Origin: Sphingomonas arenae
GTDB lineage: Bacteria > Pseudomonadota > Alphaproteobacteria > Sphingomonadales > Sphingomonadaceae
Assembly (NCBI RefSeq): GCF_016924655.1
Contig: NZ_JAFFJU010000001.1
Location: forward strand, 434,001 to 498,000
Direction: 5' to 3'
DNA: 64,000 bases
The notes beneath the pieces are model-generated. The model was given only the letters and a program-made list of their open reading frames with translations, searched no databases and was not told the origin of the DNA. The position numbers and the translations under genes are program-made. Every line of letters starts with the position of its first letter. Position 1 is the first letter of the stretch. This document shows, one piece after another, positions 1 through 64,000 of this stretch.

Positions 1-184
1 CATCGAGGACCATCGGTCCGCAGGTGGAAAGGTCCACCTCGTACGTGTCGTAGCGCGGGTTCTGGCCCGTTTCCGGATCATAGCGGTAGATCTTGAACGA
101 CTTGATCCGACCACCGGCGCCTTCGGCCTTGTAGGCCTTACCCTTGGTGATCCTGCTGTTCTTCGGAAGCGTGAACTCGGCCAT
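1..184 (-). CDS. sdhB: Succinate dehydrogenase iron-sulphur subunit, 5' part only
   Basis: This is the N-terminal part of the iron-sulphur subunit of succinate dehydrogenase (complex II), which carries electrons from SdhA to the quinone site at the inner membrane. About 61 codons are inside the window. The visible protein starts MAEFTLPKNSRI and contains YRYDPETG and YEVDLSTCGPMVLD, typical of the start of the ferredoxin-like domain. The Fe-S cysteine clusters lie beyond the window edge and cannot be checked. sdhA does not lie directly upstream as it often does; an MgtC-type gene occupies that place. The ATG at 184 is the natural family start. Confidence 0.85.
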   Translation of the reverse strand, partial: MAEFTLPKNSRITKGKAYKAEGAGGRIKSFKIYRYDPETGQNPRYDTYEVDLSTCGPMVLD

Positions 185-274
185 GAAACGATCCTGATCG
201 ACGGGAGGACCCCGCAAGCGTGGCGCCGAGATAGTCGGGCGAACGTCAATATGCCAGCCCTGCCAAAGGCGATG

Positions 275-742
275 CTACTCCTTGTCCGCATCCTCGGCCG
301 CGGTCGGCTCGACCATCTTCTTGAGCGGCGCGAGCAGGTACAGAGTCACGAAGGTCATCAGCGTCAGCATGACGGCCACGTCGAGGCTTTCCAGCGCCAC
401 GGCGACCCCGATCGCACCGGTGACCCACAGGCTGGCCGCGGTCGCGGTTCCCTTGACGCTGTTCTTGACCTTGAGAATCGCGCCGCCGCCGATGAAGCCC
501 ATGCCGGTGATGAGGCCCTCGATCACGCGGGCCATGGCCTCGGGTTCATCGCCGACCATGGACTCGGCGGCCTGAATGAAGCCGCAGCAGGCGACCGCCA
601 CCAGTGGGAAGGTGCGGATGCCGGCGCTGCGCTCTTCCTTCTCGCGGTTCCAGCCAATCGGAAGCGCGAGCAAATAGGCCGTGAGCAAGGCCGCGACGTG
701 CGGGCCGATGTTGAAGTTGGCCGGGTTGAACAGCTCCCCCAT
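275..742 (-). CDS. MgtC/SapB family inner-membrane protein
   Basis: A 155-residue hydrophobic protein of the MgtC/SapB family, with about four to five membrane helices. MgtC relatives are linked to growth under low magnesium and, in some bacteria, to control of the F-type ATP synthase; which applies here is unknown. The family signatures are visible: RSAGIRTFPLVA near residues 39-50 and the glycine-rich MGFIGGGAILK near 81-91. The start ATG at 742 overlaps the stop codon of the upstream bcp gene by one base (TGATG), so the two are probably translationally coupled. The protein is short compared with full MgtC (about 230 residues) because it lacks the C-terminal cytosolic domain, as is normal for SapB-like members. 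Confidence 0.8.
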   Translation of the reverse strand: MGELFNPANFNIGPHVAALLTAYLLALPIGWNREKEERSAGIRTFPLVAVACCGFIQAAESMVGDEPEAMARVIEGLITGMGFIGGGAILKVKNSVKGTATAASLWVTGAIGVAVALESLDVAVMLTLMTFVTLYLLAPLKKMVEPTAAEDADKE

Positions 743-1197
743 CAGAGAGCCTGGGCGGCTTTCAGGACCTCCGCCGCGTGGTTCGGGACCTTGACCTTGC
801 GCCAGACCTTCCGGACCGTGCCATCGGCACCGATCAGGTAGGTGGCGCGCTCCATTCCCATATACTTGCGGCCGTACATCGATTTTTCGACCCACGTTCC
901 GAACGCCTCGCTGATCGCGCCGTCGTCGGACACCAGCGGGACCGCCAGGTCGTACTTGCCAATGAACTTCTGGTGGCTCTTCATGTCGTCGCGCGACACT
1001 CCGACCACCTTCACGCCGGCGCTCGCGAAGTCTGATGCCAAGCTCGTGAAGTCCTGCGCTTCCCGGGTGCAGCCGGACGTATCGTCCTTGGGATAGAAGT
1101 AGAGCGCCAGCGGCGTGCCCGGCGCTGCGAGGTCGATGCTGTCGCCAGCAGTGGTCGTGACCGTCAGCGCGGGCGCGCGGTCCCCTTCGTTCAACAT
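742..1197 (-). CDS. bcp: Thioredoxin-dependent peroxiredoxin (Bcp/PrxQ type)
   Basis: A 151-residue peroxiredoxin that reduces hydrogen peroxide and organic hydroperoxides in the cytoplasm, using thioredoxin as reductant. The peroxidatic cysteine is Cys43 in PKDDTSGCTREAQDF, the classical Bcp active-site sequence; there is no cysteine five residues later, so this is the form without the nearby resolving cysteine. Length matches the family. The ATG at 1197 lies inside the last codons of glnE (7-base overlap), and the stop codon overlaps the next gene, so glnE-bcp-mgtC behave as one transcription unit. Confidence 0.92.
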   Translation of the reverse strand: MLNEGDRAPALTVTTTAGDSIDLAAPGTPLALYFYPKDDTSGCTREAQDFTSLASDFASAGVKVVGVSRDDMKSHQKFIGKYDLAVPLVSDDGAISEAFGTWVEKSMYGRKYMGMERATYLIGADGTVRKVWRKVKVPNHAAEVLKAAQAL

Positions 1198-3890
1198 GGC
1201 CCCTCCTTCACTCGGTTCCAAAGCTCGGCAATTCTCTGGCGCGCCGCGTCGTGGGCTGCAAGCAGCTCGTCCCAAGTGCCGTATCCGCAGAGGCCAGCCA
1301 CGAGAGCACGGCTCTCCCCCGCCGGCTCCATCGCGCCTGCCGGAGCGACGAGGCGAAGCACGACCAGCATGCGGCTCAACAGGCGGAGGTCGGGGTCGAC
1401 CTGCGGGTCGAGCAAGCCCGCCTCGGTGAGGGCTGCGATTGCAACCTCCAGCCGCGGGTCGAGCCCCACCCTGGTGGTGAGCTGCAGGGTGTGGACGGCA
1501 AACTCGAGGTCCACCAGCCCGCCGGGGCCCAGCTTGATGTCCAGAGGTCCCGCCGGCGGCTTGTGGCGAGTAATTTCCAGCCGCATCGCTGCGGCGTCGC
1601 ACCGCACTTTTTGTGCATCGCCACGGTCCGTCAGGATCGACCGGATCAGACTGGCGACCTTGGCCTGCAACGGGGGAGAGCCGGTGAGTGGCCGGGCGCG
1701 ACAAAGGGCCAGATGCTCCCAGGTCCAGGCTTCCTTGCGTTGGTACGCTTCGAAGTAATCGAGGCTGACCGCGAGCAAGCCATGCGAACCCTGCGGACGG
1801 AGCCGCGTGTCGACATCGTAGAGAGGTCCCGCGGCCGTCTGAACGCTGAGCGCTGCGATGATCCGGCTGCCGAGGCGATTGTAATATTCGGTTGCGCCAA
1901 GCGAACGCCGGCCGTCCGAGCGCGCATCCAACGGAGCGTCAAACAGCAGGATGAGATCGAGGTCGCTCGCGTGGGTCAGGGCCCGACCTCCCAGGCGTCC
2001 CAGAGCCAGGATGACGAGTTCCCCGTCCGCGATGCGGCCGTGTGTCTGCGCAAACTCCTCTTCCGTCGCATGCGCCAGCGCAATGACGCTCGCTTCCGCG
2101 ACGTCACTGTAGCCCTCGGCGATGGTGATCGGGTCTCGGTGTGCGGTCAGCAACTGGACACCAAGCGCGAACCGCCGTTCACCGACGAGGCGACGAATGC
2201 GATCGAGGGCCCGGTCGAATGGTTCACTGGCGATGGCCGACTGGAACCGGTCGGCAAGCTCCGCGGCGTCGGCAGGCAGGCCGAAGGTCGACGCGTCCAG
2301 CAGGCCGTCCAAGAGGTCTGGCCGTCTGGCAAGCTGGTCCGCCAGCGCTGGCGCCCGGCTGAGAATGAGGGCGAGGAGCTTGCCGAGCTCCGGCTGGGCA
2401 CTGATCAAGCGGTAGAGATTGACGCCGCTGGACAGCCTCTCGACTAGATCCCCGAAGCGGTTCAGCGCGCGGCCGGGATCAGGTCCCTCCGCAACGGCCC
2501 GGAGGAAGGCCGGAAGCATGGTCTCGAACGCCTCGCGCGCGGCGGTGGAACGCAGCGAGCGGGCCCGGCCAGAGCGCCACTCCGCGACGTGGGCAGCGGC
2601 GAGCTCGGGGTCGGCATAGCCCATCTCCCGCAATTCCGTCCGGAGAACCATCGGATCGTTGGACAGCTTGCCGCCACGGTCATCGCTAAGCGTCCCGAAG
2701 ATCGCTTCCACTCGGCCGACATGCGGTTCGAGCAGGGCCAGCAATTCGCTGCTGCCCTCCAGTCGGTGCAGCCGGGCGACCTCCGCCAGGGCGTGCGGGT
2801 CCGCCGGGAGCAGGTGGGTCTGCGCGTCCGCGATCATCTGAACGCGGTGCTCGACGGTGCGGAGCAGCCGGTACGCTTCGGACAAGGCGCGGACGTCCGC
2901 AGGATCGAGCTTGCCTGCCTTGCCGAGCGCCGCCAAGGCATCCAGCGTCGCGGGTGCTCGCAGGGCCGGGTCGCGGCCGGCATGGATCAGCTGCTGGATC
3001 TGCGCGAAGAACTCGACTTCCCGGATCCCACCCCGGCCTCGCTTGAGGTCGTAGCCGGGACCAAGCCGCTGACCCTGCTGATAGTGGTCTCGGATGCGCG
3101 TCGAAATGGCGCGGATTTCGTCCACGACGCCGAAGTCGAGGGAGCGGCGCCAGACGAACGGCTGGATGGCCGCGAGGAAACGGCGACCGAGGTGGAGATC
3201 GCCCGCGCATGCCCGGGCACGGATAAAGGCAGCACGCTCCCAGGGGAGTGCAGAGGATTCATAATAGGAGATCGCCGCGTCCACGCTGAGCGCGATCGGC
3301 GTGACCTCCGGAGACGGCCGCAAGCGCATGTCGACCCGCGCCACGTAGCCGTCCGCCGTGCGGTTCTGGAGCAGTTCGACGAGCCGCCTGCCGTAGCGCA
3401 CCGCCGCAGGGCCGGGCTCGTCGCGCGCGCGTCGCGGGACCGTGTCCGGATCGAACAGCAGGATGAGGTCCACGTCCGACGAATAGTTGAGTTCGTGGCT
3501 GCCGAGCTTGCCGAGCGCGAGGACCGTCATGCCCGCGAAGGGTGCGTCCCCGACCCGCTCGGCTACGGCCGCCCGGAGCGCCCGGTCGATGGCATGGTCC
3601 GCAAAGTCGCTCAGAGCGCCGGTGACCGCCTCCAGCGGAAACTCGCCGGACAGATCGCCGAGGGCGACGGCGAGGGCGAGGCCGTGACGCTGCCGTCGCA
3701 GATCGGCGCCGACATCATCATTCGTCGCAGCCAATGCAGCAGTGACCGCTGCCTGCGCCCCATCCCGATCGAACGCCTGGGCGACGTCCTGCCTCTGCCG
3801 GATCGCCTCGCGCAGGAAGGGGGAATGCCGCTCCGCCCGCTGCATGGCATCGTTGCGGGCGGCGGACGCAGACGTGTGCAACATGGACAC
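1191..3890 (-). CDS. glnE: Bifunctional glutamine synthetase adenylyltransferase/adenylyl-removing enzyme
   Basis: GlnE (899 residues) adds AMP to glutamine synthetase when nitrogen is plentiful and removes it when nitrogen is short, under PII control. Two nucleotidyltransferase domains are visible: the N-terminal de-adenylylating one with LGSHELNYSSDVDLILLFD around residue 130, and the C-terminal adenylylating one with LGGRALTHASDLDLILLFD around residue 640. Each is followed by a helical GlnD-like domain (VDMRLRPSP and VDTRLRPQG). The length is slightly below the E. coli enzyme. The start could be the ATG at 3890 or the next one two codons later. It heads the glnE-bcp-mgtC unit. Confidence 0.95.
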   Translation of the reverse strand: MSMLHTSASAARNDAMQRAERHSPFLREAIRQRQDVAQAFDRDGAQAAVTAALAATNDDVGADLRRQRHGLALAVALGDLSGEFPLEAVTGALSDFADHAIDRALRAAVAERVGDAPFAGMTVLALGKLGSHELNYSSDVDLILLFDPDTVPRRARDEPGPAAVRYGRRLVELLQNRTADGYVARVDMRLRPSPEVTPIALSVDAAISYYESSALPWERAAFIRARACAGDLHLGRRFLAAIQPFVWRRSLDFGVVDEIRAISTRIRDHYQQGQRLGPGYDLKRGRGGIREVEFFAQIQQLIHAGRDPALRAPATLDALAALGKAGKLDPADVRALSEAYRLLRTVEHRVQMIADAQTHLLPADPHALAEVARLHRLEGSSELLALLEPHVGRVEAIFGTLSDDRGGKLSNDPMVLRTELREMGYADPELAAAHVAEWRSGRARSLRSTAAREAFETMLPAFLRAVAEGPDPGRALNRFGDLVERLSSGVNLYRLISAQPELGKLLALILSRAPALADQLARRPDLLDGLLDASTFGLPADAAELADRFQSAIASEPFDRALDRIRRLVGERRFALGVQLLTAHRDPITIAEGYSDVAEASVIALAHATEEEFAQTHGRIADGELVILALGRLGGRALTHASDLDLILLFDAPLDARSDGRRSLGATEYYNRLGSRIIAALSVQTAAGPLYDVDTRLRPQGSHGLLAVSLDYFEAYQRKEAWTWEHLALCRARPLTGSPPLQAKVASLIRSILTDRGDAQKVRCDAAAMRLEITRHKPPAGPLDIKLGPGGLVDLEFAVHTLQLTTRVGLDPRLEVAIAALTEAGLLDPQVDPDLRLLSRMLVVLRLVAPAGAMEPAGESRALVAGLCGYGTWDELLAAHDAARQRIAELWNRVKEGPC

Positions 3891-3994
3891 AGCTTGTGCC
3901 CGAAGAGATTGCAGAGCGAAACCTGTTCAAGGCTTTGGCGTTATGTCCTCAAATGGTTTCCGACCCCTCAAAGAAGGCGGCGGCGGAAGAATCG

Positions 3995-4132
3995 ATGGAT
4001 CGTCGTATCATTCGTGTCGAACTTCCGCCCGCTCATGCCGGCGTCACCGCAGCCCTAAGGCGAGCCTTCGCGGCCGTCCCGAGCGGGAATGCGGATCGCG
4101 ACTTTGCCGAGCTGCTGCAGCGGCTGGGCTGA
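3995..4132 (+). CDS. Small hypothetical protein (45 residues)
   Basis: A short reading frame divergent from glnE and followed immediately by a strong hairpin terminator. It begins MDRRIIRVELPP and ends with a helical stretch FAELLQRLG. The ATG at 3995 has a Shine-Dalgarno-like GGAAGAA nine bases upstream; an in-frame ATG at 3953 would give 59 residues but has no obvious ribosome site. No domain is recognised. The terminator and the codon use favour a real gene, but its small size leaves doubt. Confidence 0.5.
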   Translation: MDRRIIRVELPPAHAGVTAALRRAFAAVPSGNADRDFAELLQRLG

Positions 4133-4134
4133 GC

Positions 4135-4163
4135 AAAAAAAGGACCGCTGAGCGGCCCTTTTT
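4135..4163. terminator. Bidirectional rho-independent terminator
   Basis: An A-tract, a GC-rich hairpin (AAAAAGG-a-CCGC, loop TGA, GCGG-c-CCTTTTT) and a T-tract. It sits between the converging small plus-strand gene and ecfG and can stop transcription in both directions. Confidence 0.85.
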
Positions 4164-4198
4164 CCTTGTTTCGATAGCACCGGCTCGAGCGCTTAACC

Positions 4199-4897
4199 TT
4201 AGTCGCGATCCCTGGACAGGTCGTCCACTTCGCCCATGATCTGGGCGAGGGCGGATGTGTTCGGGTCCGTCTTGTGCTGCCGCCGTGACGGGAGCTTGCC
4301 GCCGGTGAGCAGCTGCTCGAGCGCCACCCGGCCGCGGGCGACCCGGCTCTTGATGGTGCCGACGGCGCAACCGCAGATTTCGGCCGCTTCCTCATAAGCG
4401 AAGCCGCCTGCGCCCACTAGAATGAGGGCTTCACGCTGAGGCTGCGGCAGGTGCATGAGCGCGCGCTGCATGTCGCCCAGTTCGACGTGACGATCCTGAC
4501 TGGCCGGCGCGGCGAGGATCTTGGATGCCGTGAGTTCGTCCCATTCCCCCTTGAAGCGCGCGCGGCGCATCTGGCTGAGGAACAGGTTGCGAAGGATGAT
4601 GAAGGTCCAGGCACGCATGTTGGTGCCGGCCTGGAAACGCTTGCGCGCGGCCCAAGCCTTGAGCAGCGTTTCCTGGACCAGGTCGTCGGCGAGATCGCGG
4701 CTGCCCGAAAGGGAGCGGCCGAACGCACGGAGGTGCGGAATGACCTGGGCGAGCTGATCCTTGAACTCCGGGTCCGACAGCGGCACCGGGTCGCTGCGCA
4801 CGGGCTCCACGGCCTCGGTGTCGCTGTCCTCGATCACGCTTCCCCACCCTTGCTTGCGGGCGCCTGCAGGCGCGGCGCCACTTGCGATTGCTTGCAT
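4199..4897 (-). CDS. ecfG: General stress response ECF sigma factor EcfG
   Basis: This extracytoplasmic-function sigma factor directs RNA polymerase to general stress promoters in alphaproteobacteria; it is held inactive by the anti-sigma factor NepR. Region 2 is seen around residues 50-115 (LADDLVQETLLKAW, then NMRAWTFIILRNLFLSQ) and region 4 around 140-195 (LPQPQREALILVG, then GTIKSRVARGR, the helix-turn-helix). A 40-residue acidic leader precedes region 2. I take the ATG at 4897 as start (232 residues); a TTG two codons upstream is possible, and neither has a clear ribosome site. A small membrane-protein gene lies 15 bases upstream and a near-perfect EcfG promoter precedes that, so EcfG probably activates its own operon. 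nepR is not adjacent but divergent across phyR. Confidence 0.93.
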   Translation of the reverse strand: MQAIASGAAPAGARKQGWGSVIEDSDTEAVEPVRSDPVPLSDPEFKDQLAQVIPHLRAFGRSLSGSRDLADDLVQETLLKAWAARKRFQAGTNMRAWTFIILRNLFLSQMRRARFKGEWDELTASKILAAPASQDRHVELGDMQRALMHLPQPQREALILVGAGGFAYEEAAEICGCAVGTIKSRVARGRVALEQLLTGGKLPSRRQHKTDPNTSALAQIMGEVDDLSRDRD

Positions 4898-4912
4898 CTG
4901 CAAATGCCGGGC

Positions 4913-5053
4913 TCAGCCGGCGACGATCAAGATAATGGCAAAGATCAGGATGACCAAACCGAGGCCTCCGAGCAGTGCCACGCGCGCCATATGCGGCGTC
5001 GTGCCGGCACGCGCCTCCGTACCGGTCAGATGTTCAGGCCGATTGTCGTCCAT
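4913..5053 (-). CDS. Small single-pass membrane protein in the ecfG operon
   Basis: A 46-residue frame beginning MDDNRPEHLTGTEARAG with one strongly hydrophobic C-terminal helix (ALLGGLGLVILIFAIILIVA, about residues 26-45). The N-terminal half is polar and charged, so it is predicted to be a tail-anchored or single-pass inner-membrane peptide. It lies between phyR and ecfG, 35 bases downstream of a GGAAC-N17-CGTT promoter and 15 bases before ecfG, so it should be co-expressed with the sigma factor under stress. I recognise no named family. Its placement suggests a role linked to the stress response, but that is inference only. Confidence 0.7.
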   Translation of the reverse strand: MDDNRPEHLTGTEARAGTTPHMARVALLGGLGLVILIFAIILIVAG

Positions 5054-5087
5054 TGAGTTGGCATCCCCGAATTCATTTTGGTTAGCC

Positions 5088-5113
5088 AACGCAACGAGTG
5101 GAACCGAAGTTCC
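5088..5113 (-). promoter_or_regulatory. Sigma-EcfG promoter for the small membrane gene and ecfG
   Basis: On the minus strand the sequence reads GGAAC, 17 bases, CGTT, an exact match to the known alphaproteobacterial EcfG consensus (GGAAC-N16/17-CGTT). It fits between the phyR stop codon and the start of the 46-residue membrane protein, with the -10 element 35 bases from that start. Confidence 0.85.
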
Positions 5114-5117
5114 CCGC

Positions 5118-5921
5118 TTAACCCGCCGGTACGGTTGCCGCGTCGAAGAATAGTGCCTGCGCGATCGCGGCCTTTACGGTCGCACGCTGGAACGGCTTCG
5201 TGATGAGGAACGTCGGCTCCGGCCGGGTTCCGGTCAGGAGGCGCTCCGGGAAGGCGGTGATGAAGATCACCGGAACCGAGAACTCCGCGAGGATGTCCCG
5301 AACAGCGTCGATCCCGCTTGAATCATCGGCGAGCTGGATATCCGCGAGCACGAGGCCCGGCGGGTGGGCGCGAGCCTGGGCAACCGCCTCGTCACGGGTA
5401 ACGGCAACGCCCGTGACATTGTGCCCGAGATCGCGAACGATTGTCTCGATGTCCATGGCGATGATCGGCTCGTCCTCGATGATGAGGACATCCGCCAGGG
5501 TCTGGCGCTCGATCTCTTCCAGCGCCTCGGAGACGAGGTTGTCCACGTCCTGCGGGTTGGCGCCGATCAGGTAGCCGGCGTCCGACGACGAGAAACCTTC
5601 CAACGCCGTCAGGAGCAACGCCTGCCGCGAAAGCGGGGTGATCCGAGACAGGCGGGCCTGCGCAATTCCTTCCGCGCTGCCGAAGCTGCCGCCGGAAGGC
5701 TCTTCGCCCTCTTCGATGTTGGCGGTCGACCAGATGGCATGAAAGGTCTTGTACAGTCCCAGCCGCGGCTCAACATCCCGCGGGAAACTTTCCGGAGAGG
5801 CGACGATCGCCTCCAGCGTAGCGCGGACGAACGCGTCGCCATGGGTCTGGCTACCGGTCAAGGCGCGTGCATAGCGGCGCAAGAATGGTAGGTGCGGCGC
5901 GAGTTCCTGGCCAAGCGACAT
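5118..5921 (-). CDS. phyR: General stress response regulator PhyR (sigma-like anti-anti-sigma factor)
   Basis: PhyR switches on the general stress response: when phosphorylated, its sigma-like domain binds NepR and releases EcfG. The N-terminal 140 residues form a degenerate sigma-factor-like domain (regions 2 and 4, without DNA-binding function). The C-terminal part (about 143-255) is a receiver domain with acidic pocket Glu149/Asp150, phospho-acceptor Asp194 in LVLADIQL, Thr222 and Lys242 in FLITKPF. The stretch FITAFPERLLTG matches the motif special to this class of receiver. Length (267) is normal. It is divergent from nepR and upstream of the small membrane gene and ecfG on the same strand. 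Confidence 0.97.
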   Translation of the reverse strand: MSLGQELAPHLPFLRRYARALTGSQTHGDAFVRATLEAIVASPESFPRDVEPRLGLYKTFHAIWSTANIEEGEEPSGGSFGSAEGIAQARLSRITPLSRQALLLTALEGFSSSDAGYLIGANPQDVDNLVSEALEEIERQTLADVLIIEDEPIIAMDIETIVRDLGHNVTGVAVTRDEAVAQARAHPPGLVLADIQLADDSSGIDAVRDILAEFSVPVIFITAFPERLLTGTRPEPTFLITKPFQRATVKAAIAQALFFDAATVPAG

Positions 5922-6040
5922 ACGTGCGTTGCTCCCTAAATCGTTGGGCCCCTATTGGTGACCGATGCCCGATTGCGCAAGCCTGCTGGGCGGTCACAAA
6001 CTCCCTGGCCGGGGAGTTCGGGACTTCTTTTCCGAAGCAT

Positions 6041-6066
6041 GGAACAAAGGTTGTCCGATTTGGTTT
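6041..6066 (+). promoter_or_regulatory. Sigma-EcfG promoter upstream of nepR
   Basis: GGAAC at 6041-6045 is followed 16 bases later by GGTT (17 bases to GTT), close to the EcfG consensus GGAAC-N16/17-CGTT. It points at nepR, about 155 bases upstream of its start, within the 299-base divergent region between phyR and nepR. I saw no comparable element directed at phyR and nothing else clear in this region. Confidence 0.65.
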
Positions 6067-6220
6067 CCGGGGCGGGCAGCTTCAACTCGCGAAATACGTA
6101 CGCGCGGTGCGTTGACGAGTCGGCTGAACCACTTTTAGGGGGGAGCTTCGTTGCGCGACGTCAACAAGCATTTCACCATCATTCGCTACGCACCGTCGCT
6201 AGCGTGAGGGGGACGAGAGG

Positions 6221-6415
6221 TTGAGTGGTACCGACAAGGCCGAATCGCGACGTGCCGACGAATCTCCGGAGTCGTCCGCAAAGTCGGCGAAGGCACGAAA
6301 GAAGCGGGGTGCGGCGCCGGCCGACCTCGGTCGTGCCCTGCGGTCGGTCTATGACGAGACGCTGCGCGAAGACGTGCCGGACGATTTCCTCGACCTCCTC
6401 GGCAAGCTTGAATAG
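6221..6415 (+). CDS. nepR: Anti-sigma factor NepR
   Basis: NepR binds EcfG and blocks its access to RNA polymerase; under stress it is captured by phosphorylated PhyR. The 64-residue protein has a polar Lys/Ser/Ala-rich N-terminus and the conserved C-terminal block LGRALRSVYDETLREDVPDDF followed by LDLLGKLE, the family's two helices. The start is a TTG at 6221 preceded by the purine-rich GAGGGGGACGAGAGG; no in-frame ATG exists before the conserved block. It is followed 27 bases later by the phyP-like kinase, suggesting co-transcription from the EcfG-type promoter upstream. Confidence 0.92.
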   Translation: MSGTDKAESRRADESPESSAKSAKARKKRGAAPADLGRALRSVYDETLREDVPDDFLDLLGKLE

Positions 6416-6442
6416 CTCACCCCTAGCGTCCGGAATGCTGGA

Positions 6443-7984
6443 ATGATTGGAAAGGTCAGGCGCTGGTTTCAGCGGCTGCCGACAGCGGGCAAGCTGCTGG
6501 TCATCCTCTCGGCTGCCGTTCTCCCTCTCGGGCTGGTTCTCGTGCTGGCGGCGACGGCGGGCATCGGTCAGGCCAACTCGGCTTTGCGCGCCAATGCCGA
6601 AGCACAAGGACGTTCGGCAGCAAGGGCAGTCGAGTCCCTGATCGCTCGCAATGCCTTGGCTCTTCGAGTGGCCGCAAGCGGGGCACTCAGGGAACCGGAA
6701 AATCATTGCGAATACGTACGGCGCTCCCTTCGGCCCACCAGCGGAGTTGCAGAGAATTTCGCGCTCACGGACGCGCGAGGGCTGGCACTCTGCGCTTCGG
6801 GGAGTGATCGCTGGGAGAGGCTGAAGGAGCGCGTCACCCCTGGCGACATCCGTCTATGGATCTCGCAGGGCGGCAGTGGGCTCTATTATCGCGTGGGGCT
6901 TGCCGACGGTCATGCCACAGGACTGCTCAGCAGCCAGCAGTTGCGCGACGCGGCCCTGAGTTCGCAGGCCGACGTCGCTCGCATCGTCGTGACCGACGGC
7001 ACGCGCACCATCAGGCTGGTCGACAATCCACAAAGCGGGCCGTTCCAGCCGGATCTTCTCACCACGACCCGACGCGTCGGCCGAGGCCAGATCGACATCA
7101 CGACCGCAGTGCCGATCAGCCGCATCGAGTCGATGGACCGGGTCATCATTCTGCTACCGGTCCTGATGTGGGTGGCCGCAGCGCTGCTCAGCTGGTGGCT
7201 GGTCAACAGCTTTCTTATTCGGCCGCTCCGACGCATCCAGAAGGCAGTCAGCAGCTACCAGCCAGGGGGAGAGCCGTTCCACCTGCCCGAGCGGCTCGGC
7301 TCCGCCAACGAGATCCAGGAACTCGGCCAGGCTTTCACCCGCGCGGTGGAGCGGATCGAAAAGTCCGAGCACGACATGGCGGAGGCGCTCGAAGGGCAGC
7401 GGAAGCTGGTCCGTGAGGTACACCACCGGGTGAAGAACAACCTGCAGGTCGTCGCCTCCCTGCTGAACATTCATGGCCGCAGCGCCGGATCACAGGATGC
7501 CCGCGACGCCTACGCGTCGATCGGCCGCCGAGTCGATGCGCTGGCGGTGGTCCATCGCAACCATTATGCGGAGCTCGAAGAAAATCGCGGCATCGCACTT
7601 CGGCCGCTGCTGAGTGAACTCGCGGCTTCCCTGCGTGGAAGCGCGCCTGACAATGCGCGGGGGCTGGCGATCGACCTCGACCTGGAGAGCTTGAACACCA
7701 CGCAGGACGTCGCGGTCGCCATCGCATTCCTCACTACGGAAATCGTCGAGTTCGCGATGCTGACCCAACCGGAGCAGACAGTGCAATTGTCCCTGCGGCG
7801 GCGGAACGACCTGTCTGCCCGCTTCGAACTTCAGAGCCCCGCACTGGTGGACCACGACAACGACGAACCCGATCGCAAGCAGTTCGAGCGCATCGTCGCA
7901 GGCCTGGCGAAGCAGCTTCGCTCGACGCTCGACCGGGAGCCTGGGAAGTACGGAGTGGATCTCCCCATTTTCCCGCCGCGTTAA
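6443..7984 (+). CDS. PhyP-like membrane sensor histidine kinase with degenerate ATPase domain
   Basis: A 513-residue protein with a membrane helix near 18-42, a periplasmic or extracytoplasmic domain to about 232, a second helix near 233-258, a HAMP-like linker, and a HisKA_2 dimerisation domain with the H-box REVHHRVKNNLQVVASLLN around residues 324-342 (His327/His328). In sphingomonads the kinase encoded next to phyR, PhyP, controls PhyR phosphorylation, so that is the likely role. The C-terminal part does not show the usual ATP-binding residues: the N-box position reads FLTTEIVEFAML without the asparagine, and no DxGxG box follows. This favours a phosphatase or a phosphotransfer role rather than autonomous kinase activity. 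Assignment as PhyP rests on position and architecture. Confidence 0.8.
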   Translation: MIGKVRRWFQRLPTAGKLLVILSAAVLPLGLVLVLAATAGIGQANSALRANAEAQGRSAARAVESLIARNALALRVAASGALREPENHCEYVRRSLRPTSGVAENFALTDARGLALCASGSDRWERLKERVTPGDIRLWISQGGSGLYYRVGLADGHATGLLSSQQLRDAALSSQADVARIVVTDGTRTIRLVDNPQSGPFQPDLLTTTRRVGRGQIDITTAVPISRIESMDRVIILLPVLMWVAAALLSWWLVNSFLIRPLRRIQKAVSSYQPGGEPFHLPERLGSANEIQELGQAFTRAVERIEKSEHDMAEALEGQRKLVREVHHRVKNNLQVVASLLNIHGRSAGSQDARDAYASIGRRVDALAVVHRNHYAELEENRGIALRPLLSELAASLRGSAPDNARGLAIDLDLESLNTTQDVAVAIAFLTTEIVEFAMLTQPEQTVQLSLRRRNDLSARFELQSPALVDHDNDEPDRKQFERIVAGLAKQLRSTLDREPGKYGVDLPIFPPR

Positions 7985-8010
7985 GCGATCAAAATAATTT
8001 TACGACGGTT

Positions 8011-8035
8011 GGAACCCTCGCGAGGACGGGTCGTT
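8011..8035 (+). promoter_or_regulatory. Sigma-EcfG promoter without a downstream protein gene
   Basis: GGAAC at 8011-8015, 16 bases, CGTT at 8032-8035: a perfect match to the EcfG consensus. It lies 26 bases after the phyP-like gene and points toward the 3' end of the converging tatC gene. The expected transcription start is near 8042. Only the hairpin region described in the next entry follows. Confidence 0.8.
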
Positions 8036-8041
8036 CTTGTA

Positions 8042-8137
8042 TTCGGATAGTGACCTTTTGCCCCCCCGCTCTCGCTATCCGCTTACATGGGCCCGGAACC
8101 GCCAACCCTCCCCCCCCCCGGTGGCGCTTCCGGGCCC
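8042..8137 (+). ncRNA. Candidate stress-induced small RNA with C-rich loops (GsrN-like)
   Basis: Directly downstream of the perfect EcfG promoter the plus strand can fold into two hairpins. The first pairs CGGATAGTGA (8044-8053) with 8072-8081 around an 18-base loop containing seven consecutive C. The second pairs GGGCCCGGAA (8089-8098) with 8128-8137, continues with CGCCA/TGGCG after one mismatch, and carries a loop of CT followed by ten C. C-rich exposed loops are the target-binding parts of GsrN, the EcfG-controlled sRNA of Caulobacter, and of other alphaproteobacterial sRNAs that pair with G-rich ribosome sites. No T-tract follows, so the 3' end is uncertain. The RNA would be antisense to the last 55 bases of tatC. 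Confidence 0.55.
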
Positions 8138-8928
8138 AAACTTGTCTGGGGCCCCTCAACATCGGCGGAAGTGGAAGCTGCGGCACGGCGTGCTGCGCGC
8201 CAGTGGGTCAGCCGGATGGCAATGATCGAGCTTTCGTAGAGCAGCCATAGGGGTATCGCGAGCATCAGCTGCGACACCGCATCCGGCGGGGTGAGCACGG
8301 CCGAGATCGCGAACGCCGCAACGATGGCGTAGCGCCGCTTGGCTGCGAGTTGCTGGCGGGTCACCAGACCGGCCCGCTCGAGCACCATCAACAGGATGGG
8401 AAGCAGGAACGCGACACCGAACCCGAAGAGGAATCGCGTTACGAACGACAGGTAATTGCCGACTCCCGGTAGAGCTTCCTGCTGGACCCCGCCGCCGACA
8501 TCGCCCTGGAAGCTGAGCAGGAAGTGAAGCGCCCAAGGCATTGCGACGTAGTAAGCGAAGGCCGCACCGCCGGCGAAGAAGACGGGGGTCAGGAGCAGGA
8601 AAGGCAGCAGCGCCTTCTTCTCCTTGGCGTAGAGGCCCGGCGCAACGAACCGCCACGCCTGGGTCGCAAAGATCGGGAAGCAGACCATCAACGCGGAAAA
8701 AAGGGCAACCTTCACCCGCACCCAGAAGGCTTCGAACACATCGGTGTAGATAAGCTTCCCTTCGCCAGCCGCCTTGAGTGGCTGCACCAGGACGCTGAAG
8801 ATAGGTGGTGCGAAATAGTAGCAGGCGAAGAAGGCCACCACGAGCGCGGCCAGGCTCCAGAGAATTCGCCGCCGCAGCTCGATAAGATGATCCATCAGCG
8901 GCTGCTTGCTGTCGTCAATGTCCTTCAC
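8083..8928 (-). CDS. tatC: Twin-arginine translocase subunit TatC
   Basis: TatC is the membrane receptor that recognises twin-arginine signal peptides and builds the Tat export channel with TatA and TatB. The 281-residue protein begins with the conserved cytoplasmic MDHLIELRRRI and shows six membrane helices, with the family's FVAPGLYAKEKK and the periplasmic Pro/Glu-containing loop. The ATG overlaps the tatB stop by four bases. The last ~25 residues (Gly/Pro-rich) are encoded by a hairpin with a run of ten C on the plus strand; this tail looks unlike a normal TatC end and overlaps the candidate sRNA, so the true 3' end may differ if the homopolymer is miscounted. Confidence 0.93.
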   Translation of the reverse strand: MKDIDDSKQPLMDHLIELRRRILWSLAALVVAFFACYYFAPPIFSVLVQPLKAAGEGKLIYTDVFEAFWVRVKVALFSALMVCFPIFATQAWRFVAPGLYAKEKKALLPFLLLTPVFFAGGAAFAYYVAMPWALHFLLSFQGDVGGGVQQEALPGVGNYLSFVTRFLFGFGVAFLLPILLMVLERAGLVTRQQLAAKRRYAIVAAFAISAVLTPPDAVSQLMLAIPLWLLYESSIIAIRLTHWRAARRAAASTSADVEGPQTSLGPEAPPGGGRVGGSGPM

Positions 8929-9284
8929 GGAAGTGGCCGCCCATGATGCTCAGGGGGGTCCAGCGGAAGTTCGGGCTCCTCGCCAGCTACAGGGTGGTCG
9001 GTGGAAGGCGCAAAGGCCTGCGGGTCGGCACCGGGGTACGGAAGAGCGACCGGATGCTCGCGCATGATCCGCTCGTTCTCTTCACGCCACTTGCGCTCCA
9101 TTTCCTCCAGCTCGGCCTCCCGCATCACGTTCTCGATGCCGGCAGTGAAATGGCGCGCATGGGCGCGGATCCGGCCCACCCAACGACCCACGGTCCGCAT
9201 GGCGGTGGGAAGTTCCTTGGGTCCGATGAAGATCAGTGCCGCGAGCGCGACGATCAGCAGTTCGGAAGAGTCGACGCCGAACAT
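8925..9284 (-). CDS. tatB: Sec-independent translocase subunit TatB
   Basis: TatB joins TatC to form the receptor complex for folded Tat substrates. The protein (119 residues) has one N-terminal membrane helix (SSELLIVALAALIFIGPKEL, with the Gly-Pro hinge), an amphipathic helix (MRTVGRWVGRIRAHARHF) and an acidic coiled stretch (REAELEEMERKWREENERI), then a Pro-rich tail. The order tatA-tatB-tatC with short spacing supports the assignment over TatA. Confidence 0.93.
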   Translation of the reverse strand: MFGVDSSELLIVALAALIFIGPKELPTAMRTVGRWVGRIRAHARHFTAGIENVMREAELEEMERKWREENERIMREHPVALPYPGADPQAFAPSTDHPVAGEEPELPLDPPEHHGRPLP

Positions 9285-9299
9285 CGGCGGCTCCGGTGC

Positions 9300-9572
9300 T
9301 TAGCGGGGCTGCTGGTCCGAGGGTGGCGGCGGTGCGACGGGGTCCTGCACGCGGGGGTTCGGCGTGACATCGATCGGCCGGTCCTGCGCGCCCAACCGTC
9401 GCTGCTCCTCGAACCGCTTCTTCTGCTCGTCGTCATCCTCCGACAAGCCTTGCTTGAAGCTCTTCAGTCCCTTGGCGACATCGCTCATCATCGCCGAGAA
9501 CCGATTGCCGCCGAACAGCAGCAGGATGACGACGCCGAGGATGAGCCAGTGAATGAGGCTGAAACCGCCCAT
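9300..9572 (-). CDS. tatA: Sec-independent translocase subunit TatA
   Basis: TatA polymerises to form the pore of the twin-arginine export system. The 90-residue protein has an N-terminal membrane helix (HWLILGVVILLLFGGNRF), the conserved hinge Phe-Gly, an amphipathic helix (DVAKGLKSFKQGL) and an acidic, then Pro/Gln-rich tail. It lies 15 bases upstream of tatB and 29 bases downstream of scpB on the same strand, so scpAB and tatABC may be co-transcribed. Confidence 0.94.
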   Translation of the reverse strand: MGGFSLIHWLILGVVILLLFGGNRFSAMMSDVAKGLKSFKQGLSEDDDEQKKRFEEQRRLGAQDRPIDVTPNPRVQDPVAPPPPSDQQPR

Positions 9573-9601
9573 GGGAATAAACTCCTAAACCGGGGCCGTA
9601 T

Positions 9602-10174
9602 CTAGTCGTCTTCGTCGACGCTTTCCAGTTGCAGTTGGCTGAAGGCCTCGTCGAGCGGATCGAGCAGGCCGGCCGCCTTGAGGTCGTCGATCCCTGGGAG
9701 GTCGCGGCGCGAGCCCAGACCGAAGTGGGCCAGGAACTCGGCAGTGGTTGCATAGAGCAGCGGACGACCAGGTCCTTCGCGCCGTCCGGCCGGCCGCACC
9801 CATCCGGCTTCCATCAGCACATCGAGCGTGCCTTTCGAGATCTGGACGCCGCGGATCGCTTCGATCTCGGCGCGGCTCACGGGCTCGTGGTAGGCGATAA
9901 TCGCCAGCGTTTCCGTCGCGGCGCGCGATAGCCGGCGAGGCTCCTCCCGGGTGCGGCGGAGAAGGTGCGCAAGGTCCGGCGCGGTCTGGAAGTGCCACCG
10001 CCCGCCCCGCTCGACCAGTTCGATGCCGCGCCCAGCGTAGTCGTCCGTCAGGCTGTTGAGGGCGGCAGACACGTCTCCATCCCCTGCGTGGAGAGCGATC
10101 TCGTCCGGCGTCAGCGGCTCGGTGGACGCAAATAGCGTGGCCTCGACCGCGCGGGTGAATTCATCACGGATCAT
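9602..10174 (-). CDS. scpB: Segregation and condensation protein B
   Basis: ScpB is the winged-helix partner of ScpA in the bacterial condensin that organises and segregates the chromosome. The 190-residue protein begins MIRDEFTRAVEATLFASTEPL and contains the typical LSRAATETLAIIAYHEPVSRAEIE and RGVQ segments of tandem winged helices. I chose the ATG at 10174, which overlaps the scpA stop (ATGA); a longer frame upstream runs antisense-like through scpA and lacks homology. The C-terminal tail is acidic. Confidence 0.92.
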   Translation of the reverse strand: MIRDEFTRAVEATLFASTEPLTPDEIALHAGDGDVSAALNSLTDDYAGRGIELVERGGRWHFQTAPDLAHLLRRTREEPRRLSRAATETLAIIAYHEPVSRAEIEAIRGVQISKGTLDVLMEAGWVRPAGRREGPGRPLLYATTAEFLAHFGLGSRRDLPGIDDLKAAGLLDPLDEAFSQLQLESVDEDD

Positions 10175-10914
10175 GCGGCGCGGATCATCAGCGGGGCGAA
10201 TGGGCCGTCCTGCTGGATCACGACCCTCCCCTTGCGCGCCAGTTCCAGTGCTGCGGCAAAGGAGGATGCGAGCGCCGACCGACGGTAGGCCGAATCCTGG
10301 GTCGAGGGGAGGAAGGATTCGATTCGAGCCCATTCGAGACGACTGCCGACCAGTGCTGCGACCCGTTCGATCGCGGCCTCTAGGGTCAGGACGGCGCGGT
10401 GCGCGACGATGTGCATCGCGGGGGCCGTGCGGGCGCGCACACCGCCGTAAGCAGAGAACAGGTCGTAGGCCGTCGCCTGCCAGGCCGCCTTGCGGACCAG
10501 TCGCAGACCTTCCGGAGTTCCACGGATGAAGACGTCGCGCCCGATCCGGTCACGGCCCATCAGCCGTGCGCCCGCTTCCCGCATTGCATCGAGCCGCTGG
10601 AGCCGCAACTGCAGCCTGGCCGCGAGCTCTTCCGGCGAGGGGTCCTGCTCCGGATCCTTCGGCAGCAGCAGACAGGATTTCAGATAGGCGAGCCACGCCG
10701 CCATCACCAGGTAATCGGCGGCGATCTCCAGCTTCAGCGCTCGGGCGTCGGCGATGAACACGAGATATTGTTCGACCAGCTGAAGGATGGAGATTCGCGC
10801 CAGATCGACCTTCTGGGCCCGAGCGAGGCTCAGCAGCAGGTCGAGCGGCCCCTCCCATGCGCCAAGACTGAGCGTCAGCTCGTCATTGCGGCGGAGCGGC
10901 AGTTCGTCGGTCAC
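10171..10914 (-). CDS. scpA: Segregation and condensation protein A
   Basis: ScpA is the kleisin that bridges SMC heads in the condensin complex. The 247-residue protein shows the signature GAWEGPLDLLLSLARAQKVD near residues 17-37 and the following ILQLVEQYLVFI helix; the C-terminal winged helix contains SALASSFAAALELARKGRV. It is translationally coupled to scpB. The gene starts 40 bases after nagZ in the same direction. Confidence 0.93.
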   Translation of the reverse strand: MTDELPLRRNDELTLSLGAWEGPLDLLLSLARAQKVDLARISILQLVEQYLVFIADARALKLEIAADYLVMAAWLAYLKSCLLLPKDPEQDPSPEELAARLQLRLQRLDAMREAGARLMGRDRIGRDVFIRGTPEGLRLVRKAAWQATAYDLFSAYGGVRARTAPAMHIVAHRAVLTLEAAIERVAALVGSRLEWARIESFLPSTQDSAYRRSALASSFAAALELARKGRVVIQQDGPFAPLMIRAA

Positions 10915-10954
10915 GAGCCGGAGACTAAACAGTCTTCATGTCACGGCAAGACCG

Positions 10955-11962
10955 TCAGACGAGCGCGAGCAGCTCGTCCCGCTTGGCCGATGCTTCCGCA
11001 AGGTCCGGGCCGGCATCGTCCACCATGGTTCCCGCCATGGCACGTGCGAGCCGGGCTTCCCCCTCGTTCGTCATTGCTCCGACATGCTTGGCGACATCGA
11101 GCATTTCGTCGAACTTGCCCGAGCAATGCAGGGTAGCGTCACAGCCAGCCCTGAGGGCTGCGGCCGAGCGCTCGCCGGCACTGCCACTGAGCGCCTGCAT
11201 GCCTATGTCGTCCGTCATCAGGAACCCGTGAAAACCGATCCGGCCGCGGATGATCTCTTCGATGATCGTGGGCGATTGGCTGGACGGGTGATCGGCGTCC
11301 CAAGTGGTGTAGACGATATGGGCGACCATCCCCATGGGCGCGTGAGCCAGCCGCTCGAACGGCTCGAGATCGATGTCCAGCTCCTCGGAGGTTGCCGTGA
11401 CGATCGGTAGTTCCTTATGGCTGTCCACCAGCGCCCGGCCGTGGCCCGGTATGTGCTTGAGGACCCCGATCACCCCGGCGGACGCCATGCCATCGAGCAC
11501 CGCCCGCCCGAGAGCCGCAACCTGCATCGGTTCACCGCCATAGGCGCGATCACCGACGATATCGGTCGCGCCGGGCTGGCGCACGTCCAGCATGGGGAGG
11601 CAATTCACGTTGATCCCGACAGCACTCAGCATCAGCGCGATGGCACGCGCGTTCATGCGCGCCGCCTCGATCGCTGACGATGGCGCCACCTGGTAGAGCC
11701 GATTGAAGGTCTCGCCGCGCGGGAAGCTGGGCCAAACCGGCGGCTGCATGCGAGCGACACGGCCGCCTTCCTGATCGATCAGGATCGGCAGGTCAGCCCT
11801 GCCATGGAGCGATCGGAGATCATCTGTCAGGCTTCGCAATTGTTCTGCATCGCAACAATTACGCCTGAACAAAATGTAGCCGGCGGGATCCGCCTCGCGG
11901 AAGAAATCGCGCTCGTCCGGTGTGAGTTCCGGCCCCGCAAGGCCATAGATCGCCGCCTGCAT
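10955..11962 (-). CDS. nagZ: Beta-N-acetylhexosaminidase NagZ (glycoside hydrolase family 3)
   Basis: NagZ removes N-acetylglucosamine from anhydromuropeptides during peptidoglycan recycling in the cytoplasm. The 335-residue protein has the GH3 barrel with LPILIDQEGGRVARM near residue 60, the catalytic loop KHIPGHGRALVDSHKELP near 170-187 (His and Asp of the acid/base dyad), and FLMTDDIGMQAL near 250 holding the nucleophile Asp. Its ATG overlaps the stop of the upstream SPOR gene by one base. The link to wall recycling fits the SPOR neighbour and the nearby dcw cluster. Confidence 0.95.
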   Translation of the reverse strand: MQAAIYGLAGPELTPDERDFFREADPAGYILFRRNCCDAEQLRSLTDDLRSLHGRADLPILIDQEGGRVARMQPPVWPSFPRGETFNRLYQVAPSSAIEAARMNARAIALMLSAVGINVNCLPMLDVRQPGATDIVGDRAYGGEPMQVAALGRAVLDGMASAGVIGVLKHIPGHGRALVDSHKELPIVTATSEELDIDLEPFERLAHAPMGMVAHIVYTTWDADHPSSQSPTIIEEIIRGRIGFHGFLMTDDIGMQALSGSAGERSAAALRAGCDATLHCSGKFDEMLDVAKHVGAMTNEGEARLARAMAGTMVDDAGPDLAEASAKRDELLALV

Positions 11963-12684
11963 CAGCGCACCACGAAGCAGTCTTCACCCGCTACCTTCAG
12001 CAGCTGGCAGGCTCGCTGCGCCTCGGCCGGCGAGGTTGCGCCCGCACGAAGACGGTAGCCGGTGCGACCCTTGGTCGAAAACGGAATGACGATCTTGTTC
12101 ATCGCGCCAATGGCCGAGAAGCGGCTGGAGAGCGCTTTCCAGGCCGCCTCCGCCTGCGCGGGGCTGTCGTAGGCGCCCAACTGGACTGCACTTCCCGACG
12201 ACACAGGAGTCGCCGACGGCGCGGCCGGTTCGTCAGCAGCCACCTTCTCCTCATTGCTGGGGAGGCGCTTGGGAGAGGTCTCTTCCGCGGGCGCGGGCTT
12301 CGGCTTGGCAAGCGGAGTTTCGGGCACTGCCCCGAGGTCCAGCTGGGCCTCCGTTTCCTCGCCAGCGCTGGTCGCATAAGCCGTGCCGCTGTCTCCCGCC
12401 ACGTCCAGGCCGCCCGGGTTCTCCGGCTTCATCTTGTAGGGACCGGGCTCGGCCTTGATCAGTTCGGGTGGTCCACTGCCACCATTGCCGGTGCTGCGCC
12501 CAAGCCAGAACAGGGTGCCGGCCACCAGTGCCGCGCCGAGAAGAACGACCGCAAGGGCGGCGAGCATCTTCCTGGCCGACAGCGCCTGCGGCTCATCCTC
12601 GTCCTCGACTGCTTCCAGCCACGGGAGAGCCTCCTCATCGCCACCCCGGACCACCTGACGAACGTCCATCAATCGACCACTCAC
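11962..12684 (-). CDS. SPOR domain-containing membrane protein
   Basis: A 240-residue bitopic protein: a short cytoplasmic part, one membrane helix at about residues 42-66 (MLAALAVVLLGAALVAGTLFW), a Pro/Ala/Glu-rich periplasmic linker, and a C-terminal SPOR domain (SSGSAVQLGAYDSPAQAEAAW, about 160-240). SPOR domains bind denuded septal glycan strands, so it probably gathers at the division site. A later ATG five codons in is also possible as start. It is transcribed between argS and nagZ in what looks like one operon. Confidence 0.88.
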   Translation of the reverse strand: MSGRLMDVRQVVRGGDEEALPWLEAVEDEDEPQALSARKMLAALAVVLLGAALVAGTLFWLGRSTGNGGSGPPELIKAEPGPYKMKPENPGGLDVAGDSGTAYATSAGEETEAQLDLGAVPETPLAKPKPAPAEETSPKRLPSNEEKVAADEPAAPSATPVSSGSAVQLGAYDSPAQAEAAWKALSSRFSAIGAMNKIVIPFSTKGRTGYRLRAGATSPAEAQRACQLLKVAGEDCFVVR

Positions 12685-12783
12685 TCCAAGCCGCCCTGCT
12701 CCCGGTCATGCGCAGGCATATGCCAGCGCGCCGGAATTGCGAAGCGGGTGTGATCCCGTCTCCGGATCACCTTCGCTCGCGTG

Positions 12784-14517
12784 TCAGCGCATCTCCTCCG
12801 CTGCCTCGACGCCCATCAACTTGAGCCCGGAGCGAACGACCTGCGCGACTGCGGTAGCCAGTTCGATCCGCGCCCGGCTGAGTTCCGGCTGGTCCTCCAG
12901 CAGGAACCGACGCGACGGGTCATCATTGCCCCTATTCCAGAGCGCGTGGAAGGCTGCCGCCAGATCATAGAGGTAAAAGGCGATGCGGTGTGGCTCATGG
13001 GACAGTGCGGCGCCCTCGACCACGCGCGGAAATTGGGCCGCGAGCTTGACGAGCCCGAGTTCCTCTTCGTCCAGCAGCGACAGGTCGGCCGTGTCCGCCA
13101 CGGGCAATGTGCCGGCCGCCGCCTTGCGTTGGAGCGAGGAAATCCGCGCATGGGCGTACTGCACGTAGAAGACCGGGTTGTCCTTCGACGCCTCCACGAC
13201 TTTGGCGAAGTCGAAGTCGAGCATGCTGTCCGTCCGCTTGGTCAGCATCATGAAGCGCACGACGTCCTTGCCGACTTCCTGGACGACGTCGGCCAGCGTG
13301 ACGAAGGAGCCCGACCGCTTCGACATCTTCACCGGCTCGCCTGCCCGGAACAGCCGGACCATCTGGACCAGCTTGACGTCCAGGTCGACGTGGCCATCCG
13401 TCAGCGCCGTCACGGCCGCCTGGATGCGCTTGACGGTCCCGGAATGGTCCGCCCCCCAGATGTTGACGAGGTGATCGGCACTTTCAGCCTTCTGCAGGTG
13501 GTAAGCGGCGTCGGCCCCGAAATAGGTCCAGCTCCCGTCCGACTTCCTCATTGGCCGGTCCTGGTCGTCCCCGAACTCGGTCGAGCGGAACAGGGTCAGT
13601 TCGACCGGCTCCCACTCGTCATGCTCATCGAGGCTCTTGGGTCGCTCAAGCTGGCCTTCATAGACGAGCCCCTTGGCCCGTAGCGTCTCCAGCGCGCGTT
13701 CGGGCGCACCGGACGCCTGCAGTTCGGCCTCCGACGCGAACTTGTCGTGGTGAATGCCCAGCAGCGCGAGATCGTGGCGGATGAGGTCCATCATGGCCGA
13801 GACCGTCTTGCGCTTGAACAGCTGCAGCCAGTCGGCCTCCGGCGAGCCGGCATAAAGATCGCCGAACTCGGAGGCGAGGAGAACCCCGACCGGCTTCAGA
13901 TAGTCTCCGGGATAGAGACCCTCCGGGATTTCGCCGATGTCTTCACCAAGCGCCTCACGATAGCGGAGGTGGGCGGAGCGGGCCAACGTGTCGACCTGGC
14001 TGCCCGCATCGTTGACGTAATACTCTCGCGTGACGCGAAAACCCGCGGCTTCGAGGAGGCTGGCGAGCGCATCGCCAACCACCGCACCGCGGCAGTGACC
14101 CATGTGCATGGGACCGGTCGGATTGGCCGAAACATATTCGACGTTGACCCGCTCACCCTTGCCCACGTCACGCCGGCCATAGGAGTCGCCCTCGCGAAGG
14201 ATCGTCGCGAGCTCCGTCCGCCAGCTGTCCGGGGCAAGTCGCACGTTGATGAACCCGGGACCGGCGATCTCCACGCCGACCACATCTGCCGCCTGTTCAA
14301 GCCTGGAGGCGATCAGCCCGGCGAGCGCCCGCGGGTTGGTGCCGGCGCTCTTCGCCAGGACCATCGCCGCGTTCGTGGCCAAGTCTCCGTGGTTCGCGTC
14401 TCGGGGCGGTTCGACGGCCACTCCGCGGCGGTTGAGCTCGCCGGGCAACGATCCGTCGGCCACAAGGCCATCGAGAATCTGGTCGAGGAGATCGGAATAG
14501 CGGGCGTAAAGGCTCAA
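12784..14517 (-). CDS. argS: Arginyl-tRNA synthetase
   Basis: ArgS charges tRNA-Arg. The 577-residue class I synthetase shows the HIGH signature as [14 protein letters not shown] near residue 131 and the KMSKR loop as KMSKRSGSF near 400, preceded by an N-terminal ArgS additional domain ([15 protein letters not shown]). The C-terminal anticodon-binding helical domain includes [12 protein letters not shown]. Length is normal. It begins a minus-strand run argS-SPOR-nagZ-scpAB-tatABC. Confidence 0.97.
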
Positions 14518-14573
14518 GGTCAGTCACCGAGTTGCGGAGAAGCGAGCGCTCCTAGCGCAGCGCCCGCTCTTCG

Positions 14574-15404
14574 TCACGCCTCGGCGCTCGCCTCTAAAGG
14601 CACCACGTCATACCCATGCGGAGCCGCTCCTGCCGACCAGTCCTGCGACCCGCGCAACTGGGCCACGCGCCGCATGAGCTTGGGGAACTTGCGCCACCAG
14701 ATGCGTGGCCGATGCTCCCACAGACGAGCCAGTTCGAGCGCGGGATGATGGAAGTTGAGCGCGATACTCACCCGGTCGCCGGGCCCGTTGTGCGGCTCGA
14801 CGCTATGGAAGAGCGTCGCGGGGAAGATGATAATCTCCCCTTCTGCCGGGATATGCCGAAAGGTGCGCGACGGCTGACCTCCCTTCGGTCGCAGCCCGGT
14901 CCCGCGCTCCTCGAGCACCAGCGCACCGCCGACCTCTTCGCGGGCGATGTCGGGCAGATCGACGTAATAGCAGGCGGACCAATTCCAGTTCCGCTGGGCA
15001 TGGGTGTGGCTGATGTTGTGACCACCGGGCGGATTGACATTCGCCCAGCCGTTCAGGCGCCAGCTGCCGAGCAGTTCGGAGTTCGCGACGGCATCTCCGC
15101 TCCAGATGAGACTGCTCTGCCGAACGCAAGCCGTTGCCCAGCGTACCAGTTCCAGGAAGCCGGGTTCCTCCCATGCCGGCAGGTCAGTGTCGGAGTGCCA
15201 ACCGTCCCGGTTGGTGCGCACGATGCCCGGCTCCGACGCGCGCCTGTGGCGAATGGTTTCGAGCAGTTGCGACTTGCGTTGCTCGGCCTCGTTCCACTTC
15301 CAGATGAACACGGGAACGGGAAACAGGTCGAGCCGCCGGCCACCTTCCTCGGGGGCAGCGCTAGCCGAGCTTCGATCCGTGGGTCGGTTCGCAAGCGTGG
15401 CCAT
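14574..15404 (-). CDS. Putative 2-oxoglutarate/Fe(II)-dependent oxygenase
   Basis: A 276-residue protein resembling the family of small putative 2OG-Fe(II) oxygenases defined by TIGR02466. Features seen: NGWANVNPPGGHNISHTHAQ (about 118-137) with candidate metal ligands His133/His135, followed by WSACYYVDLPD; and EGEIIIFPATLFHSVEPHNG (about 188-207) with distal His200, then Arg211 in DRVSIALNF for 2-oxoglutarate. The substrate is unknown. The gene is 18 bases downstream of an ATP-grasp gene on the same strand, and the pair separates dgt from argS, so they look like a small accessory unit. The exact metal-binding triad is inferred, not certain. Confidence 0.75.
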   Translation of the reverse strand: MATLANRPTDRSSASAAPEEGGRRLDLFPVPVFIWKWNEAEQRKSQLLETIRHRRASEPGIVRTNRDGWHSDTDLPAWEEPGFLELVRWATACVRQSSLIWSGDAVANSELLGSWRLNGWANVNPPGGHNISHTHAQRNWNWSACYYVDLPDIAREEVGGALVLEERGTGLRPKGGQPSRTFRHIPAEGEIIIFPATLFHSVEPHNGPGDRVSIALNFHHPALELARLWEHRPRIWWRKFPKLMRRVAQLRGSQDWSAGAAPHGYDVVPLEASAEA

Positions 15405-15422
15405 GCCTATGGGTTCCCATCA

Positions 15423-16628
15423 CTAGAGTTTCAGCAGTTCTGCTGCATCCTGCTTCGCCTGCTCACTTGCCGCAAGTTCGGGCCATATCGGCCGCAGCAT
15501 CCTCTTGAGACCAACTCCGCGCGTGAGTTCGGCATAGTCGCCGTCCCAGGCGGCGTTGATCTCGAGTAGCATCGGACCCTGCTCCGTCAGCGCGATGTCT
15601 GCGCCCGCCAACGGGCATTCGGGACAGACCGCCGCAGCGCGCAGAGCCAGGTCCAAGGCCTCGAACCAGAGCGGAAGCCTGGTTCCGGTAATCTGGGCAC
15701 CGGTCACCGGATGATGCGAATATTCGGTGAGGAGAAAACGCTGCCCCTGCGATCGGCCATAGGCCTTGAGGATCTCCCCGGTGCGCTCGTCGATCGAGGC
15801 AAGGATATTGCCATTTCGGCCGCCACCGAAGTTGTCGACGATTCCCGGCCGCCCCATCAGCTTGAGGAAGTGGAACAGGAGAATTGGGCCACCCTTCAGC
15901 ATCGCGGTCGTGATCCGGAGCCCGCACAGCCCCAGCTGGCCACCCAGGGGTGTCAGGTCCGGGTGGGATCGAAGGCGCGGCTGGATCAGCGTGCCCATCG
16001 GGTCGGCATCCGCCAGTAGCCGGTCGGACAGCTGGCTCGTCGACAGGGTGACCCCGTCCACCATCCAGGTGGAACCATGCCGCTGCAACAGGCGGACCTT
16101 GCCGCCGCGGCTCCCGCCAGCCGGCTTGGCGATTAGCTCGGGTGGAGCGGAGTCGAGAACCCGGGCCAGCGTTGCGGAATCGTGCACCACGGTATGCCGT
16201 CCCGCATGGGGGTGCCTGCTCTCGTCACGACCGACCACGGCCACGATTGGCGCAGCGGCGACGCCGTGCTCAGCGTACCGATCCGAGGTCACCAGCTTGT
16301 CCTCAACCAGCCGGCCTCCATCCAAGTCCCAGTTGAGGCGCTGCAGGGCGGAATGGAGCTGGCCCCAATAGCGAACCGAGTCGACGACCTGACTGGTTGG
16401 TCGCGAGCAAAGACCGCTCTGCACCGCGTTCGCCGGACGGATGCGGATGCGTAGGCGAGCGTTCAGCGCGCGAACGATAATGGCGGGAGCGGTGGAAGGA
16501 TCATGACGGACCGCCTCCAGGATGAAGGCGAGCCAATCTCCGATGCCGGCTCCAAAAGGGCGACGCCTGTAATCGGAAGAGCTCGCAGGTCGCGTGGCCT
16601 CAACTGTACCGCTCTCGATACTACACAA
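15423..16628 (-). CDS. ATP-grasp enzyme (sugar-transfer-associated type)
   Basis: A 401-residue protein with an ATP-grasp fold, closest in pattern to the group called 'sugar-transfer associated ATP-grasp'. Visible elements: LVTSDRYAEHGVAAAPIVAV, the nucleotide-binding IAKPAGGSRGGKVRLL (Lys168), DNFGGGRNGNILASID, and the metal site with Asp344 and MLLEINAAWDGDY (Glu356, Asn358). Such enzymes join a carboxylate to an amine or thiol through an acyl phosphate; the substrate here is unknown. It precedes a 2OG oxygenase gene by 18 bases. The 120 bases upstream are locally AT-rich, which fits a promoter or an insertion border. Confidence 0.72.
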   Translation of the reverse strand: MCSIESGTVEATRPASSSDYRRRPFGAGIGDWLAFILEAVRHDPSTAPAIIVRALNARLRIRIRPANAVQSGLCSRPTSQVVDSVRYWGQLHSALQRLNWDLDGGRLVEDKLVTSDRYAEHGVAAAPIVAVVGRDESRHPHAGRHTVVHDSATLARVLDSAPPELIAKPAGGSRGGKVRLLQRHGSTWMVDGVTLSTSQLSDRLLADADPMGTLIQPRLRSHPDLTPLGGQLGLCGLRITTAMLKGGPILLFHFLKLMGRPGIVDNFGGGRNGNILASIDERTGEILKAYGRSQGQRFLLTEYSHHPVTGAQITGTRLPLWFEALDLALRAAAVCPECPLAGADIALTEQGPMLLEINAAWDGDYAELTRGVGLKRMLRPIWPELAASEQAKQDAAELLKL

Positions 16629-16747
16629 CGCTCGATCAGCTCCCTGCGACTGCCGCTGGATATACCGCGAAGACTTACAGGTAAATCGAGAGCGTTGAAC
16701 AAAATCTTTACAGCAAATGTTTTACTTCGCCGCATTGGACCGGAACC

Positions 16748-17911
16748 TCAGAAGCGATCGGGCAATTCCACAGGCCCCACCAGTTCCTCATGCCGGCGAA
16801 TGGCGAATGGGTCGGTCATCCCAGCAATGTAGTCTGCCACGGTCCGGGCCCGCTGAACCTCGTCTTTCGTGACGTGAATCCAGCGCTCTGGGAGCAGCGA
16901 TGGGTCACCGAGGTACGCCTGCGCGAGGTTGGAGACCACCCGTTGCGCCTCGCGGCGGACGGGCTGGAGCTGAGGCGCGTTATAGAGGTTCCGATAAAGG
17001 AACTGCTTCAGCCGTCGCTCCTCGGCCGCCATCGCGTGCGAAAAGCCGACCAGAGCCTGACCGGCATGACGGACCTCATCGAGCGACCGAACCCCGCTGT
17101 CGGCGACCCGCCGCTCAGTCTCAGAGATCAGGTCGCCGACCATTGTTCCGATCTGGTCGCGGACTACGGCGCGCAACTTGCGGTCGAGCGAGATGCCGGG
17201 ATGTCGAGCGTCGACCAGAGCCCAGTGCCGCGCCACCAGTGGAACCTCCAGCAGCGCTTCGAGATCGATCACGCCTGAGCGCAGGCCGTCGTCGATATCG
17301 TGGTTGTCGTAGGCAATGTCGTCGGCCAGAGCGGCAACCTGCGCCTCAAGGCTGGGCCAGGTTGTCAGTTCGAGGCTGAATTGGTGATCGGCTTCCGCCA
17401 GCGCCCAGGCAGGCCTAGCAACGGGGCCGTTGTGTTTGGCCAGGCCCTCCAGCGCCTCCCATGTCAGATTAAGGCCGTCGAAGTCGGGATAAGGCGTCTC
17501 AAGACGGCTGACCAGGCGCAGCGTATGGCCATTGTGGTCGAACCCGCCCCATTGCGCGAGCGCTGCATCGAGCGCGTCTTCGCCCGCGTGACCGAACGGA
17601 GGGTGACCGAGGTCATGGGCGAGGCACAGTGCTTCGGTCAGGTCCTCATTGAGCCCGAGGACCCGCGCGATGGTGCGGCCGATCTGGGCAACCTCGATGG
17701 AGTGGGTCAGGCGTACGCGATAGTGGTCACCGTCCGGCGCAACGAACACCTGGGTCTTTTGCCTGAGCCGGCGGAAGGACACGCAGTGGACGATCCGGTC
17801 ACGGTCGCGCTGGAAGGCGTCGCGCGGTCCGCGGGGCCCGGACTGGCCTTCGGGAAAAGCGCGGCCGCGCGAGCCGGACGGATGAGCGGCAAGCTCGGTG
17901 GGCAGGCCCAT
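16748..17911 (-). CDS. dgt: dNTP triphosphohydrolase (Dgt-like, HD domain)
   Basis: This HD-domain phosphohydrolase splits deoxynucleoside triphosphates into nucleoside and tripolyphosphate and helps keep dNTP pools balanced. The 387-residue protein has FRRLRQKTQVF, the metal-binding LTHSIEVAQIGR and AHDLGHPPFGHAGEDAL, and the third HD residues in ALADDIAYDNHD. The ATG at 17911 gives the usual N-terminus; a longer in-frame extension overlaps the upstream gene and is unlikely. The gene starts two bases after the stop of the TPR/SPOR gene. It belongs to the shorter deoxyguanosinetriphosphate triphosphohydrolase-like group. Confidence 0.92.
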   Translation of the reverse strand: MGLPTELAAHPSGSRGRAFPEGQSGPRGPRDAFQRDRDRIVHCVSFRRLRQKTQVFVAPDGDHYRVRLTHSIEVAQIGRTIARVLGLNEDLTEALCLAHDLGHPPFGHAGEDALDAALAQWGGFDHNGHTLRLVSRLETPYPDFDGLNLTWEALEGLAKHNGPVARPAWALAEADHQFSLELTTWPSLEAQVAALADDIAYDNHDIDDGLRSGVIDLEALLEVPLVARHWALVDARHPGISLDRKLRAVVRDQIGTMVGDLISETERRVADSGVRSLDEVRHAGQALVGFSHAMAAEERRLKQFLYRNLYNAPQLQPVRREAQRVVSNLAQAYLGDPSLLPERWIHVTKDEVQRARTVADYIAGMTDPFAIRRHEELVGPVELPDRF

Positions 17912-17913
17912 CC

Positions 17914-19158
17914 CTATGGCAGTTTCCGGACAGCCTGCCCTTGGGCGCTGGTCCACGGGAAGGCGTCGACCCGAGCCGTTTCGAGGTCGTCGGCGAAAAT
18001 CCGGGCGTCGTCCGCATCGCGGAAGGGGCCGATCAGCAGCCGTGCCTTGCTCGGTTCCTCCGCGACATAGCCGCTGATCCCATCAAGAAGCTCACTGTTG
18101 CGGGACTTGATTCGGCGAAATTGATCCGCAAGCGCGGCAGCACTCTGCCCGCTCGCCAACTGGACCCAGTAGCGACGCGGTGCGGGAGCGGCCCGGGCAA
18201 CAACCGGCTGCGCGATGGCCAATTGTGCTGCCGGCGGAGGTGGAACAGGCTGCGTTATGGCGGGCGTTGCAGCTGAAGACGTCGACACGGACGGGGACGC
18301 TTTCAGCAATTGCTCGATTTCCGCCATGCGGTCCGGCCGTGGTCCGACCGGCACCGTCGACGCATAGCTACCGTAGGCGGGAGATGACTGGTCGTCACCG
18401 GGGAGCTGGCCGAAGTGCACGGCCGCTGCCTTCTCGTTCGGCCTCAAGCTCGGCAACTGGCGAAAGAATGGGTCCATGCTGGCAGCCATGCCGGGCGCTA
18501 CCACTGTCACGGCCGTTCTGGCGCCGGCCGCATCCCCACTCAGCGCCAGCACCAATGCGCGAGTGCGGATTGCACCAGGATCGCGACGGGCCAGCAGCGG
18601 ATCTAGGATCGCCAGCGCTTCAGCCTTCCGGCCGCTAATGCCGAGGCTCAGGGCAAGCCGGCGACGCGCCTCCGCACCATCGATGCCGTTCAACGCGACG
18701 CGATAATCGGATTGCGCGCGGGCTTGGTCGCCGAGAAGATCGAATGCCAGCCCCCGCTCGAGCGCGACACTCGCCTGGGTGGCACCGAGCCGTTGCGCCT
18801 GCTCGAACGCCCGTAATGCGGCCTGAGGTTCGAGCAGGTGGACGAGCGCTGCGCCCTGCCCGATCTTCGGCACCCAACTGGTCGGATGAACCTCTTCCGC
18901 CCGCCCGAAGAAGCCTGCCGCCGCCTGCGCATCGCCAAGGTCGAGCGCGGCCTGACCGGCCCCGACCAGCGCGTCATAGTTGCGCGGGCTGCCCGCCAGA
19001 ATGCGGATGTTGCGGGCGAGCGCCGCTTCCGGTGTCTCCGGCGTTCCAGCGGCAGGCGGTGGTGGAGGGGGAGGCGCTCCCCCGCCGATGTACTGCCCCG
19101 CAGCCGACCCCGGCAGTGCCGCAGCCGCAAGAAGCGCCAGCAATGTGGTGCGAACCAT
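17914..19158 (-). CDS. Exported TPR and SPOR domain protein
   Basis: A 414-residue exported protein. It starts with a signal peptide (MVRTTLLALLAAAALPGSAAG), then a proline run, then a region of tetratricopeptide repeats (NYDALVGAGQAALDLGDAQAA, ALRAFEQAQRLGATQASVAL and more, about 50-200), a variable linker, and a C-terminal SPOR domain (RYWVQLASGQSAAALADQF, about 330-410). It is predicted to bind septal peptidoglycan and to scaffold other proteins. The ATG at 19158 is preceded by GGGGA five bases upstream; an ATG two codons earlier is possible. It lies downstream of ftsZ but is separated from it by a strong terminator. Confidence 0.85.
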   Translation of the reverse strand: MVRTTLLALLAAAALPGSAAGQYIGGGAPPPPPPPAAGTPETPEAALARNIRILAGSPRNYDALVGAGQAALDLGDAQAAAGFFGRAEEVHPTSWVPKIGQGAALVHLLEPQAALRAFEQAQRLGATQASVALERGLAFDLLGDQARAQSDYRVALNGIDGAEARRRLALSLGISGRKAEALAILDPLLARRDPGAIRTRALVLALSGDAAGARTAVTVVAPGMAASMDPFFRQLPSLRPNEKAAAVHFGQLPGDDQSSPAYGSYASTVPVGPRPDRMAEIEQLLKASPSVSTSSAATPAITQPVPPPPAAQLAIAQPVVARAAPAPRRYWVQLASGQSAAALADQFRRIKSRNSELLDGISGYVAEEPSKARLLIGPFRDADDARIFADDLETARVDAFPWTSAQGQAVRKLP

Positions 19159-19247
19159 TCCCATCCCCGTAGCGGGTCCTACCTTGCCGGGAGCTTGCTG
19201 GAAGCAGGCGAGCGGCAAGGCGTGTTCAAGAGCGGGTGAGCGGTGCG

Positions 19248-19272
19248 AAAAACCCCGGCGGTCAGGCCGGGG
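19248..19272 (-). terminator. Rho-independent terminator after ftsZ
   Basis: On the minus strand GCCCCGGC is paired with GCCGGGG across a six-base loop and followed by five T. It marks the end of the dcw operon. Confidence 0.92.
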
Positions 19273-19318
19273 CTCTCCGTTTCCAGTAAGCACTCTCACC
19301 GGCGCTGCCGGCGGGCCA

Positions 19319-20716
19319 CTACTGATTGTTCTGGCGGTTCAGGAAGCGAGGGATGTCCAGCGGCTCGCGACGGATGGTCGGGGTCGGCTCGTCTTCGACC
19401 TTGGCCGCGCCGCGGGCGATGTTCGACATCCGCTCGAACAAGGTGCCGCTCTCGCGGGCGAACTTGGAACGAGGAGCTTCGTCCTCCTCCGACTTGGGCG
19501 GGGCGATCGGAGGAACCCCGACCGGCGAGGTCAGGATATCGTCGCTGTCGAGAAGCAACTCGTCCGAGCCCTCGTCCGATCCGAGATCGAGCGGAGCTTC
19601 GACCTTCGTCTCCGCAACGACGGGCTTTGGAGCCATGGTCGACGTCGGAGCCGAAGTGGGTGCGCTCGCGACAGGCGCCGCCGTCGCGGCGCTCGTGCGA
19701 CCCGGGAAGCTGTACACCTTGCTGCTGGTGGACGCCGGCTGGTGCGACGCTTCAGCCTCGATGCCGGTTGCGACAACGGAGACGCGGATGCGGCCATCGA
19801 GATCGTTGTTGAAAGCCGAACCCCAGATGATGTTCGCGTCAGGGTCGACCAGTTCCTTGATGTGGCTGGCCGCCTCGTCGACCTCCATGAGGCGCATGTC
19901 CTCGCCGCCGGTGATCGAGATGATGACACCCTTCGCGCCCCGCATCGACACGCCGTCGAGCAGCGGATTGCTGATCGCCTTCTCGGCCGCCTCAATGGCC
20001 CGATTGTCGCCGGACGCCTCGCCGGTGCCCATCATCGCCTTGCCCATCTCGCTCATCACCGAGCGGACGTCGGCGAAGTCGAGGTTGATGAGGCCGGGCA
20101 TGACCATCAGGTCGGTGATGCCGCGGACGCCCTGCTGCAGGACCTCGTCGGCCATCTCGAAAGCTTCCTTGAAGGTCGTCTCCGAGTTGGCGAGCCGGAA
20201 CAGGTTCTGGTTCGGGATGACGATCAGCGTGTCAACGTGCTGCTGCAGCTCTTCGATGCCGGCCTCGGCAGCGCGGGAGCGGCGAGCGCCTTCGAAGGCG
20301 AACGGCTTGGTGACCACACCGACCGTCAGGATGCCGCGGTCACGCGCGGCCTTGGCGATCACGGGAGCAGCACCCGTTCCAGTGCCGCCGCCCATTCCGG
20401 CGGCGATGAAGCACATGTGCGCGCCGTCCAAGGTGCGCTCGAGTTCCTCGAGCGTCTCTTCGGCAGCGGCCCGACCGATCTCCGGACGCGAACCCGCGCC
20501 GAGCCCCTGGGTGATCTTCGGACCGAGCTGGACACGACGGTCGGCAAGCGACTGGTTCAGCGCCTGCGCATCCGTGTTGGCGACAAGGAAGTCGACGCCC
20601 TGCACGTCCCGGCGGATCATGTTGGCAATGGCGTTCCCACCAGCGCCGCCCACACCGATAACGCTGATCCGCGGCCGCAATTCGTCGACCGCCGGACGGA
20701 TGAAATCGATGCTCAT
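19319..20716 (-). CDS. ftsZ: Cell division protein FtsZ
   Basis: FtsZ is the tubulin-like GTPase that forms the division ring. The GTP-binding signature GGGTGTG is at residues 109-115, [10 protein letters not shown] near 21, and the T7 loop [11 protein letters not shown] near 208. The globular domain (about 320 residues) is followed by a long disordered linker and the C-terminal peptide [10 protein letters not shown], which binds FtsA and other partners. Length 465 is typical of alphaproteobacteria. The gene is separated from ftsA by 185 bases that probably hold its own promoter and a CtrA-like half site. Confidence 0.98.
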
Positions 20717-20901
20717 GGATGCAAGCTCCCCCTCGAGCGACTAGCGCGTTGAACCCTCAAGATGAATCTATGAATCGCCGGACTCCGCGGCACAAGCGAA
20801 AAAGTTAACGATGGAGGCAAAAACACGGCGGAATGTGTCACTTCGGACTCATGTGATTCAGAGTGGGACAGAAGAGGGAGCACTCCGCCGCGCGTTAACC
20901 A

Positions 20902-22170
20902 TCAAGCGCCCCGCATGGCGGCGACGAGCCGCCCGATCAGACCGGTCGGCGCCTTCTTCTCCTTGACCGCGCCGAGCGCCAGATCGCGAATATCGCCGGT
21001 GCCGCTCCCCGCCAGCATGGCGAGGCCGACGAGGGTCGCGAACCCCGGTCCGCTGTGAGCATCCGGCAGGCCGGTGATCGCCTTGGGCCGCCCCACGCGG
21101 ACCGCTCGGCCGAGTACCCCCTGCATGAAGTCAGCGATGTTCTTCAATTCCGCGCCGCCGCCGGTCAGGACGACCTGCCGTCCGACCGGTCCCGTGAACC
21201 CAAGGCTCTTCAGCGCGGCGTCGACCTGGTTGGTAATCTCCTCCACCCGCTGGCGAATGACCGTCATCAGCTGTGCACGGCTGATCCGCAGCGGCTCACC
21301 CCCCTCGTCCGAGCCGATCCCCGTGGCCTCAATCATTTCGTGATTGTCGCGCGGGCTGGTCATGGCCGAGCCATGGAAGCACTTCATGCGCTCGGCATCC
21401 CGACGTCGCACTCCGAAAGCGCAGGCGATGTCGTCCGTGATGTCCTTCGCTCCCAGCGGAATGGAGCGGAGACCGACCAGCATACCGCCGGCGTGAAGCG
21501 ACACGTTGGTGACCTCGGCCCCAAGTTCCACCAGCGCCACGCCGAGGTCGCGCTCTTCCTGGGTCAGACAGGCCAGGGCCGACGCTATCGGCGCGGCTAC
21601 GATCGCCTTCACGCCAAGATGCGCTTGGCGAATGGTGAGGTCGATGTTGCGCAAGGGGGCCGGATCGGCCGCGATGACGTGAATGTCGACACCGAGCCGG
21701 TCGGCGTGGAGCCCCACCGGCTGCACCACGCCCTCGACTCCATCCAGGGTGTAGAGCGCGGGATGGGCGTGGAGCACGACCTGGCCCGGTCGGTCGATAG
21801 CCCCCGTTCCGGCGGCGAGCAGTTCCGCTACGTCGGACTGTTCGATCTGATGACCGCCGAGCTCCGCCTCGACATTTGCGATGTCGCTGACGAGACCACC
21901 CGCGCCATAGCTTGCCCAGACGTCATCGATGGTCAGGCCCGACATGCGCTCGGCCTGTTCGACAGCTTCGCGAACCGCCACTTCGCTCGCCTCCATGTCG
22001 GTGATGTAGCCGCGTTTCACGCCGCGGCTCTCGCGCTGGCCGGTCCCCAGCACGCGGAGACGCCCATCGTCGTCACGGGTGACGATCAATGCCGAGACCT
22101 TGGACGACCCGATGTCCAGCGCGCCGATCAGCGGGCGATCGGCGCCGTTCTTCAACCCTCCAACCGCCAT
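20902..22170 (-). CDS. ftsA: Cell division protein FtsA
   Basis: FtsA is an actin-like ATPase that anchors FtsZ to the membrane and recruits later division proteins. Seen: the phosphate-1 motif IGALDIGSSKVSALIV near residue 14, the connect and phosphate-2 region VALVELGAEVTNVSL, the adenosine motif VVLTGGGAELKNI, and the C-terminal amphipathic helix LIGRLVAAMRG that binds the membrane. Length 422 fits. Its start overlaps the ftsQ stop by one base. Confidence 0.97.
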   Translation of the reverse strand: MAVGGLKNGADRPLIGALDIGSSKVSALIVTRDDDGRLRVLGTGQRESRGVKRGYITDMEASEVAVREAVEQAERMSGLTIDDVWASYGAGGLVSDIANVEAELGGHQIEQSDVAELLAAGTGAIDRPGQVVLHAHPALYTLDGVEGVVQPVGLHADRLGVDIHVIAADPAPLRNIDLTIRQAHLGVKAIVAAPIASALACLTQEERDLGVALVELGAEVTNVSLHAGGMLVGLRSIPLGAKDITDDIACAFGVRRRDAERMKCFHGSAMTSPRDNHEMIEATGIGSDEGGEPLRISRAQLMTVIRQRVEEITNQVDAALKSLGFTGPVGRQVVLTGGGAELKNIADFMQGVLGRAVRVGRPKAITGLPDAHSGPGFATLVGLAMLAGSGTGDIRDLALGAVKEKKAPTGLIGRLVAAMRGA

Positions 22171-23084
22171 CAGCTCGGAACTTCCTGCGTCTCGGTGATG
22201 GTCTCGCCAGGAGCACGGGGAAGACGGACGATCATCTTGCCCGGGATTCGCAGATCGAAGCGCTTTATGTCACGGCCGAGCAGGCCCGCGCTGCGATCCA
22301 TCTTCGCAAACTTCACCAGCGCGTCCGTCGCGGCCTTCTCCCCCTCCGGCAGGGCAACGGTCTCTCCCGTCTGGAAGGCGACATCCCAGCGGCGATTGCC
22401 GATCCAGGTGGCGGAAGCGAGCTGCGGCTTGAGCGTCGGCACTTTGGCCATGATCCGGTTGAGTTGATCCGCCCGGCGGTTGGCACCAGCCCCGACGAGA
22501 AGCGGCAGGTCCGGCATCCGGTCGACGGGCACGCGGTCGAGCACCACGCCGTCGGCGTCCACCAGCGAGAGCTGCTGTTTGTTCTGCCAAAGGGCGGCGG
22601 GCGTCCGTTCCACAATGTCGATGACCAGCATGTCGGGCAGTCGGCGCGACACGCGCGCGTCCTTGACCCAACCATAACCCATCAGCTGTTCACGCATCTG
22701 GTCCGCATCGACCAGCGCCTGGGGAGGCTTGCAGTCGTCCTTACCCGCAGCGGCAGCGGCACGGCACAGTTCAGCCGTGACCACGGCATCGACTTTCTTG
22801 CGCTGCATGCGCTTGAGGCCGACGATCTGGTAGCCGTCCACCTCGAACCCTGCATCGCCCATGGCGGTGCCGGCAGCGCGCCCGGCTTTGGCCGGCACAT
22901 CCAGCGCGATGATTGCCACCAGCGCCAAGGCTACGACGAATAGGCCGAAAGCCCATCCCGCGACACGGCTCGCGCTCTTCTGGTTGACCGGAAGGGTCCT
23001 CGCGATCGACTTCGACGCGCGTGCCGGCGCCTTGCGCGGCCGTGATCCCGCTCCGCTCCCCCGGCGGACGGTCTGTGCGTTCAT
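22170..23084 (-). CDS. ftsQ: Cell division protein FtsQ
   Basis: FtsQ is a bitopic divisome protein linking FtsA/FtsZ to FtsL/FtsI. The 304-residue protein has a basic cytoplasmic N-terminus, one membrane helix (VAGWAFGLFVVALALVAIIA, about 42-61), a POTRA domain (FEVDGYQIVGLKRMQRKKV) and the beta domain with MLVIDIVERTPAALW. It is coupled to ddlB upstream (4-base overlap) and ftsA downstream. The order ddlB-ftsQ-ftsA is standard. Confidence 0.95.
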   Translation of the reverse strand: MNAQTVRRGSGAGSRPRKAPARASKSIARTLPVNQKSASRVAGWAFGLFVVALALVAIIALDVPAKAGRAAGTAMGDAGFEVDGYQIVGLKRMQRKKVDAVVTAELCRAAAAAGKDDCKPPQALVDADQMREQLMGYGWVKDARVSRRLPDMLVIDIVERTPAALWQNKQQLSLVDADGVVLDRVPVDRMPDLPLLVGAGANRRADQLNRIMAKVPTLKPQLASATWIGNRRWDVAFQTGETVALPEGEKAATDALVKFAKMDRSAGLLGRDIKRFDLRIPGKMIVRLPRAPGETITETQEVPS

Positions 23085-24019
23085 CCGCGGCCCTCCAGTG
23101 CTTCGGCGATGATGCGCTCCACGAGCTCACCGTAGCTGATGCCCTTCTGCCGCGCCTGCTCCGGCACCAGGCTGAGCGGTGTCATGCCAGGCTGGGTATT
23201 GACCTCCAGCAGGTAAATGCCTTCCACTCCCTGCCTGTCGTCCCATCGGAAATCCGATCGAGACGCACCCTTGCAACCGAGAACCCGGTGAGCGGTGGCG
23301 GCCATGTCGAGCATGGCCTGGGCAATGTCGTCGGGAATCTGGGCCGGGCAGATATGCTCCGTCAGTCCATCCGTATACTTGCTGTCGAAGTCGTAGAAGC
23401 CGACCTTGGGCTTGAGTTCGGTGACACACAGCGCCTCGTCGCCCAGCACCGCCACGGTGAGTTCGTGCCCGGCGATGAACGGCTCGGCGAGTAACTCTTC
23501 GAACTGCTGCCAGGGGCCTTCCACGTCACGCCCGATCGGATTGCCAGTGTTGCCATCGGCCGTGACGATCGCGACCCCTACGGACGAGCCTTCGTTGACC
23601 GGCTTCAGGACATAGGGCCGGGGCAGCGGGTCACGCTGGTAGAGGGCCTCGCTGCGTACCATGGTGCCCCTCGGCATCCGGACGCCGGCGGGGACAAGCA
23701 GCAGCTTGGTCAGTTCCTTATCGATGGCGATGGCCGACGTGGTGACCCCCGAGTGGGTGTAGGGGATCTGCATCAGCTCCAGCATGCCCTGCACGGTGCC
23801 ATCTTCGCCGGGCGATCCATGAAGCGCGTTGAAGACGATGTCCGGTCGAAGCTCGTCAAGCACGTGAGCGACGTTCCGGTCCATGTCGACCTCGGTCACC
23901 CGGGCCCAGCCCCGCTCCCGAAGGGCGGCGGCGACTCCGCGCCCGCTCATCAGGGAGACCTCGCGCTCGGAGGACCAGCCACCCATTAGGACGGCGACGT
24001 GAAGATCTCGGTTCAGCAT
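23081..24019 (-). CDS. ddlB: D-alanine--D-alanine ligase
   Basis: Ddl joins two D-alanines for the peptidoglycan stem peptide. The 312-residue ATP-grasp enzyme starts MLNRDLHVAVLMGGWSSERE and shows NALHGSPGEDGTVQGMLE, the ATP-binding YVLKPVNEGSSVGVAIV and the metal-binding LLEVNTQPGMT. The ATG at 24019 matches the family start; the upstream in-frame extension is only a translated palindromic repeat. Unlike the other dcw genes it is not coupled to its upstream neighbour murB, being separated by about 100 bases of repeat. Confidence 0.96.
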   Translation of the reverse strand: MLNRDLHVAVLMGGWSSEREVSLMSGRGVAAALRERGWARVTEVDMDRNVAHVLDELRPDIVFNALHGSPGEDGTVQGMLELMQIPYTHSGVTTSAIAIDKELTKLLLVPAGVRMPRGTMVRSEALYQRDPLPRPYVLKPVNEGSSVGVAIVTADGNTGNPIGRDVEGPWQQFEELLAEPFIAGHELTVAVLGDEALCVTELKPKVGFYDFDSKYTDGLTEHICPAQIPDDIAQAMLDMAATAHRVLGCKGASRSDFRWDDRQGVEGIYLLEVNTQPGMTPLSLVPEQARQKGISYGELVERIIAEALEGRG

Positions 24020-24020
24020 T

Positions 24021-24121
24021 TCGTCAGCCCCGCGCAGGCGGGGGTCCAGCTCCGGTCGCCCCCAACCCGTCCAGAGGTTGGGAGAAGGATTCGCGCTTTC
24101 GCGGGAATGACTGACCGAGGA
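24021..24121. repeat. REP-like palindromic repeat pair between murB and ddlB
   Basis: The intergenic region holds two palindromic modules in inverted orientation: CCCCGCGCAGGCGGGGGTCC at the left and TTCGCGCTTTCGCGGGAATG at the right, separated by about 45 bases. The same type of module occurs at 42,050-42,147. These match the general look of sphingomonad intergenic repeats whose translation gives peptides such as DPRLRGAD. Confidence 0.75.
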
Positions 24122-24122
24122 A

Positions 24123-25019
24123 TCACTTTTCCACTCCCACGCGTTGGATTTCCCACTCGAGCTCGACACCGCTGTGCTCCCGAACGCGGCGGCGGACCTC
24201 CTCGCCCAACGCCTCAATGTCGGCACTGCTGGCGGTACCGAGATTGAGCAGGAAGTTGCAATGCTTTTCCGAGACTTGGGCGCCGCCGAGCGTCAGCCCC
24301 CGGCATCCGGCCGCGTCGATCGCCTGCCATGCTTTCTGCGGCAGCGGATTCTTGAAGGTCGAGCCACCCGTACGACTGCGCAGTGGCTGGCTTTCCTCGC
24401 GACTGGCGGCGATACGATCCATCTCAGCCTGGATATCCGCCGGATCACCAGGCTTCCCGCGGAACGTTGCGCTGACGACAATGGCCTGCTCCGGCAGCTC
24501 GGAGTGCCGGTAGGTGTAGCCAAGGTCAGCGTTGGACAAGGTCCGAACCTCGCCCGAGCGGAGGACGACCTCCGCCTCGACCAGGATGTCCTTGACCTCA
24601 CGCCCGTAGGCGCCGCCGTTCATTCGGACGAAGCCGCCCACGGTGCCGGGAATCGAGCGAAGGAACTCCACTCCCCCAATCCCCGCATCTCGCGCGGTGG
24701 ACGAAACGAGGATGCCCGAGGCCCCTCCTCCGCACCGAAGCGTCACCGGATCGAGCTGCTCGACCTTCGCGAACGCCTTCCCGAGCCTCACCACCACGCC
24801 CGGCACTCCGCCGTCCCGGATGATGAGGTTGGACCCGAGCCCCAGCGCCATCACCGGCACAGTGGGGTCCAGGTTGCGGAGGAAGCTCACGAGGTCATCA
24901 TGGTCCGCCGGCTCGAACAGCGACTGCGCCGCTCCGCCCGACTTGAACCATACTAGCGGGGCGAGCGGCGCGTGCGCCTTGAGCTTGCCGCGGACCGCCG
25001 GAAGAGTGGCGACGCTCAC
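24123..25019 (-). CDS. murB: UDP-N-acetylenolpyruvoylglucosamine reductase
   Basis: MurB reduces UDP-GlcNAc-enolpyruvate to UDP-MurNAc with NADPH and bound FAD. The 298-residue protein shows the FAD signature [34 protein letters not shown], and the catalytic serine in [11 protein letters not shown]. The start is a GTG at 25019 that overlaps the murC stop (GTGA); an upstream ATG would require translating the antisense-free end of murC and has no family match. Confidence 0.95.
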
Positions 25020-26428
25020 TTGTGGGTCCTCGCGTCGCAGATCCCGTCCGCCAGCCTGGCCGCCCACTTGGTGATGTCTCCAGCGCCCATGCAGATGACC
25101 AGGTCGCCCTCGGCTGCCAGGTCCCGCAAGGCGTGGCAAAGGTCATCGAGATCGCTCACCGTGCGAACCATGCGGTGGCCGTGCGCGCGGATGCCCTCGG
25201 CAAGAGCGGTTGCATCGACTCCTTCGATCGGCTGCTCCCCGGCCGCGTAGACCGGTGCGACGAGGACCACGTCGGCATCGTTGAACGCGTTGGTGAAGTC
25301 CTCCATCAAATCGCGCAGCCGGGTGAAGCGATGCGGCTGGACGACGGCGATCACCCGCCCCTCCGCACTGTCCCGGGCCGCCGACAGCACGGCACGTATT
25401 TCGACGGGGTGATGCGCATAATCGTCGATGATGACCGCGCCGTCGACTTCTCCGACGCGGGTGAAGCGGCGCTTCACGCCCTTGAAGCGCTCGAACCCGC
25501 GAGCGATCGTCGCGTCATCAAGGCCCAACTCCATGCCGACAGCGATCGCCGCGAGCGCGTTCTGAACGTTGTGACGTCCAGGCATGGGCAGGCGCACGCC
25601 TTCAATCATCCGCCGCTCGCCCGAGCGGTCCAGCACCCGTGCGTCGAAGCGGGATCCCCCGTCCGCCGCAACGACATTCTCCGCCCGCAAATCGGCGAGG
25701 GCCGAGAAGCCGTAGGTCACGATCCGACGATCACGGATGCGGGACAAGATATTCTGCACCTCGGGATGGTCGACGCACATGACCGCTAGGCCATAGAAGG
25801 GCACGTTTTCGATGAACTCGACGTAGGCGTCCTTGGCGCGATCGAAATCGCCGTAATGTTCGAGGTGCTCGGGATCGATGTTGGTCACGACTGCGATGGT
25901 GCCGTCCAGGCGCAGAAAGCTCCCGTCGCTTTCGTCCGCTTCGACCACCATCCAGTCGCTCTTGCCCAGCCGAGCGTTGGAGCCGTAGCTGTTGATGATC
26001 CCGCCGTTGATCACGGTCGGGTCCATGCCGCCTGCGTCGAGCAGCGCCGCGACCATCGAGGTGGTCGTGGTCTTCCCGTGCGTGCCTGCGACCGCGATGG
26101 TGTTCTGCATCCGCATCAGCTCGGCCAGCATCTCGGCCCGGCGGACACGGGGAATGCGGCGCTCGGTCGCGGCCTGCAGTTCGGGGTTGTCGGGGCGGAT
26201 GGCGGTCGAGGTGACGACCACCGCCGCATCGCCCAAATTGTCGGCGCTCTGTCCGATCATCACCGGAATGCCGGCCTTGCGCAGTCCTTCGGTGACGTAG
26301 CTTTCCACCTGATCCGAGCCCTGCACCTTGTAGCCGAGCTGGTGCATCACTTCCGCGATCCCCGACATGCCGATGCCGCCGATGCCGATGAAGTGGATAG
26401 TGCCGATATCGCGCCCGAATGCCTTCAC
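25016..26428 (-). CDS. murC: UDP-N-acetylmuramate--L-alanine ligase
   Basis: MurC adds L-alanine to UDP-MurNAc, the first peptide step of wall precursor synthesis. The 470-residue Mur ligase begins with the Rossmann [19 protein letters not shown] and has the P-loop [18 protein letters not shown] near residue 112, the [14 protein letters not shown] region, and the C-terminal domain with [12 protein letters not shown]. It is coupled at both ends to murG and murB. Confidence 0.97.
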
Positions 26429-27591
26429 GCCGCTGCCCCTGCGGGAGCGAAGCCGATGCCCTGCTCACGGCTTTCGACCGAGGCACGACCGACCAGCAAT
26501 GGCGCCTGCTTGTTGGCGACGCGCTCGACCAGGTCCGCGAGGTCGCGGGCAGCATGCGGGCGGCCCACCGACAATGCTCGGCCCGCGGCATTGGCGAGCG
26601 CCTGAGGGTCCGCGGCCAGCGCCTCGATCTGCCGGGCGAGCCGTTCCGGCGTGAACTGATCCTGCGCGATCATCCTGGCACCGCCGGCACGCGCCATCTC
26701 CCTGGCGTTGGCGGTCTGGTGATCGTCGGTGGCACTGGGCAGCGGGATCAGGATGGCGGGACGCCCCGCCGTCGTCAGTTCCGCAATCGTGGAAGCGCCC
26801 GCACGCGCGATGATCAGATGCGCCTCGGCCAGCTTGGCGGGCATGTCCTCGATATAGGTCATCAGCTCGGCGGGAATCTCGAGCAAGCGGTAGGCGTCGC
26901 GGACCTGTTCGATATCGTCGGGTCGGCACTGCTGCACGACCTGGAGACGGTGGCGCAAGGATGGCTTGAGCTCGCCGAGGCCGGCAGGAACGATCTGGCC
27001 GAGGATCGAGGCGCCCTGACTTCCCCCGGTCACCAGGATCTTCAGCGGAGCCGTATCGTCAAAGGCGGGGAACGGCATCTCGCCAAGACGGACCACCGCC
27101 TCGCGCACGGGATTGCCGACCAGCACCGTCTTCGATTCGAAGGCGGGCTTCAGGCGCTCTACCCGCTCGTAAGCCGTGGCGATGGCATGGGCCTCGCGGG
27201 CAACCAAGCGGTTCACTCGGCCGAGCACCGCATTCTGCTCGTGGAGCACGGTCGGGATCTTGGACGCGCTGGCGGCGATTAGCGACGGAAACGCCGGATA
27301 GCCGCCGAAACCAACGACCGCGTCCGGCCGGTGTTGGCGATACAAGTTCCGTGCGTCCCGCCGACCGGCGAGCACGCTCCGCCCGGCACGCAACCAGCCG
27401 AGCGGCCCTCCGCCAAGCCGCCCAGCCGGAAGCACGTGAACCGGCACGTTCTCGAACAGGCCCGGGATGCGCGCACCCCGCTCGTCGGTGATCAGCAGCA
27501 CGCCGTGACCGCGGCTGCGGAGCTCTGCGGCGAGCGCATGGGCCGGGATCATGTGGCCACCGGTACCCCCGGCGGCGAGGACGAAGTTCAT
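26425..27591 (-). CDS. murG: Lipid II glycosyltransferase MurG
   Basis: MurG transfers GlcNAc to lipid I at the inner face of the membrane to give lipid II. The 388-residue GT-B enzyme begins [20 protein letters not shown], followed by [13 protein letters not shown], the [12 protein letters not shown] block, [10 protein letters not shown] and [20 protein letters not shown]. The ATG at 27591 overlaps the ftsW stop; upstream in-frame codons belong to ftsW. Confidence 0.96.
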
Positions 27592-28804
27592 TTGGCCGAA
27601 GGCTCCCCGCTCCATTTCACGACATAGGGCGAGCGCTTCAGATACGGGTTTCTGCGCGTCAAGGCGAGCAGCAGGCCCATGGCGATCGACAGGGCCAGCA
27701 TCGACGAGCCGCCATAGGATATGAACGGCAGGGTCATGCCCTTGGACGGGGCGATCTGCACGTTCACCGCCATGTTGATCAGGGCCTGCAACCCAAACTG
27801 GATCGCGAGGCCGGCGGCGGCCAGAATGGCGAAGCTGCTCTCCTCGTCGAGCAGCTTCACCAGCACTCGGGCGACGATGCCGAGGTAAAGGCAGGCAATG
27901 GCGATGCAGGCGATCAGGCCGAACTCCTCGCCGATCACGGAAAAAATGTAGTCGGTGTGCGGTTCCGGCAGGCCGAACTTGCGGGTACCGCCGCCCGGAC
28001 CCATCCCGAACAGGCCGCCCGCGGTCAGCGTGCGCATGGCATTCTCGACCTGGAAGTTGTCGCCTTCCCCGAACAGGAAGCCGTCAATGCGGACGGTGGC
28101 CACGGGGTAGAAGAAGTAAGCGAGGATCACTCCCAGGACCGCGCCGCCGGCCAGGATGCCAAGCGTCCGGAAGGAGATGCCGGCCAGCGCCATCATCGCG
28201 ATCCACACGGCGCCGAAGATGATGGTCGAACCAAAGTCCGGCTGCAGCATCAGCAACACCGCAACGAAGCCGACCAGCCCCGCGGAGAGCGGGAAGACCG
28301 GAAGCGCCCTGTCCTTCTCCCGCAGCGAAAGCAGCCAGGCCATGGCGACGACGAAGAAGGGCTTCAGGAACTCGGAGGGCTGGAACTGGGTGAAACCGAC
28401 CCCGATCCAGCGCCGGGCGCCGTTCACTTCGGGCCCGATCACGGGCACGAACATCAAGGCAGCGAGAAAGATGGCGGTGCCGATGAGGCCGATGCGCTGC
28501 ACCCGCTCCCGCGGGAGCATGGAGATGGCGATCATGACCGGGACCGAGAGGGCGATCCAGACGATCTGGCGATAGAAATAATGAAGCGGCGCAAAGGTGA
28601 CGTTGCCGCCGGAATAGCGCTCTGCCGCAGCCGGCGATGCGGCGGCAACGGCGACGAGGCCAATGCCGATCAGCACGGTCACCATCAGCAGGAGAACGCG
28701 GTCGATCTCCCAGAACCAGCGGCCCAGCGCCGAGCGGTCCGAGCGGCCGTAGCGGCTCGGGTCCATGAACGGCGCGGCTTTCAGCTTGCCCGACAGGATC
28801 GTGC

Positions 28805-28808
<4 letters not shown>
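27588..28808 (-). CDS. ftsW: Septal peptidoglycan polymerase FtsW (SEDS family)
   Basis: FtsW polymerises lipid II at the septum together with FtsI. The 406-residue protein has about ten membrane helices and the SEDS motifs NGARRWIGVGFTQFQPSEF and, near the end, GMTLPFISYGGSSMLALSIA. A cytoplasmic N-terminus of about 35 residues precedes the first helix. It sits between murD and murG with 4-base overlaps. Confidence 0.96.
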
Positions 28809-30105
<1,297 letters not shown>

Positions 30106-30109
<4 letters not shown>

Positions 30110-31176
30110 CGCAGCTTGAGGGTGCTGAGGCCCGCGAGCGCCAGCACGAAGGCAATGATCCAGAAGCGGATCACGACCGTCGGCTCGCTCCAGCCCTTGT
30201 GCTCGAAATGGTGGTGGATCGGCGCCATCAGGAAGACACGCTTGCCGGTGCGCTTGTAGACGAACACCTGGATGATGACGCTCAAGGCCTCCACCACGAA
30301 CAGGCCGCCGATCACCGCCAGCACGAATTCGTGGTGCGTCGCGACCGCCACGGCTCCCAGCGCTCCGCCCAGCGCCAGGCTACCCGTGTCCCCCATGAAC
30401 ACGGCAGCCGGGGGCGCGTTGAACCACAAGAAGGCGAGGCAGGCACCAACCACCGCTAGCAGAAGGACCGTGAGGTCGCCGACGCCCGGCACATGCGGGA
30501 TGCCGAGGTAGGTCGCGAAGCGGGCGTTCCCGACAAGGTAGGCGATCAGCACGAAGGCCAGCGCCGCGATAACGACGGGCATGGTCGCAAGACCGTCGAG
30601 CCCGTCGGTCAGGTTCACGGCATTGCCGAACGCCACGATCACGAACGCTCCGAAAGCGATATACAGCCAGCCGATGTCCAGCACCGCGCCTTGGACGAAC
30701 GGCAGGTAAAGGTTGGTCCCGGAAACACGCACCATCAGCCAGGTTGCCGCGCCGGCGATCACGAATTCGAGCAGCAGCCGCAGCTTGCCGGGGATCCCCG
30801 CGTGGTGCGCCTTCTTGACCTTGTCGTAATCGTCGAGGAACCCGATAACCCCGAAGCCGATGGTGACCAGCAAGCAGGCCCAGACGTAGGAATTGGTGAG
30901 GTCCATCCACAGCAGCACGGCGATGGTCAGCGATACTAGGATGAGCAGGCCGCCCATGGTCGGCGTGCCGCGCTTCGCCAGGTGGGTTTGCGGACCGTCC
31001 ACGCGGATCGGCTGTCCCTTGCCCTGCCGCACCCGGAGGTAGTTGATGAACCAGGGGCCGAGCAGCAGGCCGATCGCGAGCGCGGTGGCCGTTGCGGCGC
31101 CGGCGCGGAAGCTGATGTAGCGCACAAGGTTGAGGAGCCCGGGGAACCCAAGCTGTTCTGCGATCAGGTAGAGCAT
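30106..31176 (-). CDS. mraY: Phospho-N-acetylmuramoyl-pentapeptide transferase
   Basis: MraY moves phospho-MurNAc-pentapeptide onto undecaprenyl phosphate to make lipid I. The 356-residue protein has about ten membrane helices, [11 protein letters not shown], the Asp-rich [28 protein letters not shown], and the C-terminal [12 protein letters not shown], all family signatures. Its start lies 13 bases inside the end of murF, the deepest overlap in the operon. Confidence 0.97.
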
Positions 31177-32555
31177 GTCGCGGCGCCCCCTGCCACTCGC
31201 TCCACCAATCGGGCAAGCCCGACGCCATTCGATGCCTTGACCAGCACCGCATCTCCCGCACGGATCGTCCCGAGCAGGCGGTCGGTGGCGTCCTCTGCCG
31301 TTCCGACGCGTGAGATGGAAATCCGACCGGCCAATGCGTCCTCCAGGGGGCGGGTTTCGTCCCCGACCAGGATCAACTGCTCGACGTTCGCCGCCAGGAT
31401 GTGCGGGGCAAGGCCCGCATGCGCCTCGTCGCTGTGCTCTCCCAGCTCGCGCATCGTGCCGAGAACCGCGATCCGCCGGCCTTGTACCGGCTCGGCGGCG
31501 AGGTTCTTGAGCGTCGCCGCCATGCTGGCGGGATTGGCGTTGTAGCTTTCGTCGATCAGCAGCGCCTCACCCCCTTCCAGGGGAATGCGCAGGCGCTCGC
31601 CCCGACCCTTCAGTCCGCCCATGTCTCCAAGGGCGAGGCCGGCGGCCGCCAGGTCGGCTCCCGCGGCCTCCACGCAGGCGAGAACGGCAAGGGAGTTCGA
31701 CACCCAATGCTCGCCCGGCTGCGCGATGTTGTAGGTCAATTCGCTGTCCAGCAGGCGGGCGGTGACCAGGCTTCCACCATTCTCCGCTCGAACCGCATGG
31801 ACGGCGGTCACGTCGGCGTCGCCGATTCCGAAGGTCACGATTTGGGCAGCATGACGCCGCGCCGCGCGAAGCAGGCGGTCGCGATGGGGCGTGTCGTTCG
31901 GCAGGATCGCGGTTCCGCCCGGCTGAAGACCTTCGAAGATCTCGGCCTTGGCATCCGCGATCGCCTCCATGGAGCCGAGGTTCTCAATATGGGCGGGCGC
32001 AATGGCGGTGATCAGGGCGATGTGCGGCCCGACCAGCGCGGTCAGTTGCCGGATCTCGTTGGCGTGGTTCATGCCCATCTCGAACACGCCAAACACCGTG
32101 TCGCGGGGCATGCGGGCAAGGCTCAGCGGAACGCCCGTGTGATTGTTGTAGCTCTTGACCGATCGATGGACCTTGCCGCGATGGCGGCGCTCGAGTGCGG
32201 CGGCGAGCGCTTCCTTCGTGCTGGTCTTTCCGACGGAGCCGGTGACGCCAAGAATCGTCGCGTCGACCCGGTTGCGGGCGGCGAGAGCAAGCGCCGTCAG
32301 GGCGGCGGCAGTATCCTCCACGAGGACGTGGGGACCGTCGACATGCCGGCTGACGATCGCCCCGGCTGCACCGGCGGCGAACGCCTTGGTGACGAATTGG
32401 TGACCGTCGGCGACGGTGCCGGGCATCGCTACGAAGAGCGAGCCGGGCTCCACCTCACGGCTGTCGAAGGTCACGCTCAAGACCTCGAACGGCTCCGAAG
32501 CGCGGCCGCCCGTCGCCTGTTCGATCTCGGCGGAGGTCCACAGGGGAGCGCTCAT
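31164..32555 (-). CDS. murF: UDP-N-acetylmuramoyl-tripeptide--D-alanyl-D-alanine ligase
   Basis: MurF adds the D-Ala-D-Ala dipeptide to complete the UDP-MurNAc pentapeptide. The 463-residue protein starts [17 protein letters not shown] at the ATG overlapping the murE stop, and shows [18 protein letters not shown]-loop [33 protein letters not shown] and [14 protein letters not shown] much longer open frame upstream is the antisense-free shadow of murE and is not part of the gene. Confidence 0.96.
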
Positions 32556-33970
32556 GTGGCGCACTCCCGCGCGACCTGCACGTCGTCGAACGGGAGGATG
32601 CGGCCGGCGATCTCCTGCCCGGTCTCGTGACCCTTGCCCGCGAGCAGGATGATGTCGCCCGCCTGCGCCATGGCGATCGCATGGGCGATGGCCTCGCGGC
32701 GGCCGTCGATCTCGATCGCTCCGGGTGCGCCGGCGAGGACTTCGGAGCGGATTGCAGCCGGATCTTCGCTGCGCGGGTTGTCGTCGGTGACGATCACCAC
32801 GTCGCTGAGCTGGACCGCGACCTGCCCCATCTCCGGGCGCTTGCCCTGGTCGCGGTCGCCGCCAGCGCCGAAGATGGTGATGAGCTTGCCTTCCACGTGA
32901 GGACGAAGGGCCGCGATGGCCGCCTCTAGCGCGTCGGGGGTGTGCGCGTAATCGACGTAGATCGGAGCGCCGGAACGGGTGATTACCGCCCTTTCCAGCC
33001 GTCCGCGGACGGGGGAAACGCGGCCCATGGCCTGGAAGGTCGAGTCCCATGTTCCGCCGGTCGCGAGCACCAGCCCTGCGGCGACGAGGACGTTGGCGGC
33101 CTGGTACGCGCCGATGAGAGGGAGGACGAGCTTCTGTTCCTTGCCGCCTTCGTGGCGGAGGGTCAGCGTTTGTCCGAGCGCGCTCGGGACCTGGTCGAGG
33201 AGATCGATGGTGCCGCCGCCCGGGCCGACGGTCAGCAGAGCGAGGTCGCGCTGGCGGACTCGGTCGATCACGGAGGCGCTGCGCGGGTCCCCGGTCCAGA
33301 CGACGGCCGACCCGTTGAGTGACACAACCTCGTCGAAAAGACGCATCTTTGCGTCGAAATACGCGTCCATTGTGCCGTGATAATCGAGATGATCGCGCGA
33401 AAAGTTCGTGAAAGCGGCGGCGCGGACCGGCAGCCCTTCACTGCGATACTGATCGAGGCCGTGGCTGGAAGCTTCGTAGGCGACATGGCTGATGCCCATG
33501 CGCTCCATGCCCGCCATGTTCTGGAGGAAGGTGACGATGTCCGGGGTCGTGAGGCCCGTCCGAACCTGGTCGTCCGCGGTTGTGACGCCGAGGGTGCCGA
33601 CGGATCCGGAGCGGTGGCCGGCCATGCGCCACATCTGGCGGGCCATCTCGACAGTGGAGGTCTTGCCGTTTGTGCCGGTGACGGCGACCACCACTTCGGG
33701 ATAGGGCGCGAAATACTTGGCGGCGAGCTGGGCGAAGAGGCGGCGGGGTTGCGGGTCGGCGAGGTGAGCCGCGCCTTCGACCTTGGCCTCGGGACGAGCC
33801 ACGACGGCAACGGCGCCGTGCTTCACGGCTTCGGGGATGAAGTCCTCGCCATTGAAGCGGCTGCCCTGAAAGGCGCCGAACACGGTGCCGGGAGCGACCT
33901 TGCGGTGGTCGATCGCAAAGCCGGTCACTTCGGAATCGCCGCCGATGCCCGTGAGCTCCACCAGGCGCAT
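32552..33970 (-). CDS. murE: UDP-MurNAc-tripeptide synthetase (meso-diaminopimelate adding)
   Basis: MurE adds the third residue of the stem peptide. The 472-residue ligase shows VVAVTGTNGKTSTVEMARQM, EASSHGLDQYR, the carbamylated-lysine region YFDAKMRLF, YVDYAHTPDALE and DDNPRSEDPAAI. The Asp-Asn-Pro-Arg motif is the one associated with meso-diaminopimelate rather than lysine, as expected for a Gram-negative. It starts four bases after the ftsI stop and overlaps murF. Confidence 0.96.
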   Translation of the reverse strand: MRLVELTGIGGDSEVTGFAIDHRKVAPGTVFGAFQGSRFNGEDFIPEAVKHGAVAVVARPEAKVEGAAHLADPQPRRLFAQLAAKYFAPYPEVVVAVTGTNGKTSTVEMARQMWRMAGHRSGSVGTLGVTTADDQVRTGLTTPDIVTFLQNMAGMERMGISHVAYEASSHGLDQYRSEGLPVRAAAFTNFSRDHLDYHGTMDAYFDAKMRLFDEVVSLNGSAVVWTGDPRSASVIDRVRQRDLALLTVGPGGGTIDLLDQVPSALGQTLTLRHEGGKEQKLVLPLIGAYQAANVLVAAGLVLATGGTWDSTFQAMGRVSPVRGRLERAVITRSGAPIYVDYAHTPDALEAAIAALRPHVEGKLITIFGAGGDRDQGKRPEMGQVAVQLSDVVIVTDDNPRSEDPAAIRSEVLAGAPGAIEIDGRREAIAHAIAMAQAGDIILLAGKGHETGQEIAGRILPFDDVQVARECAT

Positions 33971-33974
33971 CGGC

Positions 33975-35678
33975 TTACTTCTCCTCGCGGACGTAAGGCA
34001 GCACTTCCGCCATGTTGGGTTCGCGACGCATGTCCGGCCGGACGCCGAGCATCGGAGCGATCCGGCTCACCACCTTGCCGAAGGTCGGCGCGGCGTTCCA
34101 GCCGGCGGTGCGGAAGCCGAAGGTCTCCGCTGTGCCCTTGGGTTCATCGAGCATGACGACCATCGCATAACGCGGCTCGTCCATCGGGAAAACGCCCGCG
34201 AAGCTGGTGACCACCACCGTCTTGGAATAGCGGCCACCGATGAGCTTTTCGGCGGTGCCGGTCTTGCCGCCGACGCGGTAGCCCGGGGCGTCAGCCTTCT
34301 TGCCGGTCCCGTGCGTCACCACCAAGCGGAGAAGCGAGCGCATCTTGTAGCTGGTCTCTTCGCTGAAAGCGCGCCGGCCCTTGGCGACAGCGTGGCCCGG
34401 GCCGACCTTCAGCAAAGTGGTGGGCCGGTAGATCCCGCCGTTGAAGAGGGTCGCGTATCCGTTTGCCAGGTGCAGCGGGGTGACGGCAATGCCGTGGCCG
34501 TAGCCCACTGTCATCGTGGCCAGAGGGCTCCAGTCGCGGGGCGCCAGGGTGCGGCCCTTCTCCTTCAGCTCAACCTCGATCGGATCAAGGAAGCCCATGA
34601 GCTTGAGGAACTGCTTCTGCGCCGCAGCGCCCGTCTCGGCAGCGATCTGCGCGGTGCCGATGTTGGAGCTTTCCTTCATGATCTCGGCGACCGAGCAAGC
34701 GCGGCCGAACGGGTGGGTGTCGTTGATCGCGCGGCCGTAGACCTTCAGCTGCTTGGGACAGTTGTAGATCTGCCCCATGGATTTCACGTTGCCGTGATCC
34801 ATCGCCATGGCGACCGTGAACGGCTTGAAGGTCGAGCCGAGCTCCCAGACACCGAGGGTAGCGCGATTAAAACGGGCCTCGGGATCCATATTGCCGGCGA
34901 TGTTGGGATTGAGCTGCGGGAGCGAGGTCATTGCCATGATCTCGCCCGTGTGGATGTCGAGGATCACGCCCGCGGCACCGATGGCGGAGAACTTGGTCTT
35001 GGCGTCGAGCAGCTCGTGCTCCAGCGCCTGCTGCACGCGGCTGTTGATCGAGAGCACCAGCGGTTGGCCGCGGGTGGCGGGGTCGGACAGGCGCTCGTCG
35101 AAGGCGCGCTCCATGCCGGCGGCGCCGTGGCCGTCGATGTCGGTAAAGCCGAGCACGTGCGCGGCGAGGTCGGTCTGCGGGTAGAGGCGGTCGGGCTCCC
35201 GCTCCAGCGCGAGGCCGGGTTCACCGAGGGCGTTGATCGCCTGTACCAGCGATGGGGCAGCACGGCGGCGAAGGTAGATGAAGCGCTTGTTGGACCGCAG
35301 CAGCTGAAGCCACTGGACCTCATCGCGTTCCGGCATGAGCTTGGCCAGCCGGACCGCCAGCTCGGCCTTGTTGCCGAGCACCTTGGCCGGGTGCAGGCCG
35401 ATGGTCCACGCGTCGATGGTCCGGGCGAGCGGGTGGCCGTCGCGATCCACGATGTCGCCGCGTGGCGGGACGAAGCTGGTGAGGGACTGCTTGCGGCCCG
35501 CGTGATCGCCGAAAGCTGCCAGGAACAGCAGGCGCCCGACGATCAGCGTGACCACCGCCGCGAAGACGATGAGCCCGAACATGAGCCGCTGATGCATGAC
35601 CGCCAGGATCTGCCGCCGCTGGCCGACCAGCCGGAGGCGATCGGGCCGGGCGACGAGAGCGGGAGTTGGCGCGTTCAT
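33975..35678 (-). CDS. ftsI: Septal transpeptidase FtsI (penicillin-binding protein 3)
   Basis: FtsI crosslinks septal peptidoglycan and is the target of many beta-lactams. The 567-residue class B PBP has an N-terminal membrane anchor (about 33-55), the PBP dimerisation domain starting VPPRGDIVDRDG, and the transpeptidase domain with the active serine in STFK (282-285), the Ser-Ser-Asn motif in MKESSNIG (about 337) and KTGT in VGGKTGTAEK (about 470). It is coupled to the ftsL-like gene. Confidence 0.97.
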   Translation of the reverse strand: MNAPTPALVARPDRLRLVGQRRQILAVMHQRLMFGLIVFAAVVTLIVGRLLFLAAFGDHAGRKQSLTSFVPPRGDIVDRDGHPLARTIDAWTIGLHPAKVLGNKAELAVRLAKLMPERDEVQWLQLLRSNKRFIYLRRRAAPSLVQAINALGEPGLALEREPDRLYPQTDLAAHVLGFTDIDGHGAAGMERAFDERLSDPATRGQPLVLSINSRVQQALEHELLDAKTKFSAIGAAGVILDIHTGEIMAMTSLPQLNPNIAGNMDPEARFNRATLGVWELGSTFKPFTVAMAMDHGNVKSMGQIYNCPKQLKVYGRAINDTHPFGRACSVAEIMKESSNIGTAQIAAETGAAAQKQFLKLMGFLDPIEVELKEKGRTLAPRDWSPLATMTVGYGHGIAVTPLHLANGYATLFNGGIYRPTTLLKVGPGHAVAKGRRAFSEETSYKMRSLLRLVVTHGTGKKADAPGYRVGGKTGTAEKLIGGRYSKTVVVTSFAGVFPMDEPRYAMVVMLDEPKGTAETFGFRTAGWNAAPTFGKVVSRIAPMLGVRPDMRREPNMAEVLPYVREEK

Positions 35679-36478
35679 TGCTTCGGCTTGGCTTCCCTGG
35701 ACTTGGCCGGCTTGGGCGCGAGCGGATCAACTTTCGGCTGCGAGGTCTTAGGCTTAGCAGCCTTGGCCGAAGTGTCAGCAGCCGCGGTCTTCACCACGAT
35801 CGGCTTATCCACAACTTTCTTGGCCGCAGGCTTCGCCGGCGACTTGGACGGCGCGGATGATACGGCGCTCTTGTTGTCCGCTGTCTTCGCTGCGGGCGGC
35901 CGAGCGGCCGTCTTCTTGTCCGCAGCCTTGGACTTCGCATCGGCGGCTGCTTTCGCCGGAGCGGCCTTCGCGGGAGCGGGTACCGGCTTCACGACCATCT
36001 GGCGCTGCTCGGGGGCAGGCAGATCGCGCTTGAAGCTGGCGATGTGCATCATGCTCTTCGCGTCGGTTCCGGCAGGCTCAGCCGGATTGGCAACATCGGC
36101 GTCGCTGGACAGCAGGGGACGAGCGGACGGCGATGGCGCCGGAGCGGATGCCAGCACCACCGGCGCGGCCGGATCGACGGTCTTCTTCGGCGTGACCATG
36201 GTGGCGAGCTGGAACTCGCCATCGAGGAACTGATTGGCCTGGGGCGCCGACAGGGCCAGCACCTTGACGTTCCATTGCTCGAGCTGGGCGAGGCGGCCGC
36301 GAGTGCCGATCTCCGTCTGGAGCACGCGAATGTCGCGCTGGGCGACGACAATCTGCGTCTCCACGTCTTCCAGCGACGCGCGGGTCGACGCGACCTGCAG
36401 GCTGACCATGTAGCAGCCGAGCGCCGTAGCGGCGACGCCCGCCACCCAACCGACGGAAGCGAAACCGCGCGCGCTCAT
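35675..36478 (-). CDS. ftsL: FtsL-like division protein with long Lys/Ala/Pro-rich tail
   Basis: The position between rsmH and ftsI, a single membrane helix near residues 7-27 and a short coiled segment (about 30-57, [20 protein letters not shown]) identify this as FtsL, which with FtsB and FtsQ activates FtsWI. FtsL is usually about 100 residues; this one is 267 because residues 100-267 form a low-complexity tail rich in Ala, Lys, Pro and Ser. Extended tails occur in sphingomonads, but its role is unknown. The ATG at 36478 overlaps the rsmH stop; an upstream ATG eight codons earlier is unlikely. Confidence 0.82.
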
Positions 36479-37452
36479 GCCACCATCTCCCTGGACTCCC
36501 ACGCGGGGGCATCGGTCCGGATCGCGGTGCGCAGCCTGGCCGAGCGCGCACGCGGGTTCGCCGCAACCTCCGCTTCACTGGGCGCGATGGGCTTCGGGAC
36601 ATCCCGAAAGGTCGGGCGAGGGCCGGCCGCGGCAACAGGCAGATGCCGCGAGCCGGCCGGTGCCGCCCCGCTGCGGTCACGCAGGAAACGCTTCACAATA
36701 CGATCTTCCAGACTGTGGAAGGTGACGACGGCCAGGCGGCCGCCAGGACGAAGGCTGCGCTCGGCAGCGCGGAGACCCTGCTCCAGCTCCTCCAGTTCCG
36801 CATTCAGGTGGATGCGGATGGCCTGGAAGGTGCGGGTCGCGGGATCGGTCTTCATGCCGGCGTGGTGACCGAGCGCCTTGCGGACCACGGCAGCGAGTTC
36901 GGCTGTTCGGGTCAGGGGACGGGCTTTGACGATGGCGCGCGCGACGGTGCGGGCACGCGGCTCCTCGCCATAGTCGCGGATCACGCGGGCGATCTCCGCC
37001 TCGTCGGCGTGGTTGAGGAAGTCGGCGGCGCTGGTTCCCGCCTGGCTCATCCGCATGTCGAGCGGACCGTCGTTCTGAAACGAGAAACCGCGATCCGCCT
37101 GGTCGAGCTGCATGGAGGAAACGCCGATATCGAGCGCGACGCCGTCCACCGGCAGGGCGTCCAGGTCCTGGAGCGCACGGTCCATGTTGCTGAAGCGTTC
37201 GTGGACGAGGGTCAGTTGGCCCCCTTCCTTGAGGGCGTCCGGGACGAGTGAGGGCCCGTTGGCGATCGCATCCGGATCGCGGTCGAAGCCGATCACTCGT
37301 CCCGCCCCCGCCCCGAGCATGGCGCGCGTGTAGCCGCCTGCTCCGAACGTGCCGTCGACATGCGTCTCGCCAGGGACAATGGCGAGCGCCGCGACGACCT
37401 CATCGACCAGTACCGGCTGGTGGGGGGCACGGGGGGTGGGGACGGCGCTCAC
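36475..37452 (-). CDS. rsmH: 16S rRNA m4C1402 methyltransferase RsmH (MraW)
   Basis: RsmH methylates N4 of C1402 in 16S rRNA with S-adenosylmethionine. The 325-residue protein shows [10 protein letters not shown], the SAM motif [36 protein letters not shown] and [15 protein letters not shown]. It is the second gene of the dcw operon and overlaps mraZ and ftsL by four bases each. Confidence 0.97.
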
Positions 37453-37940
37453 GCGCTGACCCCCCGCTCTTCCAGCCGGTAGCGGGCGATATCCTTCATG
37501 TCCTCGGGGATGTTGGGGTCCGCGAGGAAGGTGGTGGGATTCCAGATCTGAAACGTCTCGCCAGTGCCCAGGAACAGGGCGAGGTCGCCGATGCCGCCCT
37601 TGCGGCGCATCATGGGCGGCAGGACGACGCGGCCGGAGCTGTCGTAGGGCACCTCTTCGGTCGCGGCGAAGGCCATCAGGTTGCGCTGCTGGTAGATCAG
37701 CTGCGCATCGGCGTCGGTCTCTTCCTTTTCGAGCAGTCGCTCGAGCTTGGCATGCTTCAACGCCGCGTAGGCGGGGTCATAGGCGTCGAGGCAGGTGAAC
37801 TGGGTGTGCTTGGCGAGGACGATGGTGCGGGAGTCCCCGCGGCGCTCGATCACGGTGCGCAGGAAAGCGGGCACGGAAACGCGACCCTTCGCGTCCACCG
37901 CGTTCAAAGCACTGCCTTGAAACAGATGCTCCAGTGCCAC
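37449..37940 (-). CDS. mraZ: Transcriptional regulator MraZ
   Basis: MraZ is the ring-forming AbrB-like regulator that represses the dcw promoter. The 163-residue protein has two SpoVT-AbrB-like halves: [16 protein letters not shown] near residue 13 and [15 protein letters not shown] near 98. The start is a GTG at 37940 with GGGAG eight bases upstream. It heads the operon that runs to ftsZ; a 10-bp TGGGA repeat array upstream is the probable binding site. Confidence 0.94.
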
Positions 37941-38070
37941 CGCGAACCACTCCCGTCGCGCGGCAAGACTTCCCCGTTCGCCGGATGCGCGGGATCGCCC
38001 GCACTCCGACGCTGTTCACCTGAATCTGGGTCAGCCCCGCGCTACCCGATGTGTGTAACGCGGGCTGCCA

Positions 38071-38125
38071 TGGGATACAACGGGATTTGATGCCACTGCA
38101 TGGGATTTCATGGGAAATGACGGAT
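38071..38125. promoter_or_regulatory. MraZ operator: TGGGA repeats with 10-bp spacing
   Basis: Six consecutive 10-base units start TGGGA (38071), CGGGA (38081), TGCCA (38091, degenerate), TGGGA (38101), TGGGA (38111), CGGAT (38121). MraZ is known to bind TGGGN repeats with this spacing upstream of mraZ. The array lies on the plus strand about 130 bases upstream of the mraZ start, in the 336-base gap between mraZ and the next gene. Apart from this array and one DnaA-box match at 38188-38196 I see nothing definite in the gap. Confidence 0.75.
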
Positions 38126-38187
38126 TTCTGCGGCTTCTAGAACACAGGAATACGGCTTTGTTCTTCCTCCGTTCGCGACCGTTAAGT

Positions 38188-38196
38188 TGTGGATAA
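38188..38196 (-). promoter_or_regulatory. Perfect DnaA-box match upstream of mraZ
   Basis: The minus strand reads TTATCCACA, the strongest DnaA box. It is alone in this gap, so it is not an origin; it could be a regulatory DnaA site or chance. Confidence 0.35.
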
Positions 38197-38276
38197 CCCT
38201 GTTTGCAGCTTATCGTGGCCAAGACTCGGGGGCTAGTGGCACGCGGTGGCATCCGATTCCGTACCGAGCGGGTCGG

Positions 38277-38984
38277 TTAGTCCCGAAGCGCCTTCAACTC
38301 CGCGGCGAGGGCATCGAGGTTGGCATCGGTCGGACCGTCGAGACCGCCGGGCACGTCCACCTGGACGAGGTCGGCGTCGGCGACGATCACTGCCCGCCCC
38401 TCCCCTAGACGGCAGCGGGCGACGAACCGGTCCTCGCTGATCGTGCAGGGGGACCCCTGCTCCGCCGACAGGGTGCCGGGCGAGGCGGCGAGAATGTTGG
38501 TGCCACCAAGGGTGCGCTCGACCGGTCCGTCGGGCTCCGGCCCGTTGAGCGTCAGGCCCCAATGATCAAGGAGGCCGGTGTCGGGAAACTCAAAGGGAGG
38601 CCGGCGGCGATCGCCGAGGGAGAGGCTGCTTTCCCAGCTGAGGCGAGGGTCGGCGAGCAGCAGCAGGCGTCCGCCGGAGCGGATCCACTGATCGAGCGCG
38701 ACCAGGCGCTCGGCGGTCAGCGCCTGCGGCTGGATGGCGAGCAGGAGGCCGCCGGGAGCAAGCTGCTCCGGTCCGTCCACCAGCGTCACGCGGTAATCGC
38801 GCTCGAGCCGCTGCATCGCGGGGTGCGGCGGGGCGTCGAGGCGGAAGCCCTCGGCCAAGGCGAGCGGGAGGGAGGTGAGGAGTGCCAGGTCGGCCTTGGT
38901 GGTATCGCTGGGCGGCGTGCGGGCAGGTTCTTCCCGGCATCCGAGGACCAGCAGCGCGACGAGCGCCGCGACGAGCGACTTCAC
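38277..38984 (-). CDS. Putative lipoprotein, GldG/DUF4350-like
   Basis: A 235-residue predicted lipoprotein: MKSLVAALVALLVLGC is a short signal with a lipobox cysteine near residue 16. The mature part contains LDQWIRSGGRLLLLADPRLSWES and RCRLGEGRAVIVADADLVQ, which resemble the GldG-like/DUF4350 domain found in uncharacterised ABC-transport-associated proteins. The start is a GTG at 38984 overlapping the stop of a small membrane protein gene (GTGA). No transporter subunits are next to it. The family suggestion is by eye and tentative. Confidence 0.65.
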   Translation of the reverse strand: MKSLVAALVALLVLGCREEPARTPPSDTTKADLALLTSLPLALAEGFRLDAPPHPAMQRLERDYRVTLVDGPEQLAPGGLLLAIQPQALTAERLVALDQWIRSGGRLLLLADPRLSWESSLSLGDRRRPPFEFPDTGLLDHWGLTLNGPEPDGPVERTLGGTNILAASPGTLSAEQGSPCTISEDRFVARCRLGEGRAVIVADADLVQVDVPGGLDGPTDANLDALAAELKALRD

Positions 38985-39211
38985 GGGGTGCTCTTGCCTG
39001 CCGGCTCCGCCTCGTTTTCGCTCTGTCCGGGCGCGACCCCCAGCTCCGCCAGCGGCTCGTTCGGCTCGGCGGCGTTCACGGCTTCGTTGCTGGGAGCGGG
39101 GTCTCCGTTGCGGCTGATCGCGGCGAACAGCATCACGAAGAGGAAGACGAAGGCGAGGCCCGTCAGTCCGATCCGGATGCGCTGCATGGAGTTCAAGCGT
39201 TCGTTTCCCAC
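38981..39211 (-). CDS. Small bitopic membrane protein
   Basis: A protein of up to 76 residues with one membrane helix (IGLTGLAFVFLFVMLFAAIS) and an acidic Pro/Ala/Glu-rich tail. The frame opens with a GTG at 39211; an ATG at 39187 would remove eight residues, and neither has a strong ribosome site. It is coupled to the downstream lipoprotein gene. No named family is recognised. Confidence 0.6.
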   Translation of the reverse strand: MGNERLNSMQRIRIGLTGLAFVFLFVMLFAAISRNGDPAPSNEAVNAAEPNEPLAELGVAPGQSENEAEPAGKSTP

Positions 39212-39311
39212 CCCCGTGAGCGCCTAAGCCTACCCCGATGGGCGAGCATTGCAATGAGGTTCGTCGAGAAACCATTGACGGCTCGCTCCGCACTCGCAAA
39301 GGGGCCTTTCC

Positions 39312-39710
39312 ATGAACCGCACCCTCCCCCTGCTCACGCTCGTCGCGGCTGCCGCTCTTGCCGGCTGCGACCAAGGCGACCACACCATCGTCCAGAAGGG
39401 TCCCAAGGACACCATGGCGAACGAGCTCGCGGCCGCGCCGCCGGTCGAGCTCCCTCCCTCCATCGCGGCTTCCAAGACGTATCGCTGCAAGGACAACAGC
39501 CTGGTCTACATCGACTGGCTGGAGAAGAACGGCCAGCCCGCGGGCGCCAACTTCCGGTCCGAGCGGACGGGAACGCCGACCTCGCTCAAGCCGGGCGCGG
39601 ATGGCGCGGCGCCGTTCACCGCCGAGGGCTACAGCCTGTCGGGCGACAAGGCGGCGTCCACGGTCGAGCTGACCCGGCCGGGCAAGGGCGCGCAGAGCTG
39701 CAAGGCCTGA
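39312..39710 (+). CDS. Small lipoprotein, possibly MliC-like
   Basis: A 132-residue predicted lipoprotein with signal MNRTLPLLTLVAAAALAGC (lipobox Leu-Ala-Gly-Cys, Cys19). The mature part has YRCKDNSLVYIDWL and a C-terminal cysteine near residue 130, which recalls the fold of membrane-bound lysozyme inhibitors (MliC: YxC...beta strands...C). The match is weak, so function is only suggested. It is a single-gene unit ending at a strong terminator 25 bases downstream. Confidence 0.72.
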   Translation: MNRTLPLLTLVAAAALAGCDQGDHTIVQKGPKDTMANELAAAPPVELPPSIAASKTYRCKDNSLVYIDWLEKNGQPAGANFRSERTGTPTSLKPGADGAAPFTAEGYSLSGDKAASTVELTRPGKGAQSCKA

Positions 39711-39734
39711 GCTTCCACCTTTCGACTTCACCAA

Positions 39735-39761
39735 CCCCCGGTTTCGGCCGGGGGTTTTTTT
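39735..39761 (+). terminator. Rho-independent terminator
   Basis: CCCCCGG and CCGGGGG pair around TTTCGG, followed by seven T. It ends the lipoprotein transcript just before purL. Confidence 0.92.
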
Positions 39762-39789
39762 ATGCCCCCCGCGCGGCTAGTGCGCGCGC

Positions 39790-42045
39790 ATGTCCGAGAT
39801 CACCCCGCAGATCGTCGCCGACCACGGCCTCTCCGAAGACGAATACCAACGCCTGCTGCACGCGCTGGGGCGGGAGCCGAACCTGGTGGAGCTCGGCATC
39901 TTCTCGGTCATGTGGTCGGAGCATTGCTCGTACAAGAGCAGCCGCATTCACCTGAAGAAGCTGCCGACGCAGGCGCCGTGGGTGATCTGCGGGCCTGGCG
40001 AGAATGCGGGCGTGATCGACATAGGCGACGGCGACGCGGCCATCTTCAAGATGGAGAGCCACAACCACCCGAGCTACATCGAGCCGTACCAGGGTGCGGC
40101 GACCGGCGTCGGCGGCATCCTGCGCGACGTGTTCACCATGGGCGCGCGGCCGGTCGCGAACCTGAATGCGCTGCGCTTCGGCGACCCCGAGCACCCCAAG
40201 ATGCGGCACCTGATCAGCGGCGTGGTCGCGGGCATCGGCGGCTACGGCAATTGCGTGGGCGTGCCGACCGTCGGCGGCGAGGTGAACTTCGATCCGGCCT
40301 ACAACGGCAACATCCTGGTCAACGCGATGACGGTCGGCGTCGCGAAGACCGACAAGATCTTCTACTCGGCGGCAGCGGGTGTCGGGAACCCGGTGGTCTA
40401 TGTCGGCTCCAAGACCGGCCGCGACGGCATCCATGGCGCGACCATGGCGAGCGCGGACTTCGGCGAGGACAGCGAGGAGAAGCGGCCTACCGTCCAGGTC
40501 GGCGATCCATTCACCGAAAAGCTGCTGATCGAGGCCTGCCTTGAGTTGATGGCGTCGGACGCGATCGTCGCCATCCAGGACATGGGCGCGGCGGGCCTCA
40601 CCTCCTCCTCGGTAGAGATGGCGAGCAAGGGCGGCGTGGGCATCAAGCTGATCATGGACCAGGTGCCCTGCCGCGAGGAGGGCATGACACCCTACGAGAT
40701 GATGCTCTCCGAGAGCCAGGAGCGCATGCTGATGGTCCTGAAGCCCGGCCGCGAGGCCGAGGCCGAGGCGATCTTCCGCAAGTGGGAGCTGGACTTCGCG
40801 GTGATCGGCGAGGTGACCGACACCGGGCGCATGGAGCTGATGTGGAAGGGCGAGAAGGTCGCCGACATTCCGCTGGGGCCCCTGGCGGACGAAGCCCCGC
40901 TCTACGACCGGCCGCACATGAGCCGTGAGGAGTATAAGGCGTGGGCGCAGGTTAAGCCGCTCGGCGAGGTGCCGGAAAGCACGGACATCGCCGCGGACCT
41001 CCTGAAGCTGATGGGCTCGCCGCACCTCGCCAGCCGGCGGTGGATCTACGAGCAATATGACCAGCAGGTCGGCGGCGACACGGTGCAGCGCCCCGGCGGC
41101 GACGCGGCGGTAATGCGGGTGCATGGGACCGACAAGGCGCTGGCGATGGCGACCGACTGCACGCCGCGCTATTGCTATGCCGACCCGTACGACGGCGGAA
41201 AGCAGGCCGTCGCCGAAGTCTACCGCAATCTGTGTGCGGTGGGCGCGACGCCGCTGGCAATCACCAACTGCCTGAATTTCGGCAACCCCCAACGGCCGGA
41301 GATCATGGCGCAGATCGTCGGCTGCCTGGAGGGAATGGCGGACGCCTGCCGGGCGCTCGATTTCCCTATCGTGAGCGGGAACGTCAGCCTTTACAACGAG
41401 AGCAAGGCCACGGGCGGCGGAAGCGCGATCCTGCCGACGCCGGCGATCGGCGGGGTGGGGCTGCTGAAGGACTGGCGGAAGAGCGCGACGATTGGGTTCA
41501 AGGCTGAGGGTGAGCACATCTGGCTTCTGGGGGGACGCAAAGATCGAGGTCACCTCGGTCAATCATTGTGGTTACGTGAGGTACGCGGGTTAGACAGCGG
41601 TGAACCGCCCGTCGTCGATCTAGAGCGCGAGCGAGCGGCCGCGGAGCTCGTCCACTGGGCAATCAGGAACGATCTTGTAACCGCTGTGCACGACGTTTCT
41701 GACGGCGGATTTCTCGTGACGATCGCTGAGATGGCCTTGGCCGGGAATATCGGCGCCGTGGTAGATCCCGACTGGTCATTAGGCTCCCCTGTCACCGCCG
41801 CCATGTTTGGCGAAGAACAAAGCCGTTTTGTGATCACAGTTGCGGACGGCAACGACCACCGGGTCATGGAAGAGGCTGAGCGACGCGGCATTGAATTCGT
41901 CTGGCTCGGGATATGCGGTGGCGATAACGTGGCGATTGGCGACTACAATGAACCGCAATTCGGCGCCGTGAGCCTCACCGACCTCCGCGCTGCGCATGAG
42001 GGGTTCTTCCCTAGACTGATGGGCGGCGAGCACCCGGTCGCCTGA
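39790..42045 (+). CDS. purL: Phosphoribosylformylglycinamidine synthase subunit PurL (small-type)
   Basis: PurL makes formylglycinamidine ribonucleotide in purine synthesis, with PurQ and PurS as partners. The 751-residue protein shows [52 protein letters not shown] and, in the second half, [14 protein letters not shown] and [14 protein letters not shown]. From about residue 575 (base 41515) the codon use changes sharply: TTA, CTA, GTA, ATA, CGA, TCA, AGA and AGG appear, while the first 570 codons are strongly GC-ended. The reading frame and C-terminal domain ([30 protein letters not shown]) remain intact, so it is probably functional but mosaic. Confidence 0.95.
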
Positions 42046-42049
42046 TCCT

Positions 42050-42147
42050 TCACCGTCGTCCCCGCGTAGGCGGGGATCCACTCCGTGACCTGTTGGCGCT
42101 TCGGTAGGTCAGGGGATGGACTCCCGCCTGCGCGGGAGTGACGGTGA
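42050..42147. repeat. REP-like inverted repeat pair downstream of purL
   Basis: Two palindromic modules face each other: CCGTCGTCCCCGCGTAGGCG...ATCCA on the left and TGGACTCCCGCCTGCGCGGG...ACGGTG on the right; the arms are about 30 bases long and nearly complementary. An inner GACCT/AGGTC pair lies in the spacer. The type matches the repeat at 24,021-24,121. Confidence 0.8.
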
Positions 42148-42220
42148 CCTTCATGGTTGTCCGGCCTACGCACATCCCCCTACTTGCGAACGCCTCGCAT
42201 TATCGACTACACCGATCTCC

Positions 42221-42415
42221 ATGATCGTTTGTGTCTGCAATGCGATTCGCGAGGAAGACCTCCGGCGGGAGGCGCGCAAGGGAGCGACTAGCCCGGGACG
42301 CGCCTATGCTCAGCTGGGCTGCAAGGCCAAGTGTGGATCGTGCCTGCCGTTCGCGCGCCAGATCATCGACGAGGAGCTGGAAGCGCTGTCCGAAGCGACC
42401 TCCGCCGCAGCCTGA
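42221..42415 (+). CDS. bfd: Bacterioferritin-associated ferredoxin
   Basis: Bfd is a small [2Fe-2S] protein that gives electrons to bacterioferritin so that stored iron can be released. The 64-residue protein starts MIVCVCNAIREED and has the four ligand cysteines Cys4, Cys6, Cys38 and Cys41 (KCGSC), the standard Bfd pattern. The ATG at 42221 is chosen because it starts the conserved domain; the frame open upstream only translates the repeat. bfr follows 80 bases later. Confidence 0.93.
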   Translation: MIVCVCNAIREEDLRREARKGATSPGRAYAQLGCKAKCGSCLPFARQIIDEELEALSEATSAAA

Positions 42416-42495
42416 TTTCTGCCCTTCTTGCGAGTTGTTAGCGCTTCGTTCCGGCGCGCCGCTGCGATAGAAGCGCGGCAACGAAAGGAACGCAC

Positions 42496-42975
42496 ATGAA
42501 GGGCGACCCCAAGGTCATCGAGCTTCTGAACGAGGCGCTCAAGGCCGAGCTGACCGCGATCAACCAATACTGGCTGCACTACCGGATGCTGGAGCATTGG
42601 GGCGTCCACAAGCTCGCCGACTATGAGCGGCACGAGTCCATCGACGAGATGAAGCATGCGGACCGCTTTGCGGAGCGTATCCTGTTTCTCGATGGCCTGC
42701 CGAACTTCCAGGCGCTCGGCCGGCTGCGGGTCGGCGAGACGGTCGAGGAGATCCTGCGCGCCGATCTGGAAGCCGAATACGAAGCGTGCAAGATGTACCG
42801 GGACGCGGTGCAATATTGCGAGAGCGTCCGCGACTATGTCAGCCGTGACCTGTTCGCCGAAGTCCTGCGGGACGAGGAAGGGCATGTCGATTTCCTCGAG
42901 ACCCAGTTCGAGATGATCGAGCGCATGGGGCTGCCCAATTATATCCAGCTGCACAGCAAGGCGGCTGAGGCCTGA
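42496..42975 (+). CDS. bfr: Bacterioferritin
   Basis: Bacterioferritin stores iron in a 24-subunit shell with haem between subunits. In this 159-residue protein all ferroxidase ligands are seen: Glu18, Glu51, His54, Glu94, Glu127 and His130, and the haem ligand Met52. A ribosome site AAAGGA is placed before the ATG. The bfd-bfr order is common. The stop codon is followed in the same frame by the next gene's open frame without another stop. Confidence 0.97.
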
Positions 42976-43002
42976 CCGAACGGCCGCAGGGCAGACTCCG
43001 GC

Positions 43003-44268
43003 TTGCCTTGCGCGGCACGGGAAGGATCGATCATCGACGCTGACCAGAACCGCATCGCCTCGCTCGACGTGATCCGGGGAGTGGCGGTGATGGGCATCCT
43101 GGTCGCGAACATGCCGGGCTTCGCCCTGCCCGCCCCCGCCTACTTCAGCCCGCTGGCCTCGGGCGGTACCGGCCAGGCCGACCTGACCGCCTGGTTTGCG
43201 ACCTTTGTCCTGATCGAGGGCAAAATGCGCGGCCTGTTCACCTTCCTGTTCGGGGCCTCCATGCTGCTGGTCGTCGAGCGGGCGGAGGCAGCGGGCAGAA
43301 GCGGAGCGGCAGTTCACTTTTCGCGGATGGCGGTTCTGCTGCTGATCGGCCTTGCCCACCGCTACTTCGTCTGGTGGGGCGACATCCTGGCTCACTATGC
43401 GCTGGTCGGGGCCATCGCCTACCTCTTCACCCGGCTGGATGCGCGGCAGCTGCTTGCCGCGGGGCTGGTCGCGCTCGGGGCGACGCTCGCCTGGAATGCC
43501 CTGACGTGGAGCACGCTGCTGTGGGCGGGAGCGCGCTCGACCCCGGCGCAGGTGGAGACATGGAACAACTTCGCCTGGGCCTTCGGCGTGCCGCCGCGAG
43601 AATGGACGGAGAGCGAACTGCTCGCCATGCGCGGCGAGTGGTGGGACCAGGTCCGGTGGCGCTGGGCGTACCTGGAGAGCGAGTGGAGCTTCCTGAAGTC
43701 GGTCGGTAGCGAGACGCTGGCGGCGATGCTGCTGGGCATGGCGGCGTTCCGGTCCGGTTTCCTGACGGGCGAGTGGTCGCGGGAGAGCTACCGCCGGTTC
43801 GCACTCTGGGCGCTGGCGGTCACCTTTGCGGCTTACGTCCTGCTGGGGCTGAACAGCCTGCGGCACGGCTTCGACCAGCGCTGGGTGTTCTTCGACTCCA
43901 TCGTGGCGACCGTGCCGTTCCGGGTCCTGGGCGCGGCCGGCTATTCGGCGCTGATCATCCTCCTGCTTCGTCCCGGAGGCTGGCTGACGGAGCGCATGGG
44001 GGCGGTCGGACGCGCGGCGTTCAGCAACTATCTGGGAACGTCGCTGATCGTGACCGGCATCTTCTACGGCTGGGGTCTGGGGCTGTTCGGGAGCCTGAGC
44101 CGCGCCCAGCTGTACGCCGTGCCGCCACTGGTGTGGCTGCTGATGGTGACGTGGTCGAAGCCGTGGCTGGACCGGTATCGCTACGGGCCGCTGGAGTGGC
44201 TGTGGCGGAGCCTGTCGCGAGCGCGGCTGGAGCCGTTGCGCCGGGCCGCCGCGTCCGGATCGACCTAG
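43003..44268 (+). CDS. DUF418 family membrane protein
   Basis: A protein of about 420 residues with eight to ten membrane helices. It has the N-terminal motif RIASLDVIRGVAVMGILVANM and a C-terminal DUF418-type block (MGAVGRAAFSNYLGTSLIVTGI, FYGWGLGLFG), like YeiB. Function is unknown in the family. No ATG or GTG lies before the conserved N-terminus: the only standard candidate is the TTG at 43003, with a weak ribosome site. The frame is the same as bfr with only its TGA in between. The stop codon shares CTAG with the stop of the converging Hpt gene. Confidence 0.82.
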   Translation: MPCAAREGSIIDADQNRIASLDVIRGVAVMGILVANMPGFALPAPAYFSPLASGGTGQADLTAWFATFVLIEGKMRGLFTFLFGASMLLVVERAEAAGRSGAAVHFSRMAVLLLIGLAHRYFVWWGDILAHYALVGAIAYLFTRLDARQLLAAGLVALGATLAWNALTWSTLLWAGARSTPAQVETWNNFAWAFGVPPREWTESELLAMRGEWWDQVRWRWAYLESEWSFLKSVGSETLAAMLLGMAAFRSGFLTGEWSRESYRRFALWALAVTFAAYVLLGLNSLRHGFDQRWVFFDSIVATVPFRVLGAAGYSALIILLLRPGGWLTERMGAVGRAAFSNYLGTSLIVTGIFYGWGLGLFGSLSRAQLYAVPPLVWLLMVTWSKPWLDRYRYGPLEWLWRSLSRARLEPLRRAAASGST

Positions 44269-44705
44269 ATCCGGCCGAAGTCCTGGTTGGCGGCCCGGCG
44301 CCCGAAACCGCTCGGCGCCTGACGCGTGAGCAGCGGATTGGTGGCGCGGTCGAACAGCTCGATCGTCTGGCTGAACAGTCGGCGGAGCTGCACGACTTCC
44401 GGTACCAGTTCGTCGGGAAAGCGGCGGGTCTCCACGCACAGGCGGGCGGTCGATTCGATCACCTCTGCGACCTTGGCCAGCGGCTCCGCCCCGAACTGCC
44501 GCGCTTCACCCTTGATGGTGTGGGCGGGAATGACCAGCGCGACGGTATTCTCTTCGCGCATGGCCTGTTCGATCTGGGCGACCGACTTGGTCCCATCCTC
44601 CCGGAAATAGCCGAGAATCCGGATGAAGCCCGGTCCGAGCTCCGCCCGTGCACGTTCGAAGTGCACCCAGTCGACGATATCCGCGTCGCCCTCTTCCAAC
44701 GTCAC
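44265..44705 (-). CDS. Hpt domain protein
   Basis: A 146-residue histidine phosphotransfer protein. The phospho-accepting histidine is in IPAHTIKGEARQFGAEPLA (about residue 62), the standard HxxKG motif, within a four-helix arrangement. It has no kinase or receiver domain of its own, so it must relay phosphate between partners encoded elsewhere. No two-component gene is next to it; der lies upstream on the same strand, 54 bases away. Confidence 0.85.
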   Translation of the reverse strand: MTLEEGDADIVDWVHFERARAELGPGFIRILGYFREDGTKSVAQIEQAMREENTVALVIPAHTIKGEARQFGAEPLAKVAEVIESTARLCVETRRFPDELVPEVVQLRRLFSQTIELFDRATNPLLTRQAPSGFGRRAANQDFGRI

Positions 44706-44759
44706 TGCCTCCGGTCATGCATGCCGGGCGGGTGTACGAGGCAAAGGGTAAAGACGCGG

Positions 44760-46112
44760 TTATTTTTCCCTGTCGGAATGGAAGGGATTCTTCGGCGCGC
44801 GCATCGTCATCCGCAGCGGAATGGCTCCCAGCTTCAGGTCGCGACGCATGCTGTTGAGCAGGTAGCGCCGGTAGCTTTCGGGCAATTGGTCCACGCGGGT
44901 CCCGAAGACGACGAAGGATGGCGGGCGGGATTTCACCTGCGTGATGTAGCGCAGCTTGATGCGCTTGCCGCCAGGTGCGGGCGGCGGGTTGGCCTCGACC
45001 GCGCGTTCGAACCAGCGGTTGAGCTCGCCGGTTGACACGCGGCGGCTCCAAGCGTCGCGGAGCTCGAAGGCGGCGCCGAGCAGCTGGTCGATGCCCTTGC
45101 CGGTGATGGCCGAGACCGTCAGCACGGGCACGCCCTTGAGCTGCGACAGACCCTCTTCGAGCGCCGCCTTGACCCCGTTGAAGAGCGAGGAGGCGTGTTC
45201 CGCGACGTCCCACTTGTTGAGGGCGATCACCAGCGCGCGGCCTTCCTCGACGACTTGGTCGGCGATGCGCAGGTCCTGGGATTCGAGGCCGCGGGTGGCG
45301 TCGAGCAGGAGAACGACGACTTCGGCATAGTCGATGGCGCGGCGGGTATCCTGGGTGGATAACCATTCGAGCTTGTCGTCGACCTTGGCGCGCTTGCGCA
45401 GGCCCGCCGTGTCGACCAGCCGCACCGGGCGGCCTTCCCATTCCCATTCGAGGCTGATGCTGTCGCGGGTGATGCCGGCCTCTGGACCGGTGATCATCCG
45501 CTCTTCGCCGAGCATGCGGTTGACCAGCGTCGACTTGCCGGCGTTCGGGCGGCCGACGATGGCGAGCTTGAGCGGGCCCTCGCCGGGCTCGTCCGCTTCC
45601 TCCTCGAGTTCGTCCCGTTCGACGAAGGGGCGGAGGGACTCGAACAGGTCGACGACCCCCTCGCCATGTTCGGCGCTGATCGCCAGCGGTTCGCCGAAGC
45701 CGAGCGAGAAGGCTTCCAGGCGGCCCTGCTCGCCCTGGCGGCCTTCGGCCTTGTTGGCGGCGACGATGACCGGCGTGTCCTCGGCGCGGAGCCAGCGGGC
45801 GATCTCCTCGTCGAGCGGCGTCACGCCTTCGCGGGCGTCGATCAGGAAGAGCGCGACGTCCGCCTCCCGCACCGCGGCCTCGGTCTGCTTGCGCATGCGG
45901 CCGGGGAGGCTGGCGGGATCTTCGTCCTCGAAGCCGGCGGTGTCCATCACCCGGAACTCGAGGCCGAGCAGCTTGCCATCCCCTTCCCGGCGGTCGCGGG
46001 TCACGCCGGGGCGGTCGTCAACCAGCGCGAGGCGCTTGCCAACGAGGCGGTTGAACAGCGTGGACTTGCCCACGTTGGGGCGGCCCACGATGGCGACGGT
46101 CGGAAGAGGCAT
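44760..46112 (-). CDS. der: Ribosome assembly GTPase Der (EngA)
   Basis: Der is an essential GTPase with two G domains needed for 50S subunit maturation. The 450-residue protein has P-loops VAIVGRPNVGKSTLFNRL near residue 6 and LAIVGRPNAGKSTLVNRM near 186, NKxD motifs VAANKAEG and ALNKWDV, and the C-terminal KH-like domain with RIKLRYITQVKSRPPSFVVF. It is the last gene of a yfgM-bamB-der unit. Confidence 0.97.
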   Translation of the reverse strand: MPLPTVAIVGRPNVGKSTLFNRLVGKRLALVDDRPGVTRDRREGDGKLLGLEFRVMDTAGFEDEDPASLPGRMRKQTEAAVREADVALFLIDAREGVTPLDEEIARWLRAEDTPVIVAANKAEGRQGEQGRLEAFSLGFGEPLAISAEHGEGVVDLFESLRPFVERDELEEEADEPGEGPLKLAIVGRPNAGKSTLVNRMLGEERMITGPEAGITRDSISLEWEWEGRPVRLVDTAGLRKRAKVDDKLEWLSTQDTRRAIDYAEVVVLLLDATRGLESQDLRIADQVVEEGRALVIALNKWDVAEHASSLFNGVKAALEEGLSQLKGVPVLTVSAITGKGIDQLLGAAFELRDAWSRRVSTGELNRWFERAVEANPPPAPGGKRIKLRYITQVKSRPPSFVVFGTRVDQLPESYRRYLLNSMRRDLKLGAIPLRMTMRAPKNPFHSDREK

Positions 46113-46154
46113 GGCGGCGCCCCTATCAGGAGGACGCCGCCAATGCGAGCGAGC

Positions 46155-47474
46155 TTAGCGGAAGGCGTGCAGGCGGCCGCGGTCGTCGAGGATGTACAAG
46201 GTCGAGTTGGCGACGGCCGGGGAGAGGCTGACGCCGGCGCCGACATTGGTCTGCGACTGGAAGGACCCGGTGTTGGGATCGACGTTGATCAGCACGCCGT
46301 TCGAGCCGGCGACGATCAGCCGGTCACCCGCCAGGACCGGGCCGACATAGCTGATCGGGCCGCGCTTGCCCTTCGGGTTCTCGAAGGCGGGCAGCTGGTT
46401 GATCCAGCGGACCTTGCCCGTGTCCCGCTCGATCGCGACGAGCTTGGCATCGTCGGTCACCACGAACACCCACTGGCCCGCGACCCATGGGGTCGAAATG
46501 CCGGCGATGTTGAGTTCCCAGATACGCTGGCCGCTGATGAGATCGAGCGCCACCATGCGGCCGCCCTGGCCGACGGCGAAGACCTGGCCGTTGTCGATCA
46601 CCGGGCTGGCATCGATGTCAGACAGGTTGGCGACGCTGGTCCGGATGCTGGTGCGCTGGAGGGCGTCCTGCCACACGAGGCGGCCATTCTCGTAGCGGTA
46701 GGCGTTGAGCTCTCCGCTGGAGAAGCCGGCGACCACCGTGCCCTGGCCGATGGCCGGGGCGCCCGTGCCGAACACGCCCGCGATCTCCAGCGCGGCGGCG
46801 GCGGACCAGTTGGTGGTCCCGTCACTGGTCTTGAGCGAGTAGAGCTGGTTGTCCTGGCTCATCACGTAGAGCGTGTCGGCCGAGATGCTGGGCGCACCGC
46901 GCAGGGGGCCGCCGGGACGGACCTGCCAGACGATGCCGCCGTTGGTCGCGTCCAGCGCCGCGACGAAGCCGAGGCCGTTTGTCGCGAAGACCCGGCCGTC
47001 GGCCACGGACACGCCGCCGCCGTAAAGCGAGGCCGAGTTGCCCTTCTCCGCGCCGAACTGGGTCGCCCAGACCTGCTGCCCGGTCTGCGCATTGAAGGCG
47101 CGAACCGTGGCGGAGGTGTCGATGGTGAAAACGCGGTTGCCGGCGACGACCGGAGGCGAGGCCAGTCGCGCGTCGGGCGTGTTGCCCTGCCCCGCCTGGA
47201 TCGAGAAGGCGGTGCCGAGCGAGGTTCCGAGCGCGAGGTGGCCCGCGGCCTTTGAAGGACTGCCACCCGGCTGACCCCAGTCCGTGTTCGCGGTTGCCGG
47301 AGGGAGCGTGAAGGGCAAGGCTGCAGTTGCGGGATCAACGGCGATCTCGAGCTCCGTGTTCAGCACGGACACCCGATCGCCCACCACTGGGGTCTTGGGC
47401 CGCGACTTGTTGAACGGATTGCACCCCGCGACCAGCACGGCGGCGACCACAATCCCGACGACCTTGTTGTTCAT
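46155..47474 (-). CDS. bamB: Outer-membrane assembly lipoprotein BamB (PQQ-like beta-propeller)
   Basis: BamB assists BamA in inserting beta-barrel proteins into the outer membrane. The 439-residue protein has a lipoprotein signal ending AAVLVAGC (Cys18) and PQQ/YWTD-like propeller blades such as VRAFNAQTGQQVWATQFG, VAALDATNGGIVWQVRPGG and MVALDLISGQRIWELN. It is followed by der 42 bases away and preceded by the YfgM-like gene, the same order as in E. coli. Confidence 0.93.
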   Translation of the reverse strand: MNNKVVGIVVAAVLVAGCNPFNKSRPKTPVVGDRVSVLNTELEIAVDPATAALPFTLPPATANTDWGQPGGSPSKAAGHLALGTSLGTAFSIQAGQGNTPDARLASPPVVAGNRVFTIDTSATVRAFNAQTGQQVWATQFGAEKGNSASLYGGGVSVADGRVFATNGLGFVAALDATNGGIVWQVRPGGPLRGAPSISADTLYVMSQDNQLYSLKTSDGTTNWSAAAALEIAGVFGTGAPAIGQGTVVAGFSSGELNAYRYENGRLVWQDALQRTSIRTSVANLSDIDASPVIDNGQVFAVGQGGRMVALDLISGQRIWELNIAGISTPWVAGQWVFVVTDDAKLVAIERDTGKVRWINQLPAFENPKGKRGPISYVGPVLAGDRLIVAGSNGVLINVDPNTGSFQSQTNVGAGVSLSPAVANSTLYILDDRGRLHAFR

Positions 47475-47496
47475 GCTTTTGTGTGTCCCTGAAAGA

Positions 47497-48201
47497 CTAT
47501 TGCTGCTCCGCCATCGGCAGTTGTGCCGTGGCGTCGATTCCCAAGGTGCCCGCGATCTGAACGGCCCGAGTGCGGGTCGACTGGGGCACCTGCTTGTCGG
47601 CAGCGATGGAGGCGAACATGCGCCCGGCGTCGCCGCGGCGATTCTGCTTGAGGAGCGCCATGGCAGTCAGCTCTCCCGCCGTGCCGAACCAGGGGTTGCC
47701 GGGCTTGGCCAACGGCTGCAGGCGGCTGACCACGTCCTCCGGTTTCAGCGCGTCGAACTCCAACGCGGTGAGGCGGACAAGCGCGGCGTTGCGATATTGC
47801 TCGGGAAGGCCGCCATCCTGCTGGACCCGGCGATATTCGGCGATGGCGGCGGTGCGGTTGCCGCCCTGCAGCGAAAGCGCGGCCTTGGTCAGCAGGGCCG
47901 ACGCGCGGTAGACGTCGTTGCCGTCTTTCGCGATAGCGTCGAGCCGCTGCGGAACGTCCTTGGTTTTGCCGGTGCCGATGTCGGCAATGATCGCGCTCAG
48001 CTCCTCGCTGTGGCGCCGCGCCTCGTCCGCCTGGTGCTGGCGCCACCACAGGAGGGCAGCGGCGGCGATCAGCAGCAGCAGGACGCCGCCAATGATGAGG
48101 CCGCCCCAACGCTTGAAGAAGTCCTCCGCCTGGCTGCGGCGGAGGTTCTCGTCGACTTCGCGGATGAAAGTTTCGCTGCTTTCGCCTGGAGCAAGGGCCA
48201 A
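47497..48201 (-). CDS. YfgM-like tetratricopeptide membrane protein
   Basis: A 234-residue protein with a cytoplasmic N-terminus (ESSETFIREVDENLRRSQAEDFFKRW), one membrane helix (GGLIIGGVLLLLIAAAALLWW, about 33-53) and a periplasmic TPR-like domain. YfgM is an accessory subunit of the SecYEG translocon that works with the periplasmic chaperone network; the gene order with bamB and der supports this. The E. coli gene family name is used here by resemblance only. Confidence 0.82.
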   Translation of the reverse strand: MALAPGESSETFIREVDENLRRSQAEDFFKRWGGLIIGGVLLLLIAAAALLWWRQHQADEARRHSEELSAIIADIGTGKTKDVPQRLDAIAKDGNDVYRASALLTKAALSLQGGNRTAAIAEYRRVQQDGGLPEQYRNAALVRLTALEFDALKPEDVVSRLQPLAKPGNPWFGTAGELTAMALLKQNRRGDAGRMFASIAADKQVPQSTRTRAVQIAGTLGIDATAQLPMAEQQ

Positions 48202-48333
48202 GGTGTGTCTCTATCTCTTCGTCAACGTCGCGCCAGCTGCGGGCCCACATCCCCGGTCGGACATGAACAGAAGCTTGGCGCTGCGCGGTCTAGCCGCAGT
48301 TTGCGGCCGTGGCAAAGCCGCCCGGAACCAACC

Positions 48334-49203
48334 TCAAGGCTTGGGCCGGTAGGTCTGATCGGACGTCGGGAAGGCGCGTGACCTCACTTCGGCCGCGTAG
48401 GTCTCGACGGCGGACCCGATCCGGCTGGCCAGATCGTCGTAGCGCTTCACGAAGCGTGGGGTCCGCTCGAACAGGCCGAGCATGTCCTCAGTCACCAGGA
48501 CTTGGCCGTCGCAATCGGGCGACGCGCCGATGCCGATGATCGGCGGTGCGACCGCCCGCGTGACCTCTGCCGCAATGTCTTCCAGCACGCCTTCGACGAC
48601 GATCGCAAAGGCTCCGGCATCCGCAACCGCCTTGGCATCCGCGAGGATCTTGGCGGCTTCCGCCTGGTCACGGCCGCGCGCACCATAGCCCCCAAGCATG
48701 TTCACCGCCTGCGGCGTCAGGCCGACGTGGCCGATCACGGGGATGCCGCGCTCGCTGAGGAAGGCGATGGTGGGCGCCATCGCCTCTCCGCCCTCGAGCT
48801 TCACGGCCGCGCAGCCGCTCTCCTTCAGGATGCGGGCAGCGGAGGCGAAGGCCTGCTCGGGACCGGCCTCGTACGAGCCGAACGGCATGTCGACCGCGAC
48901 CAGCGCATGCCAGCTGCCGCGGACCACCGCCGCGCCGTGAGCGCACATCATGTCGAGCGTCACGGGGACCGTGGACGGCAGGCCGTAGATGACCTGGCCG
49001 AGGCTGTCGCCGACGAGAAGCAGGTCGCAATGAGGGTCGAGCAGCTGCGCCATCCGCATCGTGTAGGCGGTCAGCATCACGATCGGCTGCTGCGTGACGC
49101 CATCGACCTTGCGGCCGCGGAGGGCTGGCACGGTCATGCGCTTCATCGGCACCGGGGTCGGAGTGGCCCGACTGGTCGCCGTATCTAGAGTGAAGGTCGA
49201 CAT
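48334..49203 (-). CDS. panB: 3-methyl-2-oxobutanoate hydroxymethyltransferase
   Basis: PanB makes ketopantoate, the first step of pantothenate (coenzyme A) synthesis, from alpha-ketoisovalerate and methylene-tetrahydrofolate. The 289-residue barrel enzyme shows [58 protein letters not shown] and the [16 protein letters not shown] end region. No other pan gene is nearby. Confidence 0.95.
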
Positions 49204-49228
49204 GGGCGTCGCTTCTAGCGGGCGGCGT

Positions 49229-49666
49229 TCAGGCCAGCCAGCCCCGCTGCTTGCTGTGCCGGGCGAACCAGAAGATTGTCCAGGTGAGGACGAGCACGAT
49301 CACCGGCACCGTGAGCTCGCTCGACGAGACGTTGGCGCGAAGCTCCGGCACGATGAAGAAGGCCGCGAACCAGATGATCGTCCCGAGCAGCGACACGAGC
49401 AGGACCGGAACGGACAGCGCCTTGCGCAGCAGCAGCAGTACGGTCCCGGCCAGGCCTGCCCAGACGGCCAGGCCGTAGCCGCCGGTCATCCACCACGGCT
49501 CCGCTTCATACAGGGCGCGCTGGTCGAGCGGCATGGTTGCCGGATCGCTGTAGACGTAGAGCAGGTAACTGACGGCCCCCACCAGCATGAACAGGACCGA
49601 CAGGATGGCCGCCGGGCGGAACCATCCCGCCAGAGGACGTGGGCTGCGATCCGTCAGGTCATCCAT
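49229..49666 (-). CDS. Conserved four-helix membrane protein
   Basis: A 145-residue protein with four predicted membrane helices ([74 protein letters not shown]). No domain is recognised. It lies 25 bases upstream of panB on the same strand and is divergent from usg by about 110 bases. Similar small proteins are frequent in sphingomonads, but no function can be assigned. Confidence 0.7.
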
Positions 49667-49776
49667 GCTCGAACCCTTCCTGGAGTGATTTCCTCACGGT
49701 CATAACGCGGGGACTTGACGCTGGGAACGCATTCGCAACCATTGGCGTAGTATGGAGGTGGAACAGGAGTGGAGGT

Positions 49777-50058
49777 ATGACCCAGCGTCTGGTCACTCGC
49801 GAGTTCGAACTGCAGCTTGAGGGCTATGGCCTGAGCCTCGTCGAGGTTCACTACTTCATGCCCGATCACCCGAGCCTTCTGCAGCAATTCTCGTTCCAGC
49901 AATATGACGTGGCGCCGCGTTACCCGGCGCTCCACCATTTCCTCGATCACTGGCGGCGCGAGATCGAGGCGACGATCCAGTCCATCCGGCTGGCGCACCA
50001 GCAGCTGATCGGTCCGAACGAGTGGCGGACGGTCGACCGGGAATGGCTCATCAACTGA
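49777..50058 (+). CDS. Usg family protein
   Basis: A 93-residue protein of the Usg family, which is found mostly in alphaproteobacteria and has no firm function. Family features: LVTREFELQLEGYGLSLVEVHY, FMPDHPSLLQQFSFQQYD, APRYPALHHFLDHW and SIRLAHQQLI. The ATG at 49777 has AGGAG seven bases upstream, which decides the start. A terminator follows 26 bases after the stop. Confidence 0.88.
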   Translation: MTQRLVTREFELQLEGYGLSLVEVHYFMPDHPSLLQQFSFQQYDVAPRYPALHHFLDHWRREIEATIQSIRLAHQQLIGPNEWRTVDREWLIN

Positions 50059-50084
50059 GCGCTCCCTGCAAGCAATCGCAGGCA

Positions 50085-50126
50085 TAAAAAAAGGGCCGCA
50101 TGCACCGAGGTGCACACGGCCCTTTT
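50085..50126. terminator. Bidirectional terminator between usg and the PEP-CTERM gene
   Basis: AAAAAAAGGGCCG at the left and CGGCCCTTTTG at the right form the main stem; TGCACCGAGGTGCA forms an inner hairpin. A and T tracts flank both sides, fitting converging genes. Confidence 0.88.
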
Positions 50127-50142
50127 GTTGAACTGGGTGCCG

Positions 50143-50799
50143 TTACGCGAGCTGGGCCAGCGTGCCCTTCGCCTGGCGGCGGCGCATCGTGAAGCCAATG
50201 GCGCCGAAGCCGAGCAGCATCATCGCCCAGGTGCCGGGCTCCGGCACGGCCGAGACAACGCCGATGTTGTCGATCTCGAGCGAATTGCGCGAGGACAGCA
50301 GGCGGATGCCGGTGATCGCGTCGCCCGCCGAGGCGGTGAAGGTCAGGCGGCCGTTGGTCACCATCGAAGACCGATCGCCATTCGCTGCAGCCGGAATGGT
50401 GTTCAGGATGTCCTGGCCGGTCCAGGTCTCGGTGCCGCCGCTGGCGAGATAGACGACGAACGTGTTGTAATCGTCGGCCGAACCGTAGTCGAAGCCGACT
50501 TGGCTCAGCGGATCGGCGAAGGTGAAGGTCGCGTCGCCGCCACCAAGCACGCTGAAGAAGATGTCGCCCTGGTCCCCAGTCGCCGGCTCGGCGCCCTGGT
50601 TGCTGCTCGGCGGGCTGAGGTACAGGAAGCCCGAACCGCTCGGCGACCCGGTGGTCGTGTCGAAGTCGGCATAGGAAACTTCGCCGGAACCAAGGCCGCC
50701 GGCACCCGGAACATAGTCGAAGGTGGCGGCTGCATGAGCAGGAGCAGCGATGGCGAGAGTTGCAGCGCAACCCAGGATGGAAAGGCCGAGCTTCTTCAT
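50143..50799 (-). CDS. PEPxxWA-CTERM sorting domain protein
   Basis: A 218-residue secreted protein with signal peptide (MKKLGLSILGCAATLAIAAPAHA), a beta-rich Gly/Ser/Asp-rich middle, and at the C-terminus VPEPGTWAMMLLGFGAIG followed by MRRR (about 185-208). This PEP motif, membrane helix and basic tail form the recognition signal of the exosortase/PEP-CTERM system typical of sphingomonads; the protein is probably sorted to the outer surface. No exosortase gene is in the window. The function of the middle region is unknown. Confidence 0.9.
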   Translation of the reverse strand: MKKLGLSILGCAATLAIAAPAHAAATFDYVPGAGGLGSGEVSYADFDTTTGSPSGSGFLYLSPPSSNQGAEPATGDQGDIFFSVLGGGDATFTFADPLSQVGFDYGSADDYNTFVVYLASGGTETWTGQDILNTIPAAANGDRSSMVTNGRLTFTASAGDAITGIRLLSSRNSLEIDNIGVVSAVPEPGTWAMMLLGFGAIGFTMRRRQAKGTLAQLA

Positions 50800-50966
50800 G
50801 TGGGCGGGTCCCTCTGTTAACTTTTACGAATCGAAAGCTGCAGCCGTTATACCCCAAATTAACAAAAAATAAAGGTTTCGCGTAAGGAACGTCATCCCGT
50901 TTCGGCACAATTCCGCCGGTTCTTGGCTCGGCCGGTCAGATCTTCATTGAAGAAACTTGGTTAAAG

Positions 50967-51001
50967 CGAACCCTCGCCCAGCCTGACCGGGCAAGGGTTC
51001 G
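50967..51001 (-). terminator. Hairpin terminator after the charged Arg/Asp/Gly-rich gene
   Basis: On the minus strand CGAACCCTTGCCC pairs with GGGCGAGGGTTCG (13 pairs, one of them a wobble) around a nine-base loop, followed by a weak T-rich stretch. It lies 20 bases after the stop at 51021. Confidence 0.65.
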
Positions 51002-51020
51002 GCGAGGGGTCATCTCAAGC

Positions 51021-51812
51021 TTAGCGCTTGGACCTGCCCGACCGGCTATCGCTTGAAGCGTCGGTGCCCATGCCGTCGGACTCCGACCCAGCGTTGGGGT
51101 CCGAAAGGTCTTCACCGGCGCCCGAAGCACCCGAGGTCGGGCTGGACATTGCCGGCCCGCCAGCATCCGGCCCCGGCCCGGCGGAAGCGCTTCCCTGCTG
51201 ACGGCGATTCTGTCGCCAGCTCTCGAACTCGCTGGAGAATCTCCGCTCGTTCTCGCGGCAATATTCCTCATAGTCGCGGTCGAGTTCGGCGATCTGGCGG
51301 TCGCGCCAGCTGCGGTAATGCGCATGAGGGTCGTTGCGCGAGCTGTCCTGCCCGCCCCGCTCCATGCCGAGCCCGCCGCCCTGACGCGACGAGCCGCTCA
51401 GCCCCATGGGCGGACGCATTCCCCGGCTGCGCTCTTGGTGGTCATCGCCTCGCGCCCCATGCTGCGGCTGATGGCCGGAGCGTTCGAGGAAGCCCTGACC
51501 CCGATATTCGTCGCGATCGCCGCGGCCTTCGAAGCGCCTGGAACGAGGCGCCTCGTCATCATCACCGAGCCACGAGCGCATCCGCTCGCCGGCGCGTTCG
51601 ATCATGCCGTGATCGTCGTCGCGGCTGCGCCAGTCACCGCGATCATCGCTGCGGTCGCGGTCGCCGAACATGAACTCGCGCCGCTCGTCCGGATGCCGCT
51701 CGCCCCGGTGGACCCGGCGATCGTCATCCCGGCCGCGACGCATGTCCGCGTAGAAGTCGTCGTCGCCATGGTCGCCATATGCGCCGTAGCCATCGCCACG
51801 ATAGCCTGCCAT
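51021..51812 (-). CDS. Highly charged Arg/Asp/Gly-rich protein with SWLGD motif
   Basis: A 263-residue hydrophilic protein without signal or membrane helix. The N-terminal half is rich in Asp, Arg and Gly (DDRRVHRGERHPDERREF), contains RMRSWLGDDDEAPRSRR near residue 88, a central Arg-Asp-rich tract, a helical segment SWRDRQIAELDRDYEEYC near 165, and a Ser/Gly-rich tail. A similar SWFGD-type motif is found in small stress-related alphaproteobacterial proteins, as I recall, so a stress role is possible. The ATG at 51812 follows a strong AGGAGGAG. No enzymatic domain is seen; it is probably intrinsically disordered. Confidence 0.75.
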   Translation of the reverse strand: MAGYRGDGYGAYGDHGDDDFYADMRRGRDDDRRVHRGERHPDERREFMFGDRDRSDDRGDWRSRDDDHGMIERAGERMRSWLGDDDEAPRSRRFEGRGDRDEYRGQGFLERSGHQPQHGARGDDHQERSRGMRPPMGLSGSSRQGGGLGMERGGQDSSRNDPHAHYRSWRDRQIAELDRDYEEYCRENERRFSSEFESWRQNRRQQGSASAGPGPDAGGPAMSSPTSGASGAGEDLSDPNAGSESDGMGTDASSDSRSGRSKR

Positions 51813-51974
51813 CTTGCATTCTCCTCCTGCATGAAGCCGCTTCCCTTCCGGGAACCAACGCCTGGCAAAACGCGCGAGTGGCACGGTTGGCTTCGCTTCC
51901 CGCCGCATGCGGTTCGTCACTCGCCGCAGCCGGCATGGGGTTGATCGGCCGGGGAAATCCGCGTAGGGGCCCGC

Positions 51975-52110
51975 GCAGTCCGGCTTCGGCTGGGACACCG
52001 TCCGAGACAGCTGGTGGGCTCGCCCTTAATTTCCGGCCTAGACGGGGAAGAGAGATTTTCCGGGCGCCGCGCAAGCGGGTCCGTCGTGCGTTGGCTTTTC
52101 GGCGCACACC
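51975..52110 (+). ncRNA. Probable ribosomal L10 leader upstream of rplJ
   Basis: In the 405-base gap before rplJ the plus strand contains CCGAGACAGCTGGTGGGC, then CTTAATTTCC and several stems, the arrangement of the L10(L12)4-binding leader known upstream of rplJ in alphaproteobacteria. Such leaders let L10-L12 repress their own translation. Boundaries are approximate. The rest of the gap (51813-51970) shows only the 5' region of the divergent charged-protein gene. Confidence 0.55.
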
Positions 52111-52217
52111 CTCCCAACCCCACGGACTAGAGTGCTTCGCGCCGGTTTTCGGCCGGTGTCGAAGTTGGTTGAACCTCGTTCGGAGCCTCGGCTTCGGGCG
52201 AAACCTTTGGAGTTGGC

Positions 52218-52730
52218 ATGGATCGTTCGCAAAAAGCGGATCTGGTTGCCGAGCTGAAGCAGGTGTTCGCCGAGACCAGCGTGGTGGTGATCACCCGCAA
52301 TCTCGGCCTGTCGGTGGCCCAGTCCACCGATCTTCGCCTGCGGATGCGCGACGCCGGTGCGCAGTTCAAGGTTGCGAAGAACCGCCTTGCCCTCATCGCG
52401 CTCGATGGCACGCGCTATCAGCCCATCGGCGAGCTGCTCAAGGGCCCCACGGCCCTGGCCACCTCGACCGACCCCGTTGCGGCCGCCAAGGTCGCAGTGG
52501 ACTTCGCCAAGACGACCGACAAGCTCGAGATCGTCGGCGGAGCGATGGGCGATACCGTTCTCGACGTGAATGGGATCAAGGCGCTGGCCGAGCTCCCGAG
52601 CCTCGACGAGCTTCGTGCAACCCTCATCGGCCTCGTTCAGGCGCCGGCGAGCAAGATTGCACGGACCATCAACGAGCCGGGCGCGATGCTGGCACGGGTC
52701 TTCGGTGCTTACGCGGCGGAAGCCGCCTGA
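52218..52730 (+). CDS. rplJ: 50S ribosomal protein L10
   Basis: L10 forms the base of the ribosomal stalk, binding 23S rRNA and L7/L12 dimers. The 170-residue protein begins [17 protein letters not shown] with the conserved [13 protein letters not shown] and [13 protein letters not shown] rRNA-binding parts and a C-terminal helix for L7/L12 ([13 protein letters not shown]). A probable L10 leader lies upstream and rplL follows after 57 bases. Confidence 0.97.
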
Positions 52731-52787
52731 GCGCACACACGATTATCAACGCACGATTGGGGCGCTGCCCCGCACTTGGAGTAGAAA

Positions 52788-53159
52788 ATGGCTGACATTC
52801 AGAACATCGTCGACCAGCTGTCGGCGCTCACCGTCCTCGAGGCCGCCGAGCTGGCCAAGGCTCTCGAAGAGAAGTGGGGCGTTTCCGCCGCCGCCGCGGT
52901 TGCCGCTCCGGCCGCTGCCGCTGCTGCCGCTCCGGCTGCCGAAGAGAAGACCGAGTTCGACGTGATCCTCACCGGCGACGGTGGCAAGAAGATCAACGTA
53001 ATCAAGGAAGTCCGCGCCATCACCGGCCTGGGCCTGGGCGAAGCCAAGGCGCTGGTCGAGGGCGCTCCGAAGGCGCTCAAGGAAGGCATCGGCAAGGACG
53101 AGGCCGAGAAGATCAAGAAGCAGATCGAGGAAGCCGGCGGCACCGTCGAGCTCAAGTAA
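52788..53159 (+). CDS. rplL: 50S ribosomal protein L7/L12
   Basis: L7/L12 recruits translation factors to the ribosome stalk. The 123-residue protein has the N-terminal dimerisation helix ([20 protein letters not shown]), a long alanine-rich hinge (about 38-54), and the C-terminal domain [19 protein letters not shown] with [15 protein letters not shown] helices. A strong terminator follows, so transcription from rplJ probably ends here. Confidence 0.98.
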
Positions 53160-53188
53160 GCTTCTTCGACTTCGGTCGAGACAGGAAA

Positions 53189-53218
53189 GGGCGGCTCCCG
53201 CGCGGAGCCGCCCTTTTT
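53189..53218 (+). terminator. Rho-independent terminator after rplL
   Basis: GGGCGGCTCC and GGAGCCGCCC pair perfectly around CGCGC and are followed by five T, 30 bases after the rplL stop. Confidence 0.93.
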
Positions 53219-53226
53219 CGTTGTGC

Positions 53227-53628
53227 CTAGCGGTCCTGCGGGAGGTTCTGGGAACCGGCGACCCCCGTCTGCTGACCGTTGGAGATCATCTTGTCGGGCG
53301 GCTGCGTGCCGTCCTTGCGGTTGGGGCTGCCGGGGAGGTTCGGCCTCGCCTGGACCGTTCCGGATGGCGGGCGGGTCCCGGTGGCCTGGTCGTTCGCGAC
53401 CTGGGCGACGCCGCCTTGCTGCAAGGCCTGCTGAGCGGCGGCGTAGTTGTCCGACCCGCTGGCTTCCATCCGGTTGGCCTGGTCGTTCAGGACCTGAGCG
53501 GCCGCCGGATCGGACTGGTTGGCCGCGTTCCGCAGCGCCTCGGCGGGATCTTCCTGCGCCGACTCGCCGGTGGTCTGCCCGCAGGCGGCGATGAGCAGGG
53601 TGGCGGGTGCGAGCAGGGCGAGGCGCAT
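53227..53628 (-). CDS. Putative lipoprotein between rplL and rpoB
   Basis: A 133-residue predicted lipoprotein: MRLALLAPATLLIAAC carries the lipobox (Cys16), and the mature part is Ala/Gln/Asn-rich (EALRNAANQSDPAAAQVLND) with a Pro/Gly-rich tail. AGGAG precedes the ATG at 53628. No named domain is recognised. It is transcribed against rplJL and rpoBC, separating two gene pairs that are usually co-transcribed. Confidence 0.75.
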   Translation of the reverse strand: MRLALLAPATLLIAACGQTTGESAQEDPAEALRNAANQSDPAAAQVLNDQANRMEASGSDNYAAAQQALQQGGVAQVANDQATGTRPPSGTVQARPNLPGSPNRKDGTQPPDKMISNGQQTGVAGSQNLPQDR

Positions 53629-53904
53629 GGGAACTCCTGAAGGCTGGTCAGCCCGCCAACCGACAGCGAGGTTTTTGGTTTCTTCCCTCTTCCAATTCGC
53701 GAAGGAGAGCGTATATGCAGCCCTATCCAACACATATCGGCTCCGCCGCACGCTGTCGTGCGCCCGGGGCTTTTCCTGTCCCCGCCGGGACACGGGCCGG
53801 AACCGCGCATCGGCCTGCACGTATGGCGGGGAGCTCACAGGAACCGCGCCGGACTTGAACAAGGGCCCGCGACCCGTTCGTGTGCCCGGAGCGCAGGGAA
53901 TCAC

Positions 53905-58077
<4,173 letters not shown>

Positions 58078-58085
58078 TGCTGGAG

Positions 58086-58111
58086 GCCCCTTCCCGTTCA
58101 CGGGAAGGGGC
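58086..58111. repeat. Perfect palindrome between rpoB and rpoC
   Basis: GCCCCTTCCCG, loop TTCA, CGGGAAGGGGC: an 11-bp perfect stem 9 bases after the rpoB stop. It has no T-tract, so it is not a normal terminator; it resembles short sphingomonad intergenic palindromes and could act on RNA stability or processing of the rpoBC transcript. Confidence 0.75.
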
Positions 58112-58168
58112 ACCGTCCCGAGAGAACATTCCTACCCTGCCCCTCGCTGAGGGGAGTGGAGTTAAGAC

Positions 58169-62434
<4,266 letters not shown>

Positions 62435-62442
62435 GCGACTTC

Positions 62443-62468
62443 GCCCCTCCTCTTCCAGGAGGAGGGGC
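62443..62468. repeat. Hairpin after rpoC
   Basis: GCCCCTCCT and AGGAGGGGC (9-11 pairs) form a stem just after the rpoC stop, without a T-tract. It resembles the palindrome between rpoB and rpoC. Confidence 0.6.
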
Positions 62469-62503
62469 CCCTAGCTGCTTGTTTCGCGGAAGCTCCAGAA
62501 ACG

Positions 62504-62543
62504 AAAAAGCCCCGCCGGAGGACCTCTCCAGCGGGGCTTCTTT
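62504..62543. terminator. Bidirectional terminator between rpoC and the entericidin genes
   Basis: AAAAAGCCCCGC pairs with GCGGGGCTTC across a 15-base loop, with A-tract and T-tract on the two sides. It can serve both rpoC and the converging entericidin-like genes. Confidence 0.85.
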
Positions 62544-62560
62544 CTTGTGAACGTTGGTGC

Positions 62561-62701
62561 TTAGCAGCGACCGCCGTTGATCGTGTTCTCCGTGCAATTG
62601 GCAGCGGAGTTGATGTCCTGCGCCGCACCGCGAACGGTGTTGCAGGCGGCCAGAGCCAGCGATCCGCCGATCAGCGCCAAAGTCACGAACTTCCGAACCA
62701 T
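62561..62701 (-). CDS. Entericidin-like lipoprotein, copy 1
   Basis: A 46-residue predicted lipoprotein of the entericidin A/B family: MVRKFVTLALIGGSLALAAC ends with the lipobox cysteine (Cys20), followed by NTVRGAAQDINSAANCTENT and INGGRC. It carries two extra cysteines at residues 34 and 46, absent in the second copy. GGAG is placed six bases before the ATG at 62701, so an upstream ATG at 62707 is less likely. Entericidins are small membrane lipoproteins of unclear role, linked in enterobacteria to a stress-controlled toxin/antidote pair. Confidence 0.82.
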   Translation of the reverse strand: MVRKFVTLALIGGSLALAACNTVRGAAQDINSAANCTENTINGGRC

Positions 62702-62762
62702 GATCATCTCCATTACCAAACCGAAATGACCATGGCCTCGGCGCCAACCTGTTGTCGAGCGC

Positions 62763-62891
62763 TTAGTTGATCGCGTTTTCCGTCGCGTTTGCTGCCGAGT
62801 TCACGTCTTCGGCCGCGCCACGGACGGTATTACAGGCGGCCACCGCGAGGCTTCCGCCAATCAGAACCAGGGTCATTACCTTGCGAATCAT
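62763..62891 (-). CDS. Entericidin-like lipoprotein, copy 2
   Basis: A 42-residue predicted lipoprotein closely similar to copy 1: MIRKVMTLVLIGGSLAVAAC (Cys20) then NTVRGAAEDVNSAANATENA and IN. AGGAG lies eight bases before the ATG. It is upstream of copy 1 on the same strand with 61 bases between, so they are a tandem duplication and probably one transcript. A near-match to the EcfG promoter (GGACC-N16-CGTT) is found about 30 bases upstream. Confidence 0.85.
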   Translation of the reverse strand: MIRKVMTLVLIGGSLAVAACNTVRGAAEDVNSAANATENAIN

Positions 62892-62920
62892 GGTCCAATC
62901 TCCTGTCTAGCGGCTGAACA

Positions 62921-62945
62921 AACGCCGACAGCCCGAACCGGGTCC
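62921..62945 (-). promoter_or_regulatory. Possible sigma-EcfG promoter for the entericidin pair
   Basis: The minus strand reads GGACC, 16 bases, CGTT; the consensus is GGAAC-N16/17-CGTT, so there is one mismatch in the -35 element. Its distance to the start at 62891 fits a promoter. Confidence 0.35.
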
Positions 62946-62986
62946 ATGACGGACCCGTTATTTTCCGATTGAACGAGGCCCGCCGG

Positions 62987-63781
62987 CTACACTGCGACGG
63001 GTGCGGCGATATGCGGGTGCGGATCGTAGCCGCTGATCTGGAAGTCCTCGAACTCGTAACCGAACAGGTCCTGCCCGCGGTCGCGAATCTCCAGCCGGGG
63101 CAAGGGCCGCGGGTCGCGGGTGAGCTGCAGCCGTGCCTGGTCGAGGTGATTGGAGTAGAGATGCACGTCGCCGCCGGTCCACACGAACGTGCCCGGCTCC
63201 AGCCCGCATTCTCGCGCCAGCATGTGCGTCAGCAGCGCATAGGATGCGATGTTGAACGGGACGCCAAGGAAGAGGTCGGCACTGCGCTGGTAAAGCTGGA
63301 GGTTCAGCCGGCCTGCGGCCACTTGCGTCTGGAACAGGCAGTGGCACGGGGCGAGCGCCATCCGGCCGATCTCCCCCGGGTTCCACGCCGTGACGATCTG
63401 GCGCCGTGACGCGGGATCTCGTCGGATCAGCGCGACCAGCTCGCGGATCTGATCGATATGGCGTCCGTCGGCGCTCTCCCAGTCGCGCCATTGCTTGCCG
63501 TAGACCGGTCCGAGATCGCCTTGCTCGTCGGCCCACTCGTCCCAGATGCTGACCTTGCGGTCCTGCAACCAGCGCACGTTCGTGTCGCCGCGCAGGAACC
63601 AGAGCAATTCAATGATGATCGAGCGCAGGTGCAACTTCTTGGTGGTGACCAGTGGAAACCCATCGCGCAGGTCGAAACGCATCTGCGCCCCGAACAGAGA
63701 GAGGGTGCCGGTTCCGGTGCGATCCTGTTGCGGCACCCCTTCCGCGAGCACGCGCGCCATGAGGTCGTGATAAGCTTGCAT
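62987..63781 (-). CDS. thyA: Thymidylate synthase
   Basis: ThyA makes dTMP from dUMP with methylene-tetrahydrofolate. With the ATG at 63781 the protein is 264 residues, the same as in E. coli, and the nucleophile is Cys146 in [11 protein letters not shown]. Other signatures are [33 protein letters not shown] and [20 protein letters not shown]. An in-frame upstream start nine codons earlier is unlikely. No dihydrofolate reductase gene is visible next to it within the window. Confidence 0.97.
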
Positions 63782-63907
63782 GCCGCGGTGGTAGCCCGGA
63801 CCCTGCACGGCAGGAAGAGGCCGGGTTGGACCTTTTCACATGGTCTCGCCTCCGCTTCGGACCCGATCTGCCGCGCCAGTCCGCCCGGGCCGTCCTACAG
63901 GATAGGA

Positions 63908-64000
63908 ATGTCGTTCCAGCGGGCCAATTTTCCTGTGACACTCAAGGGCAAGGACGCCGCTCGGGCGTTCCTCGCTCCCTCCGTCATCGGGGATCGGTCC
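63908..64000 (+). CDS. Partial hypothetical protein at the window edge
   Basis: An open frame starts at 63908 with AGGA five bases before the ATG and runs without stop to the window end (31 codons, MSFQRANFPVTLKGKDAARA and on). It is divergent from thyA. No family can be named from so short a stretch. Confidence 0.4.
   Translation, partial: MSFQRANFPVTLKGKDAARAFLAPSVIGDRS

Follow-up and report, generated by a model that had tools for sequence, protein, structure and literature searches.

The segment spanning positions 8011 to 8137 of the window (the whole stretch of 64,000 nucleotides that was analysed) is best read as the gene for a sigma-EcfG-dependent, trans-acting small RNA (sRNA) whose C-rich loops would pair with G-rich ribosome-binding sites, a reading to which we assign a probability of about 0.86. 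Comparisons of sequence indicate that the element very probably constitutes a real family of sigma-EcfG sRNAs, which is conserved across much of the Sphingomonas family. A preliminary description of this DNA had proposed an sRNA of the GsrN type under sigma-EcfG control, and this proposal is supported by the agreement of the promoter, the position in the locus and the C-rich loops. In sphingomonads the proteins of the general stress response have been studied in depth, and the family would gain a candidate EcfG-controlled sRNA with a model, a predicted promoter and loops that can be tested.

The predicted RNA would be about 95–105 nt long and comprise a 5' hairpin that exposes a C-rich loop and a 3' hairpin of the terminator type, whose loop is again rich in C (CCCUCCCCCC-like). 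Under general stress EcfG would transcribe this RNA. Both loops resemble an anti-Shine-Dalgarno sequence and may pair with G-rich ribosome-binding sites and alter translation, with the pairing and the sign of its effect both being predicted.

Promoter, fold and genomic setting

The perfect EcfG promoter, GGAAC-N16-CGTT, which the preliminary description had placed just after the phyP-like gene, is present as claimed (Table 1), and no clear protein gene follows it on the plus strand before tatC, the list of open reading frames offering only short mechanical frames in this interval. The two stable hairpins with loops of seven and ten C residues were likewise recovered at the same coordinates: the fold of 8042–8137 has a z-score of -6.3, and none of 200 dinucleotide shuffles was as stable. 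In the window sequence a gap of 9 nt separates the CGTT box from the hairpins, and the T run 3' of hairpin 2 is weak (AAACTTGTCT). Taken as a pattern alone the EcfG promoter is not significant, with 3 matches in the 64-kb window against 1.93 expected; its significance derives instead from its conservation among relatives. A second exact match to an EcfG-type promoter was observed on the minus strand at 5088–5113, between phyR and ecfG and pointing to ecfG.

Table 1. Features of the stress-response locus in the window
Feature	Position	Strand	Basis
ecfG-type sigma factor	4199..4903	-	PF04542, PF08281; name ecfG from its place beside phyR and nepR
phyR	5118..5921	-	PF22029, PF22233, PF00072
EcfG-like promoter GGAAC-N16-GGTT upstream of nepR-phyP	6041..6065	+	motif count in nepR leaders
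G5 tract spaced like a ribosome-binding site ahead of the nepR start codon (TTG 6221); proposed loop-pairing site	6208..6212	+	inferred target
nepR, anti-sigma factor of EcfG	6221..6415	+	PF18557, 44.7 bits
HisKA_2 / HWE histidine kinase, phyP-like gene	6443..7984	+	PF07568, PF07536
EcfG promoter, GGAAC (8011-8015) - N16 - CGTT (8032-8035)	8011..8035	+	sequence; conserved among relatives
Predicted sRNA; start estimated from the distance to the promoter, 3' end where hairpin 2 closes or a few nt later	8042..8137	+	covariance models R1, R2; folding z -6.3
Hairpin 1 (5'), arms 8044-8053 / 8072-8081, loop C7 at 8061-8067	8044..8081	+	fold, covariation
tatC; last codons cross hairpin 2 on the opposite strand	8083..8928	-	PF00902
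Hairpin 2 (3', terminator-like), loop C10 at 8110-8119 in CCCTCCCCCCCCCC	8089..8137	+	fold, covariation

The placement of the element at the phyR-ecfG-nepR locus agrees with the neighbours recognized through Pfam matches, namely an ECF sigma factor, PhyR, NepR and a kinase. The RNA is immediately preceded by the kinase gene, in the same orientation, in all 36 loci read from the genus of the window and in 56 of the 69 other loci (92/105 altogether), and phyR is found upstream within the locus in those 56. An entericidin gene occurs at most 600 bases downstream of the RNA in 63/69 non-genus loci and in 0/36 genus loci, and a tatC gene no more than 1.5 kb away points towards the RNA in 35/36 genus loci and 58/69 others. 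The usual order is thus ecfG-phyR-nepR-kinase-[RNA]-entericidin-tatCBA; in the genus of the window the RNA abuts tatC, and in the eight loci of g41 (Sphingobium-type) it precedes the entericidin gene, with no kinase gene in reach (8/8). By eye, several of the non-genus entericidin genes (L067–L114 and similar loci) appear to have an EcfG-like promoter of their own, GGAACG...CATT.

The RNA had also been described as antisense to the 3' end of tatC. For the window itself this overlap is correct, but it is a feature specific to the genus, given the entericidin gene directly downstream in most other loci. A simple motif search, which failed in several further genus loci, placed the tatC stop at the same point between the hairpins in 13/36. 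On the minus strand of the window (8083–8119) the tatC frame passes through the C10 loop; thus, in species with this overlap the number of C residues is constrained by a reading frame as well.

Conservation across the Sphingomonas family

A blastn search with positions 7985–8160 was run against 37 genomes of the same genus (own genome included) and 24 genomes of other families. The element was matched in 35/37 genus genomes, the two without a match being 77% and 79% complete, and in 0/24 genomes of other families. The 36 genus loci that were read include two from a single genome (G003), in which two differing copies of the element (L018, L036) sit on separate contigs, reflecting either duplication or contamination. 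All 36 share GGAAC-N16/17-CGTT followed by exactly 9 nt to GGATAG. Within the genus, mean column identity in the core alignment is 89%, with the promoter spacer and the flanks having diverged, and 6 of 25 base pairs are changed on both sides. Loss of the promoter and the hairpins in close relatives had been named beforehand as a result that would speak against the RNA; both are conserved in the 36 genus loci and in the order-wide models presented below.

A covariance model built from the genus sequences (R1) was searched against 396 genomes of the order at an E-value of 0.01 and matched 100 of them, in 17/84 genera; minus-strand echo matches of the same loci were disregarded in this search. 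A further model (R2), run over the same 396 genomes at an E-value of 0.001, matched 121 genomes in 23/84 genera, several of which rest on weak, doubtful matches. In an alignment of 74 sequences (A4), 22/25 pairs vary on both sides and 94.8% of the cells are paired, a level reached by none of 500 shuffles and set against 29–44% of cells when the partners are slid; because the sequences had been fitted to the model when they were aligned, these covariation counts lean towards it. When R2 was run over 385 genomes spread across the class under stricter filters, only two matched, both from the Sphingomonas family. Among the matches listed, exact matches to the core come from named records of at least many Sphingomonas species and several Sphingobium, along with Sphingosinicella, Stakelama, Hephaestia, Parasphingopyxis, Rhizorhapis and Sphingomicrobium.

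Since the promoter is part of neither R1 nor R2, it provides an independent check on these matches. It is exact in 88/105 loci, carries one mismatch in 16 and two in 1 (104/105 within one mismatch), and the 9-base gap between promoter and RNA is kept in 101/105; by comparison, random windows drawn from these loci match in 11 of 21000 cases. Even in the weaker R2 matches, the stem sequences of which are quite different, a promoter within one mismatch is found at 8–9 bases in 17/20. Three R1 matches (L138, L139, L140) and three R2 matches (L458–L460), which have no convincing promoter in the expected position, are probably false; the matches read in g28, g42 and g53 have no good promoter, and that in G345 is likewise weak.

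The C run of loop 1 reaches at least six residues in 104/105 loci and is usually C6–C8, and a T run of at least four within 20 bases after hairpin 2 is present in 50/105 loci (fewer than four in 55/105). We noted a common plan across the diverged matches, in which a 5' hairpin bearing a C-rich loop precedes a terminator-like hairpin whose loop is of the CCUCCCC type. Such a constant plan with diverging stems is the pattern expected if the loops are the working part of the RNA.

Candidate targets

The nepR leader in the window has a TTG start behind a G5 tract (6181–6223). We examined the 40-base leaders of eight locus genes side by side, taking as the nepR start the one nearest to the NepR start of the window and retaining same-species duplicates among the loci; a G run of five or more was found before nepR in 42/96 loci, against 21/993 for the seven other locus genes together. 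Under a second rule, in which the start was chosen by anti-Shine-Dalgarno pairing (a choice biased towards G-rich leaders in either group) and only identical leaders were removed, the last 25 nt contain G5 or longer in 89/119 nepR leaders from RNA-bearing loci and G4 or longer in 115/119, and 116/119 have a TTG or GTG start. Among genomes without an R2 match, NepR was found in 15 of the 30 searched, yielding 13 distinct leaders, of which 2 have G5 or longer (both with starts judged doubtful) and 9 have an ATG start. The loosest rule, with duplicates included, gave a G run before nepR in 104/138 RNA-bearing cases and in 3/14 without an RNA match. Nearly all of the genomes without an RNA match come from genera that have no convincing match, making descent a confounder: genera that carry the RNA and genera that lack it belong to separate lineages, so that the co-occurrence of the nepR G run and the RNA may reflect descent.

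The motif GGAAC-N15..18 with a CGTT box behind it (at most one mismatch in this box) lies upstream of nepR in 116/119 leaders against 377/2380 random places, the second box being GGTT in six of the seven examples printed. When the leaders were read by genus, with a single NepR match taken from each genome (two or three occur in several genomes of g27), those of the RNA-bearing genera g27 (13 leaders) and g31 (2) showed no G run of four or more, those of g41 had G4 only (n=9), and six from other genera comprised two with G5, two with G4 and two with less. Predicted pairing with nepR leaders differs between the loops: loop 1 reaches -17.3 kcal/mol, hardly better than the -16.3 kcal/mol of shuffled leaders, whereas loop 2 reaches -21.3 against -16.9 kcal/mol and is clearly better. 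In Caulobacter, the nepR mRNA co-purified with GsrN and has a predicted site, GGGGGGCG, in Table 1 of PMC5869019; the available text of that paper reports no feedback on sigT.

On these sequence features nepR is put forward, tentatively and with considerable doubt, as the most likely local target of the RNA. Its ribosome site is unusual in combining a G run with a TTG or GTG start; blocking this site would leave less anti-sigma factor and reinforce EcfG. Under a broader proposal, which we regard as unlikely, the RNA might be a feedback arm of the stress switch, with EcfG making both the nepR message and the RNA, and the loops covering the ribosome site of nepR so as to lock the response on; lineages lacking the nepR G run would then use the RNA on other targets. 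Our confidence is high for the RNA and low for nepR as its target because of the leaders of g27 and g31 without a G run, the weak pairing of loop 1 and the confounding by descent. The nepR site makes feedback within the switch a simple reporter question.

The preliminary description had pointed to the katG site of GsrN, but no site of this type was seen here. The katG gene is present in 28/31 genus genomes, and in the 26 readable leaders of the 27 fetched the longest G run within 150 nt before the start is 2–5, a count that leaves room for a shorter or different site; katG was dropped as a target for lack of a G run longer than five. Tracts of G7 before start codons gave 59 overlapping matches in the own genome, with candidates labelled, by reading their translations, as fabI, a pilus secretin, imuB, a LuxR-type regulator and a methyltransferase. 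The G7-before-ATG candidates were set aside, as they were not met again among 12 places from relatives (14 relatives, among the matches listed). A reversed-pattern control for these counts was left unused because GTA was judged to be a rare triplet.

Alternative readings and known small RNAs

Other explanations of the element have to account for the same conserved features. Hairpin 2 is GC-rich, lies between convergent genes in the window and is followed in nearly half of the loci by a T run, as would suit a bidirectional terminator between phyP and tatC with a fortuitous promoter and no regulatory RNA. We consider this very unlikely, since hairpin 1, the loop sequence and the EcfG promoter at its fixed distance are conserved too, the loops beyond what a terminator needs, and since the entericidin gene directly downstream on the same strand in the 63 non-genus loci means that the neighbours are not convergent there. 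That same gene bears on the idea of a cis-acting antisense RNA controlling tatC, which draws on the full complementarity to the 3' end of tatC in the window and on the stop position shared by some of the genus loci: where entericidin follows the RNA, tatC is not overlapped, yet loops, stems and promoter are kept. Control of tatC cannot therefore be the shared function, the g41 loci being of the same kind, and as an account of the element it appears highly improbable. Equally improbable is a non-pairing role, whether as a sponge for a protein or as a short coding gene. A protein might conceivably bind long C tracts, and short frames do exist, but we know of no protein reader of C tracts in these bacteria, and the base pairs covary. 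Because the numbers of C residues vary, which would shift any frame, a reading frame is not what is conserved, and a coding frame for the region was rejected on this ground. A trans-acting sRNA with pairing loops remains our preferred interpretation.

A separate matter, which concerns origin and is compatible with the sRNA reading, is whether the element is the sphingomonad orthologue of GsrN by descent, with stems diverged past recognition. It is established that the C-rich loop of GsrN pairs with G-rich messages (PMC5869019). According to the available text of the same paper, GsrN of Caulobacter crescentus, with its homologues in the Caulobacteraceae, resembles the present element in its EcfG/sigT promoter, here a predicted one with conserved sequence and spacing, in its place near ecfG, nepR and phyR (window 4199–8137), in its length of about 100 nt, in its exposed 5' C tract and in its 3' intrinsic terminator hairpin (with a weak T run here). 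The GsrN target sites in Table 1 of that paper would imply a loop like GCCCCCCGAC, close to GCCCCCCCGCUC in the window. GsrN is moreover stabilized by Hfq and matured into a stable 5' isoform, and an Hfq is encoded in the own genome. The two differ in the second long C tract within the terminator loop here and in the katG leaders, which are without a G tract. Against orthology stand also the confinement of R2 matches to the Sphingomonas family among the 385 genomes of the class under strict filters, and the absence of an observed katG site, in a comparison that drew on the description of GsrN only. Orthology is accordingly possible, though on balance we think it somewhat improbable. In the main text of PMC5869019 the word stem Sphingomon does not occur, and Erythrobacter litoralis, used there as an outgroup, is given as having no apparent gsrN-like gene.

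The GsrN-like RNAs of Rhizobiales, which were predicted from position, promoter and in part from transcript data, share with the present element an EcfG site, a position at the general stress response (GSR) locus and an exposed C-rich loop, to judge by the available text of PMC5869019. This suggests that an EcfG-driven RNA with C-rich loops may be a recurring part of the alphaproteobacterial stress switch.

No Rfam family reached its gathering score in the window. The alpha-r14 (ar14) RNAs (NfeR1; RF02344) are similar in having C-rich anti-Shine-Dalgarno loops on stems free to diverge, but, as described in the available text of PMC10746234, they consist of three hairpins with CCUCCUCCC, in contrast to the two hairpins here. 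Membership in ar14 was rejected: in the own genome RF02344 did not match the element, its highest score of 16.9 bits falling elsewhere, and the element of one relative (L122) scored 26.2 bits (E 0.58) against a gathering score of 58.8. The SuhB sRNA of Sphingopyxis granuli TFA is likewise a trans-acting sRNA of a sphingomonad; it differs in its length of 61 nt, its expression at high growth rate, its Hfq-dependent repression of thnR and, as far as the available text of PMC6563040 goes, the lack of an EcfG link.

The earlier statement that no description of this RNA was known is in line with a search of the literature on sphingomonad and EcfG-controlled sRNAs by title and the start of the abstract, which returned none and covered few subscription journals. 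In the available text of the papers on the GSR of S. melonis Fr1 and Sphingopyxis TFA, sRNA terms likewise led to no EcfG-controlled sRNA. The own genome itself seems to encode a double-domain Hfq: outside the window, at G000:C4:30617-31042, we observed two adjacent Hfq domains, each in a 196-aa frame.
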